Assembly: GCF_012863495.1 (NCBI RefSeq)
Contig: NZ_JAAVJL010000001.1
Coordinates: forward strand, 310,001 to 374,000
Reading direction: 5' to 3'
DNA from: Pseudanabaena yagii GIHE-NHR1
GTDB taxonomy: Bacteria; Cyanobacteriota; Cyanobacteriia; Pseudanabaenales; Pseudanabaenaceae
DNA length: 64,000 bases
Of the stretch, positions 1-64,000 are shown one piece after another. Positions within the stretch are counted from its first letter, which is position 1; each line of letters starts with the position of its first letter. The notes beneath the pieces are model-generated. The model was given only the letters and a program-made list of their open reading frames with translations. It did no database searches and was not told where the DNA came from. The position numbers were made by a program, and so were the translations under genes.

Positions 1-2
1 TA

Positions 3-404
3 ACTCTCTGGTTGGGCAACTATCTCCAACAACAAGTGCAAAGCGATCGCATAGATACTAATTATTTTGTGGCGATGAATAATAACCTTAATGCCCTAGT
101 GGAAGGTTTAACCAGTTGCGAACGGATTCTCAAAACGCCATTACCCATTGCCTACAGTATCTATTTAAAGCGCCTAATTTTAATTTATTGCATCGGTTTA
201 CCATTCCATTTAGTGATCGATATCCATTGGCTCACAGCGATCGCAGTTGGCTTAGTTAGCTTTATTCTGATGGGAGTAGAGCAAATTGGCAATGAAATTG
301 AGAATCCGTTTGGGCATGATTTTAATGACTTACCTATCGATGCAATTTGTGAAGGGATCACAGCCAATGTGGAACAGGCGATCGCTTTGCAGGATATAAT
401 TTAA
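3..404 (+). CDS. Bestrophin-family anion channel, C-terminal part
   Basis: The gene is cut by the left edge; the frame is open from the first bases and ends at a TAA. The visible ~133 residues include CERILKTPLPIAYSIYLKRL, a hydrophobic stretch of about 45 residues, then EQIGNEIENPFGHDFNDLPID. This matches the C-terminal part of the bestrophin/UPF0187 family: the conserved acidic E-x-x-x-E-I-E-N-P-F-G motif and the closing DLPIDAIC segment. Family members are pentameric membrane chloride or bicarbonate channels, some of which serve thylakoid ion balance or inorganic carbon supply. A P450 gene follows 27 bp downstream on the same strand. The exact ion and membrane cannot be told from this fragment. 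Confidence 0.85.
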   Translation, partial: TLWLGNYLQQQVQSDRIDTNYFVAMNNNLNALVEGLTSCERILKTPLPIAYSIYLKRLILIYCIGLPFHLVIDIHWLTAIAVGLVSFILMGVEQIGNEIENPFGHDFNDLPIDAICEGITANVEQAIALQDII

Positions 405-431
405 TCACTTAACTTAAATGATTATGAATTT

Positions 432-1997
432 ATGCCCACATTATTGAGTCCTGCAATGATTTCTCTATCTACAGTATTCCCTTACCTCTTCCCTACGACA
501 ATCATCATTATTGCAGGAATCCTGAGCTGGCAATATTGGGCAAAAAGAAAACGCTATCAATCTCTTAAAGCATTACCTTCTCCGTTAGGACACTGGTTAT
601 TAGGCAATATTCCACAAGTATTGGCAGCAGTAAAGAAAAAACAATTTTTTCAACTACTGTTTGATTGGAGTAAGCAATATGGTTCTATCTATGTTTATTG
701 GGCAGGTACGCCTGTTGTCATTTTAAGTAAGCCTTCAGTCATTGAAAGTACAGTTATTAATGGCATGAGAGATGGTAGTTTAATTCGGTCTCAAAATGCA
801 ACTCGTGCTTGGAATGATATTAGTGGCGAGATTTTACTCGGACAAAGTGGAGCAGAGTGGCAATGGCGACGCAAGGCTTGGAATCCAGAATTTAGTCCAG
901 TGGGAATTTCGGCATATATTGGTGTTGTGGAGCAAGCCTGTTCGCAAATCACCAACAAAATTAAAGCCGATGTCTCTTCAGATGCAATTCCTGTTGATCG
1001 CTTGTTTGTGGAATTGACGATGCGGGTAATTGCTAGCTTATTGTTAGGCATTCCTGTAGATAGCAAAGTTGTTAGTCCTGAAGGAGCGCCCCTCGATGTT
1101 CCCAAAGTCTACGAAGCAATGTCAGTGCTGGGCTATCGATTTCTGCGCGTCGCCACCAGTGAAAATCCTTGGATGAAATATTTGCCTACCCAATCGTCCC
1201 GTGATTATTGGGCAGCCCGACGATATATTGAACAATTTCTCACTCCTCGTGTAGACCTTGCTCTGCAACTCAGAGATCAACAGGTTAAAGATTCCAGTTC
1301 AATTTCTACTCTATTCCAAGAGTCAATGCTGGTCAAAATTACCTCTAAGGAACCTCGCTACACAAGGGAGACATTAATTGCCGAAGTAATTGAGTTAATG
1401 ATTGCTGGGACTGATACCACAGCGCATACTCTATCCTTTGCTGTTGGTGAATTAGCCGCCCACCCAGAGGTTTTCCAGAAGGCACAGGCGATCGCCGATC
1501 AGGTATGGCAAAAGCATGGAGCAATCTCTATCGAAAGTCTAAAAGAACTTAACTATATCCGCGCCATTGTTAAAGAAACCCTTCGCCTTTATTCCGTTGC
1601 ATCTGGTTCTACATCGTTACAAGCGATCAAACAAACCACCATTGAGGGAATTACTATTCCTGTAGGCACAAAAATATTTTGGTCGATGTTAGCTGCTGGC
1701 AGGGATGCTGAAACCTATGCCCAGCCTGACAAATTTTTACCAGAGCGTTGGCTCGAAGAAGGGCATGGAAGTCTTTCGCTACCGATGATTGATTTTGGAT
1801 CAGGTTCTCATCGTTGTCTCGGTGAACATTTAGCAATGTTAGAAGCAACGATTATGTTGGTGCAACTGTTACGGCAATTTGATTGGGAGTTGGTCAACGG
1901 TCGTGCATCCCTAGAAAATCTCCAACAGAACCTACTGATTTACCCTTCAGATGGTATGCCTTTGCGATTTCGCTTGAGGGAATCTATAAGCATTTAG
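432..1997 (+). CDS. Cytochrome P450 with N-terminal membrane anchor
   Basis: This 521-aa haem-thiolate monooxygenase has all P450 signatures. A hydrophobic N-terminal segment (about residues 13-31) is followed by a basic and proline-rich hinge (KALPSPLGHWLLGN), as in membrane-anchored P450s. The I-helix oxygen motif AGTDTTAHT lies near residue 325, the K-helix ExxR as ETLR near 382, and the haem-binding loop FGSGSHRCLGEH near 454-465, with Cys as axial ligand. Its substrate is not predictable from sequence; cyanobacterial P450s act on fatty acids, terpenes or carotenoids. It lies 27 bp after the bestrophin gene, and its stop overlaps the convergent DUF4336 gene's stop by about 4 bp (ATTTAG read both ways). 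An in-frame ATG 27 bp further in is a possible alternative start. Confidence 0.93.
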   Translation: MPTLLSPAMISLSTVFPYLFPTTIIIIAGILSWQYWAKRKRYQSLKALPSPLGHWLLGNIPQVLAAVKKKQFFQLLFDWSKQYGSIYVYWAGTPVVILSKPSVIESTVINGMRDGSLIRSQNATRAWNDISGEILLGQSGAEWQWRRKAWNPEFSPVGISAYIGVVEQACSQITNKIKADVSSDAIPVDRLFVELTMRVIASLLLGIPVDSKVVSPEGAPLDVPKVYEAMSVLGYRFLRVATSENPWMKYLPTQSSRDYWAARRYIEQFLTPRVDLALQLRDQQVKDSSSISTLFQESMLVKITSKEPRYTRETLIAEVIELMIAGTDTTAHTLSFAVGELAAHPEVFQKAQAIADQVWQKHGAISIESLKELNYIRAIVKETLRLYSVASGSTSLQAIKQTTIEGITIPVGTKIFWSMLAAGRDAETYAQPDKFLPERWLEEGHGSLSLPMIDFGSGSHRCLGEHLAMLEATIMLVQLLRQFDWELVNGRASLENLQQNLLIYPSDGMPLRFRLRESISI

Positions 1998-3214
1998 ACT
2001 TTGTCCTTTACTTCAAAAATAATGCGATTGCTTTGCAAAATATTATTGATTTGATTGAGAACTGCAAAATCTTCTTCAGGCAGATTTGGACTATATGATA
2101 GTTGCGGATTCTTTTCTAAAAAGCTAAAGGCTCGGCGAAAATCAGTAGGTGTTGCTGCGATCGCATTATCAAAGTGGCAAGGAACAATCCGCACAAAATT
2201 CCAGCTAGCAACCTGATCCGCCCATGCAATTACCGTTTGCGGATCGCGATTGAGAATAAGAGTTTGCAAGATTGGCGCGACGAAAATACGTCCATTGCCG
2301 CGTAGAGCCTCAAAGGACTGATACCAGTTATATTTCCAGCGAAAAGGAAATAGACCGAAAAAGGCTTTGCGCGATCGCTCTGGGGCTTTGGTAATATCTA
2401 GTAAAGCTTGGAAAAAGGAAACAGTTTCCAAAACTTGGGGACGGAAATAGAATAGAAATAGAGCCGTTCTTTGCCAACCGCGAATCCGATTCACTTCTGT
2501 ATCGACAATGGGTTCATCCGCACCATCTCTAGCATGAAATAGTAATGGATAGGGATCGATTTGTAATATTTCTGGTGGCTTTTCAGGAACAGACACGATC
2601 GTATCCGTCACTAAAAGAGTCTGCGATCGCTTATCAAATAGCGCTACTTCCGCAAATTTTCCTAAGCCCAGTTCGATCGAACCTAAAACTGCATAGTCAA
2701 ACTGATCGGCAAAGGGAACCTTTGAGCTATCTTCAGGCAACAGCGATGTGCGTCCCCAAGGTAAACCTAACCAACTAAGCGGCAAATTGAATGGGAAGCT
2801 CCATTGGTGCGGCGAGACATAAACGTGAGCCTTGGGAAACTGCCGTGCAAAGGGACCCACAAACACCTTATGCTCAATTCCTGACACTGTTGGCAAAATG
2901 ATGTATTTGACCTCGCCATGCTCGTTGACTAACTCATTAACGAGGCGAATACATTCAGGAGTCGGAGCAACGGGCGCATATACCAGCAGTCCCCCAGCCG
3001 ACAACTTTACTACCGTCATTCTGATCGGTACGACTACATAAAAAATCCCCTGAATCTGCTCGAAAGACCAGATCGCATCCTTGACAATTTCTTTGCGAAT
3101 AGTGCGTCTCTGACCATAGGGATAAAGCGGCACAACCTGCCAAAATTTCCACGACCAGTCCTTTGGGCTGCTTGGCTCATGCTCAGACTTGTGATGTGTT
3201 GCTTGGGCAGTCAT
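1994..3214 (-). CDS. DUF4336 domain protein
   Basis: The 406-aa product matches the DUF4336 family common in cyanobacteria and plants. Segments such as QGIFYVVVPIRMTVVKL, GGLLVYAPVAPTPECI and IILPTVSGIEHKVFVGPFA are typical of the family. DUF4336 proteins have a metallo-beta-lactamase-like fold, but the classical HxHxDH zinc motif is not visible, so an enzymatic role is unproven. There is no clear signal peptide or transmembrane segment. The gene converges on the P450 gene with overlapping stops. Function is unknown. Confidence 0.85.
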   Translation of the reverse strand: MTAQATHHKSEHEPSSPKDWSWKFWQVVPLYPYGQRRTIRKEIVKDAIWSFEQIQGIFYVVVPIRMTVVKLSAGGLLVYAPVAPTPECIRLVNELVNEHGEVKYIILPTVSGIEHKVFVGPFARQFPKAHVYVSPHQWSFPFNLPLSWLGLPWGRTSLLPEDSSKVPFADQFDYAVLGSIELGLGKFAEVALFDKRSQTLLVTDTIVSVPEKPPEILQIDPYPLLFHARDGADEPIVDTEVNRIRGWQRTALFLFYFRPQVLETVSFFQALLDITKAPERSRKAFFGLFPFRWKYNWYQSFEALRGNGRIFVAPILQTLILNRDPQTVIAWADQVASWNFVRIVPCHFDNAIAATPTDFRRAFSFLEKNPQLSYSPNLPEEDFAVLNQINNILQSNRIIFEVKDKV

Positions 3215-3341
3215 TAACCTCGCTCTCAGTACGCATACTATTTACAGTGCAAATATCATAATGCGATCGCTATCCCCAATCAAACTTTCATTAAATAATC
3301 GCATGTTTTGCGTGAGCTGTAAGTACGTCAGTTTAATAAAT

Positions 3342-3390
3342 CCAAAAGAAGCTGATTTGACCGCTTTGCGGTCAAATCAGCTTCTTTTGG
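3342..3390. repeat. Perfect 23-bp hairpin, apex CCGC-TTT-GCGG
   Basis: A 23-bp perfect inverted repeat with a 3-nt loop lies just 3' of tRNA-Arg (minus strand). No long T-run follows on the minus strand, so it may be a processing or spacer hairpin, or a repeat, rather than a simple terminator. Confidence 0.85.
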
Positions 3391-3396
3391 GTTTTA

Positions 3397-3468
3397 CAGG
3401 AATGGTAGGACTCGAACCTACACAGATCGATTTAGAAGATCGATGCCCCTCCATTAGGCGACATTCCC
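3397..3468 (-). tRNA. tRNA-Arg(TCT)
   Basis: This is a 72-nt cloverleaf. The acceptor GGGAATG pairs with CATTCCT (G1-U72 wobble), the D-stem GCCT pairs with GGGC, the anticodon stem TCGAT pairs with ATCGA around the loop CTTCTAA (anticodon TCT), and the T-arm is GTAGG-TTCGAGT-CCTAC. The discriminator is G and CCA is not encoded. It is the last member of the minus-strand tRNA array. Confidence 0.92.
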
Positions 3469-3472
3469 AAAT

Positions 3473-3509
3473 AAGAATAGAGAGTGGGCTTTGCCCACTC
3501 TCTATTCTT
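3473..3509. repeat. Perfect 17-bp hairpin, apex GGGC-TTT-GCCC
   Basis: A 17-bp inverted repeat with a TTT loop lies between tRNA-Arg and the 156-aa gene. Its right end overlaps that gene's stop codon by 2 bases. Confidence 0.85.
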
Positions 3510-3978
3510 AAAGTAAGCGCTTTGCTTCGCATAGCAACCCTGTTTCAGGATGAACATAAAATTCGTCATACCTTCTACCAAAACATCCATCACCAAGGTA
3601 GCGAGGTTGATATGGCTTACGGCAGGGCTTACCATCGACGATTTCGACATAGCGTTCCACATACTGCCAGAGATGCGTAACCACATGCTGTCCAGTCACA
3701 GTTCTTTGGTCAAGGCGATCACATAGTTTGCTATACACCAGATCCCAAGGTTGACTAACATGCGATCGCAAAAATCGCCGTAATGGAGCCAGATGATCGG
3801 AGAAGTATTTGGTTTTCTGTCTCACCTTGATTAAGTAGGGACTGAGTAAACCATCTTCGCTAGCTTCAAGGGTTAGGAGATCGAGTTTCTTGCGCTCACC
3901 TTTTAATCTGCGGGAGCTTTGTCTCATACCACCACGCGGACGTTCGATCACAATTTCTTCTAGGCGATGTTCGCTCAT
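3508..3978 (-). CDS. Hypothetical protein embedded in a tRNA array
   Basis: A product of about 156 aa, basic and cytoplasmic, with no signal or membrane segment; I do not recognise the family. Visible patterns are ERPRGGMRQSSRRLKGERKK near the N-terminus, FLRSHVSQPWDLVYSKLCD in the middle, and a C-terminal part rich in Tyr, Arg and Gly (GDGCFGRRYDEFYVHP). I chose ATG at 3978 because joining the sequence across the IS5-type insertion (removing the IS and one target copy) gives an in-frame TAG five codons upstream. A longer reading frame begins at 4002, but its first codons come from the IS terminal repeat and the target duplication. The IS now separates the gene from its native leader. It lies between tRNA-Thr and tRNA-Arg, all on the minus strand, so it was probably co-transcribed with the tRNA array. 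Confidence 0.6.
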   Translation of the reverse strand: MSEHRLEEIVIERPRGGMRQSSRRLKGERKKLDLLTLEASEDGLLSPYLIKVRQKTKYFSDHLAPLRRFLRSHVSQPWDLVYSKLCDRLDQRTVTGQHVVTHLWQYVERYVEIVDGKPCRKPYQPRYLGDGCFGRRYDEFYVHPETGLLCEAKRLL

Positions 3979-3989
3979 AGTCTCAAATA

Positions 3990-5044
3990 GGCTTTGTTGC
4001 ATGAATAAAAAGAAGCCAAAAGATGGAGGATCTTAGAAAATTAACGAACAACAGGAGAGGAGAGAGGTTTAGCCAGTTGAATCATGCGATTAAGAGCAGC
4101 ACATTTGATGAACAACTCAACCGCCTGATTGTCAAATTTACGAGAACATAAAGTAGCACCAAAGATTTTTTTGAAACGAAACATCGTAGTTTCTGCCAAA
4201 GAGCGCCGATGATAACCTGAGTCACGTTTCCATTTTTTACGCCCATGTTTACGGATATAACGGAGATTTTGGTCACGCGGATGTGGTGGAGCATTGGTAT
4301 TGCCATGCTGCCAGATTTTGGCATCTTTGCGCGGAGGAATCACGGCTTTAGCACCATGTTGGGCAATCTCGTCATAACAATGACGATGGTCATAAGCTCC
4401 ATCTGCGGAAACTTGAGCAATTTCAGCATCAATCGCATCGAGAATATCGGCGAGTACTTCTCCATCGTGGCAATCATTCGTGGTGACGACCGCAGCCAGT
4501 ATTTCTCCTGTTGATTCATCGGCTCCTAGGTGTAATTTGCGCCATGTCCGTCTCTTACTAATTCCATGCTGCCGTGTTTTCCATTCCCCTTCGCCGTATA
4601 CTTTGATCCCTGTCGAATCAACTACTACATGCACTGCTCCCTGTTTCGGGATTACTGGTAAGGTCACACTTAAACTTGCTGTCCGTCTTGACACGGTGCT
4701 GTGGTCTGGTACTGGTAAATCTATTCCCATCAAGGCAAATATTGACTCTAACAGTCCTTGCGTTTGTCTTCCTGCTTGCTGATATACCGCTTTGACCGTG
4801 ATAAATGTCGCTATTGCTATATCACTGTAATCTTTGGAAGCTCCCCGTTTGCCACTTAATGTTTGATTTAACCATCCTTCAATTACTTCTTCGCTCATCC
4901 AAAAAGTCAGGCTTCCTCTTTGTTTTAGCCCTGCGTTATACTCTGTCCAGTTGCGGATCTCATGTTTCTGTGTCATTTGCTGGGACTCCATCTCCTGATT
5001 TTTATCTAATTTACCTTCTCTTCCCCTTTTTATGCAACAACGCC
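3990..5044 (-). mobile_element. IS5-family (IS903-like) insertion sequence, complete
   Basis: The 1055-bp element has imperfect terminal inverted repeats: left GGCTTTGTTGCATGAATAAA, and right, read inward, GGCGTTGTTGCATAAAAAGG. A perfect 9-bp direct repeat TCTCAAATA flanks it at 3981-3989 and 5045-5053, the duplication size expected for IS903-type elements. It carries one intact transposase gene on the minus strand. The insertion point is immediately upstream of the start codon of the 156-aa gene in the tRNA array. Confidence 0.93.
4041..4991 (-). CDS. IS5-family transposase
   Basis: This 316-aa DDE transposase is intact. The N-terminal NWTEYNAGLKQRGSLTFWM is characteristic of the IS903/IS5 group. 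Catalytic residues are visible as D in HVVVDSTGIKVYG, D in SADGAYDHRHC and E in RSLAETTMFRFKK. The protein fills nearly the whole element between the terminal repeats. An internal Met six residues in (MTQKHEI) could be the true start. The intact frame, good ends and exact target duplication suggest recent insertion. Confidence 0.93.
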   Translation of the reverse strand: MESQQMTQKHEIRNWTEYNAGLKQRGSLTFWMSEEVIEGWLNQTLSGKRGASKDYSDIAIATFITVKAVYQQAGRQTQGLLESIFALMGIDLPVPDHSTVSRRTASLSVTLPVIPKQGAVHVVVDSTGIKVYGEGEWKTRQHGISKRRTWRKLHLGADESTGEILAAVVTTNDCHDGEVLADILDAIDAEIAQVSADGAYDHRHCYDEIAQHGAKAVIPPRKDAKIWQHGNTNAPPHPRDQNLRYIRKHGRKKWKRDSGYHRRSLAETTMFRFKKIFGATLCSRKFDNQAVELFIKCAALNRMIQLAKPLSSPVVR

Positions 5045-5151
5045 TCTCAAATATCTAATAACGGAATTCTGAAAGCTGATAATGAAGTAAAAAAATTTCA
5101 AGAAATCTGGTGAGTAAAAATGCAACATGATCGTTCTCCTTAATTTGTTAG

Positions 5152-5184
5152 GTAATAGAAGTCTTCTACGGAGACTTCTATTAC
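5152..5184. repeat. 13-bp hairpin, apex CTACG
   Basis: Inverted repeat GTAATAGAAGTCT/AGACTTCTATTAC with a 7-nt centre, located 3' of tRNA-Thr on the minus strand and before the protein gene of the array. Confidence 0.75.
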
Positions 5185-5191
5185 AGTTTTA

Positions 5192-5264
5192 AGCTGATGA
5201 CAGGAATTGAACCTGTAACATTCTGTTTACAAGACAGATGCTCTGCCAGTTGAGCTACACCAGC
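5192..5264 (-). tRNA. tRNA-Thr(TGT)
   Basis: 73 nt. The acceptor GCTGGTG pairs with CATCAGC, the D-arm is GCTC...GAGC, the anticodon stem TCTGT/ACAGA encloses CTTGTAA (anticodon TGT), and the T-arm is ACAGG-TTCAATT-CCTGT. The discriminator is T and CCA is not encoded. Member of the minus-strand array. Confidence 0.93.
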
Positions 5265-5274
5265 AAAAGTATTT

Positions 5275-5307
5275 TGAGATTAAGCGTGCTTTGCACGCTT
5301 AATCTCA
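5275..5307. repeat. Perfect 15-bp hairpin, apex GTGC-TTT-GCAC
   Basis: A 15-bp perfect stem with a TTT loop in the spacer between tRNA-Met and tRNA-Thr. Confidence 0.85.
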
Positions 5308-5318
5308 GTGATATTTGG

Positions 5319-5392
5319 TTGCAGAGGCAGGAGTTGAACCTGCCGATTTTGAGGTTATGAGTCTCAAGAGCCTCCCTTGCTCCATCCCTGCA
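5319..5392 (-). tRNA. tRNA with CAT anticodon (Met type unresolved), divergent
   Basis: 74 nt. The acceptor TGCAGGG pairs with CTCTGCA (U1-A72 pair), the anticodon loop is CTCATAA, and the T-arm is GCAGG-TTCAACT-CCTGC. The D-arm TGGAGC...GGCTC recalls initiator tRNA but has an extra A between acceptor and D-stem. The anticodon stem lacks the three G:C pairs of initiators and contains a mismatch. A CAT anticodon could also be modified to lysidine and read as Ile. I leave the identity open. Confidence 0.75.
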
Positions 5393-5403
5393 TAGCTTTC
5401 CCA

Positions 5404-5440
5404 ATTCAAGAAAAAATTACTTTGCAATTTTTTCTTGAAT
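5404..5440. repeat. 15-bp hairpin between tRNA-Pro and tRNA-Met
   Basis: Inverted repeat ATTCAAGAAAAAATT/AATTTTTTCTTGAAT with the centre ACTTTGC. Confidence 0.8.
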
Positions 5441-5447
5441 TACTCTC

Positions 5448-5522
5448 AGCGCTAATACCAAATCCAGTATGGGTTTTGAATAAAGAAATGGCGTAGCCAT
5501 TTCTTTATTTGGTATAAGCGCT
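5448..5522. repeat. Nested inverted repeats, apex GGC-GTA-GCC
   Basis: An inner 14-bp perfect stem (AATAAAGAAATGGC, 5479-5509) sits inside an outer 13-bp pair AGCGCTAATACCA / TGGTATAAGCGCT with one mismatch. It lies in the spacer between tRNA-Pro and tRNA-Met. Confidence 0.75.
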
Positions 5523-5525
5523 GTA

Positions 5526-5597
5526 TCCAAGTGATAGGGATTGAACCTATGACCTTCTGCTCCCAAAGCAGCCGCGCTACCTCTGCGCCACACTCGG
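5526..5597 (-). tRNA. tRNA-Pro(TGG)
   Basis: 72 nt. The acceptor CCGAGTG pairs with CACTTGG (G3-U70), the D-stem is GCGC/GCGC, the anticodon loop TTTGGGA gives TGG, and the T-arm is ATAGG-TTCAATC-CCTAT. The discriminator is A and CCA is not encoded. Confidence 0.93.
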
Positions 5598-5642
5598 TTT
5601 AATGCCACATATCCCTAAGCTGCTGTAAATGTTATGTGGCAA

Positions 5643-5715
5643 CTGCCTTGGTAGGGATTGAACCTACGACCTCTCGCTTAACAGGCGATCGCTACTACCA
5701 CTGAGCTACAAGGCA
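5643..5715 (-). tRNA. tRNA-Asn(GTT), carrying a HIP1 octamer
   Basis: 73 nt. The acceptor TGCCTTG pairs with CAAGGCA, the anticodon loop CTGTTAA gives GTT, the T-arm is GTAGG-TTCAATC-CCTAC, and the discriminator is G. The D-stem has a C13-U22 mismatch and the anticodon stem an A27-G43 mismatch. The junction of D-stem and anticodon stem reads GCGATCGC, the cyanobacterial HIP1 palindrome. It looks less constrained than a housekeeping tRNA-Asn. Confidence 0.88.
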
Positions 5716-5723
5716 ACACTGAT

Positions 5724-5758
5724 AGTTGAAGAAATTTGCTTAGCAAATTTTTTCAACT
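5724..5758. repeat. 16-bp hairpin, apex TTGC-TTA-GCAA
   Basis: Inverted repeat AGTTGAAGAAATTTGC / GCAAATTTTTTCAACT with one mismatch and a 3-nt loop, between tRNA-Phe and tRNA-Asn. Confidence 0.8.
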
Positions 5759-5762
5759 AAAA

Positions 5763-5836
5763 CCCCTTAGGTCAGAATTGAACTGACGACCTCCTGTTCT
5801 TCAGACAGGCGCTACTACCAACTGAGCTACCAAGGG
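5763..5836 (-). tRNA. tRNA-Phe(GAA)
   Basis: 74 nt. The acceptor CCCTTGG pairs with CTAAGGG, the anticodon stem CCTGT/ACAGG encloses CTGAAGA (anticodon GAA), and the T-arm is GTCAG-TTCAATT-CTGAC. As in the neighbouring tRNA-Asn, the D-arm reads GCTC...TAGC with a C13-U22 mismatch, and the discriminator is G rather than the usual A. First member of the array in transcription order; its promoter should lie between 5840 and 6000. Confidence 0.9.
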
Positions 5837-6020
5837 AAGTTTGAGCAAAGTTCATTTTATCTTTGACAAAATCAAACTTGCTGCGGATTTATCTAATGCA
5901 AATATTCAGTTGCAAATATTCAGTTTTCAAGGTGCAGAAGCTTTTGTAATTGCTTTGTAGTATATTTGTATTATATATACTACATAATTGTCAAGAGATT
6001 TCTCAAAATGTTTTTAATTG

Positions 6021-6055
6021 TCTAGAAAGGAAGCGCCAAGCGCTTCCTTTCTAGA
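6021..6055. terminator. Perfect 16-bp hairpin, apex GC-CAA-GC
   Basis: The stem TCTAGAAAGGAAGCGC pairs perfectly around a CAA loop and overlaps the stop codon (TAG at 6051-6053) of the minus-strand gene that ends here. It is the likely terminator of that gene. Confidence 0.75.
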
Positions 6056-6440
6056 AGTTCGCGAATGTTAAAGCGGACTCGCTGAGTTTCCAGAGCTTAT
6101 GCAAATAGAACTCGACGCGATCTCCTAAAGCGGTAACGAGAGTCCCTTCTTCAGCACAGAGATCGTTAGCGATCCAAGTACCACTAAAGCAGACCTCAAC
6201 ATAGCGATCGTCAACCTTATCCACGCTCAGCTTGCTCGCGATCTGATCGGACATGACGGACTTGAGTAATAACAAATCAACAACATCCGCAGTCAAGAGA
6301 AAAGCAGCGCGACTGGATTCGATATGGATCGATGAGCCAGAACGCAAACTGAGCAACATCCGATTGGTGACGAATTCCTCTAAGGAGATATCTAATTTCT
6401 CCAAGTGCAATCCAGCTTCGGTATAAGTGAGTTTCAACAT
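6051..6440 (-). CDS. Conserved cyanobacterial hypothetical protein (alr0857-like)
   Basis: A 129-aa soluble protein starting MLKLTYTEAGLHLEKL and resembling the small cyanobacterial family named after Anabaena alr0857; the name comes from memory and needs a search. It lacks signal peptide, transmembrane and known catalytic motifs and looks like a mixed alpha/beta fold. The frame extends upstream to 6533, but the extension overlaps the HNH gene and adds atypical residues, so ATG at 6440 is preferred. It lies 85 bp downstream of the HNH gene on the same strand. Function unknown. Confidence 0.75.
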   Translation of the reverse strand: MLKLTYTEAGLHLEKLDISLEEFVTNRMLLSLRSGSSIHIESSRAAFLLTADVVDLLLLKSVMSDQIASKLSVDKVDDRYVEVCFSGTWIANDLCAEEGTLVTALGDRVEFYLHKLWKLSESALTFANF

Positions 6441-6525
6441 GGTGATTGATGCTCCAGAATATATCAATCTAAGTAGGGGAGCGATTTTCAAGCTGCCGTA
6501 GGTAACTTGAAAATCGCGAGGATCG

Positions 6526-7059
6526 CTATCCACTGTTTATTTCTTGTTGCGATCGCCAGAATTGTTCCGCAAAAGCAACGGTGGGATGAACGGGTGCTTT
6601 CGGCTTAGTCCTCAAAGTCATATTTGCTTCCTGAGGAGTGCGATTGCCCTTGCGTTGATTGCAGGATTCGCAAGCAATGACAACGTTTTCCCAAGTATTC
6701 AGACCACCCTTAGAGCGAGGAATGACGTGATCGATCGTTAGTTTTTTGGTGCTACCACAATATTGGCAAGTGTGATTGTCACGGCGCAGGATTTCTCTAC
6801 GGGCAACGGGTGGAACTCGCCAAAATCGTTCTGATTTCGTCAGCGTCAGACGGATATGTTCTGGCACTTGCAGGACTAGTCTGGGGGAAACAACTTGCCA
6901 TGTTTGTTGGCTCATTAGTTCCAAGGGTTCGGCGCGACCTGTGACTAGCAAAGCGATCGCCCGTTTGATATTGATACGGCTCACTGGCAGATAGTTTTGC
7001 GAAAACACGACTACCGATTGCCTCAATACATCTGGTTCATACTGGTTAATAAGCTGCAT
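6526..7059 (-). CDS. HNH endonuclease family protein
   Basis: A 177-aa protein with a C-terminal HNH nuclease domain: zinc-binding CQYCG (about 98-102), catalytic DHVIPRSKGG (about 109-118), then N in TWENVVIACESCNQRKGNRTP with the second Cys pair. The N-terminal ~90 residues match the extension seen in widely conserved cyanobacterial HNH proteins. It is probably a metal-dependent nuclease of unknown target. ATG 7059 is preceded by a strong GAGGAG ribosome-binding site. Confidence 0.92.
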   Translation of the reverse strand: MQLINQYEPDVLRQSVVVFSQNYLPVSRINIKRAIALLVTGRAEPLELMSQQTWQVVSPRLVLQVPEHIRLTLTKSERFWRVPPVARREILRRDNHTCQYCGSTKKLTIDHVIPRSKGGLNTWENVVIACESCNQRKGNRTPQEANMTLRTKPKAPVHPTVAFAEQFWRSQQEINSG

Positions 7060-7082
7060 TGGCTTCTCCTCACGATATAGCT

Positions 7083-7174
7083 GGTTTCTTATTGCCTACG
7101 GCAAAAAGAAACCTCAAAACTCTTACTAGGATTGATTTTTGGTTTTCCAATGAGTATGCACTCATTGGAAAACC
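7083..7174. repeat. Two-hairpin repeat, TTGCCTACGGCAA / ATGAGTAT type (copy 1)
   Basis: The first hairpin GGTTTCTTATTGCC-TAC-GGCAAAAAGAAACC (7083-7112) is followed by a perfect 15-bp hairpin GGTTTTCCAATGAGT with loop ATGC (7141-7174). The inner motifs TTGCCTACGGCAAAA and ATGAGTATGCACTCAT recur in the same order at 39953-40031 with different outer arms. It sits 5' of the HNH gene. Confidence 0.7.
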
Positions 7175-7187
7175 ACTATAAAAAAAT

Positions 7188-7219
7188 GCCCCCGCTTTCT
7201 TAGGTGTGAAAGCGGGGGC
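7188..7219 (-). terminator. Rho-independent terminator
   Basis: The 12-bp stem GCCCCCGCTTTC / GAAAGCGGGGGC is followed on the minus strand by ATTTTTTT. It lies 22 bp past the stop of the small minus-strand frame at 7241-7540 and is the main support for transcription of that frame. Confidence 0.8.
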
Positions 7220-7240
7220 GAAAGACTTAATGTCTAATCG

Positions 7241-7540
7241 TTATGTGGGTACGGCGACCTGCCGATACCTCCCGCTTGGGTATGTCTCTGGATTAATTAC
7301 ACTAATAAATCTGCTAACGCTGGTGAGAGCATCTCTCCGCGAGCCTTTTTGGGTTGAATGTTCGGGGGATTCTAAGTTCCCGCGATCGCCAAAAATATCA
7401 CCATAAATATCGCCACAAATCCTGATCGCATCTCTGTCCGAAATGGTCATTGCAAAGCCAGATATTGCCAAGGAATTGGCTCGCTGCCAAACTTGGTGAT
7501 ATCCGATCTGATGCTGACCGATGGACAAATAGAATTTCAT
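7241..7540 (-). CDS. Small hypothetical protein
   Basis: A 99-aa frame starting MKFYLSIGQHQIGYHQVW. No recognised domain; the middle contains CGDIYGDIFGD, a short internal repeat. It is divergent from the ribbon-helix-helix gene at 7632 and is followed by a good terminator on its strand. This context makes it plausible, but there is no family evidence and it could be spurious. Confidence 0.4.
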   Translation of the reverse strand: MKFYLSIGQHQIGYHQVWQRANSLAISGFAMTISDRDAIRICGDIYGDIFGDRGNLESPEHSTQKGSRRDALTSVSRFISVINPETYPSGRYRQVAVPT

Positions 7541-7631
7541 GGGAATGTACTTGGAATTTCTTAGATAGTCATACTACACTTGTAGTATAAACATAGATAT
7601 CGAACTTTGTAAACTAACTAGGAGAAAAATT

Positions 7632-7967
7632 ATGCAGACACTACACCAAATGCCTGCGACCACAGACATGGAAGTTACCAGCATTCGCCTAGAGCGGGAA
7701 CTAAAGGAAAAGCTCAAAGAATTGGCGGGTGGGCAAGGCTATCAGGCTCTAATCCGTGGTGTTCTTTGGGATTACATTGAAAATAGGCAACCCTCACCGA
7801 TGCAAAAGCGGATTTCCCTAGAACAAATTCGTGCCAGTGTCACCGCAACGGCTCAGCGAGATGAATCTTGCGCCCTCACTGGCAAATCGATCCGATCGCA
7901 AGAATCGATGTTTTTAGGCTTAACCACCAATGGCGATTGGGTTCCCCTAAGCGTGGGCAGTTTCTAG
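7632..7967 (+). CDS. Ribbon-helix-helix (CopG-like) protein
   Basis: A 111-aa protein. The N-terminal part has a beta strand VTSIRLERELKEKLKEL followed by two helices (GYQALIRGVLWDYIENR), the usual arrangement of an RHH DNA-binding or antitoxin domain at residues ~14-52. The C-terminal half (RISLEQIRASVTATAQRDE, then ALTGKSI) is a conserved-looking tail of unknown role. An AGGAG ribosome-binding site precedes ATG 7632. No toxin partner is adjacent, so a transcriptional regulator is as likely as an antitoxin. Confidence 0.7.
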   Translation: MQTLHQMPATTDMEVTSIRLERELKEKLKELAGGQGYQALIRGVLWDYIENRQPSPMQKRISLEQIRASVTATAQRDESCALTGKSIRSQESMFLGLTTNGDWVPLSVGSF

Positions 7968-7969
7968 TA

Positions 7970-8002
7970 CTAAAAAAGATGCGCTTCGCGCATCTTTTTT
8001 AG
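7970..8002. terminator. Bidirectional terminator, apex GCGC-TTC-GCGC
   Basis: A perfect 15-bp hairpin CTAAAAAAGATGCGC fills the gap between two convergent genes, with an A-run on one side and a T-run on the other so that it can act in both directions. Confidence 0.85.
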
Positions 8003-8470
8003 TCAAGTAGTTAATTCTTGGAGAACTTTTTGATATTTCTCTAAACGCTGAAAATCCTTTTCTGTAGGATTGGCAATCCGACTGATATCCATATTGTGTG
8101 TCAGATCAGCAATCTTGACTTTACGGGCGATCGCATTAGACTTTACCCGCAAAATGTAATCTTCATACGCCTCACCATCTAGCTTAGTAATAGCGGCGAT
8201 CGCTTTAACGATAAAGTCGGGAAATCCTTGCTGTACTAGGTCTGTAATCTTCAGATCAGAATCTTCGATCGCATCGTGCAAAACCGCCACAATCTTACTT
8301 TCGAGGGTGTCCATCTGCGCCATCACCGTTAAGGGATGCGAAATATAGGGCTTACCTGCTTTATCAAATTGACCATCATGGGCTTTAGTAGCGATCGCGA
8401 TCGCTAAAGCAAGAAGTTTTTCATCTACAGGATGAATCGTAGTTTTTAAATTTGCTTCAAAATTTGGCAT
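8003..8470 (-). CDS. HD-domain protein, small alarmone hydrolase-like
   Basis: The 155-aa protein consists of a single HD domain like the hydrolase half of RelA/SpoT and the stand-alone MESH1-type hydrolases. It has KAHDGQFDKAGKPYISHPL (first metal His region, ~30-48), VAVLHDAIEDS (the HD pair, ~63-73) and KIADLTHNMD (the final metal Asp, ~120-129). No synthetase domain is present, so removal of the 3'-pyrophosphate from (p)ppGpp or a related nucleotide is the inferred activity. Its ATG overlaps the end of the upstream REC-GAF gene by 14 nt, suggesting translational coupling. Confidence 0.8.
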   Translation of the reverse strand: MPNFEANLKTTIHPVDEKLLALAIAIATKAHDGQFDKAGKPYISHPLTVMAQMDTLESKIVAVLHDAIEDSDLKITDLVQQGFPDFIVKAIAAITKLDGEAYEDYILRVKSNAIARKVKIADLTHNMDISRIANPTEKDFQRLEKYQKVLQELTT

Positions 8471-9359
8471 AGAAACGGATACAGGTAAGAGCGATCGCTA
8501 CTTCATCAGCGCATTGCTGAATTGCAGTAACATCGCCAGAGCTAATAGCATTTGGAGATAACCATCTCATCGAAAATATGCCTAAAACTTCTTCCCGAAA
8601 AGTAATTGCGATCGCGATGTTAGTTTTATATTGTTGATCAGGATCGTCTACATTCAAGCAAATTTGTGACTGTCCTGTGGCGATTGCTGTCTGTACTAGA
8701 GGATCGGTTGCTAAATCCCAATAGGAATTGCCACATATTGCTTGAGTATCAATTAGAGCGCTATGCTCAACTAACTGCAAAATCACTGCATCTGCACCAA
8801 AATTTTGCCAAAAGGCACTCGCAAAGGGCAGTACACAATTCGATAGTTGGTGAGAACTTTGAGTGATTTCTATAATTACTGACAACAAAGCATTCTGAGC
8901 TTGCGATCGGCTCAACTCCTCAGAACGTTGCTTCAGCAGATCGTAATTTTGGGTTGCCTCTACCACTACTGACTTCAGTTGGTCTGGCTCCCAAGGCTTA
9001 GTAATATATTTATGAACTTGTCCTGAATTGATGGCATCAATCAAATCTGTAATATCGGTATAACCAGTCAGTACGATTCTCATGGTGTCAGGAAAATCTG
9101 ACACAGTCCGCCGCAGAAATTCTGTCCCCTTCATTTCAGGCATCCGTTGATCAGAAATAATCGCCGCCATTTCTCCCTCTTTTGCAAGAATTTCAAGCGC
9201 CTTCAGACCACTATCTGCGCGAAACACCACAAATTCTCTACGAAAAGTGCGATATAGCAAATCAAGATTATCTTGCTCATCATCAACCACCAAAATCTTT
9301 GGTTTTGGGAGTGGATTAGCTTTATTTAGCTTATTAGCAGAAAACAAAGGTGAACTCAT
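8457..9359 (-). CDS. Response regulator with REC and GAF domains
   Basis: About 300 aa. The REC receiver domain spans residues ~20-140: acidic pocket VVDDEQDN, phospho-acceptor Asp in IISDQRMP, conserved Thr in VLTGYTD and Lys in ITKPW. A short coiled helix (LLKQRSEELSRSQAQN) leads into a GAF-like domain to the end (ILQLVEHSALIDTQ, GIFSMRWLSP). No DNA-binding or GGDEF output is present, so the GAF domain or a partner must carry the signal. ATG at 9359 is preferred over an upstream TTG. It overlaps the HD alarmone-hydrolase-like gene, so the two may act together. Confidence 0.85.
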   Translation of the reverse strand: MSSPLFSANKLNKANPLPKPKILVVDDEQDNLDLLYRTFRREFVVFRADSGLKALEILAKEGEMAAIISDQRMPEMKGTEFLRRTVSDFPDTMRIVLTGYTDITDLIDAINSGQVHKYITKPWEPDQLKSVVVEATQNYDLLKQRSEELSRSQAQNALLSVIIEITQSSHQLSNCVLPFASAFWQNFGADAVILQLVEHSALIDTQAICGNSYWDLATDPLVQTAIATGQSQICLNVDDPDQQYKTNIAIAITFREEVLGIFSMRWLSPNAISSGDVTAIQQCADEVAIALTCIRFYAKF

Positions 9360-9445
9360 GAGCAAAATCTAGTTAATACTGACTGCAAATATAGCAGTTT
9401 GTGGAAGATTGCCCCGAATAGTCCAGCACAAACCACTGAGAATGG

Positions 9446-9480
9446 ATTTATAGTACGTCGCAACGCGCTGTACTATAAAT
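9446..9480. repeat. 11-bp hairpin ATTTATAGTAC/GTACTATAAAT
   Basis: Inverted repeat around a GC-rich centre (GTCGCAACGCGCT) in the gap between the REC-GAF gene and fbaA. Confidence 0.65.
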
Positions 9481-9500
9481 CAAAGAAATTTTTGACTAAT

Positions 9501-9535
9501 AAAAAATAAGGGACGCAATGCGCCCCTTATTTTTT
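9501..9535. terminator. Terminator hairpin, apex CGC-AAT-GCG
   Basis: The stem AAAAAATAAGGG with an inner ACGC-AAT-GCGC has one mismatch. It lies 55 bp past the fbaA stop on the minus strand and is followed by T residues in both directions. Confidence 0.75.
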
Positions 9536-9589
9536 CTAACAATTAGACTGACTCAAGCTTGGCTCAGTAAATCTATATTTGTGTAATAA

Positions 9590-10669
9590 CTAAGCCTTAA
9601 CAGCTTGGCGGCTTACTTGCTTCAATTCGCCTGTAGCATACTTAGGAACGAAATCATAAATGCTAACTTGCTTGATCTTGCTAGCTTGACCAGCAGCTTC
9701 AAACTGAACATAGCGATCGGCACATACTTTTTGCATGTACTTGATCGATGGCTTCAAGAAATGACGAGGATCAAATTCCTTAGGATTCTTCGCCATAGCT
9801 TCACGCACCGCAGCAGTGATCGCAAGACGACAGTCAGTGTCAATATTAACCTTGCGTACACCACTCTTGATACCCTTTTGAATTTCTTCAACAGGTACAC
9901 CATAGGTTTCAGGAATTGCACCACCATACTCGTTGATCAATGCAAGTAGATCTTCAGGAACTGAAGAAGAACCATGCATGACGAGGTGAGTATTAGGTAG
10001 ACGGTTATGAATTTCTTCAATGCGGCTAATAGCCAAGATTTCGCCAGTAGGCTTGCGAGTGAACTTATAAGCACCGTGGCTAGTACCGATCGCTACAGCC
10101 AAAGCGTCAACTTGAGTACGCTCAACGAAGTCAGCAGCTTCATCAGGATCGGTCAAAAGTTGGGAATGATCTAAAGCACCTTCAAAACCATGTCCATCTT
10201 CTGCTTCGCCCTTACCAGTTTCAAGGGAACCTAAGCAACCTAATTCGCCTTCGACGCTTGCGCCAAATGCATGGGCAACTTTGACTACTTCTGAGGTAAC
10301 AGCTACGTTGTACTCATAGCTAGCAGGAGTCTTAGCATCAGCTTCCAAAGAGCCATCCATCATGACACTAGTAAAGCCATTTTGGATTGCTGAGTAGCAA
10401 GTCGAAGGGGCATTACCATGATCTTGGTGCATCACGATAGGGAGATGAGGATAAGTTTCGGTAGCAGCCAAAATCAAGTGACGTAGGAAATTTTCACCTG
10501 CGTAATTGCGCGCACCACGAGAAGCTTGTAGGATTACAGGGCTGTTGGTTTCATTAGCAGCCTGCATGATCGCTTGGATCTGCTCCATGTTGTTGACGTT
10601 AAATGCAGGGATGCCATATCCATTTTCAGCCGCATGATCGAGCAGCAGGCGCATTGGTACTAAAGCCAT
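9590..10669 (-). CDS. fbaA: Class II fructose-1,6-bisphosphate aldolase
   Basis: This 359-aa enzyme condenses dihydroxyacetone phosphate with glyceraldehyde 3-phosphate (and with erythrose 4-phosphate) in the Calvin cycle and glycolysis. The sequence starts [24 protein letters not shown]. It has zinc ligands in MHQDHGN (His ~81-86), EGELGCLGS around residue 142, the ligand in GTSHGAYKF, and [12 protein letters not shown], as in the Calvin-cycle subtype (CbbA/FbaA). Length is typical. It is monocistronic, with a terminator hairpin downstream and another long hairpin upstream. Confidence 0.96.
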
Positions 10670-10744
10670 ATATAAAATCTCTCCTAGACAAAATCGAGCT
10701 TATGCGATTATTAACAATCTTAAATCATTTTGAAGATTAAATAA

Positions 10745-10785
10745 ATCAAAAAAGGGGGCGTGCTTAGCACACCCCCTTTTTTGAT
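10745..10785. repeat. 19-bp hairpin, apex GTGC-TTA-GCAC
   Basis: Stem ATCAAAAAAGGGGGCGTGC with one G-U position and loop TTA, between fbaA and apcF. Both genes run on the minus strand, so it can terminate apcF. Confidence 0.85.
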
Positions 10786-10830
10786 CTAGCGATCGCTATA
10801 AGTAGTTGAGCATAATTAAAAACCAGAGTC

Positions 10831-10869
10831 AAAACCTACGGCGCACGCTGCGCGTGCGCCGTAGGTTTT
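10831..10869. repeat. Perfect 18-bp hairpin, apex ACGC-TGC-GCGT
   Basis: Stem AAAACCTACGGCGCACGC pairs perfectly around TGC. It is the first hairpin downstream of apcF. Confidence 0.85.
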
Positions 10870-10909
10870 TGGGTTTTATATTTAATTGCGCCGAGGTACT
10901 TAGAGAAAT

Positions 10910-11410
10910 CTATAGATTGTTTTCGCCCAATTCACTAGCCATATATTCAAAAGGTGCGCCGAGCCAATCAGCACTTTCACCTACTAAATCAAAAACTAGC
11001 TCCTTCAGAATTTGGATACCACGGACAGTAGGTCCAATGGCTACGCCTAGAGAGCTATAGGTATCACGCAAGCCCTGTAATACTCTTTCGTCGAGGACAT
11101 CATTGTTACCAGCGACTAGAGCATAGGAGGCATAACGTAGGTAATAGTCCAAATCACGTAAGCAAGCAGCAAAACGACGGGTGGTGTAAGCGTTGCCACC
11201 GGGACGGATCAGATCGGGAACTTCTTCAAATAACTGAGAGCCAGCTTTACGGACAATCGATGCAGCATTAGCGGTGATTGCTGCCGAAGCCGCTAGACGA
11301 GCGTTACCTGTAGCAAAGTAGGATTTGAGGGTATCCAAGGCATCGCGATCAAAATATTTACCAGTGGCATCGTAAGTACTGATCAGGCTAGTGATTGCAT
11401 CCTGTGGCAT
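10910..11410 (-). CDS. apcF: Allophycocyanin beta-18 subunit
   Basis: A 166-aa phycobilisome core protein. The globin-like phycobiliprotein fold is shown by MPQDAITSLISTYDATGKYFDRDAL, RPGGNAYTTRRFAACLRDL (the Cys in AACLRDLDYYLRY binds phycocyanobilin) and NVLDERVLQGLRDTYSSLGV-type sequence. QLFEEVPDLIRPGGNAYTTR and the C-terminal APFEYMASELGE favour beta-18 (ApcF), a terminal-emitter-trimer partner of ApcE, over the major ApcB. It sits alone rather than in an apcEABC cluster, as apcF usually does. Confidence 0.88.
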   Translation of the reverse strand: MPQDAITSLISTYDATGKYFDRDALDTLKSYFATGNARLAASAAITANAASIVRKAGSQLFEEVPDLIRPGGNAYTTRRFAACLRDLDYYLRYASYALVAGNNDVLDERVLQGLRDTYSSLGVAIGPTVRGIQILKELVFDLVGESADWLGAPFEYMASELGENNL

Positions 11411-11831
11411 ATAGTTTTCTCCGTTGATTTAGTTGTAATAAATGTATCTGTAAATGGATTTGTAAAGTTTGTAAACTATATATAACTTAAACTTAACAGC
11501 GCTTTGCGCTTGAATCCGAATCAAGAATTTTTTATAAAAACTTTCTTGCGGTTCATTTGAGCGGAAATTACTGCAATAACTTAATCCTTGGGACATCCTT
11601 GGGATAGTTACCGCAATTATTTTACTGTGGTTTCAGCGTCTCACCAAATCTTGGTTTACCAAACGCCACATTAAATAACATTACCAGAAAGTCGATTCGG
11701 GGCGAATTTGCTAAATCTATTGAGAAAATTTTCTCTAGGTAACGCACTGTAAGTAGCTGGTGCAATATTTTTTGTGGCGCGGCGAAGCCGCGCCACAAAA
11801 AATCGGTTCCTTATTTTCGTCTCCTAGCTAC
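11411..11831. other. apcF leader and promoter region, no gene seen
   Basis: About 420 bp upstream of apcF, rich in AT, with one hairpin (11767-11803). The promoter and leader of apcF must lie in the first part. No coding frame of usable length or tRNA was seen. Confidence 0.6.
11767..11803. repeat. Perfect 17-bp hairpin, apex GGC-GAA-GCC
   Basis: Stem ATTTTTTGTGGCGCGGC around GAA, followed by TCGGTTCCTTA. A related element at 41725-41777 has the same CGGTTCC flank on both sides. Confidence 0.85.
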
Positions 11832-11982
11832 TTAACGTCAGGTCGAGTTAAGCTTGCAAATTTTATAAGCCAGAAATCAAAAGCCTTGCTAAGCAAGGCT
11901 TTTGATTTCTGGCTTTGAGAGAGGGTTTGCGTAGCAAACCCTCTCTCAAAGCCAGTTTTAAATTATCTCGAACTCTCGTTAA
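11832..11982. repeat. TTAACG...CGTTAA two-hairpin element, copy A (151 bp)
   Basis: The element starts TTAACGTCAG and ends CTCTCGTTAA. Inside are two abutting hairpins with 3-nt loops: 22+3+22 nt (11868-11914, apex TTGC-TAA-GCAA) and 20+3+20 nt (11911-11953, apex TTGC-GTA-GCAA). Both stems pair perfectly and share four bases at the junction. Copy B (33862-34012) has the same total length and near-identical spacing; copy C is at 29277-29395. Confidence 0.85.
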
Positions 11983-12140
11983 TTTAGGGAGAATTACGAC
12001 GCAACGCTGTAGGAAATGTCGGAAAGATCTCACTGCGATGTAAGCTTAGATACTAAGCTAGATATAGATGGTTTTATTGAACCTTTTCGAGCAGTTTATA
12101 AGGAAATGTCTGGAAATGAAATTGATGTGGGGCTAGGTAT

Positions 12141-13349
12141 ATGAAGTGGGTTACTAGTCTTTCGACAAAAATATCGTTAGAAGCTGCGGTGCAAGATTTG
12201 TCTCAGCAAGTGCTGGCTGCACTCGGTGAGCAATCCCTTGATTTAGGTTTTTTATTTATATCTACGGCATTTTCCAGTGACTATCCACGCTTGCTACCTT
12301 TGCTTGCCGAAAAACTACCAATCAAAAAATTAGTTGGTTGCTCTGGTGGTGGGATCGTCGGCAATGGTCGTGAGTTTGAAGATAAGCCTGCGATCGCTCT
12401 TTTAGTCGGTCATTTGCCAAATACGGAAGCGAAAGTATTTCATCTCGATGATAGTGAGCTACCAGATCTTGATAGTTCTCCTGATCGATGGGAAAAACTG
12501 ACGGATGTTAGTCCCTCTCTTGCACCTAGCTTTGTATTAGTTGGTGATCCTTTTTCCTTCCCGATTAATGACCTGATTCAAGGTCTAGACTTTGCCTATC
12601 CAAATGCGGTTAAGGTTGGTGGATTGGCTAGTAGTGGTGGTATGGGAGCTAATGCCCTATTTTGTTTTCATGAAGAAAATCAATATAAGCTTTATCGCAC
12701 AGGTTTACTTGGTGTCGCACTATGGGGTGATGTAACCATTGATCCTGTGGTTGCTCAGGGTTGCCGTCCTATCGGTAAGATCATGCAGGTTTCGGAATGC
12801 GAGCGCAATTTGATTTTGGGACTAGAAGGTAAACCACCATTATCTTTATTGCAAGATACCGTTGGAGATTTGAGCCAAAGCGATCGCGAACTTGCTCAGC
12901 ATTCATTATTTATCGGTGTAGTAATGAATGAGTTTAAGGCAAATCCATCACAGGGAGATTTCTTAATTCGCAATATTATTGGTGTCGATCCACGCTCTGG
13001 AGCGATCGCTGTTGGCGATCGGATGCGTCCGGGGCAAAGAATTCAGTTGCATTTACGAGATGGCAAGGCATCGGCTGAAGATTTAGAGGAAGCTCTGATC
13101 AACTACATGAATCAGTTAAATCTAGAGGCTCCTAATGTAACCCCTACGGCAGCCCTGATGTTTTCCTGTATGGGACGTGGTGAGCGTCTCTATGGCAAAC
13201 CCAATTTTGATTCAGAGTTATTACAAAAGCACATTGGCTTAATTCCCTTTAGTGGCTTTTTCTGTTCTGGAGAAATTGGACCTGTTGGCGGTACAACTTT
13301 TTTGCATGGCTATACCTCAGTTTTTGGTATTGTCAGACCCAAAAGTTAA
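12141..13349 (+). CDS. FIST domain protein
   Basis: A 402-aa soluble protein with an N-terminal FIST domain (about 25-220: LDLGFLFISTAFSSDYPRLL, KKLVGCSGGGIVGNG) and a C-terminal FIST_C domain (about 225-385: ISVDPRS-like IIGVDPRSGAIAVGDRM, ALMFSCMGRGERLYG, GFFCSGEIGPVGG). FIST proteins are thought to bind small ligands, perhaps amino acids, and often accompany signalling proteins. None is adjacent here. ATG 12141 is preceded by an AGG-containing leader. Confidence 0.92.
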   Translation: MKWVTSLSTKISLEAAVQDLSQQVLAALGEQSLDLGFLFISTAFSSDYPRLLPLLAEKLPIKKLVGCSGGGIVGNGREFEDKPAIALLVGHLPNTEAKVFHLDDSELPDLDSSPDRWEKLTDVSPSLAPSFVLVGDPFSFPINDLIQGLDFAYPNAVKVGGLASSGGMGANALFCFHEENQYKLYRTGLLGVALWGDVTIDPVVAQGCRPIGKIMQVSECERNLILGLEGKPPLSLLQDTVGDLSQSDRELAQHSLFIGVVMNEFKANPSQGDFLIRNIIGVDPRSGAIAVGDRMRPGQRIQLHLRDGKASAEDLEEALINYMNQLNLEAPNVTPTAALMFSCMGRGERLYGKPNFDSELLQKHIGLIPFSGFFCSGEIGPVGGTTFLHGYTSVFGIVRPKS

Positions 13350-13380
13350 ACAAAAAGAGCGCAAAGCGCTCTTTTTGTTT
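13348..13380. terminator. Perfect 15-bp terminator, apex GCGC-AAA-GCGC
   Basis: Stem AAACAAAAAGAGCGC begins at the FIST gene stop codon, and its 3' arm ends in a T-rich run. Confidence 0.88.
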
Positions 13381-13457
13381 GCGATTAGTTACAAATACTC
13401 ATGGGCTGAGATTGCCATGCTACCGTATATGCAGTTTTAACAATGGATTTACTCATC

Positions 13458-13550
13458 TATAGCAATCCTAAATGATTTGTGGAAGCGCACCCCTTCGGGG
13501 TGCGCTTCCACAAACTCAAAAATCTACAAATGATTTAGGACTGCTCTATA
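13458..13550. mobile_element. MITE-like element, TATAGCAATCC family, copy A
   Basis: 93 bp with imperfect terminal inverted repeats TATAGCAATCCTAAAT and ATTTAGGACTGCTCTATA. The centre is an 18-bp perfect hairpin (TTTGTGGAAGCGCACCCC, loop TTC, 13476-13514). The same element in the opposite orientation lies at 41592-41682, and a shortened copy at 18282-18344. It has no coding capacity. Confidence 0.85.
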
Positions 13551-13592
13551 TATTTTGAGAACTCCTTGAGGGAATAGATAAGGATTAATTGA

Positions 13593-14003
13593 ATGTTCGA
13601 TTTGCATTGCTTAGGTAGTGTTGTGGGAGATTTTTCGCGATCGCATTGTGTAGCTATTTGTGCATTCCTCGTACCCGCTAACTTAATCGCCACCTCACAA
13701 ACAATTTTATTGACGATCTTGAATCGATCGCCTGTTGAGATTTTCACAATTAGCGCTAGTGCAATTATTTACGCATTACTCATGATTGCACATGTAATTA
13801 GTTGGTACATCATCGGCGTAGTGATGGCTCCCACGTTTATTTTGATGTTTTTAGGAATTACCTGTTTAGCAGTTAATCTCACCGCAATTTGGCTAAAAAT
13901 TAAGCAGATTGAAATTGATTATTTAGGGATTTTAGTCAAGTTCCTTCAGAGATTTATGCAGATTGAAAAATCATCTAACGTTGTCCTTAATTCATTACAG
14001 TAG
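13593..14003 (+). CDS. Hypothetical membrane protein
   Basis: A 136-aa protein with about three hydrophobic segments (residues ~20-45, ~50-75 and ~78-100) and a short charged C-terminus. No recognised family. It stands alone between two intergenic repeats. An inner-membrane location is inferred from hydrophobicity only, and the start codon is uncertain. Confidence 0.5.
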   Translation: MFDLHCLGSVVGDFSRSHCVAICAFLVPANLIATSQTILLTILNRSPVEIFTISASAIIYALLMIAHVISWYIIGVVMAPTFILMFLGITCLAVNLTAIWLKIKQIEIDYLGILVKFLQRFMQIEKSSNVVLNSLQ

Positions 14004-14047
14004 CTAGAAGAGTTAGCGGTAGTCCTAAAAAGGGAAGGATTTATTGT

Positions 14048-14086
14048 GGTAAGGATGGGCGGCGTTTCGCGCCGTCCATCCTTACC
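14048..14086. repeat. 17-bp hairpin with GGCG-TTTCG-CGCC centre
   Basis: Stem GGTAAGGATGGGCGGCG with one G-U position. A looser outer pair (TTAGCGGTAGT near 14009 and CACTACCGAAT near 14094) suggests a larger element. Confidence 0.75.
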
Positions 14087-14159
14087 TATTTAGCACTACC
14101 GAATTAGCATTGCTAATTCTATTTTGATTTTTGAATTGATATAATTCAGATTAAGCATT

Positions 14160-14835
14160 TTGGCGAAAATAACGACTGTCCTCAACGCTAGTACCTTGAC
14201 TTTAGATCAGGTTTATCATTACCTGAAATTTCAAAAACTATCCTATAACTCTTTTAAATCGTTACTTCAATTAGAACCATTGTCTGACTTTGAGATTACT
14301 AAACTTACTCAAATTCGGAATGATTTTTGAAAATTATTTGACAGATGGAAAAGTCTTAGAAGGCACGGTCAAGGCACTATCAATTTTGCCATTGTTAAGA
14401 TTAGCAGGCTTTTATCGTGCGCCGATCAAGATGCAAATGGAGCAGGAAATAGATCGGATTAATATTGAAGATGAGGATATAAGTATTACGGGGCGATTAG
14501 ATCTGATCTGTGTTAATAAAGATCGCCCCAAAATGAGTGATATTGCCTTTTGGGTTTTAGCGATCGAATCAAAGAATACGAGTATCAGCGCTTCGGAAGG
14601 ATTACCGCAACTATTGACCTATGCCTATAAAAGTTTAGAAAATCAAAAAACGGTATGGGGTTTAACCACCAATGGTGTGTATTACGAGTTTGTGTATATC
14701 CAACAAAGTGTTGATCAAGACTCCTACTCCACTTATCAGCCGTTACCATCGTTGCATTTAATGGAACCTGAGTCTTCTGAAAAACTATTGCAAGTCTTAA
14801 AAGCAATTTGCAAAGTTCAAAATGGTCTTCTTTAG
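14160..14835 (+). pseudogene. PD-(D/E)XK nuclease-like gene with a frameshift
   Basis: Two frames together give one protein. Frame 1, from TTG 14160, reads AKITTVLNASTLTLDQVYHY...LEPLSDFEITKLTQIRNDF and stops at TGA 14328-14330. The next frame, from ATG 14320, continues as FENYLTDGKVLEGTVKALSI to 14835. Removing one T from the run of five at 14324-14328 restores QIRNDFENYLTDGKV, matching the arrangement I recall for cyanobacterial restriction-endonuclease-like proteins. The core has DISITGRLDLICVN and VLAIESKN, the D...ExK pattern of PD-(D/E)XK nucleases. It may be inactivated, or expressed from the internal ATG or by slippage on the T-run. It converges on another nuclease-like gene 8 bp away. 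Confidence 0.75.
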
Positions 14836-14842
14836 AAAAAGT

Positions 14843-15439
14843 CTATGCAAATGGCAGCATTAAGATCCCAAGAATCTTATCAACATTACCGATAAAATAT
14901 TCAGGCTGGTCAATATAAACAATATTATCTTTTAGTATCAGAAAGCGCCATAAACTGCCTGTGGTAACTGCACCATAAATGCGATCGCATGGTTGCCCAT
15001 GACGTTGATTAAAGATTTGGGCAGCAAACATCTCTGCTATACATTGACCTAAACCACTACGAATACTTTCATTTTTGGCTTCAGCGATCGCAATTACAGG
15101 AGCCGTAATATCTATCTGTTCCGATGATTTGCTCAAAATAAAATCACAAAAGCCCTGCAATCCGAGCGATACATCAACATTAAACTCAGTTCCAGAAAAT
15201 AAGCTAACCGATGGTTGCAATTGCGCTCTCACTTCTCCTAAAACTGGCGCGATCAAAAATTCTGAGCGTACTTTCTCAGTATTGACTAAAGTTACAAAGG
15301 ATTCTGCACGTTTCAAAGTTTCGCGAAGATAATCAGATGGTGTTACTGGCTCAACTTCTGCAAATAAACTTTCACCTTCCTTGATCAATAAACCTAGGTC
15401 TTCTTTAACTCGCGCTAATGTAAAGTCACTGTAAGCCAT
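14843..15439 (-). CDS. PD-(D/E)XK nuclease-like hypothetical protein
   Basis: A 198-aa soluble protein. The core GFCDFILSKSS...PVIAIAEAKNESIRSGLGQC has a D followed by the strand-borne E-x-K (AEAKN), a likely PD-(D/E)XK catalytic site near residues 97-125. The N-terminal region (SDFTLARVKEDLGL) and C-terminal region (AAQIFNQRHGQPCDRIYGAVTTGSLWRFL) match a cyanobacterial hypothetical family. It converges tail to tail on the frameshifted nuclease-like gene. No methylase is adjacent, so a restriction role is not supported. Its GAVTTGSLWRFL resembles the neighbour's WGLTTNGVYYEF, so the two may be distant relatives. Confidence 0.65.
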   Translation of the reverse strand: MAYSDFTLARVKEDLGLLIKEGESLFAEVEPVTPSDYLRETLKRAESFVTLVNTEKVRSEFLIAPVLGEVRAQLQPSVSLFSGTEFNVDVSLGLQGFCDFILSKSSEQIDITAPVIAIAEAKNESIRSGLGQCIAEMFAAQIFNQRHGQPCDRIYGAVTTGSLWRFLILKDNIVYIDQPEYFIGNVDKILGILMLPFA

Positions 15440-15484
15440 GATGATAAGCCATGATGAATTGTCTTTTTCTTGATATAAAAAATT

Positions 15485-15514
15485 ATAGACAAGGAGATTA
15501 ATCTCCTTGTCTAT
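15485..15514. terminator. Perfect 30-bp palindrome without loop
   Basis: ATAGACAAGGAGATT is followed directly by its reverse complement, 35 bp past the dxs stop on the minus strand. It is the probable end of the dxs transcript. Confidence 0.75.
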
Positions 15515-15548
15515 ACAATCGAAGTCTGGCTAGACAAATTTTGTAGAC

Positions 15549-17471
15549 TTAACTAGCACTTGCCGCAGTTTGCTTATTAAAGGCAAACTGGTTGAGAATG
15601 CGATCGCAGATTTGACCGCTAGACATACCAAGAGAATTGAAAGACTGCTCTGGGGAAGCATGTTCAACGAGAATATCGGGAACCCCGATGCGGTAAACGG
15701 GAGCCAATACATTCGCATCATTCATCGCTTCTAAAACAGCACTACCAAATCCACCCATTAAGCAACCTTCTTCAAGGGTGACCACCTTACCGATTTTTTG
15801 AGCAAGGGGCAGGATTAGCTCGGTATCTAGGGGCTTCGCAAAGCGAGCATTCACAACTGTGGCGCTAACTCCATGCTCATTGAGAAGTTCCGCAACCTGT
15901 AGCGAAGGATAAACCATTGAGCCATAGGCAAGTAACAAGACATCCTTACCTTCGCGCAAAACTTCCGCTTTGCCGATTGGTAATGGCTCGATGTCCTCAT
16001 CCTGTAATGGTGCGCCTACGCCATTACCGCGAGGATAACGCATGGCGATCGCGCCATTGTGAGTTAAGCCCGTAACGATCATGCTTTGCATTTCGGCTTC
16101 GTCCTTGGGAGCCATCAGCACGATGTTAGGGATACAGCGCAGATAGGAAATGTCATACATTCCTTGGTGAGTAGGACCATCGGCTCCGACAATACCTGCG
16201 CGATCGAGACAAAAGAAAACGGGCAAATTCTGGATACAGACATCATGGATGATCTGATCGTAGGCGCGTTGGAGGAATGTGGAATAAATTGCAGCAACGG
16301 GGCGCATTCCTTCACAAGCCATCCCTGCGGCGACAGTAACAGCATGTTGTTCCGCAATGCCAACATCAATAAACTGATTGGGGAGAGCCGCTTGGAACTT
16401 GTCTAAACCTGTACCAGTGGACATGGCGGCGGTAATGGCAACGATACGCTTGTCATGCTCAGCAAGTTTAATCAGCGTATCCGCAAAAACCTTGGAGTAG
16501 CTAGGAGGTTTGGGCTTGCTAGAAGTTGATGGTTTTGCTTTACCTGTGGCGAGGTCAAAGGAGTTTTGAGCGTGGTATCCCACGCGATCGGCTTCAGCGT
16601 AGCTGTAACCCTTGCCCTTAGTGGTGCTAACGTGAACCATGACGGGACCTGTGAGCGTATGCGCCATCTTGAAGGTATCGATCAATTCCTTGAGATTGTG
16701 ACCATCGACGGGACCAATGTAAGTAAAGCCGAGTTCTTCAAATACGGCTCCCACTTTGTTTTGTACCATCGTCACAATCTTGAGATTGTCCTTAATGCGC
16801 TCAATCTCAGGACTGATTTGTTCGCCGACAAAGGGGATATTGCGGATCTGTCCCTCAAGGTTGTTGGTGATAAATTTCATCGGGGGGCTGAGGCGCATTT
16901 TATTCAAATACTTAGGAATTGCGCCCACGTTGGGAGAAATCGACATTTCATTGTCATTGAGGACAACTAATAAATTCGTTTTGGGAAGATGTCCTGCGTG
17001 GTTGATCGCTTCTAGCGCCATGCCACCTGTCAAGGAGCCATCACCGATGATCGCTACTGTTTTGTAATTATCGCCTTGTAAATCACGGGCGATCGCCATA
17101 CCCAAAGCCGCCGAAATACTAGTCGATGCGTGACCTGCCCCGAAATGGTCAAATTCACTTTCGCGACGGTTGAGGTAGCCTGCAATCCCATCCTTTTGAC
17201 GCAAGGTATGGAAATTTTTGTAGCGTCCTGTGATCAATTTATGGGGATAGGCTTGATGCCCCACATCCCACACCACCTTGTCGCGATCCAAGTCAAGGGT
17301 TTGGTATAGGGCGAGGGTTAGCTCGACTACGCCTAGCCCCGGACCGAGGTGTCCGCCTGTAGCCGCGATCGTTTCTAAATGTTTTTGCCGAATTTCCTTT
17401 GCGATTGACTCCAATTGCGAGATTGTTAAACCATGCAACTGGTTAGGGTGGGTAACTTCACTTAGCCGCAT
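15549..17471 (-). CDS. dxs: 1-Deoxy-D-xylulose-5-phosphate synthase
   Basis: This 640-aa thiamine-diphosphate enzyme joins pyruvate and glyceraldehyde 3-phosphate in the first step of the MEP isoprenoid pathway. Landmarks are [37 protein letters not shown], the ThDP/Mg site [18 protein letters not shown] (~150), YIGPVDGHN, the transketolase pyrimidine domain ([30 protein letters not shown]) and the C-terminal domain with [14 protein letters not shown]. Length and order are those of cyanobacterial Dxs. It is transcribed alone, with a palindrome downstream. Confidence 0.97.
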
Positions 17472-17582
17472 ATATACTTATTTTTTATAAAATGACTTCC
17501 TTTAGTTTAACTGAAGCGCACCCCACAAACGTTCATCGCGATCACAGTTCTTAAAACCTAACTATGTCACTCAGGGTATAAA

Positions 17583-17631
17583 AGCCAAAATAACAGTGAC
17601 GACGCTTTGCTCCACCACTGTTATTTTGGCT
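17583..17631. repeat. 16-bp hairpin with 17-nt loop
   Basis: AGCCAAAATAACAGTG / CACTGTTATTTTGGCT around a loop containing GCTTTGC, followed by a partial repeat of the right arm (TATTTTGGCTTTTGA). It lies downstream of the tail-collar gene, in the gap towards dxs. Confidence 0.75.
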
Positions 17632-17665
17632 ATTTTGGCTTTTGATTTGTCAGAGATTACAATAT

Positions 17666-17938
17666 TTAATCTCTGGCAGGGAAGTAACCTTGCAAGGCAA
17701 TGTAATAAGCTAAATCACCACCACGGTCGTTACCGCTCTCATCAACATTTTCTGTTTTAATTGGAGGCATTTTGGGGAGTGCAAAACTATTTTTGCCATC
17801 TCCACCAAACTCAGTCCCAATCAATGCGAATAAGGCACAGTTTTGAGAAATAGGAAGAAGTTGTCCATCACATTTTGCCCAATGTTTCGGTGCCCAATTC
17901 CAAGGGAAAATGGCAATCTGACCAATTAGTGGATCCAT
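17666..17938 (-). CDS. Phage tail collar / MdpB-like domain protein
   Basis: A 90-aa product starting MDPLIGQIAIFPWNWAPKHW, then AKCDGQLLPISQNCALFALI and GTEFGGDGKNSFALPKMPP. This is the Tail Collar domain of the microcystin-dependent-protein (MdpB) family, seen in phage tail fibres and in many bacterial loci. The frame also has an in-frame ATG at 18001 that adds 21 residues; the 17938 start matches the family's usual beginning better. Family members normally run longer (~170 aa) and in groups of two or three. This one is short and alone, so it may be a remnant. Confidence 0.75.
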   Translation of the reverse strand: MDPLIGQIAIFPWNWAPKHWAKCDGQLLPISQNCALFALIGTEFGGDGKNSFALPKMPPIKTENVDESGNDRGGDLAYYIALQGYFPARD

Positions 17939-18004
17939 AGATTGTATACTCTCGTTGTTAGTTAAGTGGTTAGTATTCTTAGGCAGATTAACGAAATCCA
18001 TCAA

Positions 18005-18281
18005 TATCTAGACACCTCAAGTAATGTGCTGAGATAGGAAAGCAGCACCTACAAAAAGATATGTTTGTACAAAACTTCTAAGCCCCCCTAGAGTTGTCGT
18101 AGCTGATATTTTTTGTTGACAGTAATTTCGTTTTTCTAATCTTACGCAATATTGATTGCTTAGATATAATTAAATAATAAAGTTATAGTATTTTATCTGT
18201 CAATTAGAATAATAGCGTATGTCCTTTTGTGATTAAAAGTGATAAAGGACATAATTTACTCATTCGTTAGAATTTTCCCTA
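18005..18281. other. Gene-free AT-rich stretch
   Basis: No convincing frame or RNA gene was found. The sequence AAGCCCCCTAGAGTTGTCG near 18079 resembles the start of the intergenic repeat interrupted by ISAs1 at 23350. Two repeat elements follow (18282-18437). Confidence 0.5.
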
Positions 18282-18344
18282 TATAGCAATCCTCAATTTA
18301 TGGAAGCGAACCCAAAAATTTACAACTGATTTAGGACTGCTATA
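18282..18344. mobile_element. TATAGCAATCC MITE-like element, shortened copy C
   Basis: 63 bp with both terminal repeats (TATAGCAATCCTC and TTTAGGACTGCTATA) and the flanking CCCAAAAATTTAC. One hairpin arm (ATGGAAGCG) remains, while the loop and second arm are missing. It looks like an internal deletion that removed half of the palindrome. Confidence 0.75.
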
Positions 18345-18437
18345 CAGAGATTTGCGCTTTCTCAAAATCCAGATAAATTTTAAAAAAGCTTGCGAAGCAA
18401 GCTTTTTTAAAATTTATCTGACCTAAACAGGCTGTAT
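18342..18437. repeat. TACAG...CTGTA hairpin element, copy 1
   Basis: Ends ATACAG and CTGTAT. The centre is a perfect 24-bp stem with a 3-nt loop (CAGATAAATTTTAAAAAAGC plus TTGC, loop GAA, 18370-18420). It shares ends, a TTTGCGCTTTCTC left flank and stem length with the copies at 32000, 33232 and 61272. Confidence 0.88.
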
Positions 18438-18507
18438 ATATCTATCTAGGTGTACAGTGACCAATTTTTGAGATTCGGTGTCAAAGAACAAAAAATCTTG
18501 TTTTTTA

Positions 18508-18810
18508 TTATTTTGATAATAAGGACAATGTTGCTTGACGACATCCCATACAATCGCACCCAAACTTCTGAACTGCCAAATCACCTATGCGATCGCTAGT
18601 TAAACCATCAGAACGATCATTGCGATCGCTAAGGGATTGATTGTTTGACTCAGTAGTTGTTTTGGTAATTACGACTGACTCTGTATAAGTATCAGGATCT
18701 TTGTTTGTACTAGAGCTAATGCTGGTATTTGCCAAAGCAGGAGTACCTGAGGCTAAAAAAGTTGCCAATAGAGCAGGACTGCTCACAAGAGCTAAGGATG
18801 ATTTTTTCAT
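18508..18810 (-). CDS. Small secreted protein with a GCDCMGC motif
   Basis: A 100-aa product. The N-terminus MKKSSLALVSSPALLATFLA, ending SGTPALANTS, is a good signal peptide with an ALA cleavage site at ~29. The mature part is rich in Ser, Thr and Asp, and its C-terminus contains GCDCMGCRQAT with three closely spaced Cys residues that could bind metal or form disulfides. The frame extends upstream to 18864, but ATG 18810 is the start that gives the signal peptide. Function unknown. Confidence 0.65.
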   Translation of the reverse strand: MKKSSLALVSSPALLATFLASGTPALANTSISSSTNKDPDTYTESVVITKTTTESNNQSLSDRNDRSDGLTSDRIGDLAVQKFGCDCMGCRQATLSLLSK

Positions 18811-18909
18811 AGGGCAAAGGAATGTCCAATCACATTCATGAATTGCTACAGATACTAGCATCAACTCATTGGAGAGTTATACTGAGATTTACATAGTTTT
18901 TACTTTTCC

Positions 18910-20043
18910 ATGCTCTCCGCAAGTCCCGATCTCATAGCCCTAGCCCGATCGCAAATTATTTTACTGACCCAGAGTTTGGGGGCAGTAGCTAGCGCTATGT
19001 ATATCACTGAAAATGTGGCAGATGGGATGCCGCCCAACTTGATCGAAGTTGCCGTGTTTCCAGAGGAGGGGGCGATCGCTTTACCTGAGACTTTTTCGGC
19101 TGAGGCTTTGCCAACTTTATCGATGGGGACTGGTGGTTTAGTCAGACAACGTCGCTTTATTTTGCCCTTAATTTATGAAGAGGCAATTTTAGGTTTTTTG
19201 ATGACGGGACGGGAAGATCGGGACTGGTTTGATTATGAACAATCACAAATTCAACAAATTGCCAATACTTTAGCGATCGCCTGTGCGCTTGATCGCCGCA
19301 ATCAATGGTTGGCGGCTAATCAACAGCGTAATTACGAAGAACAAAGTAACTTTTTAGCCTCACTGCTGCATCAACTCCGCAATCCTCTCACCGCAATTCG
19401 CACCTTTGCCCAGCTATTATCACGGCGAATTGTTGCTGACGATCCTAATCAAAAGTTTGTAACGGGAATTTTGCGCGAAACTCAGCATATTCAAGACTTG
19501 CTCAGTGAAGCCGATCGCCCTGCGCCACTCTTACTATCGGAAGCCGAACATGAAAAAGCGCTCTTACCTGCGGCAACAATGGAGCTAACCGAGATTGATC
19601 TGAGTGAAATTTTAGATGGAATTACTAACTTTGCTAGTGCGATCGCCCAAGAACGGAATATTCAGTTTCTATCAAATATCCCTTCCCATTTACCCAAAGT
19701 TTTGGGTAACGAGTCTGCACTTAGAGAAGCGATCGGAAATCTTGCCGAGAATGCACTCAAATACACGCCTAAAGGTGGCTATGTATTACTAGGTGCGGAT
19801 GTCAAACCTGACACAGTTTATATCTATGTCCAAGATACGGGTGTGGGCATTCCTGATGCAGATTTGCCGCGCTTATTTGAACGTAATTTCCGTGGTAGAC
19901 AAGCGGAAAGTGAGATCGCAGGTACGGGTTTAGGACTAGCGATCGCTAATGAGTTAGTCCAAAAAATGGAAGGCAGTATCCATGTGATCAGTCAAGTTGG
20001 TAAAGGTAGTACTTTTGCTGTGACACTCAAGCGATCGCTATAG
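18910..20043 (+). CDS. GAF-domain sensor histidine kinase, Hik2/CSK-like
   Basis: A 377-aa soluble histidine kinase with an N-terminal GAF-like domain (~1-130), DHp helix with the phospho-acceptor His in LHQLRNPLTAIRTFAQLL (~155-172), and ATPase domain with N-box AIGNLAENALKYTP, G1 DTGVGIPD and G2 GTGLGLAIANELV. The HQLRNPLTA-RTF H-box is typical of the Hik2/chloroplast sensor kinase (CSK) group, which senses redox and salt state and passes phosphate to Rre1/RppA. No response regulator is adjacent, as is common in cyanobacteria. A small membrane protein gene follows after 4 bp. Confidence 0.85.
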   Translation: MLSASPDLIALARSQIILLTQSLGAVASAMYITENVADGMPPNLIEVAVFPEEGAIALPETFSAEALPTLSMGTGGLVRQRRFILPLIYEEAILGFLMTGREDRDWFDYEQSQIQQIANTLAIACALDRRNQWLAANQQRNYEEQSNFLASLLHQLRNPLTAIRTFAQLLSRRIVADDPNQKFVTGILRETQHIQDLLSEADRPAPLLLSEAEHEKALLPAATMELTEIDLSEILDGITNFASAIAQERNIQFLSNIPSHLPKVLGNESALREAIGNLAENALKYTPKGGYVLLGADVKPDTVYIYVQDTGVGIPDADLPRLFERNFRGRQAESEIAGTGLGLAIANELVQKMEGSIHVISQVGKGSTFAVTLKRSL

Positions 20044-20047
20044 GATT

Positions 20048-20524
20048 ATGGGCTTAGTTATGTCTAAGGCAATCGCTCTTAATCAATTTACTAGATACTT
20101 CTGTATTTATACAGTTGCGAGTCTATTCGTTTATCTGCTGACTTCCTTCACTTCTCCTGCTGGTATTATTGTCGTCTTTGTCCTTTTACCTTTCTATAGC
20201 CTTTGTGTTGCTTCCATAGTTAGCACTAATATGAAAAATCGTCATGCTACGGTTAGGTATAACAAATATCTACTTAGATGTGTTTTGATATTTCAAGGTG
20301 TCAAAATCTTGGCTAGTCCTGCTAGTTGCTATGGTTGGCATCAAGGGAGAAGCTGTTACTCCTTTATTCAAGAACTTTTAAGCAACGAAAATCTTAGGGA
20401 TTTTGCTAATAAAACTCCTCATTGGGAAATAGTAGAAACGTCATTTTCCATAGCTTTAGTGCTATATCTGGTTGCCATAGTAATTTTCCTAGCAACGCTT
20501 CGTATCCATAAAGTTGCTGAATAA
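20048..20524 (+). CDS. Hypothetical four-helix membrane protein
   Basis: 158 aa with hydrophobic segments at about 15-35, 38-60, 78-98 and 130-152, and a Cys-containing periplasmic-looking loop (CYGWHQGRSCYSF). No family recognised. It starts 4 bp after the histidine kinase stop, so the two are probably co-transcribed, and it could be a membrane partner of the kinase. It converges on the GNAT gene with no gap between the stops. Confidence 0.65.
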   Translation: MGLVMSKAIALNQFTRYFCIYTVASLFVYLLTSFTSPAGIIVVFVLLPFYSLCVASIVSTNMKNRHATVRYNKYLLRCVLIFQGVKILASPASCYGWHQGRSCYSFIQELLSNENLRDFANKTPHWEIVETSFSIALVLYLVAIVIFLATLRIHKVAE

Positions 20525-21013
20525 CTATCCTGCTAATTGCGCTAATGCTGCACCCGTAACCCGACAAATGCGCCAATCAGGCAGGATTTCCGCACCAATG
20601 CGAGTATAAAAGGCGATCGCAGGTGCATTCCAATCTAAAACTGACCACTCAAAGCGACCATAGTCTCTGGATACTGCAATCTGAGCAAGGTTAGTAATTA
20701 GAGCTTTACCAATGCCAATGCCGCGATATTCCGATAGTACAAATAAATCTTCGAGATAGATGCCGCGACGGGTGAGGAAGGTGGAATAGCTGGTAAAAAA
20801 CAGGGCAAATCCTACAATTTGATTCGGTTCTATCTCCGCAACGATCGCTTCAATACAAGGATTTTCGCCAAATAGATCTGCTTGGAGAGTTTGACTGTCG
20901 CCTGTGACCTGATCCGAGAGTTTCTCATAGTCAGCAAGGGCAAGAATTAGCGAAAAAATGGCTGGAACATCCTGAATTGTGGCGGGACGAATCTTAAATT
21001 GCGGTTGAGTCAT
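20525..21013 (-). CDS. GNAT-family N-acetyltransferase
   Basis: 162 aa with the GNAT fold: PATIQDVPAIFSLILALADYEK, then LEDLFVLSEYRGIGIGKALI, where R-G-I-G-I-G-K-A forms the acetyl-CoA pyrophosphate loop (~97-105), and WNAPAIAFYTRIGAE near the end. It resembles the diamine/thialysine (SSAT-like) acetyltransferase group, but the substrate is not certain. It converges on the membrane protein gene. Confidence 0.88.
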   Translation of the reverse strand: MTQPQFKIRPATIQDVPAIFSLILALADYEKLSDQVTGDSQTLQADLFGENPCIEAIVAEIEPNQIVGFALFFTSYSTFLTRRGIYLEDLFVLSEYRGIGIGKALITNLAQIAVSRDYGRFEWSVLDWNAPAIAFYTRIGAEILPDWRICRVTGAALAQLAG

Positions 21014-21094
21014 TTTTAGAGGTAAGTCGATTTTTCCTGTAGGATAAGCTTAACAAAAGTTAACTTTATTGATCGCATATTTCGACAAACTGCT

Positions 21095-21499
21095 ATGAAC
21101 CTGACTTTAACTCCATCACAAATACTGCTCTATGGAATTGCGATCGCTGGGGGACTGATCTACTTGCCTTACATCGTTGTCGCCTACGGACGGGTGAGTG
21201 TTGGCTATGACGTAAATGCACCGAGAGCAATGTTTGATCGCTTACCTGACTATGCCAAACGCGCTACATGGGCGCACCAAAATTCCTTTGAAGTATTTGC
21301 TTTATTTGCGGCTGCTGCCCTCACGGCATATGTCAGTAACTCTGCCTCTGATAAGACTTCCCTCGATATATTGATATTTTTAGCAGCAAGGGTTTTGTTT
21401 ACCTTGTTCTATATTCTTGATTTACCTTGGTTGCGATCGCCGATGTGGGCAATCAGTATGGTCTGCATTGGTGGACTATTTTCTGCAAGTCTTTTCTAA
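21095..21499 (+). CDS. MAPEG-family membrane protein
   Basis: 134 aa with four hydrophobic segments. The conserved AKRATWAHQNSFEVFALFAA segment (E-x-F-x-x-F in helix 2) marks the MAPEG family, membrane proteins related to glutathione transferases and eicosanoid enzymes. The bacterial group's substrate is unknown. A long terminator hairpin begins one base after its stop codon. Confidence 0.88.
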   Translation: MNLTLTPSQILLYGIAIAGGLIYLPYIVVAYGRVSVGYDVNAPRAMFDRLPDYAKRATWAHQNSFEVFALFAAAALTAYVSNSASDKTSLDILIFLAARVLFTLFYILDLPWLRSPMWAISMVCIGGLFSASLF

Positions 21500-21552
21500 A
21501 AAAGCTATTTCATGAAGGAGGCGCGAAGCGCCTCCTTCATGAAATAGCTTTT
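21500..21552. terminator. Perfect 25-bp terminator, apex GCGC-GAA-GCGC
   Basis: The left arm AAAAGCTATTTCATGAAGGAGGCGC is fully complementary to the right arm, with a 3-nt loop and a T-rich tail. It begins directly after the MAPEG stop. Confidence 0.88.
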
Positions 21553-21618
21553 GTTTACTTTTGAGACTCTTGCGAAGTTTCATGATTCAGTGGCATTTAC
21601 TTTGGGAATATTTTTAGG

Positions 21619-21644
21619 GAAGGATAAGCGCCGCTTATCCTTCC
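21619..21644. repeat. Short palindrome GGAAGGATAAGCG/CGCTTATCCTTCC
   Basis: An almost loopless inverted repeat about 40 bp past the stop of the phosphoglucomutase-family gene, in the gap shared with MAPEG. Confidence 0.65.
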
Positions 21645-21682
21645 TGATCGTCACCGAAAAGGCTGTCCACTAGGTAGCTTTT

Positions 21683-23209
21683 TTATTTTTGGAAAGCAGA
21701 AAGATCCAATCCGTCAATGGGTTGTAAGAAAGCGAATAACCGATTCGCAATCTTGGCAACGCCACCTTGAATATTCGATTCAATATTTAAAGGCATCACA
21801 GGATCATGTAATGAGAGCCGTAGTAGAAACCAGCCATTCTCATCATCAGCAGTACAGGAAACGCGGATACCTTCATAATTATTCGGTACAATTTGCCAAT
21901 CGGTTTGGTTTGAGGAAAAGTCTTGTAAATTGTTAATGACCTTCTCTCCTAAAGTTTTAAAATCCTCTACCAGCATTTTGATACGAAACTCTTCACTTTC
22001 GGCTGGTTCTTGTAAGTTGGCAATTAAATCGGTGAGCGATTTTCCCGCTAATTTGGATTTGGCTAATTCAATCAAGAGCTTACTTACCAAATAAGCGCCA
22101 TCATCAAGGAAATAGTTCTCCTTCATCGCGCCATGTCCCGAAGTCTCGATCGCTAGCCAAGACTCTTGCCCTGATTGATTAAGACGGATTGACTCGTTGA
22201 TTACATTTTTGTAACCACGCTTGAAACGATGATGTACACCTTGCAAATCCTCAGTAATGAATTTCGCCAGCCCATCGGAGGTAATCGAATCAGTGACAAT
22301 GGCTGAATTGGGATGCTCCTTGAGGACGATCGCCGAAATTAAGGCGATCAATCGATTCCGATTTAGCTCTTTGCCAAATTGATCGACCGCCGCACTGCGA
22401 TCGACATCAGTATCAAAAATAATCCCAAAATCTGCTTGATGTTTAACAACTGCTTCACAAATGGAAGCCATTGCTACTTTATCTTCAGGATTGGGAACGT
22501 GATTGGGAAATGTGCCATCGGGATCGAGAAATTGGCTGCCTGTAATATCTGCACCGAGAGGCTCTAAGACTTTACTAGCATAGAATCCACCAGCACCATT
22601 ACCCGCATCGACGATGATTTTTAATCCCTGAAGTGGTTGTTCGTAATGGTCGGGATGATTGACTGCTTCACGAATTTTGGTGACAAATTGATTCGCATAG
22701 ACTGAGATAAAATCATGCTTGGTGATATTTCCTTGAGAAGCGGAAATTACAAATTCGTTCTTCTCGGCAAGATTGAGAATATCCGTAATATCTTTTTTCT
22801 CTAAGCCACCCTGAGCCGTAAAAAACTTTAAACCATTGCGATTAAATGGTAAATGACTTGCTGTGAGCATAATTGCGCCATCACAGTTAAAGCCATCGGT
22901 AACTGTACTCATAAACATCGCTGGAGTCGATGCGATCGCAAAGTCATATACCTGACTGCCGAGGGAAGTTATTCCTTCCATTACTGCTTGCATTAACTCC
23001 AAGCCCGATAGCCGACTATCGCGTCCTACGGAAATAAGTAGGTCTGAGGTAGGTTTGTCTAGTTTCTGAGATAGCCAAATTGCAAAAGATTGTCCGAGGA
23101 TTTTGGCAATGGCAGGAGTTAGGTTTACATCTTCATTGGGTACGCCTGCGATCGCTACGCCACGAATATCTGAGCCATTTTGCAGCTTTTTCCAATTGAA
23201 ATCTTGCAT
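21683..23209 (-). CDS. Phosphomannomutase/phosphoglucomutase family protein
   Basis: A 508-aa alpha-D-phosphohexomutase. The phosphoserine loop is TASHLPFNRNG (~115), the metal-binding loop IIFDTDVDRSAAVD (~262-275), the sugar-binding loop ETSGHGA (~355), and the C-terminal phosphate-binding segment RVSCTADDENGW. It interconverts hexose 1- and 6-phosphates, feeding glycogen, cell-wall or nucleotide-sugar synthesis. The loop TASHLPFNRNG differs from TASHNP of classic PMM/PGM, so substrate preference is uncertain. It is transcribed alone. Confidence 0.9.
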   Translation of the reverse strand: MQDFNWKKLQNGSDIRGVAIAGVPNEDVNLTPAIAKILGQSFAIWLSQKLDKPTSDLLISVGRDSRLSGLELMQAVMEGITSLGSQVYDFAIASTPAMFMSTVTDGFNCDGAIMLTASHLPFNRNGLKFFTAQGGLEKKDITDILNLAEKNEFVISASQGNITKHDFISVYANQFVTKIREAVNHPDHYEQPLQGLKIIVDAGNGAGGFYASKVLEPLGADITGSQFLDPDGTFPNHVPNPEDKVAMASICEAVVKHQADFGIIFDTDVDRSAAVDQFGKELNRNRLIALISAIVLKEHPNSAIVTDSITSDGLAKFITEDLQGVHHRFKRGYKNVINESIRLNQSGQESWLAIETSGHGAMKENYFLDDGAYLVSKLLIELAKSKLAGKSLTDLIANLQEPAESEEFRIKMLVEDFKTLGEKVINNLQDFSSNQTDWQIVPNNYEGIRVSCTADDENGWFLLRLSLHDPVMPLNIESNIQGGVAKIANRLFAFLQPIDGLDLSAFQK

Positions 23210-23370
23210 CGTTATCTTGCTTTCATACGCTACTACTAAGTAGTCTAAGGTTCTAATCCAAGACTTCTATAGATCAATATTATTTATCCATATTTCGAGC
23301 TAGCTTTAGCACTATGGGATTGTGTACCCGCCTTGGGAATGTATCTAAGCCCCCTAAATCCGCCAATTCT

Positions 23371-24654
23371 GCAGGGTGGTTTCATTTTCGGAAAAGCAAG
23401 CAGGAAGGGAGAAGCAGAAAATTTAGAAGGAGGAAATCAGTAAGAATAAGAGCAGGAGAGAATATCAAAAACTTGATGAACCTGATTCGCGAGAACCCGT
23501 TGCCCCTGAGGAATCGTCCGAAAGCCAAGGCGACGAACAGTGGTCATGATAAAACAGTGAATAATTGCCCAAATAGTAGGAGCATTACCACCACGACGTA
23601 ACCCCGTATCCTCTTGAAAAAGGACATCGCGCACCCAATGTAAGCGATTTTCAATGCCCCAGTGTAGGCGAATCGGGTCAAGAAACTGAGCCGCCTTGAG
23701 AGACAAGTCAGAAATATAACCAACTGATTCGACAAAAGGCTTGTCATCACGCCAGCCCTCGCGTTCCACATAAATCAAAGACTGTAGAGACGACCATTGT
23801 TTACGTAGGTGAGTCGGCGCAGGATAAACCCAAACGCGACGGCGCACTTGACGGCTATGAGATTTGTCAAACTCTTCAGCATAGCTAAGGGCTTCCGTGG
23901 TTTGATGTAAGTTATCCAAAATCTTGAGCAAATTCGGTTGATTATTTTTGAGCGCAATCAAATAATGCTGTTCCTGTTCAACAATTAATTTCACCGTATC
24001 TTTTTGGCAATGTAAGGCATCTAGGGTGAAAGAGGCTTTCTGCCCTTGTAAAGAGGTAATCACTTGTTTAACGACTTCGATTTCACTAATTTGTTTGTTT
24101 TCGGATACGGCAAGGGCTATTACTTCTCCCGTTTCATGGGTAAAGGCTGATACGGTACTGGTAAAGTTTTGCCTAGAATCAGTCTGATTGGAGACAGTAC
24201 ATTTGATGCTTTTTCCGTCCATCGCCAGCCATTGCCCTGATTCGCCTGTATAGCTATTTCTACACCACTCGTTAAATAGTTTAACTATTGGCTCAATTTC
24301 TACTCCTTGAATGACACGACGAAAGGTCGAATATGACGGGATTCGACTCTCTGGTGCTAGCTCTAGCCTTGTTTGTAGGGTTTGCCAATGTTTCTCACAG
24401 AAATCTGCTAAGGGTCGATATCCGTGATAATTACACAATACTCCCAGCAAGGTTAAGCACATGACTAGCCATAGTGGATGTCGCTTACCTTTACTTTTCC
24501 GATGGTCTGGGATCTGCTTTAATTGTTCTATAAAGTTCATGGTCTGGTTTTGCTTTTTGTTTAGCTCTTAACAGACCATTTTTTACTATTTTGGCTTTGC
24601 TGTTTTTCTGTAATCCCTTCTCACTATCACTTCCCGAAAATGAAACCACCCTGC
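23371..24654 (-). mobile_element. ISAs1-family insertion sequence, complete
   Basis: About 1284 bp. The terminal inverted repeats GCAGGGTGGTTTCATTTTCG match exactly at both ends. The flanks carry an exact 17-bp direct repeat CTAAATCCGCCAATTCT (23354-23370 and 24655-24671), longer than the 8-10 bp usual for the family. It contains one intact transposase gene. The target was itself an intergenic inverted repeat whose other half (TTCCCCCAGAATTGGGGG) lies at about 24698-24715. Confidence 0.92.
23437..24540 (-). CDS. ISAs1-family transposase
   Basis: 367 aa. The N-terminal DDE_Tnp_1-associated domain (FIEQLKQIPDHRKSKGKRHPL) is followed by the catalytic domain: first Asp in LAMDGKSIKCTV, second Asp in FTLDALHCQKDT, and Glu in WGIENRLHWVRDVLFQED. 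The motifs RRVIQGVE and IALKNNQPNL are typical of H-repeat/ISAs1 proteins. The gene appears intact. Confidence 0.95.
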   Translation of the reverse strand: MNFIEQLKQIPDHRKSKGKRHPLWLVMCLTLLGVLCNYHGYRPLADFCEKHWQTLQTRLELAPESRIPSYSTFRRVIQGVEIEPIVKLFNEWCRNSYTGESGQWLAMDGKSIKCTVSNQTDSRQNFTSTVSAFTHETGEVIALAVSENKQISEIEVVKQVITSLQGQKASFTLDALHCQKDTVKLIVEQEQHYLIALKNNQPNLLKILDNLHQTTEALSYAEEFDKSHSRQVRRRVWVYPAPTHLRKQWSSLQSLIYVEREGWRDDKPFVESVGYISDLSLKAAQFLDPIRLHWGIENRLHWVRDVLFQEDTGLRRGGNAPTIWAIIHCFIMTTVRRLGFRTIPQGQRVLANQVHQVFDILSCSYSY

Positions 24655-24662
24655 CTAAATCC

Positions 24663-24715
24663 GCCAATTCTGGGGGACTTTGAAAATTCTTGTTCCCCCA
24701 GAATTGGGGGCTAGG
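24663..24715. repeat. Intergenic inverted repeat split by ISAs1
   Basis: GCCAATTCTGGGGGA and TTCCCCCAGAATTGGGGG form a ~14-bp stem, and the left outer part (TAAGCCCCC, 23346-23354) matches GGGGGCTAG on the right. ISAs1 inserted into its left arm. Confidence 0.65.
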
Positions 24716-24866
24716 GGACGATTAATTATTGACTTAGTTAGGTTTTATGACTTGTGTGTACATGAAATCTCCCTTGATAGAGGTGGGAATGTGGTTTCCA
24801 CGTAACGTCAGTAGGAATTGTAGTGCGATCCGCTGCCATTCCTTAATTATAATATTACTAATCAAA

Positions 24867-24876
24867 ATAGTTCTAA
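24867..24876. promoter_or_regulatory. Half operator before marR
   Basis: ATAGTTCTAA, identical to one half of the palindrome at 25420-25439, lies 10 bp before the MarR start codon. This suggests autoregulation. Confidence 0.5.
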
Positions 24877-24886
24877 TGGCAATCAA

Positions 24887-25339
24887 ATGGCCTCAACACA
24901 GAATAAATCTGTCCAAGCTGCCCGTGAAGCCTTTATCCCAACAATGCGCGAATTAGTCAGAACCTATCAAGCATTGTCGGCTTGCTCCGAAACCCATGTC
25001 CGCCAATTTGATCTTACACCTGCTCAGTTTGATGTCATTGCCTCCCTTGGTAATACCAATGGCATGAACATGGGGGAGTTAGGCGAAAAAACTTTAATTA
25101 CTAAAGGGACTTTGACTGGGGTAATTGATCGCCTAATTCAAAAAGAATTAGTAACCAGAGAAACTCCCTTAGATAATCGTCGCTGCGTGAATGTTCAATT
25201 AACGCCAAAGGGACAAGAGGTTTTCGAGCAGGTCTTTCCAGTCCATATTGCTCATATTAAAGAACGGTTCGAGAAACTTGAACCTTCAGAACTAGAGTTA
25301 CTTAAGGTTTTACTCAGTCGTCTTAGACAGGCTTTTTAA
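24887..25339 (+). CDS. MarR-family transcriptional regulator
   Basis: 150 aa with a winged helix-turn-helix domain: LTPAQFDVIASLGNTNGMNMGEL, then the recognition region KTLITKGTLTGVIDRLI and the wing ELVTRETPLDNRRCVNVQLT (DxR motif), and C-terminal dimer helices. MarR proteins are mostly repressors released by phenols, quinones or other small aromatics. Two Cys residues (~45 and ~102) could take part in redox or electrophile sensing. It precedes a dioxygenase and a glutathionyl-hydroquinone reductase on the same strand, which points to quinone or phenol response. Confidence 0.93.
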   Translation: MASTQNKSVQAAREAFIPTMRELVRTYQALSACSETHVRQFDLTPAQFDVIASLGNTNGMNMGELGEKTLITKGTLTGVIDRLIQKELVTRETPLDNRRCVNVQLTPKGQEVFEQVFPVHIAHIKERFEKLEPSELELLKVLLSRLRQAF

Positions 25340-25376
25340 AGATGAGTTGCTGCGCTTCGCGCAGCAACTCATCTTT
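25338..25376. terminator. Perfect 18-bp terminator, apex GCGC-TTC-GCGC
   Basis: Stem AAAGATGAGTTGCTGCGC overlaps the marR stop by 2 bases. It would separate marR from the dioxygenase transcript, which has its own operator. Confidence 0.85.
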
Positions 25377-25419
25377 CTGAGCTATTGACAACCTAAATTA
25401 CAGGTACTAATCTATGAAT

Positions 25420-25439
25420 ATAGTTCTAATTAGAACTAT
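25420..25439. promoter_or_regulatory. Perfect 20-bp palindromic operator
   Basis: ATAGTTCTAATTAGAACTAT is a perfect palindrome 18 bp before the dioxygenase ATG. Its half-site recurs before marR. Palindromes of this size are typical MarR operators; binding is inferred. Confidence 0.7.
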
Positions 25440-25457
25440 TCTATATAAAACAAATAT

Positions 25458-26234
25458 ATGGATAGCCTACCCACAATTTTCTTATCCCACGGTGCGCCAG
25501 ATTTACCGATTCGAGATGGTGCTGTTAGTGATTTTTTGCGATCGCTACATCAGCAATTTCCAAAGCCCAAAGCAATTTTGGTGATCTCAGCACATTGGCA
25601 CTCTGATCCCCCAATGGTGAGCGCTGCGACTCATCCCAGAACTATCTATGACTTTTCAGGATTTCCCAGTCAACTCTATGAACTGAGCTTTCCTGCATTG
25701 GGATCATCAGAACTTAGCGATCGCGTAGTTACATTACTGACGCAAGCAGGCATTCCCTGTGAAACGCATCCTACAAGAGGCTTTGATCATGGAGCTTGGA
25801 CTCCTTTGCTTCTTGCCTATCCAGCCGCTGATATTCCTGTGACGCAGTTATCAATGCAGTACTACCGCGATCCCCTCCATCATTGGCAAATAGGAAAAGC
25901 CCTAGAACCATTACGCCATGACGGTGTTCTTATTATCGGCAGTGGTAGCGCCACTCACAATATGTATGCTTTTGGTGAGTCTTATAATGCCGAACCTCCC
26001 GATTGGGTGCGCGTTTTTGATCAATGGCTTGCCCAAAATATTGCTGAAGGTAATCAGGAAGCACTATTGCAATACCGACAACGCGCTCCCTATGCCAAAG
26101 AAAACCACCCGACAGATGAGCATCTAATGCCTTTATTTGTAGCTATGGGCGCAGGAGGTGCGAAAGGAAAGCAACTGCATAGTAGCTATATCTATGGCGT
26201 TTTTAGTATGGCAGCTTACGCATTCACGAGTTGA
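25458..26234 (+). CDS. Class III extradiol (4,5-DOPA-type) dioxygenase
   Basis: 258 aa. Metal-site residues are visible as His in IFLSHGAPDLP (~12), His in ISAHWHSDPP (~50) and His near the end of GFDHGAWTPLLLAYP (~114); IIGSGSATHNMYAFG (~160) carries the catalytic His. It matches the DODA/YgiD group of LigB-like enzymes, which open catechol-type rings using Fe(II) or Zn(II). Placement between marR and a glutathionyl-hydroquinone reductase suggests removal of catechols or quinones rather than pigment synthesis. Confidence 0.9.
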   Translation: MDSLPTIFLSHGAPDLPIRDGAVSDFLRSLHQQFPKPKAILVISAHWHSDPPMVSAATHPRTIYDFSGFPSQLYELSFPALGSSELSDRVVTLLTQAGIPCETHPTRGFDHGAWTPLLLAYPAADIPVTQLSMQYYRDPLHHWQIGKALEPLRHDGVLIIGSGSATHNMYAFGESYNAEPPDWVRVFDQWLAQNIAEGNQEALLQYRQRAPYAKENHPTDEHLMPLFVAMGAGGAKGKQLHSSYIYGVFSMAAYAFTS

Positions 26235-26259
26235 AATGGGCGCAAAGATTTTGCATCTC

Positions 26260-26405
26260 GGACTTACGCAAAACAACCAAGAACTCAAGTTCTTGGCTCA
26301 AAGCTAAAGTCAGCTAAAGCAGACTAAAGAACTTCTATGATCAACCTGTTTCAACGGGTTTAAGCTTTCAGCCCGCAATTTATTACAGGGCTATTGCGTA
26401 AGTCC
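26260..26405. mobile_element. MITE-like element with GGACTTACGCAA ends
   Basis: 146 bp bounded by perfect 12-bp inverted repeats GGACTTACGCAA and TTGCGTAAGTCC. Inside is a short inverted repeat AGAACTCAAGTTCT and no coding frame. It lies between the dioxygenase and GST-like genes and may interrupt an ancestral operon. Related ends occur in other cyanobacterial genomes as far as I recall. Confidence 0.8.
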
Positions 26406-26446
26406 TAACATCAATAAAATCCAAATAAAATTTAGGAGTAAATAAA

Positions 26447-27412
26447 ATGGCACTTGGTCAATTAGTCAATGGTAAATGGACAACAGAATGGACAGAACGC
26501 AATGAGAAGGGGCAATTTCAGCGTATGTCCACGCAGTTCCATCAATGGATTACAGCAGATGGCTCTAGCGTCTTTAAGGCAGAATCTGGACGCTATCATC
26601 TCTACATTTCCTTGGGATGTCCTTGGGCGCATCGCACAGTGCTGCTATGGAAGTTAAAGGGATTAGAGAATATCATTAGTCTCTCGATAGTCGATCCAGT
26701 GATTAGCGAGCAAGGTTGGCAATTTTCCGACTATGCAGGATCTATTCGCGATACTGTGAATAATGCCGATTATTTATGGCAAGTGTATGTCAAGTCTAAT
26801 CCGAACTACACGGGACGGGTGACAGTGCCTGTATTGTGGGATAAGCAGACCAATCAGATTGTCAACAATGAATCGCGGCAAATCATCAAAATGTTTAATT
26901 CTGAGTTCAACAAATTCTTAGATGCAGAATTTCAGAACATCGATTTTTATCCGCCACATCTGCGCGATGAGATCGATCGCATTATTGATGATATCTATCA
27001 GCCCATCAACAATGGTGTATATCGTTGCGGATTTGCCACTTCGCAAGTAGCCTATGATGAAGCAGTTATTGAGTTGTTTCAAGCCTTAGAAAAATATGAA
27101 ACCCTCCTCGGACAACAAAAATATGTATGTGGCACGCAAATAACCCTTGCAGATTGGTGTTTATTTACAACGCTATTTCGATTTGACTTGGCTTATTATG
27201 GACTGTTCAAGTGCAATCTTAAGCGCTTAGTAGATTTCCCAAATCTATGGAACTATTGCCGTGAGTTATATCAATATGCCGAGGCTCAATCCGTTTGCAG
27301 TATCGACCATGTGAAGCGTCTCTATTATGCGGGGCTACCCGAACTCAATCCATCTCGCATTGTTCCTAAAGGACCTGCGATCGCTTTTGGACTAAATACT
27401 CATCATTTGTAG
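26447..27412 (+). CDS. Glutathionyl-hydroquinone reductase (Xi-class GST)
   Basis: 321 aa. The thioredoxin-like domain has YISLGCPWAHRTVLLW with the catalytic Cys of the CPWAHR motif (~63), then VTVPVLWDK and NNESRQIIKMFN for glutathione binding. The helical domain has YRCGFATSQVAYDEA and TLADWCLFTTLFRFD. These define the ECM4/YqjG/PcpF family, which uses glutathione to reduce glutathionyl-hydroquinones. A GGAG ribosome-binding site precedes ATG 26447. It overlaps the convergent ABC transporter gene by 10 bp at the 3' end. Confidence 0.93.
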   Translation: MALGQLVNGKWTTEWTERNEKGQFQRMSTQFHQWITADGSSVFKAESGRYHLYISLGCPWAHRTVLLWKLKGLENIISLSIVDPVISEQGWQFSDYAGSIRDTVNNADYLWQVYVKSNPNYTGRVTVPVLWDKQTNQIVNNESRQIIKMFNSEFNKFLDAEFQNIDFYPPHLRDEIDRIIDDIYQPINNGVYRCGFATSQVAYDEAVIELFQALEKYETLLGQQKYVCGTQITLADWCLFTTLFRFDLAYYGLFKCNLKRLVDFPNLWNYCRELYQYAEAQSVCSIDHVKRLYYAGLPELNPSRIVPKGPAIAFGLNTHHL

Positions 27413-29247
27413 CCTGCTGCTTGCAAAGAAAAAAGATGGGCATAGCGTCCATCGGTAGCCAATAACTGCTCATGACTGCCCTGCTCGATAATTTTGCCAT
27501 CAGCCATCACGATGATTTTATCTGCCATGCGGACAGTGGAAAATCGATGGGAAATGAGAACTACCATCTGATCCTTGGTGAGCGAACGGAAATGATTAAA
27601 AATGTTCATCTCAGCTTCAGCGTCCATTGCCGCAGTTGGTTCATCGAGGACGAGAATATCCGCTTGCGATCGCATAAAAGCTCTTGACAGAGCAATCTTT
27701 TGCCATTGACCACCCGATAGCTCTTGACCACCCTTAAACCATTTACCTAGCTGGGTACTAAACCCTTTGGGCATATTGTTAATAAATGGTTTTGCCATCC
27801 CTTTTTCGGTGGCGACTTCCCATTCTTGATATTCATTTAAGCGTTCCACATCCCCAACACCGACATTCTCTCCGACTGTAAATTGATACTGCACAAAGTT
27901 TTGAAAAATTACACCGATTCTCTTTCGTAAAACATCGATATCCCAATCATTGAGATCAACGCCATCCAGTAAAATCCTGCCACTCGTGGGAACGTATAAC
28001 CGCGTCAGGAGCTTAATCAAAGTAGTTTTGCCCGAGCCATTTTCGCCGACGATCGCTAGTTTTTCGCCATGCTTGAGATGTAGGGAAATATCCTTTAAAA
28101 CTGGCTCTGTACTTTCGGGATAGCAAAATGAAACATTTTCAAATCTAATTCCATCAGGCTCAATACCTCTAGTGATATAGCCTTCGGATTTAGGAATTGG
28201 TTGTTCGAGAAATTCGTAAAGATTCGCTAAATAGAGATTGTCTTCATACATACCACCGATGGAAGTTAGCGCCGCCGCAAAAGTAGCTTGACCTTGGCGG
28301 AAGACAACTAGATACATCGTCATTTCCCCTAAGCTGATTTTGCCTGCTATCGCCTCGATCACAATCCATGCGTAGGCGGCATAAAATGCACCTGTACTCA
28401 GCAATCCCAGTAAATAGCCCCAAATCCCCTTTTGAATCGTGAGATTGCGATCTTCGTCATACAAGCGATCAAAAATATCGCGATAGCGCCGCAATAACAT
28501 TCCACCTAATTGATAAAGCTGCACTTCCTTCGCATAGTCTTCTCGCGCTAGTAAAGTCTCTAGATAATGCTGCTGTCGTGTTTCAGGGGATCGCCATTTG
28601 AAGAGACGGAATGAATGCTCGGAGAACTTAGTTTCTGCAATAAAAGAAGGAATGGCAGCTAGTACCAAAACAATTACTGCCCAAACCGAAAACTGTAATA
28701 GCAATCCGCTAAAGGTTAAGAGTGTTAGTGCCGACTGACCTAAGCCAAAAATGCGGCTAATTAAGGATAATGGACGACTAGAAGCTTGCGATCGCGCCTG
28801 TGTCATTTTGTCATAAAATTCCGAATCCTCGAAATGGGCTAGCTCTAAAGTGAGCGCCTTCTCCAAAATCAAGACATTCACTTGCTGACCCAATAGCACT
28901 CTGAGCAAAGATTGCGATACATTCAATCCCTTTTGAGCAGCCGCCAAAATCACAATTAATAGCGCCTCAAATCCTACATAACTAAGCGCCAAATTGCGAT
29001 CGCTAATTAAACCACTCCGAGAAGCTAGCACCACGCCATCCACGATCAACTTACCCACATAAGCGATCGCCGCAGGGAGCAGTCCACTCATCAGCGTAAA
29101 AATAGCGATCGCCACAGTTAATACGGCGCTAGTTTGCCACACTAGTCCTAAAGCTTTAATGCCATAGCGGAAGATCGACAAAGACTTTCGCATTGTCTTG
29201 CCAATCAGTTTCCATCCCTTCAATTCACTTTTTTTCTTTTTTGCCAT
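27403..29247 (-). CDS. ABC transporter, fused permease and ATPase
   Basis: A 614-aa half-transporter. A basic N-terminus precedes a six-helix membrane domain (~30-330). The ATPase domain (~360-610) has Walker A GENGSGKTTLIKLL, Q-loop IGVIFQNF, signature ELSGGQWQKIALSRAF, Walker B ILVLDEPTAAMD and H-loop ISHRFSTVR. It works as a dimer exporting lipid, peptide or drug; the substrate is unknown. It is convergent with the hydroquinone reductase. Confidence 0.93.
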   Translation of the reverse strand: MAKKKKSELKGWKLIGKTMRKSLSIFRYGIKALGLVWQTSAVLTVAIAIFTLMSGLLPAAIAYVGKLIVDGVVLASRSGLISDRNLALSYVGFEALLIVILAAAQKGLNVSQSLLRVLLGQQVNVLILEKALTLELAHFEDSEFYDKMTQARSQASSRPLSLISRIFGLGQSALTLLTFSGLLLQFSVWAVIVLVLAAIPSFIAETKFSEHSFRLFKWRSPETRQQHYLETLLAREDYAKEVQLYQLGGMLLRRYRDIFDRLYDEDRNLTIQKGIWGYLLGLLSTGAFYAAYAWIVIEAIAGKISLGEMTMYLVVFRQGQATFAAALTSIGGMYEDNLYLANLYEFLEQPIPKSEGYITRGIEPDGIRFENVSFCYPESTEPVLKDISLHLKHGEKLAIVGENGSGKTTLIKLLTRLYVPTSGRILLDGVDLNDWDIDVLRKRIGVIFQNFVQYQFTVGENVGVGDVERLNEYQEWEVATEKGMAKPFINNMPKGFSTQLGKWFKGGQELSGGQWQKIALSRAFMRSQADILVLDEPTAAMDAEAEMNIFNHFRSLTKDQMVVLISHRFSTVRMADKIIVMADGKIIEQGSHEQLLATDGRYAHLFSLQAAGYK

Positions 29248-29276
29248 GCAGTCTATGTTATCTCAATCATCTTAAA

Positions 29277-29395
29277 TTAACGTCAGTTTGACAAAAGCTA
29301 GGAATGGTAAGAATCCGCTAAGCGGATTCTTACCATTCCTAGCCATTTGCGCCTTGCGAAGCAAGGCGCAAATGGCTAGATTGAACTCTCGTTAA
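29277..29395. repeat. TTAACG...CGTTAA two-hairpin element, copy C (119 bp)
   Basis: Ends TTAACGTCAG and CTCTCGTTAA, as in copies A and B, with shorter linkers. First hairpin 22+3+22 (29297-29343, apex CCGC-TAA-GCGG), second 19-20 bp (29338-29379, apex TTGC-GAA-GCAA). Arm sequences are unrelated to those of A and B, yet stem lengths, loop size and the shared junction are the same. Confidence 0.85.
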
Positions 29396-29454
29396 ATTAA
29401 GTGGAAGGCAACTCCACTTAGTTGAATTAAAAACAATACCCAGTCAAACTCTTG

Positions 29455-29487
29455 AATTTTTAAAATGGCTTTGCCATTTTAAAAATT
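29455..29487. terminator. Perfect 15-bp hairpin, apex TGGC-TTT-GCCA
   Basis: AATTTTTAAAATGGC / GCCATTTTAAAAATT spans the last codons and stop of the downstream-reading minus-strand zinc-ribbon gene. The final residues (KMAKPF) are encoded in the hairpin. Confidence 0.8.
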
Positions 29488-29960
29488 GTTGTAATTCTCC
29501 GCCAATAGGCTTGAAATGGAAACTGGACATAATCTTGGGTAATTGATAACAACACAAATAGATGACCAAAAAATGTTGCGATCGCCCAAAACTTCGGAAA
29601 CCATGCCAATGGAACATCAGGTTCGGTTGGGAACAAATAAACAGCAAGTGAGGCGATCGCTGTTGGCACTAATACTAATAAAATTCCCACTACGACTAAC
29701 CAACGACTGGTATATACCTGAACTTCATTGGCATTTTCCCAACCCTTACCATTCCAAACCCAGCGCAATGTCGAGATAGTATCCGCCATTCGCAAAATTT
29801 GGCGCATGGAGTTTGATTCTTTTTCAATAACGAAAATGTGATTACAAAAATTGCAGCCCAGTGAGTCCATCATGGGCATTTCCGCGATCGCTCCATGCCT
29901 ACAGATGGGGCAAGGGGCAGACATAAAGGAAACAGGCGATCGCGAACTAAAGTAATCCAT
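29460..29960 (-). CDS. Zinc-ribbon membrane protein, hypothetical
   Basis: 166 aa. The N-terminus has CPICRHGAIAEMP and LGCNFCNHIF, two CxxC pairs forming a probable zinc ribbon (~17-45). WVWNGKGWENA is followed by two hydrophobic segments (~88-110 and ~122-143). This layout occurs in a conserved cyanobacterial hypothetical family. The start is uncertain: MSAPCPICRH at about residue 13 may be the real N-terminus. It is divergent from the porin gene. Confidence 0.7.
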   Translation of the reverse strand: MDYFSSRSPVSFMSAPCPICRHGAIAEMPMMDSLGCNFCNHIFVIEKESNSMRQILRMADTISTLRWVWNGKGWENANEVQVYTSRWLVVVGILLVLVPTAIASLAVYLFPTEPDVPLAWFPKFWAIATFFGHLFVLLSITQDYVQFPFQAYWRRITTIFKMAKPF

Positions 29961-30146
29961 TGTTTAAGTAATTTTACAGAATTCTCAAATATCTTGGCAG
30001 TTGCCACCAAACCACATATAATTTACATAATCCTGATAATAATCATATTAATATCGGTTATAACTCGGAAAGTGTTTGTACCAAGATTAAGTGGGGGAGC
30101 TGCTGGCACAGACATTTTAATGTTCATACAGGGTGTAAGGAATATC

Positions 30147-31976
30147 ATGCTTCATAGATTTACAAGGCTATCATTATCATCAACATTGTTAGTTGCTGCT
30201 CTAGCATCAGCTACCTACTTTCGTGAATCGGCTCAAGCTGAAACCACAACATTACCATCTAATCAATCTGAGTTTTCATCTTTAGGTAAGGAGATTGCTA
30301 GCGATCCAATGCAGGTGAGATCGCAGTCAACAGTTAATCCTGCACCAGCCAAATCGACAGATACTGCGATCGTGCAGAAAATTAATCAAGATGTTCTAGC
30401 AGAACCTCTGTCCGCCGATAAAACTGCACAGAATGTCACTTCCGTTTCTCAATTAAGTGACGTGAAGCCGACTGACTGGGCTTTTACCGCATTGCAATCT
30501 TTGGTTGAACGCTATGGTTGTATTGCAGGATATCCTGATCGCAGCTTTCGGGGTAAACAAGCCACTAGTCGCTATGAATTTGCGGCTGGCTTAAACGCTT
30601 GTCTCGACAAGATCAACGAGATTATTTCCACAGGGCTAGCGGATAAGGTCAGCAAAGAAGATCTTGCCACTTTGAAAAAATTGCAAGAAGAATTTGCCGC
30701 AGAACTTGCTACGTTACGTGGGCGTGTCGATGCCCTTGATGCCAAAGTTACCAAACTTGAAGCCCAACAGTTTTCCACAACTACAAAGTTATTCGGTCAA
30801 GCAATTTTTGGCTTACAAGGACGCTTTAGTAATTCTCCTAGCATCTTTGGTGCAAAAACTGCTGACACAGGCACTAACCTTACTTTTGGCGGCACGGTTC
30901 AGCTTAGTTTGCTCACTGAGTTTACCCCTCGCAGTGTTTTGCTGACAGGACTTAGTATTGGCAATATCTCTACAGCCTCAACTGGCAACAGTGGATTTAC
31001 TAATACATTCACCCGTTTAGGTTACGAATCCCTCACAGGAGACTCAGGTAATACTGTTGTCCTTAGCGATCTTACCTATCGATCTCTTATTACTAATAAT
31101 TTAGCCCTCATTGTTGGTCCTGTGGGAGTCAGTCCAGTTTCCGTTTTTCGCGGACCCGATCGCTATCAGAGTGCTGGACAAGGTGCAATTTCCCTATTTG
31201 CTCAGCGCAACCCAATTTTAAACCTTGGCAATACTACAGGTGGTATAGGTTTAGACTGGCAAATTGCTAAGAGAACTAGTTTACAGGCTATATATTCCGC
31301 AGGTACACCTCAGACAGCCTCAGGAAATGGCGGCTTGTTTGGTGGTAACTACACCCTAGGTGCACAATTCCTCTTTGCTCCAGTAGAGCCTGTAGATGTA
31401 GCTTTGTATTACCTCCGCTCCTACTCAAATAACTCCACAACCACCAACCCTCAGTATGCAAGATTACTTACAGGTGTGGGAGACGATATCGTTGCTATTA
31501 ACGCAACTGGAGGCGCACTGCCACTCAGTACTGATGCTTTTGGCAGTACAGTCAATTGGAAAATTACACCTAAACTTAATCTAGGTGGATGGGTTGGCTT
31601 TACGACTTCAACAGTGAGTGGATTGACGGGTAGTGTTCAGACTTTTAACTGGATGTCTTATCTAACTTTCCCCGACCTCTTTAAGGAAGGTAATTTGGGT
31701 GGACTCTATGTTGGTCAACTTCCTAAAATTACAGGTAGTAGCTTGAGTGGTAATAGTAACGTCCCTGACTATCTCAATAATTTAGTATCAGCTACATCTG
31801 GAGCTAATTCTGGCGGTCAAAACACCTCGGCTACCCACGTTGAGCTATTCTATCGCCATCGTATTTCCAAGAACATTAGCATTACCCCTGGTTTGATTTT
31901 CCTATTTAATAATGGCAATCGGACAGGTAGTGATACCGTCACAATTGGTGTTTTAAGGACTACTTTCTCTTTCTAA
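30147..31976 (+). CDS. Iron uptake porin (SLH-OprB type)
   Basis: 609 aa. The start MLHRFTRLSLSSTLLVAALA with an AQA cleavage site gives a signal peptide and has a TAAGGA ribosome-binding site; a longer frame upstream has no such signal. An SLH domain (~100-165: VSQLSDVKPTDWAFTALQSL, YGCIAGYPDRSFRG) anchors it to peptidoglycan-linked polymer. A coiled coil (ELATLRGRVDALDAKVTKLE) leads to an OprB-like 16-strand beta barrel ending in Phe. Cyanobacterial members pass iron and other small solutes through the outer membrane. Confidence 0.93.
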   Translation: MLHRFTRLSLSSTLLVAALASATYFRESAQAETTTLPSNQSEFSSLGKEIASDPMQVRSQSTVNPAPAKSTDTAIVQKINQDVLAEPLSADKTAQNVTSVSQLSDVKPTDWAFTALQSLVERYGCIAGYPDRSFRGKQATSRYEFAAGLNACLDKINEIISTGLADKVSKEDLATLKKLQEEFAAELATLRGRVDALDAKVTKLEAQQFSTTTKLFGQAIFGLQGRFSNSPSIFGAKTADTGTNLTFGGTVQLSLLTEFTPRSVLLTGLSIGNISTASTGNSGFTNTFTRLGYESLTGDSGNTVVLSDLTYRSLITNNLALIVGPVGVSPVSVFRGPDRYQSAGQGAISLFAQRNPILNLGNTTGGIGLDWQIAKRTSLQAIYSAGTPQTASGNGGLFGGNYTLGAQFLFAPVEPVDVALYYLRSYSNNSTTTNPQYARLLTGVGDDIVAINATGGALPLSTDAFGSTVNWKITPKLNLGGWVGFTTSTVSGLTGSVQTFNWMSYLTFPDLFKEGNLGGLYVGQLPKITGSSLSGNSNVPDYLNNLVSATSGANSGGQNTSATHVELFYRHRISKNISITPGLIFLFNNGNRTGSDTVTIGVLRTTFSF

Positions 31977-31999
31977 GTTGCATTTTGCATTTCAAAGGA

Positions 32000-32106
32000 T
32001 TACAGCACTTTGCGCTGACTTGAAACCCAGAGAAATTTTTGAAAGCTCGGCGAAGCCGAGCTTTCAAAAATTTCTCTGTACTACTTCAAACTTCAACAGG
32101 CTGTAA
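32000..32106. repeat. TACAG...CTGTA hairpin element, copy 2
   Basis: 107 bp. Ends TTACAGCACTTTGCGCTGAC and CAACAGGCTGTAA. The central stem is 24 bp, perfect, loop GAA (32028-32078). Flanks are nearly identical to the copy at 33232, but the inner third of the stem differs (AAAGCTCGGC versus AAGGCGCGGC) with pairing kept. Confidence 0.9.
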
Positions 32107-32199
32107 ACACTTATTTGAAATACAACATAAACCAATAGCCTGTAAATAATAGGTATTCCTAGGGTATTAATCTTACTAAACATAGCAATGGAGTTTTCT

Positions 32200-32514
32200 A
32201 TGCCTAAAAATTTATTACCAACTATTTGTCTAATTGGCTGTAGTTTTACATCTTCTCTGCTGGCATTTACCTCACCTGTAAAAGCAAATACAGAGGTGAT
32301 CTACGAAAGACTGAAACCTAGTAATGAAGTGCCTAGTCAAATCATTAATTTAATTGTTGATGATCAGGGTAATGAAGGAATTGAAGTTCCAACTACAAGC
32401 CCCAACTCCAGTTTTAATGTCACACTACCACCAGTGCCAGTAATAACACCACCACCAGCAGTTGCAGTGGGTTGTATAAACTTTAGTGAAAAACTTGTTG
32501 AAGTGAATGTCTAA
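32200..32514 (+). CDS. Small secreted protein, PSQIINL family, member 1
   Basis: 104 aa. Signal peptide MPKNLLPTICLIGCSFTSSL to about KANTE. The mature part has VIYERLKPSNEVPSQIINLI, then VPTTSPNSSFNVTLPP and a proline-rich tail with one Cys. ATG 32200 is preferred over 32188 because GGAG lies 8 bp before it. The next gene starts inside its stop (ATGTCTAA overlap). No known domain; it is a clear paralogue of the third gene in the row. Confidence 0.65.
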   Translation: MPKNLLPTICLIGCSFTSSLLAFTSPVKANTEVIYERLKPSNEVPSQIINLIVDDQGNEGIEVPTTSPNSSFNVTLPPVPVITPPPAVAVGCINFSEKLVEVNV

Positions 32515-32776
32515 AAATTTATTTGTAGCGATCGCCTTTACTGGCGTTAGTTTTATACCTTCATTTCTAACTTTACCTTCTGCTACATTTGCGGCATGTG
32601 CAACTACTGTTGCAAACGACAACTATAATGATGATAGTGGAGAGCCTCTCAGTAGAATCATTAATATGTCTCCTGAAGGAGATCTATCGATAATACGGGT
32701 ACAAACTCCTTCTGATATCCCACCACTTCCATTACCTGTATTTGTTCCCCCAACAAGTGGTTGTTCATTTAAATAA
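32507..32776 (+). CDS. Small secreted protein, PSQIINL family, member 2
   Basis: 89 aa with signal peptide MSKNLFVAIAFTGVSFIPSF ending ...FAACAT. The middle has PLSRIINMSPEGDLSIIRVQ, which aligns with the SQIINLIVDDQG segment of its neighbours, and the tail is proline-rich and ends in PTSGCSFK. It is more divergent than members 1 and 3 and carries three Cys. Its start codon overlaps the stop of member 1, suggesting coupled translation. Confidence 0.6.
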   Translation: MSKNLFVAIAFTGVSFIPSFLTLPSATFAACATTVANDNYNDDSGEPLSRIINMSPEGDLSIIRVQTPSDIPPLPLPVFVPPTSGCSFK

Positions 32777-32794
32777 AGTTTTTTGGAGTCAATT

Positions 32795-33064
32795 ATGTCT
32801 AAAAATTTATTTGTACCTATTTCCCTGATAGGTTGTAGTTTTGCATCCTCACTGATCACATTCGCCACACCTGCTAAGGCGATAGATGTAATCTATGAAA
32901 GACAAAAGCCTAGTGATGAAGTGCCTAGTCAAATCATTAATTTGATCATTGATAATCAAGGTAAGGAAACACTGGAAGTACCAACAACAAGCCCAAACTC
33001 TAATTTTGATGCAACACTACCGAAAGCACCTGTATTCGTTGCCCCAACACGTGTTAGTACCTAA
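32795..33064 (+). CDS. Small secreted protein, PSQIINL family, member 3
   Basis: 89 aa. Signal peptide MSKNLFVPISLIGCSFASSL with cleavage near AKAID. The mature part VIYERQKPSDEVPSQIINLI and VPTTSPNSNFDATLP is close to member 1 and arose by tandem duplication. GGAG lies 8 bp before ATG 32795. A terminator-like inverted repeat at 33144-33203 closes the three-gene unit. Confidence 0.65.
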   Translation: MSKNLFVPISLIGCSFASSLITFATPAKAIDVIYERQKPSDEVPSQIINLIIDNQGKETLEVPTTSPNSNFDATLPKAPVFVAPTRVST

Positions 33065-33143
33065 TGGTAAAGTAAGAGTAAGCTGGGCAAATTACAGTCT
33101 AATCTTACCTCTTCTAAAACTTTCCTTTTAAGAATATTAATAT

Positions 33144-33203
33144 GAATAAACCCATAGTTTAAATGTACTAGCACATAGTATTCATTAATCTATGGGTTTT
33201 ATT
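33144..33203 (+). terminator. Inverted repeat after the small secreted genes
   Basis: AATAAACCCATAG / CTATGGGTTTTATT with a 34-nt loop and a following T-rich tail. It is the probable terminator of the three-gene unit. Confidence 0.65.
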
Positions 33204-33231
33204 ATTTTCAAAATTGTATTGATCTCCAAAG

Positions 33232-33338
33232 TTACAGCACTTTACGATGACTTGAAACACAGAGAAATTTTTGAAGGCGCGGCTTCGCCGCGCCTTCAAA
33301 AATTTCTCTGTACGACTTTAAGCCTCAATAGGCTGTAA
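33232..33338. repeat. TACAG...CTGTA hairpin element, copy 3
   Basis: 107 bp, same length as copy 2. Ends TTACAGCACTTTACGATGAC and AATAGGCTGTAA. Central 24-bp perfect stem with loop TTC (33260-33310), the complement of the GAA loop in copy 2. It abuts the stop of the next minus-strand gene. Confidence 0.9.
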
Positions 33339-33740
33339 TTATTTATCAGTAGGTCGATAAATGCGATTAATTGCTTCTAGCATTTGACTGTTAGAAACTA
33401 TTTGGCGACGTTGATCTAATTTAAACTTTTCAACGCGATCGCCCATAGTTTTCTCCGATGGTAAGCCCGTATCGTCAGAAATCTGCCAATTAAATAATCG
33501 ATCTAGTCCCTCTAAAGGCGCAAAAGAGACATTGGTATCGGTGAAGCGGAGCAACTGCATACTACCGCCCCCAACAGCAGGTGCATTGGTTTGCTGCATC
33601 TCTAATAAAATTTCCTGAGCAGGTGATAGGCTATTGGACTGCCCTCTGCCAATGCTGACTTGCGCGTTAGTATCCCCCACATTGATAGCAAACATACTGC
33701 TAGCGATCGCCAGCAACCCCAAAATTTTGTACGAAGCCAT
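33339..33740 (-). CDS. Hypothetical secreted protein
   Basis: 133 aa with a signal peptide (MASYKILGLLAIASSMFAIN ... TNAQV, cleavage ~27). The mature part has SPAQEILLEMQQTNAPAVGG, a predicted mixed region, then a charged helix VEKFKLDQRRQIVSNSQML and INRIYRPTDK. No family recognised. It is transcribed away from the small secreted genes and ends at a repeat element. Confidence 0.6.
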   Translation of the reverse strand: MASYKILGLLAIASSMFAINVGDTNAQVSIGRGQSNSLSPAQEILLEMQQTNAPAVGGGSMQLLRFTDTNVSFAPLEGLDRLFNWQISDDTGLPSEKTMGDRVEKFKLDQRRQIVSNSQMLEAINRIYRPTDK

Positions 33741-33861
33741 ATGAACCTTCCTAAGACTTTACATGGTGAACTACAACACGACATTACTTAGCCAGCTTTA
33801 TTAAAGCTAACATTAGCCGCAAATATTTACCGCCAAATGTCAGAAAGTTCACATAACATAA

Positions 33862-34012
33862 TTAACGTCAGTTCTGGCTAAGCTGGCAAATTTTAAGAAT
33901 CCAAAAGTAAAAGCCTTGCTATGCAAGGCTTTTACTTTTGGACTTTGAGAGAGGATTTGCTACGCAAACCCTCTCTCAAAGTCAGTTTCAAATTATCTCG
34001 AACTCGCGTTAA
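33862..34012. repeat. TTAACG...CGTTAA two-hairpin element, copy B (151 bp)
   Basis: Same length and spacing as copy A. First hairpin 33898-33944 (one mismatch, apex TTGC-TAT-GCAA); second 33941-33983 (one mismatch, apex TTGC-TAC-GCAA). The second stem nearly matches that of A (TTTGAGAGAGGATTTGC versus ...GGGTTTGC), while the first stem shares only its inner 11 bp with A. It lies about 130 bp upstream of tatC. Confidence 0.85.
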
Positions 34013-34145
34013 TTTGGGGACATCCTCGAAGGGTACGACTCTAAAATGCTTTTGGTTGCTATAGTATCGATAAGACTTCGATTATTTGATAGTTTGTTAA
34101 GCAATCGGGTGAAGTGATCGATAAGTAGATTTTAGTAATGACACC

Positions 34146-34973
34146 ATGCTAGAGACGGTAAGTGAAGCAGACCAACCCAAGGATTTTACAGACACAGCAA
34201 CCATTGAGGATGTAAGTGAGACAGCGATCGCTATTGCCGATCAACCATCTGATGATGACGCGCTTGACGAAATCGATGATGTAGAGATGTCTCTGTTTGA
34301 TCACCTCGAAGAATTGCGATCGCGGGTTTTTTATGCCCTGATTGCCGTTATCATCGGCGTGATTGGTTGCTTTGCAGTAGTTAACAAGATTGTTGCCTTA
34401 CTGGAAATTCCTGCACAGGGAGTGAAATTTCTCCAGCTTGCTCCAGGGGAATATTTCTTTGTATCAATTAAGGTTGCAGGCTATAGCGGACTTCTTGTTT
34501 CTAGTCCTGCCATCTTGTACCAAATTGTGCGCTTTATCTTGCCTGGACTGACGCGCAAGGAAAAACGAGCGATCGCGCCAATCGTATTTGGTTCCAGTAT
34601 TTTATTTGTCCTAGGCATAGTTTTTGCTTATCAGTTATTGATTCCTGCTGCACTCAACTTTTTTATTAGCTATGGCGGTGATGTTGTTGAGCAGTTTTGG
34701 TCAATTGATCGCTATTTTGAGTTTGTATTGTTATTGCTATTTAGCACAGGTTTAGCCTTTCAAATTCCCGTTATTCAGGCATTGTTGGCACTTACAGGTA
34801 TTGTCAACTCAGCGAGGATGCTGGCAGGTTGGCGTTATGTAGTGCTTGGGGCAGTTATCCTTGGTGCTGTGTTAACGCCTTCAACTGATCCGATGACACA
34901 GAGTTTACTTGCGGGTGCAGTTGGTATCCTATATTTTGGTGGTATTTTCTTAGTCAAAGCAATGGGAAAATAA
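34146..34973 (+). CDS. tatC: Sec-independent translocase subunit TatC
   Basis: 275 aa, six transmembrane helices. The twin-arginine receptor site is [20 protein letters not shown] (~45-64), with the conserved Glu, Leu-Arg pair. [20 protein letters not shown] and [19 protein letters not shown] and the [15 protein letters not shown] end are typical. The acidic N-terminal extension of ~45 residues is longer than in E. coli TatC. It inserts and recognises folded cargo with RR signal peptides in thylakoid and plasma membranes. A perfect 23-bp terminator follows. Confidence 0.95.
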
Positions 34974-34997
34974 CATCTTGGTTAGCTAGATAAATCT

Positions 34998-35046
34998 CGC
35001 TATCTAAAAAAAAGGAGCGCATAGCGCTCCTTTTTTTTAGATAGCG
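34998..35046. terminator. Perfect 23-bp terminator, apex GCGC-ATA-GCGC
   Basis: Stem CGCTATCTAAAAAAAAGGAG plus CGC, loop ATA, 25 bp after tatC, with A- and T-runs for both directions (tatC and secA converge). Confidence 0.88.
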
Positions 35047-35064
35047 TTACTTCAAAATTAGCAT

Positions 35065-35109
35065 CGAAGAAAAGAGGAGCAGTGCATAGCACCGCTCCTC
35101 TTTTCTTCG
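35065..35109. terminator. 21-bp hairpin, apex GTGC-ATA-GCAC
   Basis: CGAAGAAAAGAGGAGCAGTGC with one mismatch in the stem, directly before the secA stop; the secA terminator on the minus strand. Confidence 0.8.
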
Positions 35110-35118
35110 ACTTAACAA

Positions 35119-37929
35119 CTATACAAACTCAGCTTCGATGGTTTCGGGTTGTTGCTTAGGGCGAGGATCAAACTCAAATAGTGAGTAGACCACATCGCGG
35201 CGGATTTGGGTCATCATATCAAGGAAGATTTCGTAACCTTCACTCTTGTATTCGATCAAAGGATCTTTTTGTCCATAGCCACGTAGACCAACAGACTCTC
35301 GTAAAGCTTCCATCGCTTGGAGGTGATCGCGCCAGAGTGAGTCAATCCGTTGCAAGATAAAGAATCGTTCGGCTTGGCGCATTAAACCTGCTTGTAATGC
35401 TTCTACCTGTGCTTCTTTGATTTCGTAAGCACGACGGACTTCTTCTCGGAGGAAGGCTTGCATTTCAGGCAAGAACATATCATCTAGTTGCTCTGGCTCA
35501 AGGTCTTGGAGGAGATTTACAAATTCTCTGACCTTTTTTACCATAGCTGTAAGGTTCCATTCTTCGGGAGGAAGCTCTGGGTTGACGTAGGCATTGACGA
35601 TATCATCCATCGTGCGCTCAGCATACTCGATTACGCGATCGCGTAGGTTTTCACCCTCTAGCACCCGACGACGCTCGGCGTAAATCGCACGACGCTGATT
35701 GTTCATCACTTCATCGTACTCAAACACTTGCTTCCGAATGTCGTAGTAGTAAGTTTCGACTTTCTTCTGAGCATTTTCGAGAGCGCTGGTGAGCATTCCT
35801 GAACTGATGGGCATATCTTCTTCGACGCGGAAGGCATTCATCAAACCTGCCACGCGATCGCCTGCAAAAATCCGCATCAAGTTGTCTTCGAGGCTGAGGA
35901 AAAATCTCGTTGAGCCGGGGTCACCTTGGCGACCACAACGACCGCGCAATTGGTTATCAACACGACGGGATTCATGGCGTTCAGTACCGATCACATGTAA
36001 GCCACCAAGTTTAGTTACCTCTTCATGTTCAGCATCGGTGACAGCTTCGTATTCACGCTTAATTAACGTAAAGGCATCACGCAGCTTTTGAATGACTGGA
36101 TCATCGGTAGGTGCTTTTTCAGAAGCTACGGCTAGCATATCTTCAGCTTCTAACTCGGACTGACTCATTCTGCCTAATTTCTCGACAGCAAATTCGACCG
36201 CGTCCTTGAGTTGGGCTTGGGCATCCTTAGAAAGTTCACAGGGGAATAGACTATCGGAAACTTTCCAAGTCTTCTTCTTTTTACCTTCGCTCGTACTACC
36301 AAAACCTTGACCCTTTTGAGGGCGATCGCTAAACATGCGTTGACCTTCATTGGTAAAGTCGTCATCATCTTCAGGACGTACAATCTGCGGCATGAAATTT
36401 TCCCGCACCTTCAAACGCGCCATATAGTCAGCATTACCACCAAGAATGATGTCTGTACCACGACCAGCCATGTTCGTGGCGATCGTCACCGATCCTTTAC
36501 GACCTGCCTGAGCCACGATTTCTGCTTCCCGTTCCACATTTTCAGGCTTCGCATTCAGCAAGTTGTGAGGAATTTCTTTCTCACTTAACAGACGCGAGAG
36601 AACTTCCGATTTCTCAACACTAGTAGTTCCCACAAGAACAGGTCGCCCTGTTTCATGCATTTCACGACATTCTTCAGCAACGGCGCGCCATTTTGCTGCT
36701 TCGGTTTTGTAAACCACGTCCGACCAGTCACCCCGTCCACTCTTTCGATTAGTGGGCATAGTAGTCACTTCGAGGTTATAGATTTTGCCAAGCTCGGCTT
36801 CTTCAGTTTTCGCAGTACCTGTCATTCCCCCCAATTTGGGATAAAGCAGGAAGAAGTTTTGATAGGTGATGGTCGCGAGGGTTTGGGTTTCATTTTCGAT
36901 CGGTACGCCTTCCTTAGCTTCGATCGCTTGATGCAAACCATCACTCCAACGACGACCGGGCATGACGCGCCCTGTGAACTCGTCCACAATAATTACTTCC
37001 CCGTCACGAACAATGTAATTTACGTCCCGCAGGAATAGTTCCTTAGCTTTAAGTGCATTAAATACATAGTGTGCCCAAGGATCTTGCTGGTCAAATAAAT
37101 CCTTAACCCCTAGTAAATTTTCAGCAAGTTCAAACCCTTCATCGGTCATGACTACGTTACGTTGCTTTTCATCAACTTCGTAGTGGGTTTCCTTTTCTAA
37201 TTGTGCAGCGATCGTCACCGCGCCCAAATATTTCTCGGTAGGACGCTCTACCATACCCGAAATAATCAGTGGTGTACGGGCTTCGTCAATCAGGATTGAG
37301 TCTACTTCGTCAATAACACAAAAGTTAAAGGGACGTTGCACCACTTCTTCGATGCTGGTTGCCATGTTATCGCGCAGGTAGTCAAAGCCCAATTCGCTAT
37401 TGGTGGCGTAGGTGATATCACAGTTATAGTTTTTGCGACGCTCGATTGGCTCCATTGAGTTTTGGATCAAGCCAACTGACATTCCCAAAAATCGATGGAC
37501 TTGTCCCATCCATTCCGCGTCACGACGTGCAAGGTAGTCATTAACTGTAACGACATGGACACCCTTACCTGTAAGGGCATTAAGATAGCTAGGCAATGTT
37601 GCCACAAGGGTTTTACCTTCCCCTGTTTTCATTTCCGCGATTTCACCACGGTGCAAAACCATGCCACCAAGCATTTGTACATCGTAATGCCGCAATCCTA
37701 AAACGCGCGTAGCAGCTTCACGCACGACAGCAAAGGCTTCGGGCAATAAATCGTCAAGGGTTTCACCTTTTTCTATGCGTTGTTTAAACTCTCCCGTTTT
37801 TGCTTGCAATTCGCGATCACTTAGCGCCGCTAACTCTGGGGCAAGGGAGTTGATGAGTGCCACGTCGGGACGGAGTTTGTCGAGTTTGCGCTTGTTAGGA
37901 TCGCCAATCAGGTTTTTTAGGTTAAACAT
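35119..37929 (-). CDS. secA: Preprotein translocase ATPase SecA
   Basis: 936 aa. DEAD-like motor: Walker [17 protein letters not shown] (~98), [38 protein letters not shown], then [13 protein letters not shown] in the second RecA domain and [16 protein letters not shown] in the helical scaffold. The ~100-residue acidic and basic insert after [16 protein letters not shown] is typical of cyanobacterial SecA. The C-terminal zinc-binding CxCxSG tail is absent and the protein ends [13 protein letters not shown]. It drives Sec-dependent export and thylakoid import. Confidence 0.97.
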
Positions 37930-38201
37930 AGCTACCGAATGCAGTTAAAACGGGGATTTAAAAACGGGGAATTGCGCCAAATGTGATATTTAATCTGATT
38001 TTGGACTACCAGTATATATTACCCGACTGTTGAGAATACAAGCTTCGGTTATCCGAAGCGATCACTAAAGCAGTAACAAATTCTACCTAAAGCTAGACTA
38101 TTGCCCCACTTAGCGATCGCATTTTTTTCAAAAAATCACATTTCTTATCGTTTAATGGCTACTTAGGTTTTTGCGGATAAAAATGTCCCCCGAAGTTATC
38201 T
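37930..38201. other. secA upstream region
   Basis: About 270 bp with no coding frame. It holds the secA promoter, a small hairpin CTTCGGTTATCCGAAG near 38042, and one HIP1-like GCGATCGC at about 38113. Confidence 0.5.
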
Positions 38202-38372
38202 AGCTTCGACTCCGCTCAGCTATAGTTGTTTTAAATAATTTGCAGAGGGGCTTCGACTCCGCTCAGCCATCGGTGTAAGCTAGCTGAGCAAAGTCGAAGC
38301 TGTAGTTCTTATTTGAATTATCTATAACGTTCGACTTCGCTCAGCTAACGTTGGCTGAGCGAAGTCGAAGCC
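38202..38372. repeat. Cluster of REP-like GCTTCGACTTCGCTCAGC repeats
   Basis: Three copies: a single arm (38202-38220), a loose inverted pair (38249-38300) and a tight pair GTTCGACTTCGCTCAGC / GGCTGAGCGAAGTCGAAGCC (38329-38372). Some read CTCCGCTC or GCAAAGTC instead of CTTCGCTC, so copies have drifted. This palindromic unit is common between genes in many cyanobacteria, as far as I recall. Confidence 0.8.
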
Positions 38373-38495
38373 ACAGGTACTTTAATTAATAGCAAGTCCC
38401 TTAACAAAGGCGATCAAACATTTGCAGATTGAAATTTTTTTGAGGGGGGTTAAACACTGTGGCGCAAATGATTGTCCCCTAATCAAACTTCACCA

Positions 38496-39875
38496 CTAAT
38501 TGAGGTACTTAGCAACCTCATCAACTGTGATTGGTTCATTGGATGTACTGGGGACATCGACAACGATCAGAAATCCTTCAACTTTACCTTTGCCGACGGT
38601 ATTTAAAGCATCAAGAATCTTGGGCATATCTGCCTTGATCAAACTTCCGCGCTGATCATAAAGTTCTAGAGCCGAGAGACAGCCTAAAGTCGCATTCCAA
38701 TCAAAATATTTTGCCTTGACCACTTTATCTTTATTACGGAAGAAGTCGATCGCTGCACCACTGCCATGAATGCGAAATAGCGATCGCCCGACATTACCTG
38801 CCCAATAGCTTTGGAGAATGGGTTGATAGTTGCGCCATGTGGGAGGGAGGAGTGCTTGATAGGATTGGAGATTACCCGTGAATTTTCCTTTTTGATTGGG
38901 TAAAAAAGCCTGTACCCCATCCTCAAAAGGCATAAATAGATTCACCAATGAAAATTGTCCATAGGCGTGAAACAATTCATCATCGGGTTGCAAGGAGACT
39001 CCTTCCATGCGATAAATACCCTGCGGTGTGCGTCCATTGGTAAAGTACCAATCGAGATTTCGCAAGGATTGCAGTAATAGAGGAACTGACCAAAGTTGTT
39101 TACCTCGTTTTAGGAATTTCCCATTGCTATCCTTGACTATTGCTAAACATAAAACCTCGCGATTGGGACGGCAAAGAACATACATATGGGACTGTTGTGG
39201 CGCAATTTGCCATTTCAACAAATCCGCAAGATTGGGCATTGTGGAGCCTTGATTAGAGTTATCATTGCGGGCAGTTTGGATGGTTGCTCGTAAATGTAAG
39301 TCCTGCTGCCAATTGGGAAAACGTTGCTGAATTTTGAGAATGAGTTTGTCAAGCTGTGCCTTGCTAAGACTTTGAGCAGGATCGGTGGATTTAGCTAAAG
39401 CTGATAGTGATAGTGCTATCCATTGGGAATCGCTACTTTCATTGACTGTGCGGACAAAGTAGGGTTTGAGCTTGCCATATACCGCAGGTTTGAGGGTATA
39501 TAGCTGCATCCCTACCTGCATTGCCGTATCGATGATGCCCTTTTGCGGATCGGTGAGATTCGGAGCCGTTGTCATCTGCAAAACATTGGCTAAGGCTTGT
39601 AAGGCATAGGTTTCTTCAGGTGCTAATACACCGATCGCCCATAGCGAGTCTTGCCAATGCTCAGAGTTACTGTCAATAATCGGATATTTTTTGAGATCAA
39701 ATCTACTAGGATGCGCCTTTTGCTGTTGGTCTTGAATTTGGGCATTTCTGGCTGTCTCAGTGGCTTTGGGCTGATAGGAACGGATCGGCGGAGTCTGCGC
39801 CTTCGCCATTTGAGGTGAGGTAGAGGCGACAAAAAAGGCGATCGCTGCCAAAGCACTAGACATGAATTGATACAT
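38496..39875 (-). CDS. Secreted protein with possible L,D-transpeptidase-like site
   Basis: 459 aa. Signal peptide MYQFMSSALAAIAFFVASTS with cleavage near AKAQT. The N-terminal half is helical (YALQALANVLQMTTAP, LSLSALAKSTDPAQS). The C-terminal half resembles conserved bacterial hypothetical proteins and contains FRIHGSGAAIDFF (~370) and WNATLGCLSALELYD (~400). The spacing of HG...GC recalls the L,D-transpeptidase (YkuD) catalytic motif HG-x-...-S-x-GC-(I/V)-R, but the Arg is absent, so the assignment is tentative. If correct it would modify peptidoglycan in the periplasm. Confidence 0.6.
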   Translation of the reverse strand: MYQFMSSALAAIAFFVASTSPQMAKAQTPPIRSYQPKATETARNAQIQDQQQKAHPSRFDLKKYPIIDSNSEHWQDSLWAIGVLAPEETYALQALANVLQMTTAPNLTDPQKGIIDTAMQVGMQLYTLKPAVYGKLKPYFVRTVNESSDSQWIALSLSALAKSTDPAQSLSKAQLDKLILKIQQRFPNWQQDLHLRATIQTARNDNSNQGSTMPNLADLLKWQIAPQQSHMYVLCRPNREVLCLAIVKDSNGKFLKRGKQLWSVPLLLQSLRNLDWYFTNGRTPQGIYRMEGVSLQPDDELFHAYGQFSLVNLFMPFEDGVQAFLPNQKGKFTGNLQSYQALLPPTWRNYQPILQSYWAGNVGRSLFRIHGSGAAIDFFRNKDKVVKAKYFDWNATLGCLSALELYDQRGSLIKADMPKILDALNTVGKGKVEGFLIVVDVPSTSNEPITVDEVAKYLN

Positions 39876-39952
39876 AGTTTCTCGAACCGCGCAATGTTCG
39901 TGTAATGTATCACAAACTTTTTTTCTAAAAAATAAAGAGATTACTTAATAGA

Positions 39953-40031
39953 TGATTTTGCCTACGGCAAAATCAAATCCCAAAATCTTGAATATGTCTT
40001 GCTTTAGAAATGAGTATGTACTCATTTCTAA
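39953..40031. repeat. Two-hairpin repeat, TTGCCTACGGCAA / ATGAGTAT type (copy 2)
   Basis: GATTTTGCC-TAC-GGCAAAATC (39954-39974) is followed by a 13-bp hairpin TTAGAAATGAGTA / TACTCATTTCTAA (40004-40031). It has the same order and inner motifs as copy 1 at 7083-7174 with different outer arms. Confidence 0.7.
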
Positions 40032-40045
40032 AATGTTATGTTGAG

Positions 40046-40090
40046 TATGGAGCTAAGGGAACTTGAATCCCTGCCCCCCTCAATTCCATT
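40046..40090. repeat. Direct repeat of tRNA-Ala 3' end (probable distal att site)
   Basis: 45 bp matching 41342-41386 with three mismatches. It covers the acceptor 3' strand, T-arm, variable loop and part of the anticodon arm of tRNA-Ala(GGC). This is the structure left by integration at a tRNA 3' end. Confidence 0.88.
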
Positions 40091-40217
40091 TAGTAATTGT
40101 TTGCAATCCTAATTTATGAAAATGCCTTAAAGCCATCACACAGTAAGCTTTATAGCTCTGTAATCATATAACCAATAAGTAGGCTAAATCAACTTTAGCA
40201 TAGGTATTAGGCTAAAT

Positions 40218-40775
40218 TTATCTCCTATCACGAATTAAATCTTCTGCTACCTTTTCCCATACCCATTGTTCACTTTTACCTTTATTTCGATTAGCTTCAC
40301 CATCAAATAGTCTAAGTGCTAGATCCCTATTCCCATTTACTAAACTAGACACCTGAATAGGTATATACGTTGGTGAAACTATATTTGTGCTTACAGTTAG
40401 CTCTAAATGTCTTTTTCCTAGATCTCTAGCCATTGATACATAATTACCCTCTTGCACCTCTACTTTTTCTTGCACAGATGCAAAAGGAGGAGGGTTAAAC
40501 GGTTTAGGCTTTACTGGACTAGGATTTAGATCTGTACCTGATTCAGGATTGTTATTGCTGTTATTGCTGCCTTTTCTCTGTAGCTGTATTCCGTAGCTAG
40601 CAGCTAGCTGTAGAGCCATTGCACTTAATAGCCTATCCCATTCAAATTTGTATCCCCTAATCCCTAAAGCTATTAACAGGACTACAGCACCTGACGCTAA
40701 TCCTAAAAGGATCGATAAAAGCAAAAGCCTAAAGCTAAAAGCCTTTTGCTTTGTCTTACCTCTATTTCTTTTCAC
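40218..40775 (-). CDS. Island membrane-anchored hypothetical protein
   Basis: 185 aa. A strongly basic start (MKRNRGKTKQKAFSF) is followed by a transmembrane segment (~17-39) and a possible second hydrophobic stretch. A low-complexity Asn/Pro linker (NNSNNNPESGTDLNPSPVKP) leads to a C-terminal soluble domain (ELTVSTNIVSPTYIPIQVSS, then GEANRNKGKSEQWVWEKVAE). No known family. It is last of the three island genes on its strand. Confidence 0.6.
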   Translation of the reverse strand: MKRNRGKTKQKAFSFRLLLLSILLGLASGAVVLLIALGIRGYKFEWDRLLSAMALQLAASYGIQLQRKGSNNSNNNPESGTDLNPSPVKPKPFNPPPFASVQEKVEVQEGNYVSMARDLGKRHLELTVSTNIVSPTYIPIQVSSLVNGNRDLALRLFDGEANRNKGKSEQWVWEKVAEDLIRDRR

Positions 40776-40877
40776 TTGATTATTTTTAAAAACTCACTTA
40801 ACTATCACTATATCTAGTTTTGTGCTGATTTATGTTTATCAATTATTTCTTTGATAAATGGTTCTAAAGAAATAGGG

Positions 40878-41051
40878 TCACAGATACCTACCAGTATCCT
40901 TATCGCGATTATTGCGTCTATAAGTCGTTTTAGGTGGACTAGGTATAAACCAGCATCTAACCTGTCTTCTTTGTTTAGGAGTCAGAACTAAGTACACGCT
41001 TATAGCTATTAGCAACAAGCTTACAAAAAATACGGTTAATCCAGTGATCAT
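40878..41051 (-). CDS. Island 57-aa single-pass membrane protein
   Basis: Short frame starting MITGLTVFFVSLLLIAISVY, a single hydrophobic helix, then a basic tail LTPKQRRQVRCWFIPSPPKT and YRRNNRDKDTGRYL. Its ATG overlaps the stop of the upstream 50-aa gene (ATGA), which is strong support for translation. Small membrane proteins of this form occur in phage-derived and satellite elements; its role is unknown. Confidence 0.55.
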   Translation of the reverse strand: MITGLTVFFVSLLLIAISVYLVLTPKQRRQVRCWFIPSPPKTTYRRNNRDKDTGRYL

Positions 41052-41200
41052 TTATCCAATCCCTTGCTAGTTCTGTAGCTATCAATAATTTCTTTTTCGG
41101 TAAGAGTCAGAAAGTATTTGTATTCTCTCTTTTCACCGTCAAGTGGTTTCATACCAGCGTTTTCACGCTTACCACCTCTAGTATTTACCTTTTCACTCAT
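41048..41200 (-). CDS. Island 50-aa basic protein with RGGKRENAG motif
   Basis: Reads MSEKVNTRGGKRENAGMKPL, then DGEKREYKYFLTLTEKEIID. The RGGKR-x-x-AG-x-KPL opening is common in small proteins of plasmids, phages and integrated elements, where it precedes a short DNA-binding helix; the role is unproven. Its stop overlaps the start of the membrane protein gene (ATGA). First gene of the island operon. Confidence 0.55.
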   Translation of the reverse strand: MSEKVNTRGGKRENAGMKPLDGEKREYKYFLTLTEKEIIDSYRTSKGLDK

Positions 41201-41343
41201 AATTAACTGAAAGTGAAATATAAGCAAATAGCTCCATTGTTGTTTTTGATAGTCATAATCTAGAGATAGTCGTATGGTTTAACAACTACTCACTGATTAA
41301 GGCTAATTAAGGGCTAATTGCTTTACTTAAAAGCTGCAACCTA

Positions 41344-41416
41344 TGGAGCTAAGGGAACTCGAATCCCTGACCCCCTCAATGCCATTGAGGTGCGCTACCA
41401 ACTGCGCTATAGCCCC
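41344..41416 (-). tRNA. tRNA-Ala(GGC)
   Basis: 73 nt. The acceptor GGGGCTA pairs with TAGCTCC, the D-stem is GCGC/GCGC, the anticodon stem CCTCA/TGAGG encloses ATGGCAT (GGC), and the T-arm is AGGGA-TTCGAGT-TCCCT. The discriminator is A and CCA is not encoded. It is the integration target of the small island on its 3' side. Confidence 0.95.
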
Positions 41417-41511
41417 GAAATTTGATTTAGATGCTAATCAATTTATTAGCTTGTCTATAATCGCTCAAATTGGATTTTATGTCAAATGCGATCGCCTAAA
41501 AATTGCAAATC

Positions 41512-41566
41512 AAACCCCAAATAAGTGAAAGCGGCACTTCGTGCCGCCTTCACTTATTTGGGGTTT
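41512..41566. repeat. 26-bp hairpin, apex GCAC-TTC-GTGC
   Basis: AAACCCCAAATAAGTGAAAG plus CGGCAC, loop TTC, one mismatch in the stem. No gene ends here, so it is not an evident terminator. Confidence 0.85.
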
Positions 41567-41591
41567 ATGTCCTAAGCAATCCTTACATTGC

Positions 41592-41682
41592 TATAGCAGT
41601 CCTAAATCATTCGTAGATTTTTGGGTTTGTGGAAGCGCACCCCTTCGGGGTGCGCTTCCACAAACCATTTAGGATTGCTATA
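41592..41682. mobile_element. TATAGCAATCC MITE-like element, copy B (inverted)
   Basis: 91 bp, reverse orientation to copy A: TATAGCAGTCCTAAAT at the left and ATTTAGGATTGCTATA at the right. The 18-bp hairpin TTTGTGGAAGCGCACCCC is identical to that of copy A, and the flank CGTAGATTTTTGGG matches the A copy's CTCAAAAATCTAC when inverted. Confidence 0.88.
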
Positions 41683-41724
41683 TTGCCAAAATGATTGGCA
41701 TTGTTAAGGGACATACAGGAAAAT

Positions 41725-41777
41725 AAGGAACCGATTTTTGTGGCATGGCTTCGCCGAGCCATATAAATCGGTTCCTT
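41725..41777. repeat. Inverted repeat AAGGAACCGATTT with GGC-TTCG centre
   Basis: A 13-bp outer stem around an imperfect inner hairpin GGCATGGCTTCGCCGAGCC. The CGGTTCC arm is shared with the hairpin at 11767. It lies 36 bp before the TPR gene. Confidence 0.75.
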
Positions 41778-41813
41778 GCGAACTAAACCTAAATAAAATA
41801 AAAAAACAAACAT

Positions 41814-43718
41814 ATGTCAGATCCCGTAAGCAAACCCCTCACTACCTATGAGCGCTACCTTATTTTCGTTGAGCGGATAATTCTCAACATAAATAATGGC
41901 AAATTGCTATCTAAAGAACATGTCTATCGCATTCTCAGTGACAGCTTAGAATCTGGCACAGGGGAAATTTTTGAGCGATCGCTTGCCGAACATAGCAATC
42001 TGTTGCAAGCAAATTTTGATGCTCAGACTGATACGGTCAAGCAAGCTAAGGCAACCCAAAGCCTGCGTGCCATGAAAATTCTCAAAGATGCTTGGGAGCA
42101 GTGGCAAACCAACTATCAAGTTCAGGATACCTGCACTAGGGGTTTACAGAGGATATTGGACGCTGAGGCGCAAGATCGCTTATTGGCTTTAATCCAAGTT
42201 CTTGACCCCAATCACACACCTGTCTTTGAACGTCAGCATCTTCAAATCCTTACGGAATTGTTGCAAAAAACTGCGGAGACATTAGCCGATGATTCGGAAG
42301 CTTTTCAATTGCGACAATTTGCGATCGGAATAACTCGCGGCTTAGCATCCTTTGACCTATTGGAAGGATTTCTCGTCAGTTGGCTCTATGAGTCACAGCG
42401 ACAGGTGGGCTTTGAAAGGACAAAGGTAGCTGGTCCTTGGCAGATCTGGTCGCAACAGATTAATAGTCCATTACCCAAGGAGCTATTTGCAGGACAGGCT
42501 CTCAATCAGTCAGCAGCAGCGATCGCCCAATCGCAACGGAGCATCGATATTAGTGCTTGGGTGGAGTTATCAATTCTCTTGCGATATTTACAGAATGGGC
42601 TAGTGCGCTGGTTTGATCAGCAACCCTATGATGCAAAAGCAGGATTGCATATGACAGGTATTACCTTTGTTGCCTTTGCGATGATTTGGGGTGAACTCAG
42701 CAGTGGCTTCCAAAATGCTCAGAATTTATTAGAACGCGATCGCCAATATTTTGCCAAAATCTGCTTCCGTCTGAGTCTCCAAACTTTGCGAACCTTTGCT
42801 CAGCGTGAAAACTTTCCCCTCTATGGTGGTGTATTTGCGTCATTCTCAGGAGAAAGCTTCCGCGAAACGATTAACTATCTCGATCAACCTCTTAAGGAAG
42901 CAGAAAATACTCAAGAGAAAGCCCGTATCCTCACAGTATTAGGCTATTCCCAAGCTTGGATGGGGCAGCATAATCAGGCGATCGCACTGCATCAAGAGGC
43001 GCTAGCCCTTGCCCGTGAAGTTGGTGATCAACGCTGCGAAATTGCTAATCTCAATCATCTGAGTCGGATTAGCCTCATTCAAAAGGATTTCAGTAATAGT
43101 GAATCTCAAGCTCAGCGAGCGGTGATTTTAGCGCGGCAAAATGGAGATCGCCAAGGAGAGGCTAATGCTCTAGCAAATTTAGGCTATAGCGAAGTGATGC
43201 TGGCGCGGCAACAGGAATATGTGACTCCCGAAGAGATGGAAACACCAATCAATCATTTAGAACGTGGGCAAAAGCTATCTGAGAAATTGAATGATTTGCA
43301 AAATCAAGCTCTTTGCTGGGTAGGTTTGGGAACTGCCTATGTGGCGATCGAGCAACCACAGCAAGCTCAAATTCATTTAGAACAAGGCTTAGCCATCACT
43401 CAACAAATCGGCGATCGCGATTTACAAGCTCTCAGTCATGCCTATCTCGGTGAAACTTTCTATCAACTTAATCAACTAGAATATGCTACTTATCACGCTT
43501 GTTTAGGAATGTATTTGCTAGAGCAACGGCATAGCAAAGCATGGCAACAGTCCGCAGCTTTGGTCGTGATTTTGCAAGGGAAATTAGGCTCTGAGGCATT
43601 CTCTAATATTCTGCAACAAATGCGATCGCAGTTTATTGCTCTCATTGGTATTGATGGATTTGATCATTTGCCAAATTTAATTGAACGTTATCGACAAGGA
43701 GATATAAAAACATCTTAA
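41814..43718 (+). CDS. TPR-repeat protein, function unknown
   Basis: 634 aa, soluble. The N-terminal ~330 residues are helical and unique to a cyanobacterial family (YERYLIFVERIILNINNGKL, FAIGITRGLASFDLLEGFLV). The C-terminal part has several tetratricopeptide repeats, for example ARILTVLGYSQAWMGQHNQA, ANALANLGYSEVMLARQQEY and LSHAYLGETFYQLNQLEYAT (~360-590). Such proteins scaffold protein-protein contacts; no partner is evident. It precedes the NACHT-LRR gene on the same strand, separated by a strong 20-bp terminator hairpin. Confidence 0.75.
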   Translation: MSDPVSKPLTTYERYLIFVERIILNINNGKLLSKEHVYRILSDSLESGTGEIFERSLAEHSNLLQANFDAQTDTVKQAKATQSLRAMKILKDAWEQWQTNYQVQDTCTRGLQRILDAEAQDRLLALIQVLDPNHTPVFERQHLQILTELLQKTAETLADDSEAFQLRQFAIGITRGLASFDLLEGFLVSWLYESQRQVGFERTKVAGPWQIWSQQINSPLPKELFAGQALNQSAAAIAQSQRSIDISAWVELSILLRYLQNGLVRWFDQQPYDAKAGLHMTGITFVAFAMIWGELSSGFQNAQNLLERDRQYFAKICFRLSLQTLRTFAQRENFPLYGGVFASFSGESFRETINYLDQPLKEAENTQEKARILTVLGYSQAWMGQHNQAIALHQEALALAREVGDQRCEIANLNHLSRISLIQKDFSNSESQAQRAVILARQNGDRQGEANALANLGYSEVMLARQQEYVTPEEMETPINHLERGQKLSEKLNDLQNQALCWVGLGTAYVAIEQPQQAQIHLEQGLAITQQIGDRDLQALSHAYLGETFYQLNQLEYATYHACLGMYLLEQRHSKAWQQSAALVVILQGKLGSEAFSNILQQMRSQFIALIGIDGFDHLPNLIERYRQGDIKTS

Positions 43719-43728
43719 AATCTTTTAC

Positions 43729-43776
43729 AAAAGCAGAAACCGTCATAGTTGAATAGCTATGACGGTTTCTGCTTTT
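43729..43776. terminator. Perfect 20-bp terminator hairpin
   Basis: AAAAGCAGAAACCGTCATAG / CTATGACGGTTTCTGCTTTT with an 8-nt loop, 11 bp after the TPR gene. Confidence 0.9.
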
Positions 43777-43909
43777 AAAATTCTATAGAAGATGCGATCG
43801 CTAAGCGTTGATACAAGGCTTCTAGTTATTTGTAAAGCAATGAGTTTTGTAAAAATCAGGTGATATTATGATGTTGTTGACTCAATCATACTTACCTAAG
43901 TATTAGCTC

Positions 43910-46900
43910 ATGTCTTTGTCTCTGGTGGCTTTGAAGATTTTTGCTCCTGCGATCGCTAAAACTCTATTAGAGTCGTTTCATATTGAAACTAAACTATTGA
44001 ATGCGGTATTGGAAGAGGTAATTGACAATACGAGTGAGGGTGTTTTGAGTTCTGTAGAGGCAAAGAAAGCTAATATCGATCAAATTGCGAAACAGCTTGC
44101 CAATGATATCAAGCCCTTATTTGAGCGAGAGGCTCAGAATTTACAGAGAGAGACTAAAAACGCCATTGTGATTTCGGTGGCAGAAACTTTGATTAAGGCG
44201 AGATTGTCGGCGGATACTTTGGCGGAGATGAATTTTGATGAGGAACGGCTTAAGGATTATTTGTTGGTGGTCTATCCAGAGGTATTAATAGGGTTTTCTG
44301 ATAATGCAAAGTCTTTGTATCGGCAGGTAGTTGATTTAGCGAGCAAAAGATTGATTGCTTCGGCTGCCCAGATGCAAGGCTTTGCTTTGAGTGCGGCGGC
44401 GGTGACTTTACAGAGACTTGATGAGGTGTTGAGGCAGTTGGCGATCGCTCGCGAATTGGCGAATCAGGCGGCGGATGCGTATGCGAAGAATTATCGGCGC
44501 AAGGTTCAGGAGAAATTGGATAAATTAGAGGTGTTTGGATTAGATAGAATCGATAGTCTATCTAGACAGCAAAGCCTGAGTATGGCTTATATCAATCTAT
44601 CGGCTAATTGTCCTCATGATGAGGATGAAGATGAAAAATCGCCTTTAATGCTGATGGGAGATGATCGCCTTGAGCATGAGTTAGGAAATCGGTCGAGAAG
44701 GGTTGATGAGGCTATTTATAATTGTCGGAGGTTGGTGATTCGTGGTAGTGCAGGGGCGGGGAAAAGTACGCTGTTACAATGGATTGCAGTACGGGCAGCA
44801 ACTCAGACTTTTCCTGAAAACTTGCATCATTGGAATTGTAAGATTCCTTTCTTTATTCGCTTACGGGACTTAGTAGATGAGAAAGTCTCTGTTTCAGGGG
44901 AGGTTGCTAAACTTGAATTTCCTACACCAGAGGAGTTTACTAAATTTATTGCTAAGAATTATGCTGATGAGATGCCTAAAAGCTGGGTGCATCAATATCT
45001 CAAACGCGGACAGGCTCTAGTTTTAATTGATGGTGTAGATGAGTTGCCCCGACTACAGAGACAAGATTTTTTTGAGGCTCTGAAGGATTTAGTCAGCGAT
45101 TTTGAGGAAGCTACTTTTATCGTTACATCCCGTCCTTCAGGATTAAAAAATATGCAGGGTGATGAATGGGAGGAATGGGAAGAGTGGGTTAGGTCGAATG
45201 GCTTCGCTACTTGGACATTGGAACCAATGAGCATCGCTAATATTGAGGAATTTGTGAAGCGGTGGCATGAGTCTTTGTCTCCTCATCGTGATGAAGATCT
45301 GACTCAACTCGCGACAAATTTAAAAACTCAGTTGCGCCAGCGTCCTGAATTGCGAAGACTGGCGGCGACTCCTTTGCTCTGTGCGATGATTTGCGCTTTA
45401 CATCGCGATCGCCAAGAAAATTTACCAAATGCAAGACTTGTACTTTATCGCGATTGTATTGATATGCTGCTCAATCGGCGTGATCGCGGTCGCAGAATCC
45501 CTTTGGATGATACCTATCCACTAGGATTAGATGAAGAGGAAAAAATTGAGTTGCTTCAGGGGCTTGCTTTGAAGTTAATGCGGCTAAATCTCTCGACTTT
45601 AGAAGCGGAGCGCGTGGATCGCCATTTTCAGGGTGAATTGAGTAAGACAAGGTTATCTAAAAATATTACAGGTAGGCAGATTCGTGATCTTTTTGTGGAT
45701 CGATCTGGTCTATTGCGGGAGCCATCGGTTAATCAAATTGATTTTGCCCATCGTACTTTTCAGGAATATTTAGCAGGGAAGGAGGCTCTAGCGGATGAAA
45801 GTTTAGAGGAACTATTGGGGCGTGCTACAGATGACCAATGGCGAGAGACGATTATTTTGACTGCGGGTTTAGCGCGTCCCAAGGAACGGGGGATGCTGTT
45901 AGATTCATTGATTAATCGCGGTAATAGCGAACCTGACAAACAGCAATATTTGCATTTATTAGCTGTTGCCTGTCTAGAAACCGCTACAACTGTTGATCCA
46001 GCAATACGCGAAAAGGTTTTAAGCTGTGCGAAAGCTATACTGCCTCCTAAAGATGATGATGAAGTCCCAATGTTTGCCGCGGTGGGTAATGAGATCATCC
46101 CGCTACTCAAATATGAATCTCATTATTCGGCTGAAGAAGCTTGTCGATGTATTAATGTTTTGGTTCAGATTGGTAATAGTGCTGCAATGTTAATGTTGGT
46201 GGACTATGCCAAAGCTCGATTTCAAGACGATTATGATAATTATTTGATAGGTCAAGAGATCAGTGAGGGATTTGATGTATTTGAGCAAAGCGCCTATATT
46301 TCTGAAGTGCTTACTCAGGTAAGTTTTTTGATGCTGAGCAATCCGCAAGTAACAGACTTATCTTTCTTGCGAGAATTGACTCAGCTAAATTTTTTGATGT
46401 TGAGCAACACACAAGTAACGGACGTATCTCCCTTGAGAGAATTGACTCAGCTAAATATTTTGATGTTGAGCAACACACAAGTAACGGACTTATCTCCCTT
46501 AAGAGATCTCACTCAGCTAAAAGACTTGTTGTTGGGCAACACGCAAGTAACGGACTTATCTTCCTTGAGTGTTATGACTCAGCTAAAAAGCTTGTATTTG
46601 AACCATATGCAAGTAACGGACTTATCTTCCTTGAGAGATCTCACTCAGCTAAATCGTTTGGATTTGAGCAACACGCAAGTAACGGACTTATCTCCCTTGA
46701 GAGATCTCACTCAGCTAAATCATTTGGATTTAAGAAATACGCAAGTAACGGACTTATCTTCCTTGAGTGTTATGACTCAGCTAAAAAGCTTGTATTTGAA
46801 CCATATGCAAGTAACGGACTTATCTTCCTTGAGAGATCTCACTCAGCTAAATCGTTTGGATTTGAGCAACACGCAAGTAACGGACTTATCTCCCTTGAGA

Positions 46901-47269
46901 GATCTCACTCAGCTAAATCATTTGGATTTAAGAAATACGCAAGTAACGGACTTATCTCCCTTGAGTGTTCTCACTCAGCTAAATCGTTTGGATTTGAGCT
47001 ACACGCAAGTAACGGACTTATCTCCCTTAAGTGTTCTCACTCAGCTAAATCGTTTGGATTTGAGCTACACGCAAGTAACGGACTTATCTCCCTTGAGTGT
47101 TCTCACTCAGCTAAAAGAATTGTATTTGAGCTACACGCAAATAACTGAGGTTCTACCTCTAAAAAATTTAACTAACCTTACAATTTACACGGGTAGTCGG
47201 GAAAAAATAGATCTTTGGAAATCTCAGGGTTTAAAAGTAGAAGACGATTATAGCGATATACCATTTTGA
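43910..47269 (+). CDS. NACHT-LRR STAND NTPase (bacterial NLR-like)
   Basis: 1119 aa. The N-terminal ~260 residues are helical with no recognised effector domain. A NACHT NTPase follows: Walker A VIRGSAGAGKSTLLQWIA (~275-292), Walker B ALVLIDGVDELPRL (~368-381), and a sensor region FIVTSRPSGL with a winged-helix/helical part to about 770 (FAHRTFQEYLAGKEAL). The C-terminal ~290 residues are leucine-rich repeats of 22 aa with consensus NTQVTDLSPLRDLTQLNRLDLS. STAND proteins of this layout are sensors that oligomerise on ligand binding; several bacterial NACHT proteins block phages. The LRRs carry a recent exact tandem duplication. A toxin-antitoxin pair follows. Confidence 0.93.
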   Translation: MSLSLVALKIFAPAIAKTLLESFHIETKLLNAVLEEVIDNTSEGVLSSVEAKKANIDQIAKQLANDIKPLFEREAQNLQRETKNAIVISVAETLIKARLSADTLAEMNFDEERLKDYLLVVYPEVLIGFSDNAKSLYRQVVDLASKRLIASAAQMQGFALSAAAVTLQRLDEVLRQLAIARELANQAADAYAKNYRRKVQEKLDKLEVFGLDRIDSLSRQQSLSMAYINLSANCPHDEDEDEKSPLMLMGDDRLEHELGNRSRRVDEAIYNCRRLVIRGSAGAGKSTLLQWIAVRAATQTFPENLHHWNCKIPFFIRLRDLVDEKVSVSGEVAKLEFPTPEEFTKFIAKNYADEMPKSWVHQYLKRGQALVLIDGVDELPRLQRQDFFEALKDLVSDFEEATFIVTSRPSGLKNMQGDEWEEWEEWVRSNGFATWTLEPMSIANIEEFVKRWHESLSPHRDEDLTQLATNLKTQLRQRPELRRLAATPLLCAMICALHRDRQENLPNARLVLYRDCIDMLLNRRDRGRRIPLDDTYPLGLDEEEKIELLQGLALKLMRLNLSTLEAERVDRHFQGELSKTRLSKNITGRQIRDLFVDRSGLLREPSVNQIDFAHRTFQEYLAGKEALADESLEELLGRATDDQWRETIILTAGLARPKERGMLLDSLINRGNSEPDKQQYLHLLAVACLETATTVDPAIREKVLSCAKAILPPKDDDEVPMFAAVGNEIIPLLKYESHYSAEEACRCINVLVQIGNSAAMLMLVDYAKARFQDDYDNYLIGQEISEGFDVFEQSAYISEVLTQVSFLMLSNPQVTDLSFLRELTQLNFLMLSNTQVTDVSPLRELTQLNILMLSNTQVTDLSPLRDLTQLKDLLLGNTQVTDLSSLSVMTQLKSLYLNHMQVTDLSSLRDLTQLNRLDLSNTQVTDLSPLRDLTQLNHLDLRNTQVTDLSSLSVMTQLKSLYLNHMQVTDLSSLRDLTQLNRLDLSNTQVTDLSPLRDLTQLNHLDLRNTQVTDLSPLSVLTQLNRLDLSYTQVTDLSPLSVLTQLNRLDLSYTQVTDLSPLSVLTQLKELYLSYTQITEVLPLKNLTNLTIYTGSREKIDLWKSQGLKVEDDYSDIPF
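46543..46938 (+). repeat. Perfect 198-bp tandem duplication in the LRR coding region
   Basis: Bases 46543-46740 and 46741-46938 appear identical and encode three 22-aa LRRs each. The next two 66-bp units (46939-47004, 47005-47070) differ by one base. The lack of silent differences points to very recent slippage or unequal recombination. Confidence 0.88.
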
Positions 47270-47523
47270 AATCTATATAGATTGGTGGACTTCCCGCGAG
47301 ATAAGCGATCACCCATTTCTGTCTTGCTCAAATTTTGATGTTTGAGTCGATTACTTTTATCTACAATGTTCTGTTAGCGATCGCGATTGATGATGACAAA
47401 AGGCGATCGGCTTGCTAATTCGTAATGATAAATTTAAGTGAGCGATTTCTTTTATTGAGTAGCGATCTCTACTCACATGACAAGCATTGACTTATCATAA
47501 AGATAACAAAAAGGCTAAAGGAT

Positions 47524-47823
47524 ATGACAGCAACCATTATTGATATTGGCACATTCATCGTTCGCTCTCCTGACATTTGTGGTGATCGTCCTCGCATCGC
47601 AGGTACGCGCATTACAGTTGGACGCATCGCGACATTGTGGAAACAAGGTTTAACCCCTGAAGAAATAGCTGAAAACTGGGGATATCTCAGTATGGCGCAG
47701 GTCTATGCTGCACTCACTTACTATCATGCAAACCGTGAAGAAATCGAGCAAGCATTACGACGCGATCGGGAAGATTATGATCGCCTATATGCCGAACATC
47801 TTGCGACAAAGGTAATTGCATAA
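47524..47823 (+). CDS. DUF433 antitoxin-like protein
   Basis: 99 aa. The DUF433 core is visible as SPDICGDRPRIAGTRITVGR and LWKQGLTPEEIAENWGYLSM, then a helix AALTYYHANREEIEQAL. DUF433 is a winged-helix-like DNA-binding family often acting as antitoxin to DUF5615 or PIN-like partners. It overlaps the next gene by one base (TAATG), the usual coupling of such pairs. Confidence 0.9.
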   Translation: MTATIIDIGTFIVRSPDICGDRPRIAGTRITVGRIATLWKQGLTPEEIAENWGYLSMAQVYAALTYYHANREEIEQALRRDREDYDRLYAEHLATKVIA

Positions 47824-48194
47824 TGGCTTCCATTCGCTTCTATCTAGATGAAGACAGCATGAATCGCTCATTACTAATAGCATTACGTCAAAGAGAAATT
47901 GATGTAACAACAGTAAGCGAAGTAAAAAGGGAAGGATTTTCTGATGAAGAACAATTACTATGGTCTACTCAAAACAATCGAGTTATTTGTACCTATAACA
48001 TTCGCGACTTTAGCAAACTCCACAAGCAGACTTTAGCTAAAAATCAAGCTCATGCAGGGATAGTACTCATGCATCAAGACTTTTCGATTGGCGAAAGACT
48101 GTATGGATTATCTGTACTTGCTGCTTCATTTACCGCAGAAGAAATGCTAAATCAAATGACATTCTTAAGTAATTATCTAAAAAATAATGTCTGA
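47823..48194 (+). CDS. DUF5615 PIN-like toxin
   Basis: 123 aa. It starts MASIRFYLDEDSMNRSLLIA with the first acidic cluster and has GFSDEEQLLWSTQNNRVICT followed by YNIRDFSKLH with the conserved C-terminal Asp. DUF5615 is a PIN-like (Mut7-C related) predicted RNase, normally the second gene of a DUF433/DUF5615 toxin-antitoxin module. Acidic active-site residues appear intact. Confidence 0.88.
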   Translation: MASIRFYLDEDSMNRSLLIALRQREIDVTTVSEVKREGFSDEEQLLWSTQNNRVICTYNIRDFSKLHKQTLAKNQAHAGIVLMHQDFSIGERLYGLSVLAASFTAEEMLNQMTFLSNYLKNNV

Positions 48195-48237
48195 TAAGCG
48201 ATAAGGGTCTGTTAGCGATCACACTTAAATTAATCAT

Positions 48238-48768
48238 TTAACTAATATTTAGAACCTCTGAGATTAAGCCAATATTCCAATTTTGAATCCCTAATAGGGA
48301 AGGATCTTCAGGATGGATTGTATTAATTAAAGTGACTCTAGGATCTAGTTTTGCCCAAGTCATAGCAGATTGAGAAAAGCCATCTTCAATCCAGACGATT
48401 TTTGGAGTATTACCAGAATGATAGAGAACAGCGATAGTCTTGCTATCCTCGATTTCATCAAGATTAAGCTGTTTGCCATAGCGTCCCATCACATATCTCG
48501 CCTTCGCGAAATCAATCGGATAGCCCACAGTCCAAGGCGCAATCCCAGCCCAGCGATTCCAAATATTGGAATGCTCTCGCCAACCTGATGACATCCAAAA
48601 CGGCTTGATATGTTCTGCGCGATCTACAGCATGGAGAAAAGGCTGCACATAGGGCGATGGGGAACCCCGCAAATCTCTACCTTGATATGTCCCAAGAAAC
48701 TGCGAGTCAGCATTAACGCTTGTATTCACTACGCCATCAATATCTAGGAAGAGAAAGACAGTTTCCAT
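48238..48768 (-). CDS. HAD-family hydrolase-like protein
   Basis: 176 aa. Motif I is FLFLDIDGVVNTS (DxDG, ~7-13), then FWMSSGWREHSNIWNRW in the position of motif II, and IVWIEDGFSQSAMTW near the third acidic motif. This layout resembles the small HAD domain found alone and in Swiss-army-knife RNA repair proteins. The substrate is unknown. It converges on the toxin-antitoxin pair. Confidence 0.8.
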   Translation of the reverse strand: METVFLFLDIDGVVNTSVNADSQFLGTYQGRDLRGSPSPYVQPFLHAVDRAEHIKPFWMSSGWREHSNIWNRWAGIAPWTVGYPIDFAKARYVMGRYGKQLNLDEIEDSKTIAVLYHSGNTPKIVWIEDGFSQSAMTWAKLDPRVTLINTIHPEDPSLLGIQNWNIGLISEVLNIS

Positions 48769-48788
48769 AGGTTCATATCCATTGTTAA

Positions 48789-49487
48789 TTAATGCGAGAT
48801 TGCTTTAGCAATAAAGAAAGCTGCTGCCGCCGCAATTCCCCCAATTAACACAGTCTGAATGGCACTGCGGATCGGCGTTGTCCCTGTAAATCTGCCCTTC
48901 ACATAGCCAAAGGCAGCCAGAGCAATATGCGTGATCACAATCGAACCAATAAAAGCAGTATGCAGATCACGATTTAAAAAGTAAGGCAATAAGGGAATTA
49001 GACCGCCAACCAAATAGGCACTAGCGATCGTCATCGCACTAGTGACAGCCCGCTTAGGATGGGGTTTTTCTAATCCCAACTCAAAGCGCATCATGAAATT
49101 GACAAAGCTTTCGGGATTATTGAGTAGAGCTTTGCTAATGACTGCACTCTCTGATTCTGAAACTCCGTAGGACTGGAAGATTTCCATAACCTCGGCAACT
49201 TCAGTCATCGGGACTTCCTTCACTTCGAGATATTCGCGCTCCAGTTCACTTTCATAATGTTCCGCTTCTGTTCTTGCCGCGAGATAGCCCCCTAACCCCA
49301 TCGCGATCGCCCCTGCGACGATTTCGGCTAAACCTGCTGTAACCACAATTGATGTGGAGGCAACTGAGCCAGATAAGCCCGCCGCTAATGCAAAGGGTAC
49401 GGTCAAGCCATCCGACATGCCAATGACAATATCACGGACAAACTCGCTAGATGAAAAGTGGTACTCATAGTGGGGTTTTGTTTTCAT
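48789..49487 (-). CDS. VIT1/CCC1-family metal transporter
   Basis: 232 aa, about five transmembrane helices. FVRDIVIGMSDGLTVPFALA and AGLAEIVAGAIAMGLGGYLA are signatures of the CCC1/VIT1 family, with the acidic cytosolic segment YESELEREYLEVKEVPMTEV that binds metal between helices 2 and 3. Family members move Fe2+ or Mn2+ out of the cytoplasm. It is transcribed just upstream of the HAD gene (20 bp), possibly one transcript. Confidence 0.92.
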   Translation of the reverse strand: MKTKPHYEYHFSSSEFVRDIVIGMSDGLTVPFALAAGLSGSVASTSIVVTAGLAEIVAGAIAMGLGGYLAARTEAEHYESELEREYLEVKEVPMTEVAEVMEIFQSYGVSESESAVISKALLNNPESFVNFMMRFELGLEKPHPKRAVTSAMTIASAYLVGGLIPLLPYFLNRDLHTAFIGSIVITHIALAAFGYVKGRFTGTTPIRSAIQTVLIGGIAAAAAFFIAKAISH

Positions 49488-49626
49488 GACGCTCGGAAAG
49501 TGTTTATAGGCGATCGCTTCTAGAACCTAGTCTGATAGCCAAGTGGTTCATGATTCTTAAAAAATAACGAATCTATCATCCTATTTTATCACTACAGAAT
49601 CTACAGGCTTTGACATAACCAGAACA

Positions 49627-49663
49627 AAAAGTGGGGCGCACGCGCAGCGTGCGCCCCACTTTT
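49627..49663. repeat. Perfect 17-bp hairpin, apex ACGC-GCA-GCGT
   Basis: AAAAGTGGGGCGCACGC pairs perfectly around GCA in the gap between frr and the VIT1 gene. Confidence 0.85.
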
Positions 49664-49715
49664 GTTTTTTGTCTAGATGAATTTTTAAAGATCTTGCGAA
49701 GCGCGCTTTTTGGAT

Positions 49716-49768
49716 ACAATCTAAAAATTAAAGGCGACGCATTGCGTCGCCTTTAATTTTTAGATTGT
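49716..49768. terminator. Perfect 25-bp hairpin over the frr stop, apex ACGC-ATT-GCGT
   Basis: ACAATCTAAAAATTAAAGGC plus GACGC, loop ATT, perfect 25-bp stem. The right arm contains the frr stop codon and last two codons. Confidence 0.88.
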
Positions 49769-50308
49769 GGTAATTTCTTTTTCTTTTTCGGCAGTTACTT
49801 TATCGATATTCTTAACGAACTTTTCTGTTAACTTATCCACTTGCTCTTGTTGGCTTTTGGAATCATCTTCAGAAATTTCTTTTGCCTTTTCTAGCTTGCG
49901 AATTGAGTCGATCGCATCACGTCGCACATTCCGAATCGCAACTTTGCCTTCCTCGGCGAGCTTGGCAACCATCTTTACCAACTCCTTACGGCGATCGGTA
50001 GTTAAAGGCGGAATATTTAAGCGAATGCTTGTGCCGTCATTGTTTGGGGTTAGCCCAATATCAGACTCAGAAATTGCCTTTTCGATCGCCCGCATCGTCG
50101 AACGATCAAAGGGCTGAATTTGTAGGGTGCTGGCATCAGGCGAAGAGATACTTGCCAACGCCTTGAGATGTGTTTCTGCACCGTAATATTCCACCGTAAT
50201 CCGATCCAACAGCGAAGCATTTGCACGCCCCGTTCGCACAGTATTGAAATTGTGCTGGGTCGCTTCTACAGCTTTCTGCATTCGCGCCTCAACATCAGTT
50301 AATTTCAC
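49760..50308 (-). CDS. frr: Ribosome recycling factor
   Basis: 182 aa from GTG 50308. RRF splits post-termination ribosomes with EF-G. Visible features: [70 protein letters not shown]-type sequence, [18 protein letters not shown] and the C-terminal coiled helix. A GGAGG site lies 5 bp before this GTG inside the end of pyrH, so I prefer it to the ATG further upstream; the length also fits the family. It overlaps pyrH by 14 bp, giving translational coupling in the usual pyrH-frr order. Confidence 0.95.
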
Positions 50309-51053
50309 AGGAACCTCCAACATAAGTACCAATCGATTCTCCCATGACGACGCGACGAATGTTACCTGTTACACCCAGATCAAACACAATAATTGGGATG
50401 CCATTTTCTTTACAGAGGGCAAAGGCTGTGGCATCCATGACACGTAGATCATTGATGAGAGCATGATCAAAACTGACCGACTGAAAACGTTTTGCCTTAG
50501 GATTTTTCTTGGGATCGCTGTCATAAATCCCATCAACCTTAGTTGCTTTTAGGATGACATCGGCATTAATTTCAGCTCCCCGTAAAGCGGCAGTTGTGTC
50601 AGTGGTGAAATAGGGATTACCTGAGCCTGCGCCAAAAATAACCACCCGATTGTTTTCAAGGTGGCGAATAGCGCGGCGGCGAATATAGGGTTCGGCGATC
50701 TCTTGCATGGCGATCGCGGACATTACTCTGGTGGGAATCGGCTCATCTAAATGTTCAAAGGCATCCTGTAAGGTTAGGGCGTTCATCACGGTGGCGATCA
50801 TGCCAATATAGTCAGCCGTGGCTCGATCCATACCCTTATCCGCCCCGTTAATACCCCTAAAGATATTACCACCACCGACAACGATCGCTACCTCGATGCC
50901 ATCGCGGACAATTTCCGCAACCTGTAAAGCAATGTCTTGGACAACCTCAGGATCAATCCCAAAACTGCGATCGCCCATCAGCGCTTCGCCACTGAGTTTT
51001 AATAAAATACGTTTGTATTTTGGCACTTCTTGCTGGGTATTTACTGCGTTCAT
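50295..51053 (-). CDS. pyrH: UMP kinase
   Basis: 252 aa. Amino-acid-kinase fold: [80 protein letters not shown] and the C-terminal [14 protein letters not shown] and [20 protein letters not shown]. It phosphorylates UMP to UDP. The gene is followed by frr, overlapping by 14 bp. Confidence 0.96.
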
Positions 51054-51198
51054 GTTTCATTCCTAATCGTTAATTTGCTGAGCATTCTTATGAGCGATCG
51101 CTTTTGATAGTTTGCTCTCTACTAGATTCAGACGTATCTACATACGTTTGCGGTTTCTACGGCAAATGGCGTAACTTAAATAACTTTATGTAATTTGC

Positions 51199-52095
51199 TT
51201 AATCTGCTGCATATTCGGGACGATGATCAACATCATCTTCAATGGCTTGCAGAGATGCATTGGCAAAATCTGTGCAATTTAAGTTAGTACCATTGAGATT
51301 AGTTCTTAGTAAAAATGCACCTTTAAAATTAGCTTTATAGCAATTAGATTTACTAAGGTTTGCGCCTTCAAGATTTGCCCTACCTAACTGAGTATCGATC
51401 AGAAATGCTCCATTAAGATCAGCATCCTGAAGATTGGCATCATTAAGATTCGCGCCACTTAGATTTGCTCCACTAAGATCCGCTTTTGACAACAAAGCAT
51501 CACTGAGATTAGCTGCATACAAATTTGCATGGGAAAGATCAGATGCAGAGAAATTTGCATGACTAAGATTCGTTTCACTAAAACTTGCCCCACTTAGATT
51601 AGCGCCTTGAAGATTCGCTCCGTTTAATTTTGCCCCATCTAAGTTCGCTCCTTTCAAAAATGCTTCCGTGAGATTTGCACCTTCTAGATTGGCTCCAACA
51701 AGAGACACACAACTTAAATTTGCTCCCGTCAAGTCAGCATTTACTAAACTTGCAGCATTGAGATTAGCACCAGTTAAATCAGCATCTTTTAGATTTGTCC
51801 TTTCCAAACTAGCACCATGCAAATCAGCCTTAATCAGACTAGCACCATTTAGATCCGCCTCACAGAGATTTGCATCACTCAAACTTGCCCGATATAGAAC
51901 CGCTGTATGCAATTTTGCGCCATACAAATTGGCTTCATTTAAAGTGCTTGCCGATAGGTTTGTGTCACTCAAATCAGCATTATTTAGATCGATCGCGGTT
52001 AAACCTGCACCACTGAGATTTTCACCACTGAGATCTATTTCACTAAAATCTCGAAAACCCTTGTTATAGCGATCGACTAGTTCTCTAGCTTTCAT
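51199..52095 (-). CDS. Pentapeptide-repeat protein (second of a pair)
   Basis: 298 aa from ATG 52095 (MKARELVDRYNKGFRDF). Residues ~20-290 are tandem A(N/D)LXX pentapeptides such as DLSGANLSGANLNDANLQDA, which form a right-handed quadrilateral beta helix. The N-terminal ~18 residues form a cap helix found in many cyanobacterial members. No catalytic domain. It starts 1 bp after the stop of the upstream pentapeptide gene, so both are one transcript. Function unknown. Confidence 0.9.
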   Translation of the reverse strand: MKARELVDRYNKGFRDFSEIDLSGENLSGAGLTAIDLNNADLSDTNLSASTLNEANLYGAKLHTAVLYRASLSDANLCEADLNGASLIKADLHGASLERTNLKDADLTGANLNAASLVNADLTGANLSCVSLVGANLEGANLTEAFLKGANLDGAKLNGANLQGANLSGASFSETNLSHANFSASDLSHANLYAANLSDALLSKADLSGANLSGANLNDANLQDADLNGAFLIDTQLGRANLEGANLSKSNCYKANFKGAFLLRTNLNGTNLNCTDFANASLQAIEDDVDHRPEYAAD

Positions 52096-52096
52096 G

Positions 52097-53299
52097 TTAC
52101 TTATCCGTCGGTAAAATCGCACCAGTCATATTTGCTCCGTCTAAATTTGTCCACAGCATGAAAGCTCCTTTCAAATTTGTCCACAGCATAAATGCTCCTT
52201 TAAGATTTGCCCCTGTCAAGCTAGCTCTCGTGAGATTAGCGCGATTGAGATTAGCGCGATTTAAACTAGCTCCGTTGAGGACAGCTTCATCAAGGTTTGC
52301 ACCAGTTAGATTTGCCTCATTTAGAATCGCATTATGTAAATTGGTACGAATTAAATAAGCACCTCGTAGATCGACATTGCTCAGATCTGCGCCGCTTAAG
52401 CTCGCCCCCATCAAGTTTGCACCGCTCAAATTTGCGCCACTGAGGTTGGCATTAGACAGATTGACCCCATTGAGATTTGCGCCACTGAGGTTGGCTTTCA
52501 TCAAAAAAGCCCCCGTGAGATTTGTCCAACTCAAGTCCGCATCGACTAGATTTGCCTCGTTCAGATTTGCCCAGCTCAGATCAGAACCAACGAGATTGGC
52601 TTTTTCTAGGTTTGTACCTTGCAAATTTGCCCAACCTAAGTTGGCGCGACTTAGCGATCCGCCACTCAAATTCGCATGGACAAGATCGACCGCATTGAGG
52701 TTAGCCTCGTTGAGAATTGCGCCACATAAATCAACGTCATGCAACTCTGCCCCTGTGAGATTAGCTTCAGTAAGATCGACATTCATCAAGCAAGCTTGGC
52801 TGAGATTTGCACCACTGAGATTTGCCTTGATCATCAATGCGCCCGTAAAGTCTGAACTGCTGAGATCTGCTCCCAATAGATTGGCTTCGATAAAAAATGT
52901 ACCATTCAGTTTCGCTTGACTCAAATTTGCACCATTGAGACAGGCTCCCGTTAAGGTAGCAAGACTGAGATCGGCATTCACTAAAGAGGCGCTAGTGAGA
53001 TTTGCACCATTAAGATTTGCTGCAACTAAATATGCATCATTGAGGCAAGCTCGTTGTAGATCCGCCTTGATTAGCAATGCAGAAGTTAGATTTGCTTCGG
53101 TCAGATTCGATTCGATAAGATGTGCGTGATTGAGATCGGCTCCATGCAGGAATGCGCCTGTCAGATTCGCTTTGGAAAGCATCGCATCTGCAAGTTTGGC
53201 ATTGCTGAGATTCACGCGCTTAAGATCCGCCCCCTTGAGGTTGATTCCTTCTAGACTAGATTTGGTAAGATTTGCTTTGGTAAAGTCGGTAAGATTCAC
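52097..53299 (-). CDS. Pentapeptide-repeat protein (first of a pair)
   Basis: 400 aa, almost entirely A(N/D)LXX repeats from residue ~2 to ~395, about 75 pentapeptides, so a beta helix of roughly 19 coils. The start is GTG 53299 with GAGGC upstream; no cap helix is visible. The end carries a near-duplicate block (NLKGAFMLWT twice, then NLDGANMTGAILPTDK). Low sequence complexity keeps both strands open. It is directly followed by a second pentapeptide gene. Confidence 0.88.
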   Translation of the reverse strand: MNLTDFTKANLTKSSLEGINLKGADLKRVNLSNAKLADAMLSKANLTGAFLHGADLNHAHLIESNLTEANLTSALLIKADLQRACLNDAYLVAANLNGANLTSASLVNADLSLATLTGACLNGANLSQAKLNGTFFIEANLLGADLSSSDFTGALMIKANLSGANLSQACLMNVDLTEANLTGAELHDVDLCGAILNEANLNAVDLVHANLSGGSLSRANLGWANLQGTNLEKANLVGSDLSWANLNEANLVDADLSWTNLTGAFLMKANLSGANLNGVNLSNANLSGANLSGANLMGASLSGADLSNVDLRGAYLIRTNLHNAILNEANLTGANLDEAVLNGASLNRANLNRANLTRASLTGANLKGAFMLWTNLKGAFMLWTNLDGANMTGAILPTDK

Positions 53300-53595
53300 G
53301 CCTGCCTCATTTTGATTCGTTGTACTCGTTACATTTCAAGAAGAGCTTTAAGCATATAAATATTTCATGACGAGATTGCATGACAAGATTAACCAGAAGT
53401 TCCATCAGGATTCCTGAAATAGTTTCTTCTCCTTGATCTGGCTTGACAAGATGGCTGCGTCTCAACCTAATACAATTAGAATACATGAGGAAAATGGTGA
53501 TGAGATCGCCTTGCAATATTTGGCTTAGATATCCAGCATTCTTGAGAATCACATCTGTAGGGTTGGCTAAGTAAGATTGCCTCGCTATATATAAA
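53300..53595. other. Spacer between divergent pentapeptide and cobA genes
   Basis: This 296-bp region must hold the promoters of both divergent units. A 98-aa minus-strand frame is present but has no support. No repeat hairpin was seen here. Confidence 0.5.
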
Positions 53596-54393
53596 ATGCT
53601 CACGATGGTAGATACAGATATAAATACAGATCAGTCTTTGGTAGAAGAATTCCAGCCACCTACTTTGGGTAAGGTCTATTTAGTTGGGGCGGGACCTGGA
53701 GATGCGGGTTTGATGACGCTAAAGGGGAAAGCACTTTTAGAGACCTGTGATGTGGTGCTATACGATGCTTTGGTCAGTGATGAAATTCTTGCCATGATTA
53801 ATCCGATCGCTGAAAAAATCCATGCAGGGAAGCGACGTGGTAATCATTCGTTATTACAGGAGGAAACTACGCAGCTATTAATCGAAAAGGCTCAAAGTCA
53901 TGCGAGTGTCGTGCGGCTGAAGGGGGGCGATCCATTCATTTTTGGGCGCGGTGGGGAAGAGTTGGCAGATTTGCGAGCAGCAGGGATTGAGGTGGAGATT
54001 GTCCCTGGGATTACCTCAGGGATTGCGGCTCCCGCCTATGCAGGGATTCCCCTCACCCATCGCGATTTTAGTTCGTCAGTAATTTTTGTCACGGGGCATG
54101 AGTCCGCAGGAAAATATCGTCCACAGGTACAGTGGACAGCGATCGCACAAGCTGCCGAAACGATTGTGGTCTATATGGGGCTACATAATTTGGCGGAAAT
54201 TGTGACCAAATTAAACTTAGCTGGTTTACCTGATTTCACGCCTGTAGCCTTAATTCGACAGGGGACGCGCACCGATCAGTCAGAGTTAATTGGCTGTTTG
54301 GGTAACATTGTCGGATTGGTACAGGAGGCAAAATTTGCGCCACCTGCGATCGCAGTTATAGGCAATATTGTCAATTTTCGGGATTGCTGCTGA
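53596..54393 (+). CDS. cobA: Uroporphyrinogen-III C-methyltransferase
   Basis: 265 aa. SAM-binding YLVGAGPGDAGLMTLKGKAL (~28-47), then VLYDALVSDEIL, VVRLKGGDPFIFGRGGEE (the canonical GGDPFxFGRGGEE), VPGITSGIAAPAYAGIPLTH and VVYMGLHNL. It methylates uroporphyrinogen III twice to precorrin-2, the branch to sirohaem and cobalamin. Length fits a stand-alone CobA/SUMT without CysG domains. No other cobalamin genes are nearby. Confidence 0.95.
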   Translation: MLTMVDTDINTDQSLVEEFQPPTLGKVYLVGAGPGDAGLMTLKGKALLETCDVVLYDALVSDEILAMINPIAEKIHAGKRRGNHSLLQEETTQLLIEKAQSHASVVRLKGGDPFIFGRGGEELADLRAAGIEVEIVPGITSGIAAPAYAGIPLTHRDFSSSVIFVTGHESAGKYRPQVQWTAIAQAAETIVVYMGLHNLAEIVTKLNLAGLPDFTPVALIRQGTRTDQSELIGCLGNIVGLVQEAKFAPPAIAVIGNIVNFRDCC

Positions 54394-54427
54394 ATGTTAA
54401 ACTAGTTTTTTTAAAGGAAAAAAGCTA

Positions 54428-54808
54428 ATGGCAACCAGTGAAGTGAGTATTCCTGCTGAAATAGATAACAACAAACATCGTCTTGAAGTTCAAATACACG
54501 ACATCTTAGAGGCACTTACAGCAACTGAGTCGTTTGTAGCGGGGATAGATTTTCTAGACTTTAGTCGCGATCAAAAGACAATTTTTGCAGTAGAACGGGC
54601 AATCAGCATCATCGGGGCAACATCAAGGCGTTTACCAATTAGTTTTATGGATCGATATCCCGAAATTAATTGGCGCAGCTTGACTAGCATCGGTGATAGT
54701 TTGATGTTTGGCTATTTAGAAGTTGACTTGAATACTTTGTGGAAGTTAGCGCAGCAGGATGTCCCTTTTATCAAAGAACAGATGAAAAAGGCGATCGCTA
54801 ATTTGTAG
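54428..54808 (+). CDS. HepT-like (DUF86) protein with degenerate active site
   Basis: 126 aa. The helical bundle resembles HepT/DUF86 toxins: SFVAGIDFLDFSRDQKTIFA, AVERAISIIGATSRRLPISF, RYPEINWRSLTSIGDSLMFG and YLEVDLNTLWKLAQQDVPFI. The RNase motif R-x(4-6)-H-x-Y should lie in this last stretch. Here the Arg is Gly and the His is Phe (GDSLMFGY), so RNase activity is probably lost. No MNT nucleotidyltransferase partner is adjacent. The ribosome-binding site AAAGGA is good. Confidence 0.75.
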   Translation: MATSEVSIPAEIDNNKHRLEVQIHDILEALTATESFVAGIDFLDFSRDQKTIFAVERAISIIGATSRRLPISFMDRYPEINWRSLTSIGDSLMFGYLEVDLNTLWKLAQQDVPFIKEQMKKAIANL

Positions 54809-54853
54809 AATTAGAGAGAATGCACCCCAAAGGGTCGTGCTCTCTCTAATTCT
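54807..54853. terminator. 12-bp hairpin across two stop codons
   Basis: AGAATTAGAGAG / CTCTCTAATTCT with an imperfect centre. It starts in the HepT-like stop and ends in the stop of the convergent DUF429 gene. Confidence 0.7.
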
Positions 54854-55664
54854 ATAGCTTGCCGCAAATCCATCCCTCAAGGCGATCGCAATTATTAGGA
54901 ATGCCATAATTTGGCTGTCGAGATGTCCATGCTGTTTGAATTGCGGCAAGTACAGCATCTAATGTGTCACCAGATGGATCGTGATCGCATTCCCATGCGA
55001 GCTGATCATTGATATTTAGGCTCAATCCATAGGTCTCGGCAAAGTTTGGCGATCGCAAGTAATTCATAATTGCTTGGCGACCTAATTGCATTTCTCTAGT
55101 TTGCTTGTGCTTATCATCGGATTTATAGCTTTGTTTACCAATGATCGCTTTTGCCATGAGGGCGGGATAAATCTCGATAACGATATGTGGATCATCCGTG
55201 GGATGGCAAGGCAAAATGCTAAAACCTGCTGCGAGCATCCTCGGCGCACCTTCAAAAAACATCTTGCCCACAGGCACGCCATAGACCTTCATCGGACTAA
55301 TTGCGCCTGCGAGGCGGTCAGTTTGCCTTAAATGTTCGCGATCGCCATTGGCACGACCTTGCCGATATTGATTTAAAGTTTCTACAAATTCTGGTTTAGA
55401 CATCCGTCCTACGAACTTGACATATTCTGCCCAAGTTTTGCCCCATTGCAGATTTTCTACCAGTTTGCGTGGTTGACCAAGGGGGAAATCGACACCTGCA
55501 ATCCAAGATGGCGATCGCTGTAAAAATTCCATCCAAGTAGGAAAGTTGGTAAAGCGCTCAATCCTCTCAACTTGCAAAACTATATCATCGAGCCAAGCCT
55601 CCGCACAGACAATCGTCTTAGCTTTACTAGGTGCACTCGTAAAATCAATTCCATATATTTTCAT
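54852..55664 (-). CDS. DUF429 protein, predicted RNase H-fold nuclease
   Basis: 270 aa. It starts MKIYGIDFTSAPSKAKTIVC with the first Asp of an RNase H-like fold, then WIAGVDFPLGQPRKLVENLQ (second Asp) and VIEIYPALMAKAIIGKQSYK, and CDHDPSGDTLDAVLAAIQTA with later acidic residues. These define DUF429. Members are predicted nucleases of unknown substrate. It is divergent from nothing close; upstream is the kinase gene on the same strand (66 bp). Confidence 0.85.
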   Translation of the reverse strand: MKIYGIDFTSAPSKAKTIVCAEAWLDDIVLQVERIERFTNFPTWMEFLQRSPSWIAGVDFPLGQPRKLVENLQWGKTWAEYVKFVGRMSKPEFVETLNQYRQGRANGDREHLRQTDRLAGAISPMKVYGVPVGKMFFEGAPRMLAAGFSILPCHPTDDPHIVIEIYPALMAKAIIGKQSYKSDDKHKQTREMQLGRQAIMNYLRSPNFAETYGLSLNINDQLAWECDHDPSGDTLDAVLAAIQTAWTSRQPNYGIPNNCDRLEGWICGKL

Positions 55665-55730
55665 GTATACAGTCCATTTTTGAAAGCACAGCTTTGCCGT
55701 ACTTTCAAAATTTTCTCTAGGCTGGATGTT

Positions 55731-57443
55731 CTATCTATTCCTAACTTTAATTTCTATTTGTGCTGGTGCTTGGGATGGCGTTGCGGATGGCGTAGGTGGC
55801 GTAGGTGCACCTGTAGCTGGAGTAGGTACACCTGATGGAGATGCAAGGGGAGTAGGAGGTGCTGCGATCGCCTTATCCTTTAGTGCGACTTTTAACTGAT
55901 AGGGAGTCTCAGGCGCACCTGCAATAACTCTTAGCTGAACCAAATATGTACCATCCGCTGGGATATCTAATTCTGTACTTGGCACATTGACCGTACCAGG
56001 TATCCCCACTCCCTGCTCATTCAAGATACTCAGTAATACTCCATTCCCTGTAACTGTCGCACTCAGCAATTGTCCAGCCTTAGCCGTAATCTTGTAGGCA
56101 TGAACTGCATTCCCCGATATTTTGTTAGGAATCACTAACGATTCCTTATTTGCCTCCACTGTAAGTACCTGATTCACCGCTTCTGGATTGGGGTTAGTAG
56201 TAGCAATAGGATTTGTTGGTTCGGTAGAAATTGGCTTAGGGATAGGAGGCGCATTATTGACAATTACCGATTGCTGATTATTCCGCATCATTGCTGGCAG
56301 GGCAAATGCAGCAATTACGGCAACTAAAGCTAAAAGCCCCCCAAACAAAAATAGGACTCCAGAGTTAGAACTAGATGATGGAGATGCTGATACAGTGCGG
56401 CGCGTTGATGGGCGATCGCTAATGGACTTGGAACCATTATTAGAGAGGGCTAGGCGACTGGACTCAGTAAGAATGGTTGATCTGACGATCTTGCTGGTAG
56501 TAGCTTGGCGCTCAACTTCAGTCATCGTCGCAAATGTAGTAATACCTTGATTGACTTCACGCACCGACTGATAGCGTTGAGTGTAGTGATAGCGCACCAT
56601 TCTTGTTAAAACCATAGCTAAGCCATTGCTCACCTTCGCTTTGTCCCGCCACACTAATTCGCCTGTAGATGGATCTGTGGGTAAGTCCGTGGGGGCATAG
56701 CCCGTGAGCGCCTTAATCGCTACCATGCCTAATGCGTAGATGTCACTACTGTAATTCGGGCGACCTGCACATTGCTCACTAGGCATATAGCCAGGTGTCC
56801 CAATCGTTACAGTGAAGCGTGACTCGCCTTTTTCATCGGCTGTCAATTTTGTATTAGCATCCTGCATCGCTCTGACTGCGCCAAAGTCAATGAGGACAAT
56901 TTTTTGATCTTTCTTACGGCGAATTAAATTATCTGGCTTGATGTCGCGGTGAATTACGCCTTCAGAATGAACAAACTCTAAAACTTCCAGAACATCTTTT
57001 AAGATCTTGAGGACTTCAACTTCACCAAGCTGCTTATCTCTGGGGGGAGCATCAATATTTTGTAGTTCCTCAAGAATCTGTTCTTGGGTCTGATGATCGA
57101 GGTCGGATACTTCGGGCAGAGGGGCTTTTAATTCGTCATAGAGCGATCGCCCTTCGATAAATTCCTGAACCAAGAAAAACTGTTTATCTTCCTCAAAATA
57201 GGCAAGCAACTGCGGAATTTGATCATGCTTTCCTAGTTTTTCGAGGGTTTCGGCTTCAGTGTTAAATAGCCGCCTTGCTTCACGAATAAAGTTAGGATCA
57301 TCACTAGCAGGCTTGAGTTGTTTGACGACACAGGGGGGCGAACCCGGACGACGCATATCCCTAGCGATGAAGGTCTGCCCGAAACCTCCCGCACCGATTT
57401 TTTTAATTAATTTATAACGTCCGTCGAGTACTTTGGCTGGCAT
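55731..57443 (-). CDS. Serine/threonine protein kinase with PPC-like domain
   Basis: 570 aa. Kinase domain (~10-310): YKLIKKIGAGGFGQTFIARD, VVKQLKP, catalytic HRDIKPDNLIRRK, DFGAVRAM and TPGYMPSEQ in place of APE. A transmembrane segment (~360-382, VLFLFGGLLALVAVIAAFAL) follows a Ser-rich linker. The extracytoplasmic part has a PPC-like beta domain (~430-525) and a Pro/Thr/Ala-rich tail. Such kinases could sense envelope signals through the PPC domain. The regulated proteins are unknown. Confidence 0.93.
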   Translation of the reverse strand: MPAKVLDGRYKLIKKIGAGGFGQTFIARDMRRPGSPPCVVKQLKPASDDPNFIREARRLFNTEAETLEKLGKHDQIPQLLAYFEEDKQFFLVQEFIEGRSLYDELKAPLPEVSDLDHQTQEQILEELQNIDAPPRDKQLGEVEVLKILKDVLEVLEFVHSEGVIHRDIKPDNLIRRKKDQKIVLIDFGAVRAMQDANTKLTADEKGESRFTVTIGTPGYMPSEQCAGRPNYSSDIYALGMVAIKALTGYAPTDLPTDPSTGELVWRDKAKVSNGLAMVLTRMVRYHYTQRYQSVREVNQGITTFATMTEVERQATTSKIVRSTILTESSRLALSNNGSKSISDRPSTRRTVSASPSSSSNSGVLFLFGGLLALVAVIAAFALPAMMRNNQQSVIVNNAPPIPKPISTEPTNPIATTNPNPEAVNQVLTVEANKESLVIPNKISGNAVHAYKITAKAGQLLSATVTGNGVLLSILNEQGVGIPGTVNVPSTELDIPADGTYLVQLRVIAGAPETPYQLKVALKDKAIAAPPTPLASPSGVPTPATGAPTPPTPSATPSQAPAQIEIKVRNR

Positions 57444-57671
57444 GGCGATCGCCTCTTTAGTTATGAGCTAAGGATATATGAGGGCATCTTACTAATTTTA
57501 TAATTTCTAATCTTATAATTTTACGGTTCTACGTTTCATTCTTTCGTAGACTGGAAAAGCTGTAAGAAACTGATAATGAGAATTCTGGATTTGATAGTTG
57601 TCATATTATAAATAGCTATATTAAGTCGTATCATGGGGATCTAAACAAAATATTTTCAAGCCTCAAAGTGA

Positions 57672-58073
57672 ATGAATCTGATTGTGGAAACGGATGTACT
57701 TACAAAAAAAGTCCAGAAAATTGACGATGAACTGTCCAAGCGATCGCTAGCCCTTGATCCTAGCGGCTACTTTATAATTTATGTTGATCGCCAGCAAAAT
57801 TTAATTTGTGCGAAACACTATAGCAACTTCATTAATGAACAGGGCTTAGCCGTTGATCCTGAAACTGGCAAACCAATTCCTGCAAGAGGCAAAGTAGATC
57901 GTCAAGCGGTGCAATTGTTTACAGGTCGAACTGCTAAGGAACTCTGTGTGGAAATCTTTGAAAAAACACAACCTTGTCCTGTTACACTATTCGACCATGC
58001 CGCTTATTTGGGGCGAGAAGCACAACGCGCAGAATTAGCGTTATTGCAGCAGCAGGAATATATCCAAGACTGA
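57672..58073 (+). CDS. DUF4346 protein
   Basis: 133 aa. RSLALDPSGYFIIYVDRQQN, LAVDPETGKPIPARGKVDRQ and GRTAKELCVEIFEKTQPCPV with LFDHAAYLGREAQRAELALL cover the full DUF4346 domain. The domain is related to methyltransferase-type subunits and is conserved in cyanobacteria; the function is unknown. It precedes prmA on the same strand by about 97 bp. Confidence 0.85.
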   Translation: MNLIVETDVLTKKVQKIDDELSKRSLALDPSGYFIIYVDRQQNLICAKHYSNFINEQGLAVDPETGKPIPARGKVDRQAVQLFTGRTAKELCVEIFEKTQPCPVTLFDHAAYLGREAQRAELALLQQQEYIQD

Positions 58074-58170
58074 ATCCTGAAATATTACGATGAAAGGCGC
58101 TTGCTGCTGGGTATCGTGATCCTCTAAATATAGTCATAGAATAATCATTAAATTTAGTCATAAGCGCCAG

Positions 58171-59094
58171 ATGTCACCTTCGAGCATCACCTCAATCAAT
58201 AATTGGTGGGAAATCCAAGTTCTTGCTGAACAGGCATTAGAAGAACAAATTTTTTGGCGATTACAAAGTTTTGGTTGCCAAGGTATGGTGACACAAAAAA
58301 AAGATGGACAGATTCGCGTTAATAGCTATCTGCCTATTGAGAAAGGGCAGGTTTTAGATTTAGCAGCTCTGGCGCTATTGCTCAAACAAGATGCGATCGC
58401 CTGCAATTACGAGGCTCCGATTACGCAGTGGACAGTCATCAGCGATGAGGACTGGTCATCAAGCTGGAAGCAACATTGGAGTCCACAGGAAATCGGCGAT
58501 ATGTTGGTAATTTATCCTGCTTGGATTGATCCACCGACAGATAGCGATCGCAAAATTTTACGACTTGATCCTGGTAGTGCCTTTGGTACAGGTGCTCATG
58601 CAACGACACAGTTATGTTTAGAAGCTCTAGAAATGCGCCTTTGGGGAGTAAAGCCAGAAGATAATATTGTCGTGGCGGATGTCGGATGCGGTTCAGGAAT
58701 TCTCAGTATTGGGGCTTTGTTAATTGGTGCAAGCCAAACCTATGCGATCGACAATGATATTTTGGCGATCAAAGCAACTAATCACAATCGCCAACTTAAC
58801 GACATCCCTGAAGAAAAAATCTGGGTACAGGAAGGCAGTATTCAAGATTTGATTGCGAATATGCCTGCTCCTGCCAATGGATTTACTTGCAACATTCTCG
58901 CCGATATCATTGTTGATATGGTTCCCTATTTCGATCAGTTAGTCGATGAGAATGGCTGGGGAATTTTGAGTGGTATTTTAATCGAACAAGTCCCCAAGGT
59001 CGCGGATGCCCTAGATGCCCACAAGTGGGTGGTTGCCACTTTTTGGAAGCGTCAGGAATGGGCTTGTTTAACAATTAGGCGATCAGAATATTAA
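58171..59094 (+). CDS. prmA: Ribosomal protein L11 methyltransferase
   Basis: 307 aa. The N-terminal substrate domain (NNWWEIQVLAEQALEEQIFW) is followed by a SAM domain: LRLDPGSAFGTGAHATTQLC, motif I VADVGCGSGILSIGALL (~168-184) and NILADIIVDMVPYFDQLV. It trimethylates lysines and the N-terminus of ribosomal protein L11. Length and order are typical. Its stop lies inside the following hairpin. Confidence 0.95.
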   Translation: MSPSSITSINNWWEIQVLAEQALEEQIFWRLQSFGCQGMVTQKKDGQIRVNSYLPIEKGQVLDLAALALLLKQDAIACNYEAPITQWTVISDEDWSSSWKQHWSPQEIGDMLVIYPAWIDPPTDSDRKILRLDPGSAFGTGAHATTQLCLEALEMRLWGVKPEDNIVVADVGCGSGILSIGALLIGASQTYAIDNDILAIKATNHNRQLNDIPEEKIWVQEGSIQDLIANMPAPANGFTCNILADIIVDMVPYFDQLVDENGWGILSGILIEQVPKVADALDAHKWVVATFWKRQEWACLTIRRSEY

Positions 59095-59129
59095 AAAGGA
59101 AAGCGCTATGCGCTTTCCTTTTTAATATT
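59087..59129. terminator. Perfect 20-bp bidirectional terminator, apex GCGC-TAT-GCGC
   Basis: AATATTAAAAAGGAAAGCGC around TAT. It covers the prmA stop on one side and reaches the stop of the convergent DUF1460 gene on the other. Confidence 0.88.
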
Positions 59130-60087
59130 AAATTGGACGGGCAACCATAATACCGATCGCATGATCGACACGCTCGACATAACGCTGTAAATCAGGAGAG
59201 ATTTTGACCTTTCCTGATGGGGAAGCATGGATGAAGCTGGTATTTTTTGGCGTGAGATAAACTAATCCTGTATGAGTAGTATCTAAACCTTTGATATCTG
59301 TCACTACAGCAATAATATCGCCAGATTTTAATGAGGGATAAATCGAATGGATTTTATGAGAGGGAATATAGCGCAATGGCTGCGATCGCATTTCCAGTTC
59401 CATTCTCTTTTCCGTTGCCAAAATACATTGATAATTGGCTTCACTATTCTTGAGACGAGGATATTTTTGCCAATGGCTACTCATAAAGTTTAGGGATTTG
59501 TTAAGCGGAATGCCACCTAGCTCCTCAGTGCGATCGCTTACAATACCTCGTTTCTGATTATCACGTATCCATTCCGAGAAGTAATGCAAACGGCTGCAAT
59601 AGCCATCTAGCTTACCATCTGCATAACGTACTTCTTGAATATTCTGGACGAAGTTCTCATAGGAGGGATTCGCGGCTAATAAATTGCGTGAGAAGGCTAA
59701 AACTGTCTCTACAAATAGCACACAGTCAAATTCTGTAAATGAGACAAATAGTTTTTCTGTTTCCCCTTGATCTAATAATCCTTCGCGATAGCTTGTGCCA
59801 ATGAACTGATTCGCAACAGATTTCAGAACTTCACTAAATGATGATTTTGATAATTGGCGATCGCCAAATAATTGCATTAATCGCTGATATTCTTTTCTAT
59901 CTTTTGCAGAGTCTGTAGATAAATTTTGGGAAGAGTTTGGAGGTGAAGTTTTACGCTCAGTCTGTGTATTTGTTGCTGTGACAATAATCTGATCCCTTTG
60001 ATCATTTTTAAAATTGGGAATGAAATAATCGCTAAAAGATAGTCCTAATAAAGTGCTTAGCAAAAATGGTTTGATAACTTGGGACAT
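59128..60087 (-). CDS. DUF1460 N-acetylmuramoyl-L-alanine amidase-like protein
   Basis: 319 aa. The N-terminus MSQVIKPFLLSTLLGLSFSD may be a signal or anchor. The DUF1460 core has QFIGTSYREGLL, then TEFDCVLFVETVLAFSRNLL with the catalytic Cys (~120), HYFSEWIRDNQKRG, and SGDIIAVVTDIKGLDTTHTG with the His. DUF1460 is a NlpC/P60-like amidase fold, so hydrolysis of a cell-wall or peptide amide is inferred. It is transcribed alone. Confidence 0.87.
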   Translation of the reverse strand: MSQVIKPFLLSTLLGLSFSDYFIPNFKNDQRDQIIVTATNTQTERKTSPPNSSQNLSTDSAKDRKEYQRLMQLFGDRQLSKSSFSEVLKSVANQFIGTSYREGLLDQGETEKLFVSFTEFDCVLFVETVLAFSRNLLAANPSYENFVQNIQEVRYADGKLDGYCSRLHYFSEWIRDNQKRGIVSDRTEELGGIPLNKSLNFMSSHWQKYPRLKNSEANYQCILATEKRMELEMRSQPLRYIPSHKIHSIYPSLKSGDIIAVVTDIKGLDTTHTGLVYLTPKNTSFIHASPSGKVKISPDLQRYVERVDHAIGIMVARPI

Positions 60088-60136
60088 GAATTCCTAACTC
60101 GTTGCTGAGGCGTTATAAATCTCTTGAGAGATATTT

Positions 60137-60193
60137 ATAACAAGAGAATACAAATAGCGTCGCAAAGCGACGCTATTTGTATTCTCTTGTTAT
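60137..60193. repeat. Perfect 27-bp hairpin, apex TCGC-AAA-GCGA
   Basis: Left arm ATAACAAGAGAATACAAATA plus GCGTCGC, loop AAA. A second, imperfect inverted repeat (GTTATAAATCTCT, 60111-60141) abuts it and shares TTATAAC at the junction, the same two-hairpin plan as the TTAACG elements. Confidence 0.88.
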
Positions 60194-60231
60194 ATAACGC
60201 ATGGTGACTAAATGATCGAAAAATAGATGCA

Positions 60232-60282
60232 AGATCACAGATGATTGTGCCACCCATTGGGCGGCACAATCATCTGTGATCT
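60232..60282. repeat. Perfect 20-bp hairpin before the ycf34 stop
   Basis: AGATCACAGATGATTGTGCC / GGCACAATCATCTGTGATCT around ACCCATTGGGC. It ends 2 bp before the ycf34 stop codon and is the likely terminator of that minus-strand gene. Confidence 0.85.
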
Positions 60283-60284
60283 GC

Positions 60285-60536
60285 TTAAGTGGGAACAAGT
60301 TCGCCAGGACGCAATTTCATCCATTTCCCCATTTCTGAAACAAAGCTCTCACAACCGACAACATCCCATTCCATTTGAATATCGTCAGTTGATTCTGTAC
60401 GGATATTAACGTTAATTGTTGGAGAAATTGCTTCAAAATCTGGATGATCGGTTAAATGGGGTTGCAGATGTAAAGCTTCGACGGAGTGGTAAGTTGTGCA
60501 GCGATCGACATAGGTGCAATTGATGCAGATACACAT
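60285..60536 (-). CDS. ycf34: Ycf34-family protein
   Basis: 83 aa. MCICINCTYVDRCTTYHSVE carries four Cys in CIC-x2-C...C form, then WDVVGCESFVSEMGKWMKLR. Ycf34 is conserved in cyanobacteria and red-algal plastids and is reported to bind an iron-sulfur cluster and affect photosynthetic electron transport. All expected Cys are visible. Transcribed alone. Confidence 0.93.
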   Translation of the reverse strand: MCICINCTYVDRCTTYHSVEALHLQPHLTDHPDFEAISPTINVNIRTESTDDIQMEWDVVGCESFVSEMGKWMKLRPGELVPT

Positions 60537-60939
60537 GGCAGTTATACCTAATTCATGGGGCTATCCTAACAAAAAAATCCCTAAGATGTTTACTGAAAGC
60601 CTATAGTAGCTATAGGGCATAAGAATAGATTCAAAACCATATGAAGCAGGACTTTAAAGCTATTCTTAGCTAGTAGAAATTTGGGAGATATTGAGAATTT
60701 TCAATTGATTTCATAACTATAAATTACTGGGAGAGCTTGTTGCAGCAGTTTTGGATTCAAAGCCCCAAGGAAATTTTGAAAAGCGTTGCAAAGCAACGCT
60801 TTTCAAAATTTGCTCGGGTCGAGATTGACCACAAAGCCCTGTATGAGGTTTAACCTGTGCTATGTATCTCTCACATCGGATTGCTATACAATACCTACTA
60901 GCAGTTTTAATTTCTTAATAATTTGTTGCATTAAATCCT
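60537..60939. other. Gap between ycf34 and ndhO
   Basis: The 403-bp gap holds the ndhO promoter and one repeat element. No gene or tRNA seen. A divergent TACAG-like repeat occupies roughly 60740-60845. Confidence 0.5.
60740..60845. repeat. Divergent TACAG-type hairpin element
   Basis: Central 19-bp perfect stem AAATTTTGAAAAGCGTTGC, loop AAA (60771-60811). The flanks GCAGCAGTTTTGG and GCCCTGTATGAGG only loosely match the ends of the TACAG...CTGTA family, so membership is probable, not certain. Confidence 0.6.
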
Positions 60940-61158
60940 ATGGCACTAAAGAAAGGCACACTTGTTCGCGCAATTCGTGAAAAGCTCGAAAATAGCATTG
61001 AAGCAACGGCTAATGATACTCGCTGGTCGTCCTATATTTTTGAGACATGGGGCGAAGTATTGGAGTTTCGTGGTGATTATGTCCAAGTCAAGTTTAGTAA
61101 AGTGCCAACCCCTGTAATTTGGCTCCATAAGGATCAGTTGGAAGAGCAAGCCGCATAG
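60940..61158 (+). CDS. ndhO: NDH-1 subunit O
   Basis: 72 aa. [40 protein letters not shown] and [19 protein letters not shown] match the small peripheral oxygenic-photosynthesis-specific subunit NdhO of the NAD(P)H:plastoquinone oxidoreductase, which takes part in cyclic electron flow and respiration. Length fits the family. A 13-bp terminator follows. Confidence 0.94.
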
Positions 61159-61163
61159 TTTAC

Positions 61164-61192
61164 AAAAAGCTCATCCTAAGGATGAGCTTTTT
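61164..61192 (+). terminator. 13-bp terminator, AAAAAGCTCATCC-TAA-GGATGAGC
   Basis: Perfect stem with a T-run on the right, 5 bp after ndhO. Confidence 0.88.
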
Positions 61193-61203
61193 AATATGTG
61201 TAG

Positions 61204-61243
61204 AGTCTTTCATTCTCACTAAAAGCTCTGAGAATGAAAGACT
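61204..61243. repeat. 15-bp hairpin AGTCTTTCATTCTCA
   Basis: Perfect stem with a 10-nt loop (CTAAAAGCTC), between the ndhO terminator and the next repeat element. Confidence 0.8.
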
Positions 61244-61271
61244 TGTCATCTTTAACATTAATAATTACAGA

Positions 61272-61376
61272 TATAGCGCTTTGCGCTTTCTCGAAACCCA
61301 AATAAATTTTGAAAAAGCTTGCTTCGCAAGCTTTTTCAAAATTTATTTGTATTACACAAACCCTAAATAGGCTATA
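61272..61376. repeat. TACAG...CTGTA hairpin element, copy 4
   Basis: Ends TATAGCGCTTTGCGCTTTCT and AAATAGGCTATA; the outer T-A-T-A-G replaces T-A-C-A-G on both sides with pairing kept. The central stem is 24 bp, perfect, loop TTC (61299-61349). It lies 12 bp before surE. Confidence 0.88.
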
Positions 61377-61387
61377 TTCGTAAGTTC

Positions 61388-62092
61388 ATGACTATTATTT
61401 TGACTAATGATGATGGCATTGATGCAGAGGGAATTTGGTCTTTGCAAAAAGCTACAGAATTAGTATTTGGAACTAAGGGGGCGATCGCAGCACCAATACG
61501 TCAATATTCAGGCTGTGGTCATCAAGTCACGACCCATGCGCCGATCGCGATTCAGCAAAGAGCAGAACTGGGCAAGGATACCTATGCCATTGATGGATCG
61601 CCTGCGGACTGTGTAAGGGTGGCGATCGCACATTTATATAGTGATGTGAAATTGGTGCTATCAGGCATCAATCATGGTGGCAATATGGGCGTGGATGTCT
61701 ATATGTCGGGGACTGTGGCGGCGGTACGCGAGGCAGCTTTTCATAATATTCCTGCGATCGCTATTTCCCATTATCGCGATCGGCGTAGAGAGTTTGACTG
61801 GAATTGGGCTGCCGAGACTTCCGCTAGGGTAATTAAGCAACTGTTAGAAATTCAACTTCCGCCGCAGTCCTATTGGAATGTGAATTTGCCTCATTTAGAG
61901 ATGGCAGATCTTGATACCATTCCTGAAATTGTATTTTGCGAAAAGTCGAGTCAGCCGTTGCCGTTAGGTTTTAAAGTCGATGGCGATCGCGTAACCTATG
62001 CGGGTCGTTACAATCTTCGAGATCGCGCTCCCAATACCGATGTCGATGTCTGCTTCTCAGGCAAAATTGCAGTTACACAAATGGGGGTTTAG
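61388..62092 (+). CDS. surE: 5'/3'-nucleotidase SurE
   Basis: 234 aa. ILTNDDGIDAEGIWSLQKA (metal-binding DD), AAPIRQYSGCGHQVTTHAPI, YAIDGSPADCVRVAIAHLY and LVLSGINHGGNMGVDVYMSG are SurE signatures. It hydrolyses nucleoside monophosphates and short polyphosphate. About 10% shorter than E. coli SurE. A TACAG-type repeat lies just upstream, and the promoter may overlap it. Confidence 0.94.
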   Translation: MTIILTNDDGIDAEGIWSLQKATELVFGTKGAIAAPIRQYSGCGHQVTTHAPIAIQQRAELGKDTYAIDGSPADCVRVAIAHLYSDVKLVLSGINHGGNMGVDVYMSGTVAAVREAAFHNIPAIAISHYRDRRREFDWNWAAETSARVIKQLLEIQLPPQSYWNVNLPHLEMADLDTIPEIVFCEKSSQPLPLGFKVDGDRVTYAGRYNLRDRAPNTDVDVCFSGKIAVTQMGV

Positions 62093-62118
62093 AACATCTG
62101 TAGTTCTTTCTCTTGAAA

Positions 62119-62547
62119 TTAACTGTAAAGACTTGGAGCGTAGAGAACGACATTTTCTTGTTCATTGGGATCATTGCGGGACACGATCGCGTGGGCTGCC
62201 TCCGTATCACTGAGGTTATAAGGCTGATGCGGCACACCTGCGGGAATGAAGATAAAATCACCAGCCTCATTAATCACTGATTGGCTCAAACCCTTGCCAT
62301 AGCGAGTTTCCACTCTTCCCTTGACTAGATAAATTGCAGTTTCATAGTCCCGATGAAAGTGAGGCTCCGCTTTGCCTCCTGCGGGAATGATCACCAGATT
62401 CATCGAAATTCCCTTTGCACCCGCAGTAGTGCCAGATATACCAACAAAATAGGGCAGCTTTTGCAGAGTGGCGGTTTCACTGTCTGGACGAACTGTGATG
62501 ATTTGGCTGGAATGGTCAGGTAATTGCTCAGAAACAGAATTAACCAT
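62119..62547 (-). CDS. Cupin-domain protein
   Basis: 142 aa. Cupin motif 1: PHFHRDYETAIYLVKGRVETRYG (metal ligands H-x-H...E), and motif 2: DFIFIPAGVPHQPYNLSDTE with the second His. ITVRPDSETATLQKLPYFVG leads in. It could be a sugar or small-molecule binding or isomerase protein; the substrate is unknown. It converges on surE. Confidence 0.88.
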   Translation of the reverse strand: MVNSVSEQLPDHSSQIITVRPDSETATLQKLPYFVGISGTTAGAKGISMNLVIIPAGGKAEPHFHRDYETAIYLVKGRVETRYGKGLSQSVINEAGDFIFIPAGVPHQPYNLSDTEAAHAIVSRNDPNEQENVVLYAPSLYS

Positions 62548-62645
62548 AGCAATTTCAAGTAAGTTTGGTAGATAGCATTAGCATAGTCACGACAAATGCT
62601 AATTACATCATAATAACCAAAAAAATATAGTAGAGGGTATTAGTG

Positions 62646-62704
62646 AAGCCAGATAAATATTTAAAAGCGCGGCTTCGCCGCGCTTTTAAATATTTATCTG
62701 GCTT
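62646..62704. repeat. Perfect 28-bp hairpin, apex CGGC-TTC-GCCG
   Basis: AAGCCAGATAAATATTTAAA plus AGCGCGGC, loop TTC, the longest perfect stem in the window. Its ATAAATATTT arm recalls the AAATTT stems of the TACAG family. It lies 25 bp past the rtcB fragment stop. Confidence 0.88.
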
Positions 62705-62729
62705 TTAATTCAACGCAACGCTCTGTAAT

Positions 62730-62927
62730 TCAACCTTTTACACAGATAATCTGCTTCAAAGTCGCGACTACTTCTACGAGATCGGATTGCTGATTCATCA
62801 CTTGCTCAATCGGTTTATAAGCCGCAGGAATCTCATCAATGATGCCTGTGTCCTTACGACATTCAATTCCTTTAGTCTGCTGAATCAAATCATCTAAAGT
62901 GAACTGATCCTTCGCTTTACTGCGAGA
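62730..62927 (-). pseudogene. rtcB: RtcB RNA ligase, C-terminal fragment cut by an IS
   Basis: The minus-strand frame ending at TGA 62730 reads SRSKAKDQFTLDDLIQQTKG, then IECRKDTGIIDEIPAAYKPI and EVVATLKQIICVKG, the last ~65 residues of RtcB. The sequence in front of SRSK comes from the insertion element, so the gene is split; the rest should lie beyond the right edge. RtcB ligates 2',3'-cyclic-phosphate RNA ends. If the IS left the copy without its C-terminal part, the enzyme is inactive. It was not found as a complete gene here. Confidence 0.85.
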
Positions 62928-64000
62928 GCTTAGTACAGGACAAAAAGTTGCAAAAGTAGGCAGGGAGGGGTTTTATAAAAGATAACCACATCGTAAATAA
63001 AACCCCTATGAAAGAGATTAACCTATTCCGAGAAAAGTTGCAGCAACATCTGCAATGGAATAGAGCAAGACTAGCCTTTGTGTCCATGTTCTTGATCGCG
63101 CTAATGCGAGTAAAGACAGTAAACCTAGCTGAAATTGCCACAGGATTTAGTGGTTATGCCAAAGTCGAATCACACTATAAGAGGTTACAGAGATTTTTTC
63201 GAGACTTTGAAGTGGACTATGAAAAGATCGCACTCATGGTCGTCAAAGTCATGCAAATCCCCGAACCTTGGGTAATTTCTATCGACCGCACCGATTGGGA
63301 ATTCGGTAAAACCGTGTTTAATGTGCTGACATTGGGAATAGTGCATTACGGTATTGCATTCCCGTTGGTATGGATGATGCTGGACAAAAAAGGTAACTCA
63401 AACACCCGTGAGCGCTGTGAATTGTGTAATCGATTTCTGGAAATATTTGGAGACCGCAAAATCGACTTTTTGAGTGCAGACCGAGAGTTTGTCGGTGAGG
63501 ATTGGTTAGATTACTTGTTGTGTGAACCATGTAACCGTTTTCGTATCCGCCGTAAAAATACTTTGCTCAATGACGGGCAGAAAAAACTGCGTGCCGACAT
63601 TTGTTTTCAAGACCTCCAAGTTGGTCAGTCCAAAGTATTGTCCAAGCCCAGAAAGGTTTGGAACCATTGGCTTCGTATAGCCGCTATGCGTCTTGATGAT
63701 GGCGATTTATTAATTGTCGCGACGACTCATGACCCTGATACGGCTATTGCTGACTATGCTAAGCGTTGGGCTATTGAGACTTTATTCGGGTGCTTTAAAA
63801 CCCGTGGCTTTTGTTTGGAGTCCACTCATCTTCAAGATCCTGAACGTCTTTCCAAACTAATTGCTTTGCTTACTCTGGCTTTATGTTGGGCTTTTTCTTC
63901 TGGGCTTTGGTTGGCTCAACTAAATCCCCTCAAGCCTAAAAAACACGGTCGTCTTCCTAAAAGCATTTTTCGCCTTGGTTTTGATTTCCTTCGTCACATC
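62928..64000 (+). mobile_element. IS4-family insertion sequence, left part
   Basis: The element enters rtcB near 62928 and extends past the window. The exact left terminus is uncertain (between about 62925 and 62945, near TAGTACAGGACAAAAAGTTG). It carries an IS4-family transposase; the right end and target duplication are not visible. Confidence 0.85.
63008..64000 (+). CDS. IS4-family transposase, partial
   Basis: 331 codons are open to the window end. It starts MKEINLFREKLQQHLQWNRA. Catalytic residues: D in ISIDRTDWEFG (~97), D in FLSADREFVGEDW (~160) and E in the YREK-type motif YAKRWAIETLFGCFK (~251-265), the Y-x2-R-x3-E-x6-K signature of IS4. No stop codon is seen. Confidence 0.93.
   Translation, partial: MKEINLFREKLQQHLQWNRARLAFVSMFLIALMRVKTVNLAEIATGFSGYAKVESHYKRLQRFFRDFEVDYEKIALMVVKVMQIPEPWVISIDRTDWEFGKTVFNVLTLGIVHYGIAFPLVWMMLDKKGNSNTRERCELCNRFLEIFGDRKIDFLSADREFVGEDWLDYLLCEPCNRFRIRRKNTLLNDGQKKLRADICFQDLQVGQSKVLSKPRKVWNHWLRIAAMRLDDGDLLIVATTHDPDTAIADYAKRWAIETLFGCFKTRGFCLESTHLQDPERLSKLIALLTLALCWAFSSGLWLAQLNPLKPKKHGRLPKSIFRLGFDFLRHI

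Follow-up and report, generated by a model that had tools for sequence, protein, structure and literature searches.

A 1.3-kb island is inserted, with exact boundaries, in the 3′ half of the tRNA-Ala(GGC) gene of Pseudanabaena yagii GIHE-NHR1. We consider it reasonably probable that this island is a deletion relic, resembling a CIME, of a virus-like family that integrates into tRNA genes, and that it has perhaps been kept for immunity.

The insertion at tRNA-Ala(GGC)

The window, that is the whole 64-kb stretch of DNA analysed, is G000:C1:310001-374000 of the 5.57-Mb P. yagii genome (G000; nine contigs), and positions given below without a contig refer to it. The target gene, tRNA-Ala(GGC), lies on the minus strand at 41344..41416, and its 3′ half forms one att copy. 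The distal att (40048..40090, minus strand) is a copy of tRNA positions 31-73, and the inserted unit, consisting of one att copy and the interior, occupies 1,296 bp (40048..41343). The tRNA 3′ copy can be aligned over 48 nt at 92%, or over 43 nt with three mismatches (40/43 bp); a preliminary description of this DNA had reported such a copy 1.3 kb away with three mismatches, in agreement with the spacing of 1,296 bp.

Downstream sequence of up to 5 kb was scored for tRNA copies in the same genome, where 52 tRNA matches yielded 45 distinct ARAGORN tRNAs with enough sequence downstream. The score of tRNA-Ala(GGC) was 34 and that of the runner-up, where the match fell within an adjacent tRNA of a cluster, was 18; three further tRNA-like places, added later, scored 9-12. 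With 34 against 18 among 45 tRNAs, the tRNA-Ala 3′ copy is therefore beyond chance. Across 121 tRNA sites of loci from several genomes the island reached 36 on that scan's own scale, followed by a second mini-island (16.5, described below) and a 23-nt match (15.5).

Empty tRNA-Ala sites, proposed earlier as a check, were found in relatives. In a DNA search the left-flank gene and the tRNA block lay no more than 201 bp apart, with no island, in at least 20 of the 25 other genus genomes (G002, G004, G005, G006, G008, G009, G010, G012 to G023 and G025); G001, G003, G007, G011 and G024 stand outside this count, the two pieces not occurring together among the matches listed. The tRNA-Ala(GGC) gene is identical (73/73) in G002, G013, G021, G023 and G025. 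Its 3′ end in G002, G023 and G025 joins directly the sequence that follows the distal copy of the island in P. yagii, giving empty sites at base level, and in G021 and G013 it continues into other sequence toward the left-flank gene. A 40-base tRNA pattern, with up to three mismatches allowed, matched in six of 26 genomes, twice in P. yagii and once in each of the other five; this test for a second copy covers only those six, the remaining 20 giving no match at all. Because the neighbouring sequences occur without the island in relatives, and the tRNA joins the distal-flank sequence in three of them, the 1.3-kb stretch is a true insertion at the tRNA 3′ half with exact boundaries. The outcomes named in advance as contrary, a repeat in all relatives or core genes, did not occur: relatives have the tRNA without the genes (at least 20 of 25) and without the repeat (the five relatives among the six genomes of that test). 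Among the matches listed, the island was present at tRNA-Ala in one of 26 genus genomes.

Between the distal copy and the tRNA, 3 of 43 positions are mismatched, and the adjoining 117 bp of left flank that could be aligned differ from island-less G021 by 0.9%. Should the distal copy be the displaced original, its decay has outpaced that of its surroundings; should the element have brought the mismatches with it, the crossover must have occurred near the tRNA 3′ end. Simple decay fits these values poorly, which counts against the deletion-relic reading.

The composition analysis suggested earlier gave a GC content of 35.3% for the island versus 42.6% for the whole window. No HIP1 site occurs between 39838 and 41488, as had been supposed for the interior. 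With 103 HIP1 sites in 64 kb the chance of an empty 1.3 kb is about 0.12 (Poisson estimate), and the absence is therefore only mildly unusual.

Several other features were observed in the neighbourhood. A hairpin repeat at 41592-41683 (arms 41624-41666) has many near-identical copies in the same and related genomes. An ORF of 1119 aa at 43910-47269, 2.5 kb from the island, contains a P-loop and leucine-rich-like repeats, is NACHT-like by eye, and is possibly a defence gene. Upstream of the window, a degenerate integrase gene with stops lies downstream of tRNA-Met (G000:C1:292000-310000, at about 12112-12340).

Island genes and repeated sites

Three minus-strand genes with the sizes and ATGA overlap previously described were present. 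They encode a 50-aa RGGKRENAG protein that appears regulator-like (41048..41200, ATG at 41200), a 57-aa small membrane protein whose gene overlaps the first (40878..41051), and a 185-aa membrane protein with a GTG start (40218..40775). Between the last two lies a start-less minus-strand frame, RILVGICDPISLEPFIKEIIDKHKSAQN (40817..40900), which ends in DPISLEPFIKEIIDKHKSAQN before its stop codon. In the 185-aa protein, a membrane part at the N-terminus is combined with a domain of about 43 aa at the C-terminus (C-domain), which ends in WEKV..DL.RDRR. The C-domain was modelled as helices with good confidence, and the rest of the model was poor (mean pLDDT 66.6).

None of the three island proteins had a significant match in Pfam or PHROGs, and no family library searched covers the C-domain. 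NCBIfam, searched with the 185-aa protein and its relatives but not with the 50- and 57-aa proteins, returned TrbI for the 185-aa protein (E 0.045, far under cut-off), rejected as membrane-segment noise; membrane-family matches of the relatives were discarded on the same ground. PADLOC found no match for seven proteins, and Foldseek against the PDB, run with a 185-aa model of which only the C-domain is good, found none at E ≤ 0.001. By tblastn the 185-aa protein had no match in the phage collection and one 41-aa match among plasmids, on a plasmid of Synechococcus elongatus PCC 11801. The island was also said to contain no integrase, and this stands: its ORFs had no family match, and tblastn revealed no significant integrase similarity, nor was there any significant structural-gene similarity.

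Candidate iterons lie near both ends of the island, two TAGGCTAAAT sites at 40180..40217 near the distal end and two GGCTAATT sites at 41299..41319 near the tRNA end, the motif in both cases having been chosen after looking. The consensus GGCTAAWT occurs four times, as a pair near each end, and none of 1000 Markov shuffles reached four, for a motif picked by eye after looking. An unbiased count of island 8-mers was unremarkable, the top 8-mer occurring four times and 71 of 500 shuffles reaching four or more.

Related elements and a second mini-island

A complete element of 13.2 kb was found in tRNA-Pro of Pseudanabaena sp. ULC187bin1 (G011:C10 71219-84448). The target is tRNA-Pro(GGG) (71195-71268), and the distal att (84449-84498) is a perfect 50/50-bp copy of tRNA positions 25-74. 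A tyrosine integrase (PF00589, 5.8e-15) is encoded just inside, together with a Rha regulator (4e-17) and the genes p917, p446, p267, p119 and p127, which have no clear families; no relaxase or coupling protein was seen among the 10 element proteins scanned. HIP1 occurs once in 13,180 bp of the element versus 100 times in 53,261 bp of flank, and the GC contents are 37.4% and 43.3% respectively.

The final genes before the distal att encode a 54-aa regulator-like protein and a 189-aa membrane protein; the regulator fragment and the 185-aa gene of the island are ordered and oriented alike. The start-less frame is 53% identical to the 54-aa protein over 19 aa (E 7e-6 in a small search set, the match covering 17-19 aa), and the 185-aa protein is 29% identical to the 189-aa protein over 99 aa (E 5e-7, also in a small search set). 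The intact 50-aa protein shows 24% identity to the 54-aa protein. The start-less frame thus appears to be the remnant of a further regulator-like gene. The 54-aa sequence may resemble ribbon-helix-helix proteins; among PDB sequences, neither of the 54-aa proteins of G011 and G004 had a match at E ≤ 1.

A related element occupies the same tRNA, tRNA-Pro, in G004 (contig C389). Its integrase and 54-aa protein are 66% and 78% identical to those of the ULC187bin1 element, it has a Rha-like gene by eye, and its contig stops ahead of any distal att. Repeated sites are strong in both elements, GTAATAAA occurring 14 times in G011 and TAACTTAA 17 times in G004, and they are element-specific, of TTTAAGTTAAA type in G004 and CTTTGTAATAAAG type in G011. 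Many element-specific repeats are as expected if a repressor acts on many operators. The tRNA-Pro elements appear virus-like, and we know of no name for them. A literature search, with most subscription papers outside it, returned no description of the island or of the element family.

Homologies of this kind bear on whether the island is simply random DNA caught up in a partial duplication of the tRNA. The absence of known domains and the short, AT-rich ORFs would suit such an accident, in which the ORFs would be functionless. However, the 185-aa protein has homologues in other genomes (46% identity to the G011:C55 protein), the fragment is homologous to the 54-aa proteins, the boundaries in the tRNA are exact and a related complete element exists; we give this explanation very little credence.

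Parts of the ULC187bin1 gene set recur in G017:C11, G015:C74 and G008:C1 (p446 only in the last), and p127 was found in 30 of 291 class genomes; no p127-type element was found in P. yagii. The 127-aa and 267-aa proteins had no match in the phage collection, scans of IMG/VR with three alignments found no relative, and a scan of genome contigs found five loci, that of ULC187bin1 among them. In Nostocales cyanobacterium HT-58-2 a relative of p267 is carried by two circular plasmids, pHT582-2 (15.6 kb) and pHT582-1 (37 kb), so genes related to p267 exist on free circles. By HMM, neither plasmid contains the C-domain or p127; both also carry partition genes and an integrase.

Across the class, 171 of 291 genomes contain the C-domain, and within the genus 25 of 26 do. 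By frame length, 24 of the 42 genus matches are proteins of about 445 aa and 18 are others. Three of these 18 immediately follow a tRNA and share its strand, namely the island, a tRNA-Val cassette in P. yagii (G000:C3) and a tRNA-Thr cassette in ULC187bin1 (G011:C55); no tRNA was found in stretches of 4 to 20 kb round the remaining 15. The ~445-aa protein adjoins tRNA-Thr(GGT) in several genus genomes (L062, L063, L065, L066; G000:C1:2681862-2682105). The C-domain as a mobile-element marker in itself was rejected, given its presence in 171 of 291 class genomes, C-domain proteins of about 100 aa beside ordinary genes, and the ~445-aa proteins ending in the domain in most genus genomes. It is absent from the tRNA-Pro elements of G011 and G004, including the 189-aa protein.

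The C-domain often adjoins the structural-like gene module of integrated elements. A C-domain ORF was found in the same stretch at 11 of 29 scanned p127 places (11/23 and 0/6, two of the 11 being weak at E 4e-5 and 8e-5), a rate biased upward because some of the first 23 were fetched with the co-occurrence already visible; the floor is 11 of the 40 p127 places listed. In larger elements of G017 (L170 3690-4505), G008 (L177 5378-6214) and G015 (L171 5472-6975) an HTH gene has a C-domain membrane protein encoded downstream of it, in G015 with another gene between the two. The G017 element also has a D5-type primase-helicase.

A stretch comparable to the island was found at tRNA-Val of G009. A 35-nt copy of the tRNA 3′ end, at 80%, lies at a spacing of 1,022 bp, and the stretch contains a C-domain tail (E 2.3e-5 within that stretch), ORFs of 81 and 109 aa, and an integrase scrap of 25 aa, which is 60% identical and scores 32.7 bits where the highest of 300 block shuffles reached 25.0. 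We read it as an att-flanked mini-island that would have lost its integrase by deletion. Only this stretch and the tRNA-Ala island were counted as att-flanked mini-islands; the tRNA-Val (G000:C3) and tRNA-Thr (G011:C55) cassettes, which have no detectable distal att, were rejected as their equals. The P. yagii tRNA-Val cassette is absent in G002, G021, G023 and G025, and the neighbourhood of the tRNA-Thr cassette varies between genomes.

The 81-aa gene of G009 is 67% identical to an 84-aa gene at tRNA-Val in P. yagii, with dN 0.25 and dS 1.34 by NG86 (0.30 and 0.78 by YN00). These values, and ORFs open both in the island and at tRNA-Val, favour a domesticated immunity or defence locus, a cassette that would serve the host and be kept by selection, its mobility now irrelevant. 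Such a role, which overlaps with the deletion-relic explanation, strikes us as distinctly improbable: the site is occupied in one of 26 genus genomes among the matches listed, PADLOC gave no match, and the selection could predate the stripping.

Other tRNA-associated sequences were also observed. A MITE-like repeat of about 160 bp with many genus copies (L010 3556-3718) lies at the distal end of the P. yagii tRNA-Val cassette. An element of about 7.5 kb uses the 5′ half of tRNA-Gly(GCC), with a perfect 44-bp copy of tRNA positions 1-44, and encloses a 384-aa integrase and further genes (G000:C1:940000-958000, 9171-16826). In G002 and G021, integrases of a similar kind, 388 aa long, lie 5′ of tRNA-Val (L185 3544-4710, minus strand; L186 3878-5044, plus strand), with no long tRNA copy in the stretch examined.

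Origin of the island and comparison with known systems

The deletion-relic reading supposes the following course. A virus-like Pseudanabaena element entered the 3′ half of tRNA-Ala(GGC); the insertion itself is observed, and a tyrosine integrase would have carried it out. The integrase and the structural genes would then have been lost by deletion, leaving the end that encodes the regulator and membrane protein, presumably as two cassettes in a row, of which the second would retain just a fragment of its regulator. As the element's repressor, the tiny protein would bind the iteron-like sites; the membrane proteins would confer immunity to related elements or exclude them, and such a function would account for the open state of the ORFs. 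Renewed movement would be possible only with an integrase supplied by a related element.

Several observations count against this course. The tRNA-Ala island contains no significant trace of an integrase or structural gene, its three main ORFs are open, and the identity between its 50-aa protein and the 54-aa one is just 24%. The G011 and G004 tRNA-Pro elements lack the C-domain, which is common in cyanobacteria at large, P. yagii has no p127-type element, and the tRNA-Val and tRNA-Thr cassettes have no detectable distal att. The immunity role in particular found no support from PADLOC, which returned nothing for seven proteins.

The preliminary description had proposed either a satellite that borrows an integrase or a remnant. 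The remnant is now favoured, because of the integrase scrap in the G009 sister island and the regulator-gene fragment in the tRNA-Ala island. The satellite is weakened but still stands, because the latter has no integrase debris and its ORFs are open. As a living satellite the island would comprise att sites, iterons, a small repressor and membrane proteins, and would depend for integration and excision on a related element, whose integrase would act in trans; its compactness, att copies still 93% alike and candidate iterons at both ends would agree with this. On the other hand, neither a second copy nor a p127-type element was found in P. yagii, the site is without the island in at least 20 of 25 relatives, a regulator fragment lies inside, and the comparable G009 island points to integrase loss by deletion. 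We therefore think a living satellite unlikely, though worth keeping in view. Somewhat less likely again is a still mobile 1.3-kb immunity island that would protect against certain elements and use the integrase of those same elements to enter tRNA genes. Such a unit would combine operator sites with a tiny repressor and with membrane proteins for exclusion, within a cyanobacterial virus-like integrative family that had no match in the phage-collection and IMG/VR searches.

The complete 13.2-kb element, the G009 mini-island with its integrase scrap and the tRNA-Ala mini-island, which has none, may represent stages of erosion. The 1.3-kb insertion is easily overlooked, and it is linked to a tRNA-integrating, virus-like cyanobacterial family without a match in the phage resources searched. 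Since the surviving part is the regulator and membrane-protein end, the immunity hypothesis can be tested. Such relics escape the usual length cut-offs, and a search for tRNA 3′ copies within about 1.5 kb combined with very short ORFs is suggested as a route to them.

CIMEs (cis-mobilizable elements) derive by definition from ICEs or IMEs, and the classical type with cargo measures 1.2-13 kb (PMC7563491, PMC5704250). Compared with that account, the island is similar in having att at each end and cargo but no recombination or transfer genes, a state that deletion from a larger integrative element would explain. Both att conditions are present, with tRNA-copy repeats at the two ends and a specific integration site, and the content of three short ORFs and a fragment, none with a family match, includes no integrase, relaxase or transfer genes. 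It differs from CIMEs in that its apparent parent is a small, Rha-encoding, virus-like element rather than an ICE or IME, and in that no tandem parent lies at its site; we class it as no more than CIME-like.

Known phage satellites generally encode an integrase and replication or packaging functions, and the island differs from them in showing none of these. It is similar to them as a small integrated element in which genes that interfere with a helper are conceivable. The group includes PICI, PICMI and tycheposons (PMC11389934).

The G011 and G004 elements share with the island insertion in a tRNA 3′ half. The att of the G011 element (tRNA 25-74) and that of the island (31-73) both run from the anticodon region to the 3′ end, a feature not seen in G004, where the contig stops short of it, and the G011 element also has a comparable distal cassette of regulator-like and membrane-protein genes, and low HIP1 and GC. 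The island differs from both elements in sitting in tRNA-Ala, in carrying the C-domain and in having no integrase, Rha or structural-like genes. Because the last three are absent it is not a complete member, and is at most a relic or satellite of elements of this type. The link through the 185-aa protein and its C-domain, the complete tRNA-Pro element of ULC187bin1 and the sister mini-island of G009 are new.
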